A DNA stretch of 39,551 bases from Candidatus Microgenomates bacterium (lineage in GTDB: Bacteria; Patescibacteriota; Microgenomatia; Levybacterales; UBA12049): the NCBI GenBank assembly GCA_025451195.1, contig JANWKV010000057.1:1-39551 (forward strand). The letters are read 5' to 3'. The notes under the pieces were generated by a model that ran no database searches, was not told the origin of the DNA, and worked only from the letters and a program-made list of their open reading frames with translations. The position numbers were made by a program, and so were the translations under genes. Below, in pieces: positions 1 to 39,551 of the stretch (position 1 is the stretch's first letter; every line of letters starts with the position of its first letter).

Positions 1-1
1 A

Positions 2-415
2 TATCACTCGTTTCCGACTTTAAAACAATATGCAGACAAAAACCAGACGCCCGAAACACCTTCTGTATTTCATATTTATCTTCTAAATAGAGTTTTAAAA
101 GATATGTTGAAAATCGGAATTAAAAAAATCAGAAAACAAACACTTAAAAAAGCCCAGCTTTTGTATGATTTCTTTGATAAAAATCCAAACTTTAAACCTT
201 TCATAACCGATCCTGTTTTCCGTTCGCCGACCATTATTGTTCCAATCACAAACGGCAAGACAAAAATAGTCAAAAAGAAGCTGGAAAAACAAGGACTTAT
301 TGTTGGAAGCGGATATGGAGTATATAAAGAATCCCAAATCAGGATAGCCAACTTCCCCACCCACACCGAAAAAGATTTTAGAAAATTGATAACTGTTTTT
401 AAACAAGTAAAGTAA
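2..415 (+). CDS. serC: Phosphoserine aminotransferase / class V aminotransferase, C-terminal part (truncated by window start)
   Basis: Frame 2 is open from the window edge: YHSFPTLKQYADKNQTPETPSVFHIYLLNRVLKDMLKIGIKK...FRSPTIIVPITNG...GYGVYKESQIRIANFPTHTEKDFRKL, typical of the SerC C-terminal domain. Confidence 0.75.
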   Translation, partial: YHSFPTLKQYADKNQTPETPSVFHIYLLNRVLKDMLKIGIKKIRKQTLKKAQLLYDFFDKNPNFKPFITDPVFRSPTIIVPITNGKTKIVKKKLEKQGLIVGSGYGVYKESQIRIANFPTHTEKDFRKLITVFKQVK

Positions 416-429
416 TCTTTTGATTTATT

Positions 430-570
430 CGCCAATTCGCTGTTTCGTGCATTAAAAATGAATGAACGAATCAGGGGAATTCCGCAGCCATCTCGTAGAG
501 GTGGATTGCGGAAGGGGTGAAATTACCCGATGAGTGAATGAATTTTGAGTGCACGAAACTAGATTTGGCG
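430..570. repeat. Long palindromic element (copy 1 of a family; other copy at 2917-3048)
   Basis: Outer arms CGCCAAT..GTTTCGTGCA / TGCACGAAAC..ATTTGGCG; core ATCAGGGGAATTCCGCA...TGCGGAAGGGGTGAAATTACCCGAT shared with 2960-3010. Confidence 0.8.
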
Positions 571-639
571 AGAGTTTTGCTTCTTTTGCGGAAAAAGAAG
601 AGAAAAAGATTTTTGTCGGCACAAAGTACATAAATAATT

Positions 640-2019
640 ATGAAATCAAAAATCATCCTTGAGCTTAAAAAAATAGTCGGTGAAAATTATGTTTCTGTAG
701 AAGAATCAGTTTTAATCCGCCATTCAAAAGATAAATCTTTTCATGCTCCCCAACTTCCCGATGTTGTAGTTTTCCCAAAAACCACAGAAGAAATAAGTAA
801 GATTGTAAAACTGGCAAATGCAAATGATATTCCTGTTACACCATGGGGCGCAGGATCAAGCCTTATGGGAAACTCAATTCCTGTAAAAAAAGGCATTTCT
901 CTAAGCACCGTACTTATGAATCAGGTGCTTGAGGTTATGGAAAATTCTTTTCAGGTCAGACTTCAACCGGGAGTTGTTTGTGACGATCTGAATGAATTTT
1001 TAGAAAGTTATAAATTATTCTTCCCTGCTTTTCCCGGAAGTTCAAACATGGCAACAATTGGCGGTGTTATCGCAAATAATGCCGGCGGAATGTATGCGGT
1101 AAAATACGGCGTTGTCGGAAATTGGGTAATGGAGCTGCAAGTTGTCCTCGCAGACGGAAAAATTACAAAAATAGGTTCTAGGTCTATAAAATCGGTTTCC
1201 GGATATAATCTTTTGAATCTTTTTGTGGGTTCCAGCGGCACACTGGGAATAATTACAGAGGCAGTTTTAAAACTCCTTCCTCTGCCCCAAACAAAAATGG
1301 CGGTTCTTACATCTTTCAAAAACTTAAATGACGTTGGTAACGCAATCATGGAAATTCTGGCACAAGACATAAAACCCGCAGCTTTGGAGCATATGGACCT
1401 GGATTACGTAAAACTTGTAAACGAAGCGCAAACAGAATTTAAACTTAAAGAACAGGATACTATTTTAATCGAGCTTCACGGCACGGAAAAAACACTGGAT
1501 TTTCAGATGAAGCTTTTAAAAAGAATTTGCGAGAAAAATAATGCATCTGTTTACAAAGAGTTCCGGACACCGGAAGAATGTAACAGACTTTGGGCCTGCC
1601 GTAAAGGCATAAGGCTTGCCTTTTATAAGATGTCTCCAAATATGGGGATTTTATCCGCCGAGGCAGGCGTGCCGCTTAGCTTTATCCCCCAGTTTATTAA
1701 AAAGGCAAAAGAATTGCAGACTAAATTTAATATTCCTATTTTAAATCACGGCCATGTAGGCGATGGCAACTTTCATGCATGGGCTTTGTATTCTTTGGAT
1801 GACCCAAAAAGTTTAAAACGGGCGGAAATGGTTAATGAATATCTAACCCGCTTTGCAATTAGTGTTGGCGGTACGGCAACCGGCGAGCACGGGATTGGCC
1901 TTGGAAAAAAACAGTTTTTAAAACTGGAACACCCGACAAGTCTTCCTATTATGAAAAATATTAAAAAATTACTGGACCCGAAAGGAATTCTAAACCCGGG
2001 AAAAATATTTTTTGATTAG
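640..2019 (+). CDS. glcD: FAD-binding oxidase, glycolate oxidase GlcD / D-lactate dehydrogenase family
   Basis: FAD-binding PCMH-type motifs (TPWGAGSSLMGNSIPV, PGSSNMATIGGVIANNAGGMYAVKYG) and C-terminal HGHVGDGNFHAW, TATGEHGIGLGKKQFL...NPGKIF. Confidence 0.92.
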   Translation: MKSKIILELKKIVGENYVSVEESVLIRHSKDKSFHAPQLPDVVVFPKTTEEISKIVKLANANDIPVTPWGAGSSLMGNSIPVKKGISLSTVLMNQVLEVMENSFQVRLQPGVVCDDLNEFLESYKLFFPAFPGSSNMATIGGVIANNAGGMYAVKYGVVGNWVMELQVVLADGKITKIGSRSIKSVSGYNLLNLFVGSSGTLGIITEAVLKLLPLPQTKMAVLTSFKNLNDVGNAIMEILAQDIKPAALEHMDLDYVKLVNEAQTEFKLKEQDTILIELHGTEKTLDFQMKLLKRICEKNNASVYKEFRTPEECNRLWACRKGIRLAFYKMSPNMGILSAEAGVPLSFIPQFIKKAKELQTKFNIPILNHGHVGDGNFHAWALYSLDDPKSLKRAEMVNEYLTRFAISVGGTATGEHGIGLGKKQFLKLEHPTSLPIMKNIKKLLDPKGILNPGKIFFD

Positions 2020-2040
2020 AAAAATCATTCAAATTTTGAA

Positions 2041-2177
2041 GCAGGCAGATTTTTCAATTTTTGGAGCATTGAAATTCACTCGTTGGAAAAACTTTAAGCT
2101 AATAGTCGATTGGGGGGTGAATTTCACTGAGAGAGTCGGAACGAACGTCTCCCAAAAAATTGCAAAAGACAACCTGC
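2041..2177. repeat. Long imperfect inverted repeat between glcD and yhhQ
   Basis: GCAGGCAGATTTTTCAATTTTTGGAG (2041-2066) pairs with CTCCCAAAAAATTGCAAAAGACAACCTGC (2149-2177); inner TGAAATTCAC / GTGAATTTCA. Confidence 0.7.
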
Positions 2178-2248
2178 TGAAAAAATAAAACTGAAAAAAT
2201 AAAACTAGATTCTTGACAGCTTCAAATTTTTCTTGATACACTCCAAAT

Positions 2249-2902
2249 GTGTTTAACATCAAAAAATTTGATTTCCTCGCTGCCTTCTACATTACCTGCG
2301 TAATGATTTCAGAACTCATGGGTGCAAAAACATTTCCTATTGCAAACCTTGGTTCATTTCCACTTCACGCAACTGTTGTTATTTTTATTCTTCCTTTTAT
2401 CTATGCCGCAAACGATATTATCGTAGAAGTTTACGGCAAAGCTAGGGCGCAAAGCATTGTACGCTCCAGTCTTTTTATGATTTTTTTCCTACTTTTATTC
2501 TCTTTGATCGCGACCCATTTACCTTCAGACAAGCGATTTTTACCAACAGAACCCGCATACGACACAATTTTTGGTATTTCGGCCCGTTTTTCCGCCAGCT
2601 CTCTTATTGCATTTGCTATTTCTGAATTTACCGATGTACTTATTTTTGCCAAAATGAGACAAAAATTAGGGAAAAGTAAGCTGTGGCTTAGAACCAATGT
2701 TTCAAATTTTGCTTCAGAATTTTTAGATACTGCAATTTTTATGACCTTAGCGTTTTATGCATTAAACGAACCGCTTGCTGCAAACTTTTCCTTTATCGCA
2801 ACGCTTGCGCTTCCCTACTGGCTCCTCCGCTGTTTTATGTCTATTATAGAAACCCCTCTGGTCTACATTGGAGTCAAATGGCTAAAAACTGATAATAAAT
2901 AA
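2249..2902 (+). CDS. yhhQ: Queuosine precursor transporter (VUT / YhhQ family)
   Basis: MISELMGAKTFPI, ANDIIVEVYGKARAQ, LRTNVSNFASEFLDTAIF, LPYWLLRCFMSIIETPLVY: conserved YhhQ motifs in a multi-TM protein. Confidence 0.85.
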   Translation: MFNIKKFDFLAAFYITCVMISELMGAKTFPIANLGSFPLHATVVIFILPFIYAANDIIVEVYGKARAQSIVRSSLFMIFFLLLFSLIATHLPSDKRFLPTEPAYDTIFGISARFSASSLIAFAISEFTDVLIFAKMRQKLGKSKLWLRTNVSNFASEFLDTAIFMTLAFYALNEPLAANFSFIATLALPYWLLRCFMSIIETPLVYIGVKWLKTDNK

Positions 2903-2916
2903 CCCCGTTCTCATTT

Positions 2917-3048
2917 CTTGCAATCGAACAAAGGGCGTTTAGTTTTTCTTTGTGAACGCATCAGGGGAATTCCGCACAAACTTGTTGCGGAAGGGGTGAA
3001 ATTACCCGATAAGTGAACAAAGAAAAATAGCCCGACTTCGTTTGCAAG
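2917..3048. repeat. Long palindromic element (copy 2; see 430-570)
   Basis: Outer arms CTTGCAA..TTTTTCTTTGT / ACAAAGAAAAA..TTGCAAG differ in sequence from copy 1 but pair; core (2960-3010) nearly identical. Confidence 0.8.
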
Positions 3049-3120
3049 GAGTTTTGGTACTTTGTCGATACAAAGTACAATAAAAAATTGTTTTAGACAA
3101 TTGTTGTATAATCTCAATTA

Positions 3121-3648
3121 ATGAAAATGATCTTAGCTATGGTTTCCTCTGTTGACGGCAAAACCACCAGGTGGAACAATTCTGATCTTCATTCCTGGAC
3201 TTCAAAAGAAGATCAGGAATATTTCTCCAAACTTATTGAAGAAAATAATTGCATTATCATGGGCCGCAAAACCTATGAAGCAGCCAAAAATATGATAAAA
3301 CACCGGTCCGGAAAACTCAGGATTGTCCTTACCGGCAATCCAAAACCATTTAACCATTTATCCATTCCCGGGCAATTGGAATTTACCAACAAACCATCAA
3401 AAAAACTTATTAAAAGACTTGAAGACATGGGTTATGCAAATGCTCTTTTGGTTGGAGGAGCTACGGTAAACACTCTTTTTCTAAAAGAAAATTTAGTTGA
3501 CGAGCTTTGGTTAACTCTCGAACCTAAAATTTTAGGCAATGGCAACGGCCTTGTCGGGGAAAGCGAGCTGGATGTAAATTTACAGCTTTTGGGCTTTGAA
3601 AAATTAAACAACAGCGGGACTTTACTTTTAAAGTATAAAATTATATAA
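3121..3648 (+). CDS. Dihydrofolate reductase family protein (RibD C-terminal-like)
   Basis: MKMILAMVSSVDGKTTR, IIMGRKTYEAAKNM, ALLVGGATVNTLFLKENLVDELWLTLEPKILGNG. Confidence 0.85.
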   Translation: MKMILAMVSSVDGKTTRWNNSDLHSWTSKEDQEYFSKLIEENNCIIMGRKTYEAAKNMIKHRSGKLRIVLTGNPKPFNHLSIPGQLEFTNKPSKKLIKRLEDMGYANALLVGGATVNTLFLKENLVDELWLTLEPKILGNGNGLVGESELDVNLQLLGFEKLNNSGTLLLKYKII

Positions 3649-4654
3649 GCTCCATCTGGTTATTATCTTTAACTTTGGAGCGAAGCCGAAAATTATTTTT
3701 TTTGTCTTCCTTAACTTCTTCCTTGTCATCTCGAGCAAAGCGAGAGATCTCATTTTTCAATTTTGATGTAAACCCCAATCTTTTTTTTAAACTATTGATA
3801 TTAAACCCGTCAAATTCTTTTAAAAATTTATCCTCTGTAAATTGCTTAACATCTCCATCCTTTAACTTTAAAGTAATTGGAGCATCCGTGTGGATTGTAG
3901 CAAGAGTTTTACACATGCTTGCCTGCTCTGCATCAGTTGCCAACCGCTCAGAAATCTTTGGGGGTAACTCCCCAATATGTTTATACAAATTTTCAAAAGA
4001 CCCGTATTTGGTAATAAGTCCACTTGCTGTTTTTGGACCAACACCTGTTACCCCCGGGTAATTATCCGAAGCATCCCCAACCAAAGCCTTATAATCAATA
4101 ACTTGTTCGGGCTTAATTCCGTATTTTTCCTCAACCGCTTTTTCATCAAAAATCACATACTTTGTAATTCCTATAAGCGGCATTAAAACTTTTGTACTTG
4201 AGTTTACTAATTGCAAAAGATCGCGGTCTCCTGTCACAATAACCGTCTCGATCTTTTCTTTTTTATCATTAATAATTAATCCTTTATCCCTCGCTTGCGT
4301 TGCAAGCGTTCCAATTAAATCATCTGCTTCATATCCATCAACCCCAAATAAAGGTATTCCAATAGTCTGGAGTGAATTCTGAAGTCTATCTACCTGAGGA
4401 AATAAATCATCTGCCATTTTTGGCCTGTTGGCATGGTATCCCGCATATAAATTCATCCTGAATGTTGGCTCTCCGCGGTCAAAACAAATTACAACGTAGT
4501 CAGGTTTTACCTCTTCAAACATTTTTATAAGCATTGCGTAAAACCCGTAAATTGCATTTGTCGGGTTTCCGTCTTTATCGGAAAATACAGGTGGGTATGC
4601 ATGGTATGCTCTATGTAAAATCGCATTTCCATCAATAATAAGCAACTTTTTCAT
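3641..4654 (-). CDS. Stand-alone 5'-3' exonuclease (PolI N-terminal-like, FEN family)
   Basis: LLIIDGNAILHRAYHA, GVDGYEADDLIGTLA, VTGDRDLLQLV, ALVGDASDNYPGVTGVGPKTA; no polymerase domain follows. Confidence 0.9.
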   Translation of the reverse strand: MKKLLIIDGNAILHRAYHAYPPVFSDKDGNPTNAIYGFYAMLIKMFEEVKPDYVVICFDRGEPTFRMNLYAGYHANRPKMADDLFPQVDRLQNSLQTIGIPLFGVDGYEADDLIGTLATQARDKGLIINDKKEKIETVIVTGDRDLLQLVNSSTKVLMPLIGITKYVIFDEKAVEEKYGIKPEQVIDYKALVGDASDNYPGVTGVGPKTASGLITKYGSFENLYKHIGELPPKISERLATDAEQASMCKTLATIHTDAPITLKLKDGDVKQFTEDKFLKEFDGFNINSLKKRLGFTSKLKNEISRFARDDKEEVKEDKKNNFRLRSKVKDNNQMELI

Positions 4655-4686
4655 TTAAGTTATTATATCAATGTGCTATTCAAGAA

Positions 4687-4826
4687 GCGAGCTGTTTATT
4701 TCTTTTTGAAAGAATTGAAATTTGCTCTTTTGATTATTTTGGAACCTAGCAAACTGAAAAGAGTGCAAATTTCACTTAGCGAATTTGGTCGATGAGCGTC
4801 TTGAGAAAAGATAATAAACAGCGAGC
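4687..4826. repeat. Long inverted repeat between exonuclease gene and ftsH
   Basis: GCGAGCTGTTTATTTCTTTTTGAAA pairs with TTGAGAAAAGATAATAAACAGCGAGC; inner GAAATTTGC / GCAAATTTC. Confidence 0.7.
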
Positions 4827-4839
4827 AATGTTACAAAAT

Positions 4840-6699
4840 CTATGTTTTCTTTGTTGTAAATGGGGATTCTTTGTTTACTTTCTCGCCAACAAGGGCTGTA
4901 AATTCCTCGCCTTCAAGTGTTTCTTTTTTCAGTAACTCTTCCGCAAGTACGTCTAGTTCTTTTCTTAAACCTTTAAGAACACGCGTTGCCTCTTTATAAC
5001 ACAAATCTACAATCCTTTTAACCTCGCCGTCTACTTTTGCCTGCATCTCAGGTGACAAATTCCTAACGTCAAACATAGTTTGCCTATCCAAATCTAAGTT
5101 AATCGGACCCAAATCACTCATTCCGTATTCGATAACCATCATTCGGGCAACCTCTGTTGCTTTCTCTATGTCGTTACTTGCTCCTGTTGTCATTTCGTTA
5201 AATATTAAATTCTCTGCCGCGCGCCCTCCCAACATAACCGCAATTTGCTCCAAAAGATGCGTTTTTGTTTCGTGACTTCTCTCAATTGGTTCCATCATGG
5301 TATGCCCCAGACTCATTCCTCTACTAACTATTGATACTCTGTGTACTGCATCCATGTGCGGCATATACCAGGAAACCATCGCGTGTCCTCCTTCGTGATA
5401 AGCTGTCATTTTTTTATCCTGATCGGATTGAAGTCTCTTTTTCTCAGGGCCCAATTTAACTTTTGTTGCCGCTTCTTCCAAATCTTTCATGTCAATTGCT
5501 TTTTTATTAAGTCTTGCCGCCAGAATTGCCGCCTCGTTTAACATGTTTTCCAAATCTGCACCAGAAAATCCTGCAGTACGCTTTGCAACCTTTTCCCAAT
5601 CCACTCCTTCTGCAAATGGTTTACCTTTCGCGTGGATTGCCAAAATTGCTTTTCGTCCTTCAACATCGGGCATATCAAGCATCACTTTTCTGTCAAACCT
5701 ACCTGGCCTTACCAAAGCCGGGTCTAAAACATCGGGTCTGTTGGTTGCCGCAATAACAATCACTTTTTCACTTGGGGTAAAACCATCCATTTCAACCAAA
5801 ATCTGGTTTAGGGTTTGTTCCCTCTCGTCATGACCTCCCATAACTCCAATTCCACGTTGTCTCCCAATTGCATCTATTTCATCAATAAAAATAATTGAAG
5901 GCTGGGCTTTTTTGGCAGTATTAAATAAATCGCGGACTCTGCTTGCCCCAACTCCAACTAGCATTTCCATAAACTCAGACCCGGCCATTGAAAAAAATGC
6001 AGTATTTGCCTCCCCCGCGGTTGCCCGGGCTAAAAGCGTTTTGCCGGTACCGGACGGCCCAACCATCAATACGCCTTTTGGAGTTCTTGCCCCCATACTT
6101 AAATATTTATCCGGGTGGCGTAAAAAATCGACAATTTCCGTCAGCTCCTGCTTTGCCTCGTCAACTCCCGCAACATCGGCAAATGAAACTTTAGGGTTGT
6201 CTTTATTAAAAAGCTTTGCGGAAGATTTACCAAATGAAAAAATATTTTCCTGGGCCCCTCTTGCCTGTCTGAATAAAAAATAGAAAAATGCAATCATTAA
6301 GACAATCGGTAAAACAGAGCCTAAAATATTAATCCAATTTGTAAGACCGCTGTCATCCTTAACAGTAACCTCAGTCTTATTAAGAGCAACGCCCGCATCT
6401 TTAAAAATACTGTAAATACTGGCACCTGCCTCTTTGGCGCTGTCTATTACCTGTCCTCCTTTTTCTGTTACTGTTAATTTTGTGTCTGTAACGACAATCT
6501 GGGAAACTTTACCTGCCTTTACATCATCAATAATTTGAGAAAGAGGCACGGTTTTTTGAACTTCAACAGACTGGTTAAGCCCGACAAACAGAAAAATCAA
6601 AAATATTACTAAAAATCCGTAAAGCAAAAGATTTTTCCATGAGAAATTAAATTTTACTTTTACAATCTTAGGTTTGTGGTTTTTTTTAGGAGCTGCCAT
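4840..6699 (-). CDS. ftsH: ATP-dependent zinc metalloprotease FtsH
   Basis: Two N-terminal TMs, Walker [50 protein letters not shown], zinc motif HEGGH. Confidence 0.97.
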
Positions 6700-6786
6700 G
6701 TAAGTATTTAGTATATCATACTTAGCCTTAAACTTCTTTTGTTATTTTAAGAACATTAAAAATTCAAAGTATGATGCTTTTTATTT

Positions 6787-8241
6787 TCAAATGGATAAGC
6801 CCATTTTTTCCTTGACTTCCTTCATCGTTTCTTCTGCTATTTTGAGACATTTTTCATTGCCCATTTTTAAAATCTCATCAACAATTTTTGGATGTTCTTC
6901 AAAATATTTTCTTTTTTCTTGTATGGGCTTTAACTCATCATATATTCTCTCCGAGAGAAATGCTTTCAACTCTCCATAACGTATTTTTCCATCCATATAA
7001 TCCTGTTTATATTTCTTGTGCATATCATCACGATTAAACAATGCCAACAGTACAAATAAAGTCGCAACTCCTCCTATTTTTGGCACATCTCCGCCAGTTG
7101 TTCCGGCATCTGTTGGTACCTTTGCAAGTTTTCGTTTTATTGTCTCAAAGTCATCATTTAAGTTAATAAAAGATCCCTCAACGGTTTTACTCATCTTACC
7201 TGCTCCGGTTAAGGACGGCACATATTCCCCCATTGTCTTAAATCTATATGGCTCCGGAAAAGTATCTCCATATACTTGATTAAACTTACGGGCACATTCC
7301 CTCATTACTTCCATATGAGGCTCTTGGTCTATCCCAACCGGAACCAACTCCCCTTTATACAACAAAACGTCCGCTGCCATAAGAATTGGATAATATAAAA
7401 GTGCTGTATTTACGTTTTTTGGGTATTGGGCTTTTTTATCTTTGAATGTAGGTAAATCTTCCAGAGGGGCCAACGGGTAAAGTGTTGCTAAAAGAAAAGA
7501 AAGCTCTGTATGTTGCGGCACCTGGGATTGTATTTCCAATCTGCATTTTTCAGGATCAAGCCCGGCACTTAAAAAATCCAAGATCACGCTGCGGATTGAG
7601 TCTTTTAATGTTTTTGGGTCATATGGCGTTGTCATAGCGTGTAAATCTACAACAGAAAAGGTGCAGTCATAATCATCCTGAAGCGCCAACATTCCCTTCA
7701 CAGCTCCCAAGTAATTACCCAAATGCAGTCTCCCTGTTGCCCTGACCCCTGAATAAACTCTTTTTTTACCTAGAATTGGCCTCTCGGTTACGTCAATAAT
7801 TTGCCCGTTATTTACTTTTGGCAAATCTTTGGCCTGTATTGCAAGACCAAATAATCCGTCTCCACTGCTACCATAAATTTTCCCCTGTTCTAAAACTTTT
7901 TTATCAATAAAATATTTAACTTGTAATCCAAAAAGCGGCACAAGACCATTTTTTGTGCCCAGTTCCCGCAAATCACTTTCTGATGCAAATTCCAATTGCT
8001 TGACACCAATAGCTTGTTTTAGTTTTTCTAAGTTAAATTTTGTATCTGCTCTTCGCTGTATTGCTACAATTCCTTTGTCTGTTTTATATAAGATTGTTGC
8101 CGTGGCCTGACTAAAAGTAATTTTATAAAACATCACATGAGATGGAATATCTAAAGGAAGACTCTCCGGAAGTGGAATAAGATTGTACTTTATCCCGGAT
8201 TTTTTAAGTTTATCTTCTATTAATTGTATTTTGTTTTTCAT
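6787..8241 (-). CDS. trpS: Tryptophanyl-tRNA synthetase with N-terminal YbaK/ProX-like domain
   Basis: TrpRS core GVRATGRLHLGNYLGAV, VDLHAMTTPYDP, GAGKMSKTVEGSF; residues ~1-150 resemble YbaK (KTDKGIVAIQRRADTKFNLEKLKQAIGVKQLEFASESDLRELGTKNGLVPLFGL...FIDKKVL..G..G..LFGLAIQAKDL). Confidence 0.9.
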   Translation of the reverse strand: MKNKIQLIEDKLKKSGIKYNLIPLPESLPLDIPSHVMFYKITFSQATATILYKTDKGIVAIQRRADTKFNLEKLKQAIGVKQLEFASESDLRELGTKNGLVPLFGLQVKYFIDKKVLEQGKIYGSSGDGLFGLAIQAKDLPKVNNGQIIDVTERPILGKKRVYSGVRATGRLHLGNYLGAVKGMLALQDDYDCTFSVVDLHAMTTPYDPKTLKDSIRSVILDFLSAGLDPEKCRLEIQSQVPQHTELSFLLATLYPLAPLEDLPTFKDKKAQYPKNVNTALLYYPILMAADVLLYKGELVPVGIDQEPHMEVMRECARKFNQVYGDTFPEPYRFKTMGEYVPSLTGAGKMSKTVEGSFINLNDDFETIKRKLAKVPTDAGTTGGDVPKIGGVATLFVLLALFNRDDMHKKYKQDYMDGKIRYGELKAFLSERIYDELKPIQEKRKYFEEHPKIVDEILKMGNEKCLKIAEETMKEVKEKMGLSI

Positions 8242-8254
8242 ATTCTTAAATTTC

Positions 8255-8659
8255 TTAATGTATTTTAGCTCCTGAATCCACTTTTCTCTCCGGAGTTAAA
8301 AGCACAATCCCATTTTCATCATCTGTTGCCATAATCATTCCCTGGCTTTCATATCCCCTAAACTTCCGCGGTTCTAAATTTGTTATAACCGCAATTTGAC
8401 GCCCTACTAAAACAGATGGGTCTTCAAAAAACGGCGCTATAGCAGACATAATTTGCCTAACATGTTTTCCCGGATATTTCTCGGCAAGCTCAGGGAGAAT
8501 GGCAATACTTTCTGTTTTTCCTTCTTCCGAAGAATTCTGCTCTGCAGGACCAAAATCAAAAATTAATTTTATCAACCTGTCTGCGTCCGGTACCTTTTCT
8601 GCCTCCATTACAGTACCTATTTTAATTTCTACTTTATTAAAATCTTCAATTGCTATCAT
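8255..8659 (-). CDS. tRNA-binding (MetRS C-terminal / CsaA / EMAP-like) domain protein
   Basis: FNKVEIKIGTVMEAEKVPDADRLIKLIFDFG...ITNLEPRKFRGYESQGMIMATDD. Confidence 0.88.
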   Translation of the reverse strand: MIAIEDFNKVEIKIGTVMEAEKVPDADRLIKLIFDFGPAEQNSSEEGKTESIAILPELAEKYPGKHVRQIMSAIAPFFEDPSVLVGRQIAVITNLEPRKFRGYESQGMIMATDDENGIVLLTPERKVDSGAKIH

Positions 8660-9444
8660 ATTTTTATTTTCAGAATAAAGTTTTCTACGTTTTTTAACAT
8701 TTTATCCCTTGCCGATGAATCGATTATATCAATAATTTTGCTTCCTACAACAACAATGTCTGCATAACCTTGCAACTGCTGAATATGTTCTTTTTTAGAA
8801 ATTCCAAATCCTACGGCAACTGGAATTTTTATTATTTTTTTTATTCTTCCCAGATTTTCGGAAAGTTTTGGATTAAGCTTTAAAGAAGCACCTGTTGACC
8901 CTTGGCGGGAAGTAAAATAAACAAATCCGCTTGCAATTTTTGAATTTTTTTCCAAACGTTCTCCGGTTGTTGCAGGAGATATAACCCTAATCCCATGAAT
9001 TTCATACTTTTTACAAATGGCTATAAAATGCTCGTAAGGTTCTTCGTCAAGAGGAATATCAGGGACAATAAGCCCACTTACGCCTACATTTTTTGCATCC
9101 CTAATAAACTTTTCTATTCCATATTTGAATATTGTATTGTAGTAGCACATAAATAAAAGCGGAATAAAAACTTTCCCGGCTAGTTTATTTGCAATTACTA
9201 ATGCATCGGCAACTTTTGTGCCTTGCCTTAAAGACTCTTCACATGCCTTCATAATTGTAGGTCCGTCGGCTAGGGGATCGGAAAAAGGAATTTGTAATTC
9301 TACTATATCTACGCCAAAATTAGCCATGCTTATAACTAATTTCTCTGTATCTTTAAGTGAAGGATAGCCGATAACCACATGGGTCATTATGCCGATTTTG
9401 CCACGTTTCTTAATCTCTTGTAATTTTACGTCTAAGTTATTCAT
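8656..9444 (-). CDS. trpA: Tryptophan synthase alpha chain
   Basis: VELQIPFSDPLADGPTIMKA, catalytic E/D retained; GLIVPDIPLDEEP; VGFGISKKEH. Confidence 0.95.
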   Translation of the reverse strand: MNNLDVKLQEIKKRGKIGIMTHVVIGYPSLKDTEKLVISMANFGVDIVELQIPFSDPLADGPTIMKACEESLRQGTKVADALVIANKLAGKVFIPLLFMCYYNTIFKYGIEKFIRDAKNVGVSGLIVPDIPLDEEPYEHFIAICKKYEIHGIRVISPATTGERLEKNSKIASGFVYFTSRQGSTGASLKLNPKLSENLGRIKKIIKIPVAVGFGISKKEHIQQLQGYADIVVVGSKIIDIIDSSARDKMLKNVENFILKIKI

Positions 9445-17339: not shown

Positions 17340-19064
17340 CACGCTTGGAATTGAAGAGTAAATCTGCTTCATTTGGCCTACTGTAACAATCTCTTTATTA
17401 GGCGCAACTCTATTTAATTCATCATCTATGGCTTTTTTAATTTCTGCAAGAGGCTCTATGTACTTTGGACTGTCAAAACTTAATCTTTTATCTTGAAGTT
17501 TTGGGTGCAACCCTAAACCCATGAAAAAATCCCGCCTAATTTTTTTGTTCCCTTTTCTAAATTTATACTGCGCTAAGGTTGCAAAGGAAATTGTATCTAT
17601 AGTTTTTTCATTTGCTTCTTGTTGCTTCCCCTCATTCCCTTCAAAGTCTTTTTCTAGTGTTTTTAGTTCTTGTTCCAACGGCTGTTTTTGATTTTTATAC
17701 TCTTCATCGCTTAAAAGACTACCATCACTATTAGCAGGAGAAATTTTCAGTTGCAATAGGTTTTGAAGTCTTTGTTTTACTTCATTAAGAACGCGTTTCT
17801 TTGCTTCTATGGCGGCTTCTTGATAATCAACTTCTCTATTATCCATTAATTGTATTTGCTCTATTGCCCACTCAAGAAAAGAATCTGGTAAATCAATTTT
17901 ACCTAACTTTTCCAAAACCTGATCTTCAAGTTTATCCACCCTTAGACCTTTCTCAAAACAATTATGATTTTTCTTTTTCCCGCAACGGTAATACTCATAA
18001 TGTAAAACAGTTGGTTTTTCCATATCTGCAACAAGAGTGCCACAAGCAGTACATTTATTTTTATTGTTCTTGCTTAAGGAAAATTTTAATTTACATTTTT
18101 TACAAATAACTTGCCATTTCTCTTCTGCTATTACTCCTGAATCACAAATCCCGCACCTCATAAGAGAAGAATAAGCAAATTCATGGTTTTTTAATTTATA
18201 TTGACTTCTTCTTCCAAGCTTAATTTGGATTTCATCAAAAACTTCTGGATCAACTGCTTTTTCATGTTTACCCTCAAACCATTGACCGCTATATTCAAAT
18301 TTCCCTGCATAAAATGGATTTGTTAATACCCAATAAATCATTCCTATTGTTAGGGGTTTACCACCAAGTCTCTTCTTTTGCCTTGTGCGGTAGTGCCATT
18401 CGTCTTTAGCAAGTCTATGTATCTCTACAACAGGAATTCCCTCATAAAATAACTCAAACACCCTTTTAATAAATGTAAAGCGTTCTGGATCGATTAAAAT
18501 ACGTCTAAAACCACTTTCTGTAGCTCTATCGTTGAGATACCCTTCTGGAGCAACACCTGGCCTCCATCCATCTCGTAACTTCTTTTCCAGTCCTCTTTTT
18601 ACAGCAATACTTTTATCATCAGAATCCTTTTTAGAATTGGCAAACTCAAGAGTTAATAGCCATTTATCTTCAGGACTGTCGCGGTAAATTCTAAAAGGGG
18701 TTCTAATTTCTAAAAGTTTCTTCCTGTCCATAAGATCAATTACGCGGCCGCCATCTGTCATGTTTCTACAAATCCTATTAGGATGCCATGTTAAAATTGC
18801 ATTTGCCTCTCCTTTTTCAATTCTTTCAAGCATTTGGTTAAATATTTCTCTTCCCTGAGTGTGTGCTGACTTAGACTCCTCAAAGTCTGCAATTGCTTTT
18901 ATTTTGTGTCGTGCTTCCATTCCATCCAATACATAAGCCTGCTCCTCTAAAGAAGCCGCCTGTCTTTCTTTGTTGTCCTCTGAGCTTTTCCTTCTATATC
19001 TAAAATAACGTAGAGTATTTTCTGTATCCATAAATTCAATAATGGCCGTCTTAGTTGTACTCAA
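17328..19064 (-). CDS. Large serine recombinase (resolvase/integrase with recombinase and zinc-ribbon domains)
   Basis: YRRKSSEDNKERQAASLEEQ, ILTWHPNRICRNMTDGG, RDGWRPGVAPEGYLN, TIGMIYWVLTNPFYAGKFEYSGQW, CGICDSG...CKKCKLKF...CTACG, C-terminal coiled-coil. Confidence 0.95.
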   Translation of the reverse strand: MSTTKTAIIEFMDTENTLRYFRYRRKSSEDNKERQAASLEEQAYVLDGMEARHKIKAIADFEESKSAHTQGREIFNQMLERIEKGEANAILTWHPNRICRNMTDGGRVIDLMDRKKLLEIRTPFRIYRDSPEDKWLLTLEFANSKKDSDDKSIAVKRGLEKKLRDGWRPGVAPEGYLNDRATESGFRRILIDPERFTFIKRVFELFYEGIPVVEIHRLAKDEWHYRTRQKKRLGGKPLTIGMIYWVLTNPFYAGKFEYSGQWFEGKHEKAVDPEVFDEIQIKLGRRSQYKLKNHEFAYSSLMRCGICDSGVIAEEKWQVICKKCKLKFSLSKNNKNKCTACGTLVADMEKPTVLHYEYYRCGKKKNHNCFEKGLRVDKLEDQVLEKLGKIDLPDSFLEWAIEQIQLMDNREVDYQEAAIEAKKRVLNEVKQRLQNLLQLKISPANSDGSLLSDEEYKNQKQPLEQELKTLEKDFEGNEGKQQEANEKTIDTISFATLAQYKFRKGNKKIRRDFFMGLGLHPKLQDKRLSFDSPKYIEPLAEIKKAIDDELNRVAPNKEIVTVGQMKQIYSSIPSVLRG

Positions 19065-19132
19065 CCCAATTGCTTGAATTGTCTAAGACAGCCATTAAAA
19101 ATAGCAATTGGTAAAAGTTGAGTACACCTTAA

Positions 19133-19312
19133 TTATTTACTTTCTTTTGGCTTTTTGTCAAATCGTTTTGGCAAATTTTTCCCATAAACTGTTTTTACTA
19201 ATACAATTAAACGTGTCCCAAATTCAACTGCTTGTTGATTTGTAAGTGTTATTCCATAGTTTTTAAAATAAAGATTTTTAAATTGCTTAACTGCCTCTTC
19301 TTCTAGTTGCAT
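19133..19312 (-). CDS. Small hypothetical protein (59 aa) upstream of the recombinase
   Basis: Read by eye: MQLEEEAVKQFKNLYFKNYGITLTNQQAVEFGTRLIVLVKTVYGKNLPKRFDKKPKESK; not in the supplied ORF track. Confidence 0.65.
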   Translation of the reverse strand: MQLEEEAVKQFKNLYFKNYGITLTNQQAVEFGTRLIVLVKTVYGKNLPKRFDKKPKESK

Positions 19313-19313
19313 A

Positions 19314-19475
19314 TTATTGCATGTTTTCTTTTGCTACCTCGTCTGCAATTAACCCCTCTACAAGTGTTTTAATGGTCATAGATCGCTTTGCAGCTAGTAT
19401 CCTGATCATTTGATGGTATCCAATATCAATAACTATCTGTTTTGTCTTTTTTTCCTCGATTTCTCGATTTCTCAT
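19314..19475 (-). CDS. Small ribbon-helix-helix-like protein (53 aa)
   Basis: Read by eye: MRNREIEEKKTKQIVIDIGYHQMIRILAAKRSMTIKTLVEGLIADEVAKENMQ; not in ORF track; 1 bp from the next gene. Confidence 0.6.
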   Translation of the reverse strand: MRNREIEEKKTKQIVIDIGYHQMIRILAAKRSMTIKTLVEGLIADEVAKENMQ

Positions 19476-19727
19476 TTGATTGTCCTTCCTCCCTATAACT
19501 CTTAATATTCTCCAAGTACCTCCTATACCTAACCTCTTCTTAGATGAATAGCCGTGTATACTCCGCGTTAAGTTGTTGCAATTTAAGAAGTAGTCGCGGC
19601 TTGATTACCGCCCATGTACTTTCTTGCTTACTGTGTTGTTCTCGGGTCGGGAAGTCTACGTTTCAACCCTCCACAGATGCGGTAGACGAGTTGCAGTTAC
19701 CAACCTGCTGCTCTATCCCATTAAAAA

Positions 19728-19783
19728 ATACCTCACTCGTTTGTGGCTAGGCGGGAAGACCTAGCAACAAACCAATGAGGTAT
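19728..19783 (-). terminator. Long hairpin followed by T-run on the minus strand
   Basis: ATACCTCA/TGAGGTAT, TTTGT/ACAAA, CTAGG/CCTAG nested pairing; minus strand reads ...TGAGGTATTTTTTAA. Confidence 0.55.
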
Positions 19784-19811
19784 GAGTTGATATTCTTCCC
19801 GATTTTGCCAC

Positions 19812-19833
19812 AAAAAAAACGCCCTAAGGCGTC
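19812..19833 (-). terminator. Intrinsic terminator of the 21.9-19.9 kb minus-strand cluster
   Basis: Minus strand GACGCC TTAG GGCGTT TTTTTT. Confidence 0.75.
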
Positions 19834-19909
19834 TCTTGATCGCTAATGCCAGCTTGTTTCTTGCTGGTTCTGCACTTATCACTAAGTGTATTGTTACTTT
19901 ACCAAAGCA

Positions 19910-20158
19910 TTATTGTCTTGTCAAATCTAATTGTGAAGTGCCTTGATTTTTCGATAATTCTGTTTTATAACCACAGGGACAACCAATAGAAAAACACTGA
20001 CCAAATTGCCCATATAAAATTGTTGTGCCAATTGGTAGTCCTTTACCATTAAATCTCTTTATGTAAGTTATTGTACCTGAGGAATCAATACTCCCTAAAA
20101 CTTGTTGTTGCATGTGCACTAAATTATTTGGGCAAGTTATAAGAGTTCCTTCATTCAT
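19910..20158 (-). CDS. Hypothetical protein (start reset to MNEGTLI)
   Basis: Overlaps the upstream gene stop by a few nt; two CxC/C motifs (TCPNN, IGCPCGYKTE). Confidence 0.5.
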   Translation of the reverse strand: MNEGTLITCPNNLVHMQQQVLGSIDSSGTITYIKRFNGKGLPIGTTILYGQFGQCFSIGCPCGYKTELSKNQGTSQLDLTRQ

Positions 20159-20738
20159 ATTTTTTTTCTTCAACAATTTCAATTTTAAGTATATCATCTT
20201 TTTCGCCTGCAATTATATTTTTTTGTGCCTCAATCATCCCATGATGCCATCTTAAGAGTGAAAGAGCACCAGTAGGATTAAATTTACCTAATACCCGCTG
20301 TTGCAATCTCAGTTTTTGTAATGTTTTTAATTTACTAATATAAGCGGAAAATTCTGGATGCTCAAGCTCATTTGTTTCTAAAGTTTTTTTCTTTGCCCAA
20401 ATTGACAATGTCTCATCATCAAAATCAAGCATAAGGGCTAATTCTTCAAAAAATGGCATGCGCATTTTTGTAAAACAATCTTCAAAATATTTTTGCGTTT
20501 TGGAAATTATTTCTTTTTGTCTTTGGCACAATAGGCATGGTCTACCAGCAGTCCCATTTTTATTTGTATCCTGTGCAACTCCTTGAGTAATTTGCCCTTT
20601 TTCATCTCGTAGGATGCCCTGTGGCGAAATTTTTAATTCTTTCTCGACCATTATTTCATCTGGAACCTCAACGGAGAGCATTTGATCAACAATGGGGACA
20701 CTTTGGGTAGAATCCATAACAGGTATACTATACAACAA
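20151..20738 (-). CDS. Terminase small subunit-like / DNA-packaging-like protein
   Basis: KYFEDC...MPFFEELALMLDFDDETLSIWAKK...FSAYISKLKTLQKLRLQQRVLGKFNPTGALSLLRWHHGM resembles the small terminase fold family. Confidence 0.5.
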   Translation of the reverse strand: MLYSIPVMDSTQSVPIVDQMLSVEVPDEIMVEKELKISPQGILRDEKGQITQGVAQDTNKNGTAGRPCLLCQRQKEIISKTQKYFEDCFTKMRMPFFEELALMLDFDDETLSIWAKKKTLETNELEHPEFSAYISKLKTLQKLRLQQRVLGKFNPTGALSLLRWHHGMIEAQKNIIAGEKDDILKIEIVEEKKYE

Positions 20739-20752
20739 ATTCTAATGATATT

Positions 20753-21229
20753 TTAGTAAGCTGCGGTAGGGGTATTTGCAGTACCATATGTTTGACTACA
20801 GTAAGTTCCCTCGCTCATTACATCTTGTGGTGTAACATTGTTATTTGTCCAACTTTTAAATTGTTCCTCTGTATAATGGCTAAAAATATAGTCGCCAATA
20901 CATTTACATTCTGCATAAGTTGCGTTGTGATTAACACAATTATTTATTGAGGAATCTTCACTCCAAGGATCAACAGTTGGGCTTACAAAATAATCCCCAC
21001 TGCTTACTTGAGAAGGATATGATTGTGCTGGAATTGTGTTAGAATAATTTTGTGCATTACTTTGGTGAGAAGTGTAAATTAGTACGATTATAATAATTAC
21101 TACAAATCCAACTCCAAGAAGCATTAAAAAAGGTAAGATAAGTTGAGGGTAATAAAAGAAAAATATTAGTAACAATATCCCAATAAATAATCCAAAAGTC
21201 ATATTAATTACTTGTAAAGCGATACACAA
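20753..21229 (-). CDS. Small membrane protein with Cys-containing exported tail
   Basis: Two hydrophobic segments then NNCVNHNATYAECKCIGDYIFSHYTEEQF. Confidence 0.6.
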   Translation of the reverse strand: MCIALQVINMTFGLFIGILLLIFFFYYPQLILPFLMLLGVGFVVIIIIVLIYTSHQSNAQNYSNTIPAQSYPSQVSSGDYFVSPTVDPWSEDSSINNCVNHNATYAECKCIGDYIFSHYTEEQFKSWTNNNVTPQDVMSEGTYCSQTYGTANTPTAAY

Positions 21230-21600
21230 AGATTTTGAGCATCGGTTTGTTGTTTTTCTAATAATCCAATTTCATCAGCAGAAAGATGACATTGTAGATT
21301 TTTAATTTGGTCATCTGAATAGCCTAACTGTTTGCATTCTGCTTCACCAGTTTGCTGATAATCTTGGTGTGCCTGATTTAAGCAATCTGTTAACTTTTGT
21401 GAATTGGTTGTCTCTCTATAAATAACAACAGGAGTAGGGGTTAACGTCGGAATAGTAGTTGGCGTGGCTAGAGCTATAGTAGGAGTAACTTTTGCTGAAG
21501 CGAGTAACCTATCTTTATTAGGTAGGTAGACTACAAAATAATATCCAATTGCAAGCGCAACAATTAAACAAGAGATTGCAATTATTTTTTGGTTATTCAT
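21208..21600 (-). CDS. Single-pass membrane protein with Thr/Pro linker and Cys-containing C-terminus
   Basis: N-terminal TM; TPTIALATPTTIPTLTPTPVV; C-terminal Cys residues. Confidence 0.6.
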   Translation of the reverse strand: MNNQKIIAISCLIVALAIGYYFVVYLPNKDRLLASAKVTPTIALATPTTIPTLTPTPVVIYRETTNSQKLTDCLNQAHQDYQQTGEAECKQLGYSDDQIKNLQCHLSADEIGLLEKQQTDAQNLCVSLYK

Positions 21601-21608
21601 ATAGCATC

Positions 21609-21935
21609 TTAATTACAAACATTTTGGCAAACTTGATGACAATTACTAGGTGTTGGAGTACTTGTTGGTTGTGGACTGTTTTGGGAGGTTTGAGGAGTAT
21701 TTGTAGGAGTAATTATATTAGTGTTAGATTGCAACTGGGTAGGTGAAGTCACAGGATTAACCTGCACATTTTGCTCAGATGTTATTGGCTTTGTGTTCAA
21801 TTGGGTTGGAGTAATGCCTACTAAACTGGTATCTGCTTTGCTAAAAAGAGTAGGCTTAGCAATTAACAATATAAAAACTAAGACAGCGGAAGTAATGGCG
21901 GAAATAAAAACAAGTTTCTTATTAAAAAACCGCAT
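21609..21935 (-). CDS. Single-pass membrane protein with Thr/Pro/Ser-rich region and Cys tail
   Basis: N-terminal TM; TPTNTPQTSQNSPQPTSTPTPSNCHQVCQNVCN. Confidence 0.6.
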   Translation of the reverse strand: MRFFNKKLVFISAITSAVLVFILLIAKPTLFSKADTSLVGITPTQLNTKPITSEQNVQVNPVTSPTQLQSNTNIITPTNTPQTSQNSPQPTSTPTPSNCHQVCQNVCN

Positions 21936-22053
21936 ATAGCGGGCAGCAACGAGATTTTAACATAATAAAAAAAAGATAGCAAGCAGAATACGAGGCTAAA
22001 TAGAAACATACAGTGGGTTTATAGTAAGGTAACTAATTGTTACCCTTTTTGGT

Positions 22054-22266
22054 GTGGCTACCAAAAATGATAAAGAGCTAGGAAATAGAATACAAAAATT
22101 GAGGAAAAAAACAGGATTAAAACAACATGAGCTTGCAGAAAAAGTAGGAGTAAGTGCAAAATATATACAGTATATAGAAGCAGGAACTCGGCAACCCTCC
22201 CTAAAAACACTTTATAAAATTGCAATTGCTCTAGGTGTAAAAGTAAAAGACATTTTCCCCTTTTAA
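22054..22266 (+). CDS. XRE-family HTH transcriptional regulator
   Basis: GNRIQKLRKKTGLKQHELAEKVGVSAKYIQYIEAGTRQPSLKTLYKIAIALGVKVKDIF; GTG start. Confidence 0.9.
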   Translation: MATKNDKELGNRIQKLRKKTGLKQHELAEKVGVSAKYIQYIEAGTRQPSLKTLYKIAIALGVKVKDIFPF

Positions 22267-22410
22267 TTAATATTGCAAGTGATACCGTTAGATATACTTT
22301 GATAGTTAGTGGGAATTTGAGGCTATTTTGCTCCTAAACGGATTGCCCTAAAAGGATATTGAAATTTGACAAAATCAGTAAAATTCTGATTAAAATAACT
22401 TTGGGGAGGT

Positions 22411-22440
22411 TTTTAGTTTCTTTAAAAAGAAACTAAAAAC
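22411..22440. repeat. Near-perfect palindrome
   Basis: TTTTTAGTTTCTTT AA AAAGAAACTAAAAA. Confidence 0.85.
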
Positions 22441-22510
22441 TAATAAATTGAAGCTAAACTGCCCGATTAGCTTGACAAATGGCTCTGGAACTGTTAAATA
22501 TAATAATCCA

Positions 22511-22548
22511 TCGATAAGCTAATGCTTCTCGGCGGATTTTTTGTACTT
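22511..22548 (+). terminator. Intrinsic terminator hairpin (possibly bidirectional, also behind tRNA-Ser)
   Basis: AATCC-at-CGA-t-AAGC taat GCTT-c-TCG-gc-GGATTTTTT. Confidence 0.7.
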
Positions 22549-22585
22549 TAAAATCGTAAACCAATTTAATAAAAGTAAACAAACG

Positions 22586-22677
22586 CAGTGGGTAGGAGAT
22601 TCGAACTCCTATCATGAAGAGCTAAGTTGCTCTAATCCTTTCCAGGGATTTCGCTTTTCCATTTAAGCTAACCCACT
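22586..22677 (-). tRNA. tRNA-Ser (anticodon GGA)
   Basis: AGTGGGT..AGCTTAAATGGAAAAGC..AATCC CTGGAAA GGATT..long variable arm GAGC AACTTA GCTC..AGGAG TTCGAAT CTCCT..ACCCACT G. Confidence 0.95.
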
Positions 22678-22712
22678 GATGTTTACTTGATAATCTTGAT
22701 TTACGATTTCGG

Positions 22713-22938
22713 ATGGAAGAGCCGAGAGGTCTCTTACGTTAGTTTTTCCCTAACGTGTATGTATAGGGCATAGCGACTCCAAATACAAATGGGGTCGCTT
22801 TGTTTTTATGCACATACTGCATAAGGTTACTGTTATATATCCCACATTTGCCTCACCGTCCTTTCTAGATCAAGTTGATCTAAATGGTAAAAGAATGCTT
22901 GATCTGAAAGTAAGGGCGAGACCCTCGGACTCTTCCAT
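22713..22938. ncRNA. Candidate multi-hairpin structured RNA closed by a 20-bp terminal helix (strand unresolved)
   Basis: ATGGAAGAG-CCGAG-a-GGTCTC (22713-22733) pairs with GAGACC-CTCGG-a-CTCTTCCAT (22918-22938); internal hairpins ACGTTAG/CTAACGT, GCGACTCC/GGGGTCGC, ATGCA/TGCAT, TAGATCAA/TTGATCTA. Confidence 0.65.
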
Positions 22939-23021
22939 GAAAACCATAAATTTTTAAAGAACCTTCTTGCTTCCTGTCTTAATTTTTAAGAATACTTTAT
23001 GTCAATTCCAACATTTTTCAA

Positions 23022-23325
23022 TAAAAAAACCAGCTCATTATGGCTGGCTTGGTACCTCAATAACCAAAAAACCGCTTAGGCAGCTTATGATCGATTGGTT
23101 ATTTAAGTCGCTATCGGTGTACCGCCACAACCTAAATATATTACTCGTCTGCACCATTCTTTTATATCCTTTCTCTCTAACGTTACTCTCCAATGTTTAA
23201 AACAAAAATCGCTACTTATACCTGCAGAGTTTTGCGAACTCTGCGGATAAAAATAGCGATTAAAATAATCCCCAAAAATCGCAATTTTTTTCTGCAGGCG
23301 TCTCTCCTTTGAGACTTCTTATAAA
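23022..23325 (-). ncRNA. Candidate orphan non-coding RNA with its own promoter-like sequence and terminator
   Basis: Minus-strand TTGACG-N17-TAGTAT (23329-23357), no ORF, strong hairpins (AATCGCTA..GCAGAGTT/AACTCTGC..TAGCGATT; GTCTC/GAGAC), ends CCAGC..GCTGGTTTTTTT (23022-23047). Confidence 0.45.
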
Positions 23326-23463
23326 AATATACTAGTTCAACCCTTTTTTTTCGTCAAGAACTTAGAGTATTATTTCTTTTTCGTGTCAAATTTTCTATAA
23401 CTTTATTTCTTGGGTATTTTTTACGGTATAGTAGGTTTTGAAGTGGACTCTAGGGAACTAAAA

Positions 23464-23495
23464 TAGGTTCTAATTTCTTCAATCCCCCGCAACCA
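23464..23495. repeat. Internal att-like repeat copy A (tRNA-fMet 3' end CCCCGCAACCA)
   Basis: TAGGTTCTAATTTCTTCAATCCCCCGCAACCA aligns without gaps to TAGGCTCTGATTACTTCCAATCCCCGCAACA at 24467 (25/31 by eye). Confidence 0.65.
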
Positions 23496-23606
23496 AGGCA
23501 TTAAAGAAAAATCTACCAAGATTTTTCTTCCGTCTTGGCTCCGCTGGTATGGACAAAGTGAATATAATAGCGGAGCACCTTCAACATCTTCTGATAGTAT
23601 TGTTTT

Positions 23607-23873
23607 ATGTTTTATTACATCTATATCCTCTATAGCCTTAAAGATCATAAATTTTATACGGGAATCTCCCACGATTTAAGAAAAAGATTAAAAGAACATA
23701 ATTCTGGTAAAAATATTTCGACAAGCTATAGAAGACCTTTTAAATTAATCTACTATGAAGCTTATCCTCTCAAAAGAGACGCTCAAGCAAGAGAAGTATA
23801 TCTTAAAACAAGCATGGGAAAACGCGTATTAAAAAAACAGCTATCAAACTATTTATTAACCTTAGACAGGTAA
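23607..23873 (+). CDS. GIY-YIG nuclease family protein (UvrC N-terminal-like)
   Basis: YYIYILYSLKDHKFYTGISHDLRKRLKEHNSGKNISTSYRRPFKLIYYEAY..REVYLKTSMGKRVLKKQL. Confidence 0.95.
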   Translation: MFYYIYILYSLKDHKFYTGISHDLRKRLKEHNSGKNISTSYRRPFKLIYYEAYPLKRDAQAREVYLKTSMGKRVLKKQLSNYLLTLDR

Positions 23874-23930
23874 TTCCCGCACTAAACAAAAGTCCTTGTA
23901 AAGTCCTTAAATTAGTGCTATCATAGGTTT

Positions 23931-24191
23931 ATGAATACGCAACAATCACAAATTAAGGTTAATATTCCTCTTCCTCTCAAGGATTATCTTGAAAGTAGAG
24001 CCAGTAAATTTGGCATGCCTCTGGCAGGCTATATAAAACACCTTATTCTCAAGGATGTTGCGGATATGGACTATCCTACCTACCAAGCTTCCGAACAAAC
24101 AGAACAAGCATATAAAAAAGCTCTTGAAGAATACGATGCAGGCAAAACAATAAAAGTAGACGATATTGATAAATTCTTTAATGATCTTTAA
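23931..24191 (+). CDS. RHH antitoxin-like protein
   Basis: SQIKVNIPLPLKDYLESRASKFGMPLAGYIKHLILKDV; immediately upstream of RelE-like toxin. Confidence 0.75.
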   Translation: MNTQQSQIKVNIPLPLKDYLESRASKFGMPLAGYIKHLILKDVADMDYPTYQASEQTEQAYKKALEEYDAGKTIKVDDIDKFFNDL

Positions 24192-24199
24192 ATTATGAT

Positions 24200-24469
24200 A
24201 TGGATTTTTCTTTTTCTACCGAAGTTGCCAATCAGTTTAAAAAAATAAAACAGAAACAACCTCAGCTTCTCAAAAAAATTCAAAAGCAATTAATACTTTT
24301 TAAGACAAATATACGTCATCCTTCCCTACGCACTCACAAACTTAAAGGAAACCTATCTAATACCTGGAGTATTTCTGTGGAGGATAACATACGACTTATC
24401 TACGTTATTAAAGACAATAAAGCAATATTCTTAAAAATTGGAACTCATGAAGAAGTATACAGAAAGTAG
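24200..24469 (+). CDS. RelE/YafQ-family mRNA interferase toxin
   Basis: FSTEVANQFKKIKQKQPQLLKKIQKQL...RTHKLKGNLSNTWSISVEDNIRLIYVIKDNKAIFLKIGTHEEVYRK. Confidence 0.88.
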   Translation: MDFSFSTEVANQFKKIKQKQPQLLKKIQKQLILFKTNIRHPSLRTHKLKGNLSNTWSISVEDNIRLIYVIKDNKAIFLKIGTHEEVYRK

Positions 24470-24498
24470 GCTCTGATTACTTCCAATCCCCGCAACAC
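24467..24498. repeat. att-like repeat copy B at the right end of the island
   Basis: AGGCT-N-...TCCaAtCCCCGCAACAC, same spacing as the tRNA-fMet 3' exon (17312-17342). Confidence 0.65.
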
Positions 24499-24501
24499 AA
24501 A

Positions 24502-24843
24502 TTAAAAAAATAACTTCCACCACTGCAGCCAGTTTGGCTTCGGGGCTAAAATCTTAACTTGCGCAGATTCCGTTGAAAGAAGATCTTTTGGTATATATAT
24601 GGTATCCTCACCTTGTTTACTCATAAAAAGCTTGTCCCGTGCCTGCTCCTCCACATATTGTTGATTTGAAACTGTCTTTAACTGATTTTTTAACTCCTGA
24701 TTCTCCTTTTTATCTTTCTCAACTTCATTTTTGGTGATAATCAGAACGTCTTGTTTTTGCCAAAGCGAATAAATAGATTTTACCGAATTTATAATAGAAA
24801 GTGAGGCTATAATGATAATTATTATGAATACAATTTTCTTCAT
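24502..24843 (-). CDS. Septum formation initiator family protein (FtsB/DivIC-like)
   Basis: N-terminal TM, coiled coil EVEKDKKENQELKNQLKTVSNQQYVEEQARDKLFMSKQGEDTIYIP. Confidence 0.8.
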   Translation of the reverse strand: MKKIVFIIIIIIASLSIINSVKSIYSLWQKQDVLIITKNEVEKDKKENQELKNQLKTVSNQQYVEEQARDKLFMSKQGEDTIYIPKDLLSTESAQVKILAPKPNWLQWWKLFF

Positions 24844-24888
24844 TGACTTTATTGTGCCTATGTGGTATTATAGGTCTCAATACAATTT

Positions 24889-25749
24889 ATGGCTAATGTA
24901 AATCTTCGCGAAGCACACGATCAATTCAAAAACTTTTTGAAGTCAAAAAGCCGCTCCAATGCTACAATTGTAGCATACGGAAAAGATATTGATCAGCTTA
25001 TAACTTTTTTAGAAACACTTGCAAAAAATCATGTGCATGAAATTACAAAAGAAGATATTGAATCTTTCTTGGCTAAATTAACACAAGAAGGATACACCCC
25101 AAAATCAATTTCCAGAAAAATTAATTCTACCCGGACATTTTACAGGTTTTTAAAAGTAAACGAATACGTAACAGATGACCCTTCCCTTTTAGTTGCACAT
25201 CCACAGTATGTTTTAGGTGCGCCAAGAATTTTAACCCCAACAGAATATAGAGCGCTCAGAGACGCAGCTAGAAATGACCCAAGAATGTATGCTGTTATCC
25301 AGCTCTTACTCCAAACAGGAATAAGAATTGGAGAATTGGCAGAACTAAGACTATCAGATATTATGCCTGAGGGATTAAAGATTAGACCGGTTGAAAAACA
25401 CGAAGAAAGAATAGTACCTATGAATCAATCAGTAAGAGACGCACTTGAAAGATACCAAAAGGCCAGACCTCAGGTAAAAGACGACCATCTTTTTGTTACA
25501 AAATCAGGCAGACCTTTTCTTATTAGAAACATCCGTACAGCTGTTGAAAGATATTTTAGGCTAGCAGAAATTAAGGGTGCAAAAGTAAATGATCTAAGGC
25601 ATACATTTATTGCGCATCATTTAAAACACGGAGTTTCTTTAGTACTTCTTTCTAAAGTTGTCGGACACAAAAGACTTTCTACAACAGAAAGATATCTTGA
25701 ATACGTAAAAGATAGAGCCAAAGAAAACACCCACCTCACCGAACTGTAA
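24889..25749 (+). CDS. Tyrosine recombinase (XerC/XerD-like)
   Basis: SAM-like N-domain; LLQTGIRIGELAELRLSDI, LRHTFIAHHLKHG, VVGHKRLSTTERYLEYV. Confidence 0.93.
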   Translation: MANVNLREAHDQFKNFLKSKSRSNATIVAYGKDIDQLITFLETLAKNHVHEITKEDIESFLAKLTQEGYTPKSISRKINSTRTFYRFLKVNEYVTDDPSLLVAHPQYVLGAPRILTPTEYRALRDAARNDPRMYAVIQLLLQTGIRIGELAELRLSDIMPEGLKIRPVEKHEERIVPMNQSVRDALERYQKARPQVKDDHLFVTKSGRPFLIRNIRTAVERYFRLAEIKGAKVNDLRHTFIAHHLKHGVSLVLLSKVVGHKRLSTTERYLEYVKDRAKENTHLTEL

Positions 25750-25755
25750 ATCTCA

Positions 25756-25856
25756 AACCTCAAGCAACAAGATACAAACAAATCACAATTACTAAAACTG
25801 TTACGTTTTGAAAATTATTTGTTTCTTGTAATTTGCATCTTGGAGGTTAGGGCAGT
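25756..25856. repeat. AT-rich inverted repeat between convergent genes
   Basis: AACCTCAAGCAACAAGATACAAACAAATCACAATTA pairs imperfectly with AAAATTATTTGTTTCTTGTAATTTGCATCTTGGAGGTT. Confidence 0.6.
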
Positions 25857-26557
25857 ATTATTCTCGTGAAATTCTCAGCGTATTTGTAGCCTCTTTCTTT
25901 TCCAAATCTCTCTGCTCTAGCAGTTTGACGCTTTTTTAATGCCTCTAGATCTTTAAATTGACTCTTGTGTGCTCCAAGCGCGGCAAGCTTTTTATCAAAT
26001 GTATCTGTTATGTCTACAATATATTCAGGGTCTGTCAAATTCATAAATAGTAATTCTTTTACTTTGTGTGGCGTCAATCCTTCACTCTCATGATTTAAAT
26101 AAGTAAGTCTGTCACGGGCCAACGGAAATACACAATCCATTACTGCAACAGCGATCGCCCTGTGATCGGTATGATTAACATAACCGTCGTAATTTTCACT
26201 TGGCTTAAAAAAAAGATCAGGACTAAGAGTAATCACAATATCTGGCTTGAGTTTTCTGATGTAACGGACAATTTGCTCTTTTAATTTTTCGTCCGGAACA
26301 AGCTGTGTGTCGGCATGACTTAGAAAAAAAACTTCCGAAACTCCCAAAATTCCAGCCGCCGCTTTTTGTTCTTCTTCTCTTATTTTAATTAGTTTATCAT
26401 GCGTCATTTTAGGGTCATCCGACCCTCTGCTACCGTCTGTTGCAATAATATAATAGGCTGTTGCCCCTTCTTTAACCCATTTTGCAATTGTACCGGCAGC
26501 TGTAAAATCCAAGTCATCAGGATGCGCCCCAATTCCAAGAATTACTTTTCTGTTCAT
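25847..26557 (-). CDS. PIG-L family deacetylase (LmbE-like)
   Basis: ILGIGAHPDDLDFTAAGTIAKW, TDGSRGSDDP, VNHTDHRAIAVAV. Confidence 0.93.
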   Translation of the reverse strand: MNRKVILGIGAHPDDLDFTAAGTIAKWVKEGATAYYIIATDGSRGSDDPKMTHDKLIKIREEEQKAAAGILGVSEVFFLSHADTQLVPDEKLKEQIVRYIRKLKPDIVITLSPDLFFKPSENYDGYVNHTDHRAIAVAVMDCVFPLARDRLTYLNHESEGLTPHKVKELLFMNLTDPEYIVDITDTFDKKLAALGAHKSQFKDLEALKKRQTARAERFGKERGYKYAENFTRIILP

Positions 26558-26654
26558 ACATATAGTATAGCAAATCTAATGTCTAATTTTGACAATCCTA
26601 TAATAAAAAGGTAGAATATTAACCTTACTTTAATTATATCTCAATAAAAAACAT

Positions 26655-28451
26655 ATGCCATTTAAAGGTTCAGGAATACTGGAAAGATTACGCGCAATAC
26701 AACCCCCTTCTTGGGAACAGGCACGTCAAAGAATGGAATTACAAGGTAGACAAAAACGTGCTGGTAATGAATTTGTGGCACAGCTGCCTAAAGAGGCTGA
26801 CCAAAGGTTTCAAAATGTTTGGCGAAGTTTTGCGGAACTTGCTGCTACTCCCCGCTCATCTGGAAAAGAATATCTTGCTACAAAATATGTTTCCGATCGT
26901 GGGACAGAATATTTAAAACAAAAACTAATTTCAAATATGGAAGTCGACTCTGCAGGAAATGTTACCTGGGATATTTCTGCCTCTAGCCCTGAATACAATA
27001 CGATAGATTCCTCTACAATCCTGCAGGGGCACTTAGATGCAGTATCTAAGTCGATAAATCCTGATAAAAACCCTGCTACAATGGGCATGGAATTGGAAAT
27101 TATCGAGCAGGATGGCAAATACATTATTCGGTCTAAAAACCAGGAAACAACAGCTGGCATAGATAATGGCTTAATGGCAATGTATCTGCTAGAACTCCCA
27201 AAACTTCTTCAAGAGCTTCAAATACCTCACGGTAAATTAAAAATTATTTTTACAACCAGTGAAGAAAAAGCCTTAGAGGGAGCTTGGGCATATAAAGGAG
27301 ACCTAAGCAAATATGCGAATTTTATCAATATAGACAGCGAAGAAGAAAGGTATATAACAAACGGCTCAGCAGCAATAGGCTTTACAGAGATAAAACTTGA
27401 TATTAAAAGGACTGCTCTTCCAATCGGCGATGACATTGTCTTTAGAACTTTTTCTGTTTCTGGCCTTCATGGAGGTCATTCCGGAGTAACAATTATAGAT
27501 ACTCTTGGAGAAAATGCATCACGCCAAAATGCAATTCATCTTGCAGCCAACATGATTCGGCAATTTGCTCCTTCTGCTCTGGTGGCAACTGTGAACGCTG
27601 ACTCTGATTTAAGAAACGCTATTTCTACTGAGGCGAGTTTTACACTTGCTCTTTCAGAAACAGATGCACAAAGACTTGATGAAGAAGCTGCAAAAACAGA
27701 AAGACTAATTAAACAAAATGGTGAAAAAGATACTGCCAAAATTACTCTTGTTGAGGCAGAAAAACCTGAAAGCGTATTAACTCTAGAAAGTTCAAATAAG
27801 GTTTTAGGTCTACTCTCTTCCCTACCATATGGAATCCCTTCCGAAACCAGTAATTATAAACCAGACCCCAATGGACCTGTGGTTATCCAAAATAGAATGA
27901 GAAAAACAGCTGATGGAAAATTTTATGAAGAAAGCGAGATTGTTCCAATCCAGACAGCGACAAATCTTGCCCGGGCCAAACTAGACTTAAATAGATTAAC
28001 CCTTTCTATTGGAATGATGACAAGAAGCAGTGGTCAAAACCCAGAAGAAGATTTAAGAGGAATGCTTGGAGAAATAGAAAGAGTTGCAACAAATTTTGGG
28101 GGCAATGCGGGGCATGAAATTGGATCCCCTGCATGGAGTGCGATCCCAAATTCGGATTTATCTAGAATTACTCAAGACGTTTATGCCGCCCTTTTTCCCA
28201 ATCAACAACCTTTACAGGAAGTTGTTACATTAGGAGGATTGGAAATAGCCATACTTTTACAAAAATTCCCTCATTTAATTGGCCATACCATATCTATTGG
28301 CCCTGATATTTTTGGCGCACATTCAGTTTCCGAACATAGTCCATTTGATTCCGGAGAAAGATCTTTTAAACACGTTTTGGGAATAATTAGTGCTCTTGCG
28401 GAGCGCGGGAGAGAAGAACAATCAATAATTAGGAGGCTTCCTCTTTATTAA
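26655..28451 (+). CDS. pepD: Aminoacyl-histidine dipeptidase-like M20 peptidase
   Basis: STILQGHLDAVSKSINPDKNP, TTAGIDNGLMAMYLLEL, FTTSEEKALEGAW, VSGLHGGHSGVTI. Confidence 0.88.
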   Translation: MPFKGSGILERLRAIQPPSWEQARQRMELQGRQKRAGNEFVAQLPKEADQRFQNVWRSFAELAATPRSSGKEYLATKYVSDRGTEYLKQKLISNMEVDSAGNVTWDISASSPEYNTIDSSTILQGHLDAVSKSINPDKNPATMGMELEIIEQDGKYIIRSKNQETTAGIDNGLMAMYLLELPKLLQELQIPHGKLKIIFTTSEEKALEGAWAYKGDLSKYANFINIDSEEERYITNGSAAIGFTEIKLDIKRTALPIGDDIVFRTFSVSGLHGGHSGVTIIDTLGENASRQNAIHLAANMIRQFAPSALVATVNADSDLRNAISTEASFTLALSETDAQRLDEEAAKTERLIKQNGEKDTAKITLVEAEKPESVLTLESSNKVLGLLSSLPYGIPSETSNYKPDPNGPVVIQNRMRKTADGKFYEESEIVPIQTATNLARAKLDLNRLTLSIGMMTRSSGQNPEEDLRGMLGEIERVATNFGGNAGHEIGSPAWSAIPNSDLSRITQDVYAALFPNQQPLQEVVTLGGLEIAILLQKFPHLIGHTISIGPDIFGAHSVSEHSPFDSGERSFKHVLGIISALAERGREEQSIIRRLPLY

Positions 28452-28458
28452 TTTCTTG

Positions 28459-28530
28459 TGCGCCTGGCAGGATTCGGACCTACGACACGATGTGTATAAG
28501 ACATCTGCTCTACCGCTGAGCTACAGGCGC
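28459..28530 (-). tRNA. tRNA-Ile with anticodon TAT (UAU)
   Basis: GCGCCTG TA GCTC AGCGGTA GAGC A GATGT CTTATAC ACATC GTGTC GTAGG TCCGAAT CCTGC CAGGCGC A; perfect 5-bp anticodon stem. Confidence 0.92.
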
Positions 28531-28592
28531 TCGTTACAAACGATACAAGATATTAGATACTAGATGTTTGTAGCTAAGAGGATATCAAATTT

Positions 28593-28963
28593 TTACCTTT
28601 TTGCCAAATTGTTTGTAGATTTAATTAACCCACCAAGAAGACCGGCAACTTTTTCAGACTGAGTCTGTACCTTTTGAAATTCGATTTCAGATATAAACTG
28701 TAGATCTTTTGCGTCAATAAGTTGACTTTGTACCTCTCCCAATGAACCCCTAGAATCATAATAAAATGTCAAACGATCCCTATAATGATACCAACAAAAC
28801 CTTCTGCTATACATGATTCGACAGAAATTATTGCTCTTTTTATTTGAGAAGTTAAACCATATAATTCCTCTTTGGGAAATTTTTTAGTAAGAGAATAAAT
28901 GAGTAAAGTAAGCGCGTGTGCTTCTTTCCAAACATCTAGATCGGTAAAATTTTTTATTATCAC
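28593..28963 (-). pseudogene. Frameshifted four-helix-bundle (S23-like) protein
   Basis: IIKNFTDLDVWKEAHALTLLIYSLTKKFPKEELYGLTSQIKRAIISVESCIAEGF in one frame continues as YHYRDRLTFYYDSRGSLGEVQSQLIDAKDL.. in another around 28790-28805. Confidence 0.8.
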
Positions 28964-28994
28964 TAATATCTTTTATCTTGTATCAAATATCTAT

Positions 28995-31373
28995 TTAGAA
29001 CTTCGCTCTTGTAGAAATTTCCGCTTCTATCTGATGCACGTCTTTGGCATATTTTAATCGGGATAATTCTTTGATAAGCTCAGCAACTCGCGGATTCTCC
29101 ATTGCTTTTTCTTTCGTCATATCACGGGTCATATCAACGGAAAATGGAGTAACAGGCTCGCCATTAACAATAGTCCTAACATAGGCATTGTACCTGTCAA
29201 TATTTATTAAATCCGCTTCATTAAAAATTGGTTGGAATTCGTGTTGCAGATAATTTGCATCCTGAACACCTACTCTAAACGATGCAATTGTTCCAACGTT
29301 TCCAAATACGGCATTTTTTACCTCATCTTCCATTTGCCCTGTAAACTGGTTTGCGACAATCAGGTTAAGTTTGTATTTTCTGGCCTCAGATAAAATAACA
29401 GCAAAGTCAGGCGTTGCAAAATTTTGGAACTCATCAACATATAAGAAAAAATCTGATCGTTTTTCTTTTTCTACATCCTGTCTACTCATAGCAGCAACCA
29501 GGATTTTTGGGATTAGAATAAGTCCTAAAAAGTTAGAGTTTTCTTCCCCTACTCGCCCCTTTGCCAAATTAATAAGAAGAATTTTCTTCTTATCCATAAT
29601 GTCTCTAAAATCAAATGAAGATTTTGACTGGCCGATAATATTACGCATCAACTTATTTGTCGTAAAACGCCCGAATTTTGAAACAATATAGTCAAGTACT
29701 TCTGACTTATGAAAATCACTTGTCTGGGCAATCTGGTCTGTCCAATAGCGTTTAATTATCGGGTCTGTGATTTTGGGCAAGATGTCCTGAACAAAGTTAG
29801 AATCTGTTAATGCGCGCTGCACTTCAATAAAAGTACTTCCCTCTTCATACATAACGGTAAGCATCGCGTTTCTGATACCATGCTCCAGTCTCGGCCCAAC
29901 AATACCGGTCTGATGTGGATCATAAAGCTTGTAAAATAATCCTATTATTGAAGACACGACATAATGCTTTTGTTCTTCTGTATACGCCTCCATTATATTA
30001 AGTCCCATTGGCCGGCTTGTGTCTGATGGATCAAATACAATAACGTCTTCTGCTCTGCTGGCAGGGATTCTCGGCAAAACGCCTTCAACCAGATCACCAT
30101 GCGGATCAATAACACAAAGTCCTTCCCCGTTATTAATGTCTTGGATAATCATGTCTTTTAAAAACTCAGATTTTCCTGTACCTGTTTTTCCGATAATATA
30201 CATGTGACGTCTTCTGTCGTCTTTATCAATATAAACTTCCTTAGAAAGACCTCTAAATGTACTTTTCCCAAGATATAATCCGCTCGTTGCTATTTGTGTT
30301 GGAGCAGGAGCCCTTTTCGCGTTAAGCCAAAAAATATGCGGCGTTGTAATACTTTTGTTGGGAAAATGATAAATTGTTGCCAATTCCTCACTTGTCATTA
30401 TTGATGTTTGACCTCTCATTGGCCAAAACCTGTAAACAAAGTCTTTAACAAGTAAGTTTTTAAACCAGGGCTTGGCTTTTGTAAAAGAATTTGATCCACC
30501 AAATTGACTAAATGCGCTTAATATGTTTTCCAGGTGCGCATCTGCTATGTCTTTATTTTTGGCAGACACAACAATTCTTACAGTTACATTAAAGCCTGGT
30601 TTTCCTATTTTGTTTTCAATCCCTTCGAGTTCTTTTGGGTCTGTTGAATATTTGGCTGTTTCGGGATTTGATTCAGATTTTTTTGTGCCGGAAATATGCT
30701 TACGGCCTAATTTTTTCCACTTTGGATTAGCGGGGCTTATCATAATTTGGATTGCCGCTCCTTCCCCTTCTGTCATTTTGGCCAGTACCGAAGTTAGAAG
30801 AGAAAGTCCGTCAACCGGTAAATCCTTAAATACTTTTATTGGGGAATAAGATGGCCCTTTAAGTTTTAATGGAGCAAATGCTACCTTTCCCTCTTCTGTA
30901 AAAATGTTATATTCGTTTCCAATAATTCCTTTTTGCTTGAGATCATCTTCGGAGACTTCGGTTATCTCTGCATCTGAATATGTACCGTTTATCTGCTTCT
31001 CAACAAGATCGCGCAGTTTGTTTGGAGTATGAACGTAAAAACGGATATCCCCAGGCTGTCCAACAATTTCAAAAGATATATGCGGCTGCGGATTTAGAAA
31101 AGCAAACCTTCCGGATTTTCTGATTGAGGCAAGTCCGGCAAACATTTGCTCTGCTGCGTCAATTTTTATTTCATTTTCCCGAGGCATTGTTATTTGTAAA
31201 AGCGTTGAATCCAAAGATATTTTTTCCCTTTCTCTGTAGCGGTAAAAAAGAAAGGCAAAATAACCAAGAAAAAACAAACCAAACCCAACAGCACCAATAG
31301 CTACAACTGTTGATATCAAAAGAGCAAATACTGTTACCAATCCTTGTGTACTTAATAAATCTGTAATGTTCAT
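28995..31373 (-). CDS. Membrane-anchored TraG/VirD4-like or DUF87-type ATPase
   Basis: Walker A IIGKTGTGKSEFLKDM, VIDPHGDLVEGVL, FFLYVDEFQNFATPDFAVILSEARKYKLNLIVANQ; N-terminal TM. Confidence 0.88.
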   Translation of the reverse strand: MNITDLLSTQGLVTVFALLISTVVAIGAVGFGLFFLGYFAFLFYRYREREKISLDSTLLQITMPRENEIKIDAAEQMFAGLASIRKSGRFAFLNPQPHISFEIVGQPGDIRFYVHTPNKLRDLVEKQINGTYSDAEITEVSEDDLKQKGIIGNEYNIFTEEGKVAFAPLKLKGPSYSPIKVFKDLPVDGLSLLTSVLAKMTEGEGAAIQIMISPANPKWKKLGRKHISGTKKSESNPETAKYSTDPKELEGIENKIGKPGFNVTVRIVVSAKNKDIADAHLENILSAFSQFGGSNSFTKAKPWFKNLLVKDFVYRFWPMRGQTSIMTSEELATIYHFPNKSITTPHIFWLNAKRAPAPTQIATSGLYLGKSTFRGLSKEVYIDKDDRRRHMYIIGKTGTGKSEFLKDMIIQDINNGEGLCVIDPHGDLVEGVLPRIPASRAEDVIVFDPSDTSRPMGLNIMEAYTEEQKHYVVSSIIGLFYKLYDPHQTGIVGPRLEHGIRNAMLTVMYEEGSTFIEVQRALTDSNFVQDILPKITDPIIKRYWTDQIAQTSDFHKSEVLDYIVSKFGRFTTNKLMRNIIGQSKSSFDFRDIMDKKKILLINLAKGRVGEENSNFLGLILIPKILVAAMSRQDVEKEKRSDFFLYVDEFQNFATPDFAVILSEARKYKLNLIVANQFTGQMEDEVKNAVFGNVGTIASFRVGVQDANYLQHEFQPIFNEADLINIDRYNAYVRTIVNGEPVTPFSVDMTRDMTKEKAMENPRVAELIKELSRLKYAKDVHQIEAEISTRAKF

Positions 31374-31933
31374 TATTTGTTACTTGCTTCTTTCTCCTTC
31401 ATTTTAAATTGTCGGAGAATTAACATTGCAAGCCAAAGCATTGCATTGCCCGTATTTTTAAAAATCAAAGGTCCTTTAACTGTTTTTTCTGCCTCCTCTA
31501 AGGCTAAAGGATACTTAATTTTTTGCACGGGTTTTGTATCAACAGGAATCGACTCCATTGATTTTTCAATCCCGGCAATTTTATCTTCTATTGTTAATTT
31601 TGGTTCGTTAACAGTTTCCTTTATCCCTGCCTCTTCAACTTCCGGTTCAAGTTCCATTGATTTTTCCGAAGGAGCCGCAAATTCACTTGAAGTTATAGAT
31701 GGAAGCGGCTCCTGCTCTTTTACAGGCGGCGTACTTTGTTGTTGAGGAAACACTTGCGGCTGCTGTTGTGGAGCTTGAGATACCTGTCCATTTTGAGAAG
31801 CATCGTAAGACTGAGTATTTTGCTGCTGAGATTGATCTTGAACAACTCCTGCTTTAGGAAACTCCACTAAAGTCTGCCCATTACCATCTTGGGATTTGGG
31901 ATTTGGGATTTGGGATTTATTTTGATCATCCAT
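31373..31933 (-). CDS. Gln/Pro-rich low-complexity hypothetical protein, translationally coupled to the ATPase
   Basis: NGQVSQAPQQQPQVFPQQQSTPPV; stop/start overlap with downstream ATPase gene. Confidence 0.65.
   Translation of the reverse strand: MDDQNKSQIPNPKSQDGNGQTLVEFPKAGVVQDQSQQQNTQSYDASQNGQVSQAPQQQPQVFPQQQSTPPVKEQEPLPSITSSEFAAPSEKSMELEPEVEEAGIKETVNEPKLTIEDKIAGIEKSMESIPVDTKPVQKIKYPLALEEAEKTVKGPLIFKNTGNAMLWLAMLILRQFKMKEKEASNK
31891..31918 (+). repeat. Tandem repeat (GGGATTT)x4 / G-quadruplex motif
   Basis: GGGATTTGGGATTTGGGATTTGGGATTT on + strand, just inside the start of the minus-strand gene (encodes KSQIPNPKSQ). Confidence 0.95.
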
Positions 31934-32046
31934 GGTAATCTTATGATACCATCTTTACCTATAGCTAACAATAAAAAAATCTTCACAGAATCCTTACAGC
32001 TTTTATATTTGGAATTTGATTTTTAATTATTTTTTTGTAGTATTTA

Positions 32047-32598
32047 TTACTGCCTGGTCCATATGATTTCCTTCTTTTTAACTTTAAAATTAGCAAAACG
32101 GCTCATTGTAAAAAATAGATCCGACAACCTATTAAAATAAATTAAAACTTCTTTTTCTATGTCATTATCTTGAGCCAGTTCAACAATTCGTCTTTCCACT
32201 CTTCTTACAACCGACCGGGCAACATGGAGTAAGCTTCCAACCTTACTCCCTCCTGGTAATATAAAGTTTGATAAAATTGGCATTTTACCAGTCATTTCAT
32301 CTATAAATTTTTCAAATTCTGCGGTATTTTTTGAAAGTTTGATGGAAAGTTTTGCGTCTTTTGTAACCGATGGATTTGCAAGATATGACCCTATGTCTAA
32401 AAGATCATTTTGAATTTTCTCTAAAATGTTTTTGAATTTTAAGTTTTTACCTTGAATTTCTGCAATAATAACTCCAAGATTCGAATTTAACTCGTCAATC
32501 GTCCCGTATGTTTCAACTCGTGGATGGAATTTTTTAACGCGCCTTCCATCAAAAAGCGAAGTCATACCCTTATCCCCTGTTTTTGTATATATTTTCAT
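32047..32598 (-). CDS. Cob(I)yrinic acid a,c-diamide adenosyltransferase (PduO type)
   Basis: MKIYTKTGDKGMTSLFDGRRVKKFHPRVETYGTIDELNSNLG...FILPGGSKVGSLLHVARSVVRRVERR. Confidence 0.95.
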   Translation of the reverse strand: MKIYTKTGDKGMTSLFDGRRVKKFHPRVETYGTIDELNSNLGVIIAEIQGKNLKFKNILEKIQNDLLDIGSYLANPSVTKDAKLSIKLSKNTAEFEKFIDEMTGKMPILSNFILPGGSKVGSLLHVARSVVRRVERRIVELAQDNDIEKEVLIYFNRLSDLFFTMSRFANFKVKKKEIIWTRQ

Positions 32599-32645
32599 AA
32601 TTAAAATTCTTTAGTAAATTATAACTGGACACGAAAGCAGGATAT

Positions 32646-32737
32646 GAAATTTTCGGAGTTCGCATCTTGCGAGCAAGATATTTGTTTATGGATAGAAAAT
32701 GTGTTTTCGCGCTGCAATTGCGGAACAAGAAAATTTT
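32646..32737. repeat. Palindromic repeat element (intergenic homologue of the trpC insertion)
   Basis: TTCGCATCTTGCGAGCAAGATATTTGTTTATGGATAGAAAATGTGTTTTCGCGCTGCAATTGCGGAACAAGAAAATTTT vs 12113-12190. Confidence 0.85.
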
Positions 32738-32854
32738 ATGTCCGACTTAAGTGTTTTGGGACTAAAAAAATTGTCATTTAATTTATGCTCTTTTTTGCAC
32801 CAAAAAATTTTTGTTTTTGAACTGCAATCCAGTTTGTCATGATTATCTATAATT

Positions 32855-39551: not shown

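Follow-up and report, generated by a model that had tools for sequence, protein, structure and literature searches.

Fusion gene and synthetase core

The window is the whole stretch of DNA that was analysed (39,551 nucleotides), and its features are listed in Table 1 together with those of related loci. Pfam analysis of the fusion protein showed a tRNA_edit domain (PF04073) at residues 44–139 with 53.5 bits (cut-off 25.5) and a tRNA-synt_1b domain (class I W/Y synthetase) at residues 160–433 with 184 bits. The core matched the NCBIfam model of trpS with 276 bits (cut-off 177), and the signatures HLGN and KMSKT and the AAD/VPVGIDQ tryptophan-site segment were present. Judged by its sequence, the core is a complete bacterial TrpRS. 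The initial annotation had described an N-terminal YbaK-like domain followed by a complete TrpRS, and the ORF, Pfam and NCBIfam results agreed with this.

Table 1. Features of the window and of related Patescibacteria loci and fusion architectures
Feature	Position	Strand	Description
YbaK/INS-like domain + tryptophanyl-tRNA synthetase fusion gene	6787..8241	-	484 aa; ATG start at 8241; single continuous ORF
N-terminal INS-superfamily (YbaK/ProX) domain	7774..8241	-	Residues 1-156; PF04073, AlphaFold2, Foldseek
TrpRS catalytic and anticodon-binding core	6796..7767	-	Residues 159-482; TIGR00233; PDB TrpRS matches
Ala48, codon GCA	8098..8100	-	At the superfamily's conserved lysine position
Arg63, codon CGA	8053..8055	-	Predicted cross-strand partner of position 48 (predicted strands; R/K conservation)
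Standalone tRNA_bind gene (MetRS-C/EMAPII-like OB fold)	8255..8659	-	PF01588, 77.7 bits
trpE-G-D-C-F-B-A	8656..15235	-	Upstream of the fusion gene, same strand (Pfam, NCBIfam)
FtsH	4840..6699	-	Downstream neighbour, conserved also at sister TrpRS loci
Group I intron match	17099..17291	+	58.9 bits; between tRNA gene 16852-16923(-) and ORF 17328-19064(-), on the strand opposite to both
AlaX-like gene	L125:8058-8750	+	Directly after the B3/4-YbaK-YbaK-TrpRS gene
Distant second TrpRS-like gene near a fusion	L125:9056-11271, L185:6680-7861, L191:1402-2577, L213:5497-6657
Racemase-like gene near TrpRS	L126:227-964, L037:637-1419, L187, L189, L199, L206, L136:3274-4053
YbaK domain + archaeal-type TyrRS-like core	L091 (G501:C3):1468-3090	-	Lysine present
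ProRS-like ORF	L131:9764-11962	-	733 aa
Asp/Asn-type synthetase + YbaK-type domain	L057, L060, L063, L065, L069, L070, L071		Domain C-terminal
Asp/Asn-type synthetase + YbaK-type domain	L055		Domain N-terminal
YbaK-TrpRS			Includes the window
YbaK-YbaK-TrpRS			G625, G710, G584
YbaK-B3/4-TrpRS			G152
B3/4-YbaK-TrpRS			G495
B3/4-YbaK-YbaK-TrpRS			G496
YbaK-TrpRS-tRNA_bind			G375, G573, G604

A PF00579 search of the window genome (85% complete) returned the fusion as the only TrpRS, the other match being a TyrRS-type ORF; no second TrpRS was found in this search. Of 15 genomes tested, 14 had no TrpRS above the family cut-off other than the fused enzyme, which must therefore charge tRNA-Trp. No in-frame ATG was present in the junction (PILGKKRVYSG) at the point that corresponds to the start of the unfused sister enzyme, and the core therefore cannot be made on its own from an ATG at that site. 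A scan of the genome contigs with the full-length protein confirmed no relative. An assembly chimera or artefact was rejected, because the same architecture occurred in 44 further genomes.

Fold of the N-terminal domain

AlphaFold2 modelling of the N-domain together with six relatives gave a pLDDT of 88.5 and a pTM of 0.82. Foldseek comparison of the model with the PDB returned 2z0k, 2cx5, 1dbu, 1wdv, and 2dxa at TM about 0.8; the best matches were Thermus thermophilus ProX, the YbaK proteins of H. influenzae and E. coli, and related structures, followed by ProRS INS domains and other proteins containing an INS-type domain. Every PDB match below E 1e-4 was INS-type, alone or within a larger protein, and the next match stood at E 0.17, so that no other fold was assigned to the N-terminus. 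The sequence profile of the N-domain matched 1dbu at E 1.5e-13, as well as 5znj, 2dxa, and 1wdv. By profile and predicted fold, the N-domain is a member of the INS superfamily, and the YbaK-type character first noticed over residues ~1–150 was supported by its place among the solved YbaK/ProX structures. The full-length AlphaFold model (pTM 0.64) was too weak to position the N-domain relative to the core.

The N-domain was rejected as a YbaK (Cys-tRNA(Pro) deacylase) orthologue, with 19 bits against the YbaK_EbsC equivalog TIGR00011 (cut-off 153). Borrowing from the ProRS INS domain was not supported by the tree, where the ProRS domains formed a separate starred clade. An AlaX fold of the apicomplexan type was not found at the N-terminus, which was INS-type.

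Loss of the conserved lysine

The lysine of the INS superfamily has been published as strictly conserved, and in all family members tested its mutation has been dramatically damaging to deacylation. Contact with the C75-A76 phosphate has been assigned to this lysine, and the K45A mutation moves a residue that lies 18 positions further along the chain (PMC10164551).

The alignment confirmed the initial annotation that this lysine is missing from the segment ATATILYK, which was the right segment, with A48 of the window at the lysine position. The lysine was absent in 49 of 49 TrpRS-fused domains, replaced by A, S, G, P or V. The residue aligned with R63 of the window was Arg or Lys in 49/49 of these domains and basic in none of the 45 Lys-containing domains (25 standalone, 9 ProRS, 8 Asp/AsnRS-fused, and 3 other); these counts are not independent and carry no p-value. 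Three of the four Lys-less standalone domains also had R/K at position 63. The exception, L034 (G242:C11), had Asn at both the lysine position and the partner position.

The predicted model contained strands at residues 46–54 and 57–64 joined by a two-residue turn, so position 48 is predicted to face position 63. We infer that the positive charge moved across the hairpin from 48 to 63. Other positions were conserved in the Lys-less domains: R64 in 47/52, D66 in 49/52, G99 in 52/52, and D113 in 51/52. The retention of G99 and D113 indicates that the domain is under selection. The GXXXP loop read GLVPL in the window; G99 was invariant, and the proline was absent in most Lys-less domains. Two hallmarks of an active deacylase, the conserved lysine and the GXXXP loop, were thus both missing from the window N-domain. 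Because the lysine was lost throughout the fused domains while a basic residue was always present at position 63, where the Lys-containing domains never had one, the N-domain looks rewired rather than decayed in the alignment and the model.

Distribution and domain architectures

YbaK-TrpRS fusions were found in 45 Patescibacteria genomes, with 49 domains in total. Among the 73 genomes of the window's family, the domain matches included a TrpRS fusion only in the window's own genome (threshold 1e-6). Profile searches found fusions in about 30 of 385 genomes of the window's class (window included), 14 of 91 in the class of G375, 1 of 3 in the class of G152, and 6 of 389 in an even sample of the phylum. 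Profile A2 gave 6 loci, in records titled Dojkabacteria/WS6, Doudnabacteria or Patescibacteria group bacterium. The refuting case of a fusion that is common and already described did not arise: the fusion is recurrent in Patescibacteria, but a description was not found in the literature searched.

A B3/4 domain was present in three fused TrpRSs and absent from the window protein. RR-D, G99, and D113 were conserved among the N-domains of the fusions, which were about 30% identical overall.

Patescibacteria also contained class II synthetases of the Asp/Asn type with a fused YbaK-type domain, and the lysine was kept in all of these domains. The genome with the L091 ORF also had a YbaK-TrpRS fusion, at a distance of about 4 kb. 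The YbaK profile matched the L131 ORF twice, separately.

Phylogenetic analysis

In the TrpRS tree, the window core clustered with cores from its own family that lack the fusion (G016, G005, and G001). Its N-domain had its nearest relatives in G573, G604, and G656, which have cores from another part of the TrpRS tree. The fused cores required 14 label changes on that tree, 12 of them forced, and as one clade they were rejected in the smaller set (AU p 6e-119). A single ancestral fusion inherited with the core was rejected, since the fused cores did not form one clade. In the domain tree, an arrangement of the domains according to their type of core was likewise rejected (p 4e-8 and 2e-6).

The larger domain tree did not reject a single origin for the Lys-less domains as a whole (p 0.226), and the Lys/Arg swap may thus be one event. 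The TrpRS-fused domains alone as one clade were rejected there (p 0.016), because standalone Lys-less domains fell inside; they formed one clade in the smaller domain tree (85/81). The mismatch of core and domain trees and the insert-free locus of G016 indicate that the N-domain was attached, exchanged or lost repeatedly.

Gene neighbourhood

In the window, the tRNA_bind gene overlapped trpA by 4 bases and ended 13 bases before the fusion gene, and its product was 40% identical to the C-terminal tRNA_bind domain of the G375 YbaK-TrpRS. Such a gene or domain was near or fused to the fusion in 11 of 45 genomes, window included. Clear trp biosynthesis genes adjoined the fusion in 12/45 genomes, and TrpB-like genes in 4 more. 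The sister locus of G016, from the same family, was arranged as trpB-trpA-TrpRS-ftsH, with neither the N-domain nor a neighbouring tRNA_bind gene. Lys-containing standalone YbaK genes were found near unfused TrpRS in G051, G587, G612, and G628, an arrangement that may represent this partnership in trans.

The AlaX-like gene of L125 contained HSAGH, and DGGVH replaced the usual CGGTH-type motif. The second TrpRS-like gene of L125 was preceded by a 358-aa ORF with no Pfam match, like the TrpRS-A/ORF1 pairs (PMC5370408). An aspartate/glutamate-racemase-like gene was repeatedly close to TrpRS, fused or unfused.

Possible functions of the N-terminal domain

The initial annotation suggested a changed substrate or a role in tRNA binding, and either may apply. 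We propose that the N-domain belongs to a branch of the INS (YbaK/ProX) superfamily dedicated to TrpRS, and that it would receive the CCA end of tRNA-Trp in cis. The basic residue predicted to lie opposite (R63, next to the conserved R64 and D66) would take over from the lysine now replaced by a small residue. Its likeliest use would be proofreading, by hydrolysis of mischarged tRNA-Trp released by the attached synthetase. That the domain grips the tRNA-Trp acceptor end, most likely for this putative activity, falls just short of an even chance in our estimate. The wider proposal of a proofreading TrpRS, with a cis-editing domain whose essential cation shifted to the facing strand and which spread among unrelated Patescibacteria cores, is held a little more tentatively.

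Proofreading is favoured by the fold, which is that of an aminoacyl-tRNA deacylase family (profile, AlphaFold2, and Foldseek), by the pairing of lysine loss with R/K at 63 at opposed hairpin positions, and by the Lys-containing standalone genes near unfused TrpRS. The three fusions with B3/4 also carry a fold that has editing members (PheRS; CtdA, PMC10018355). Against it, the residue needed for deacylation in every tested family member is missing, the GXXXP proline is gone in most Lys-less domains including that of the window, a sister species with a near-identical locus lacks the domain, and the Arg63 geometry comes from predicted secondary structure, not coordinates. In Plasmodium TrpRS, moreover, an AlaX-like domain that lacks its catalytic residues was interpreted as a tRNA-binding element, and to the knowledge of its authors mischarging of tRNA-Trp had not been reported (PMC3680381).

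The close rival of editing is tRNA binding alone, in which the N-domain would derive from an editing fold and now, as a non-catalytic appendage, strengthen the binding of tRNA-Trp or position it during charging. We consider this quite possible, at clearly less than even chances. The lost lysine and the often lost proline are consistent with it, as is the OB-type tRNA_bind module fused or near in the 11 genomes, and Plasmodium provides a precedent with binding and aminoacylation data (PMC3680381). However, the paired R/K at 63 with conserved G99 and D113 suggests that a specific site was kept, not only a basic surface, and the Lys-containing standalone versions near unfused TrpRS also argue against it. 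Three facts speak for a retained active site: the pairing of the charge, the conservation of G99 and D113, and the association with further editing folds.

It is unlikely that the N-domain senses tryptophan or charged tRNA-Trp and so couples TrpRS to trp operon expression. The adjoining trp genes, a full trpEGDCFBA set in the window, would fit this, but the unfused TrpRS of G016 lies in the same trp context, which therefore does not need the domain. Most fusions had no trp gene in the stretch read, and no RNA family reached threshold near trpE.

Discrimination between forms of tRNA-Trp (G73 against archaeal-like A73), in cells that also have an archaeal-type TrpRS-A, is less likely again. A second, more distant TrpRS lay near the fusion in G496, G650, G606, and G621, these loci resemble the TrpRS-A/ORF1 arrangement of PMC5370408, and INS-type domains can read positions 72/73 (PMC10164551); yet this concerns only 4/45 loci, and the window genome had no second TrpRS match. 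A functionless relic of gene fusion, to which the sister species without the domain might point, is hardly credible, being contradicted by the conservation of RR-D, G99, and D113 across 45 genomes at about 30% identity.

Comparison with known systems and significance

Proofreading or not, the N-domain resembles the known INS superfamily (YbaK, ProXp-ala, ProXp-x, and ProRS INS) in fold and profile, but it lacks the strict lysine, has R/K at the facing position, and is joined to TrpRS. According to a 2024 review, the members other than the INS domain are single-domain proteins, and some protists have a fusion of ProXp-ala with ProRS (PMC11295145).

The closest functional precedent is Plasmodium TrpRS with its AlaX-like domain, which is needed for tRNA binding and charging (PMC3680381). 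Apicomplexan TrpRS likewise joins the synthetase to an appended editing-type domain without the family catalytic residues (PMC3680381). It differs in that the fold is AlaX rather than INS, the enzyme is eukaryotic, and a 72-residue linker is present; no paired replacement of the lost residues was reported (PMC3680381). The B3/4 editing domain of CtdA and PheRS recurs in the three fused TrpRSs, but CtdA occurs as a protein of its own with canavanyl-tRNA-Arg as substrate (PMC10018355), whereas B3/4 of the fusions lies in cis beside a YbaK-like domain.

Mukai et al. (2017) described how class Ic synthetases of CPR bacteria have fused and swapped domains (PMC5370408). The part fused to TyrRS is named there as the PheRS B2 (OB) domain; for a few Microgenomates, the legend of a figure speaks of TrpRS "fused with small proteins", which the passages concerned do not name (PMC5370408). 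The term YbaK does not occur in the text of that paper (PMC5370408). Literature searches linking YbaK with Patescibacteria, or Patescibacteria with aminoacyl-tRNA synthetase and editing domain, found no report; most subscription journals lay outside their scope, and a prior description is possible.

The main new point is the systematic loss of the lysine paired with Arg63. To our knowledge, TrpRS is generally counted among the synthetases that have no editing domain. The recurrent TrpRS branch breaks both this rule and that of the strictly conserved INS lysine. It would make it possible to test directly whether proofreading of tRNA-Trp ever occurs and whether the role of the lysine is positional and transferable, and it bears on how reduced genomes assemble tRNA-handling modules.
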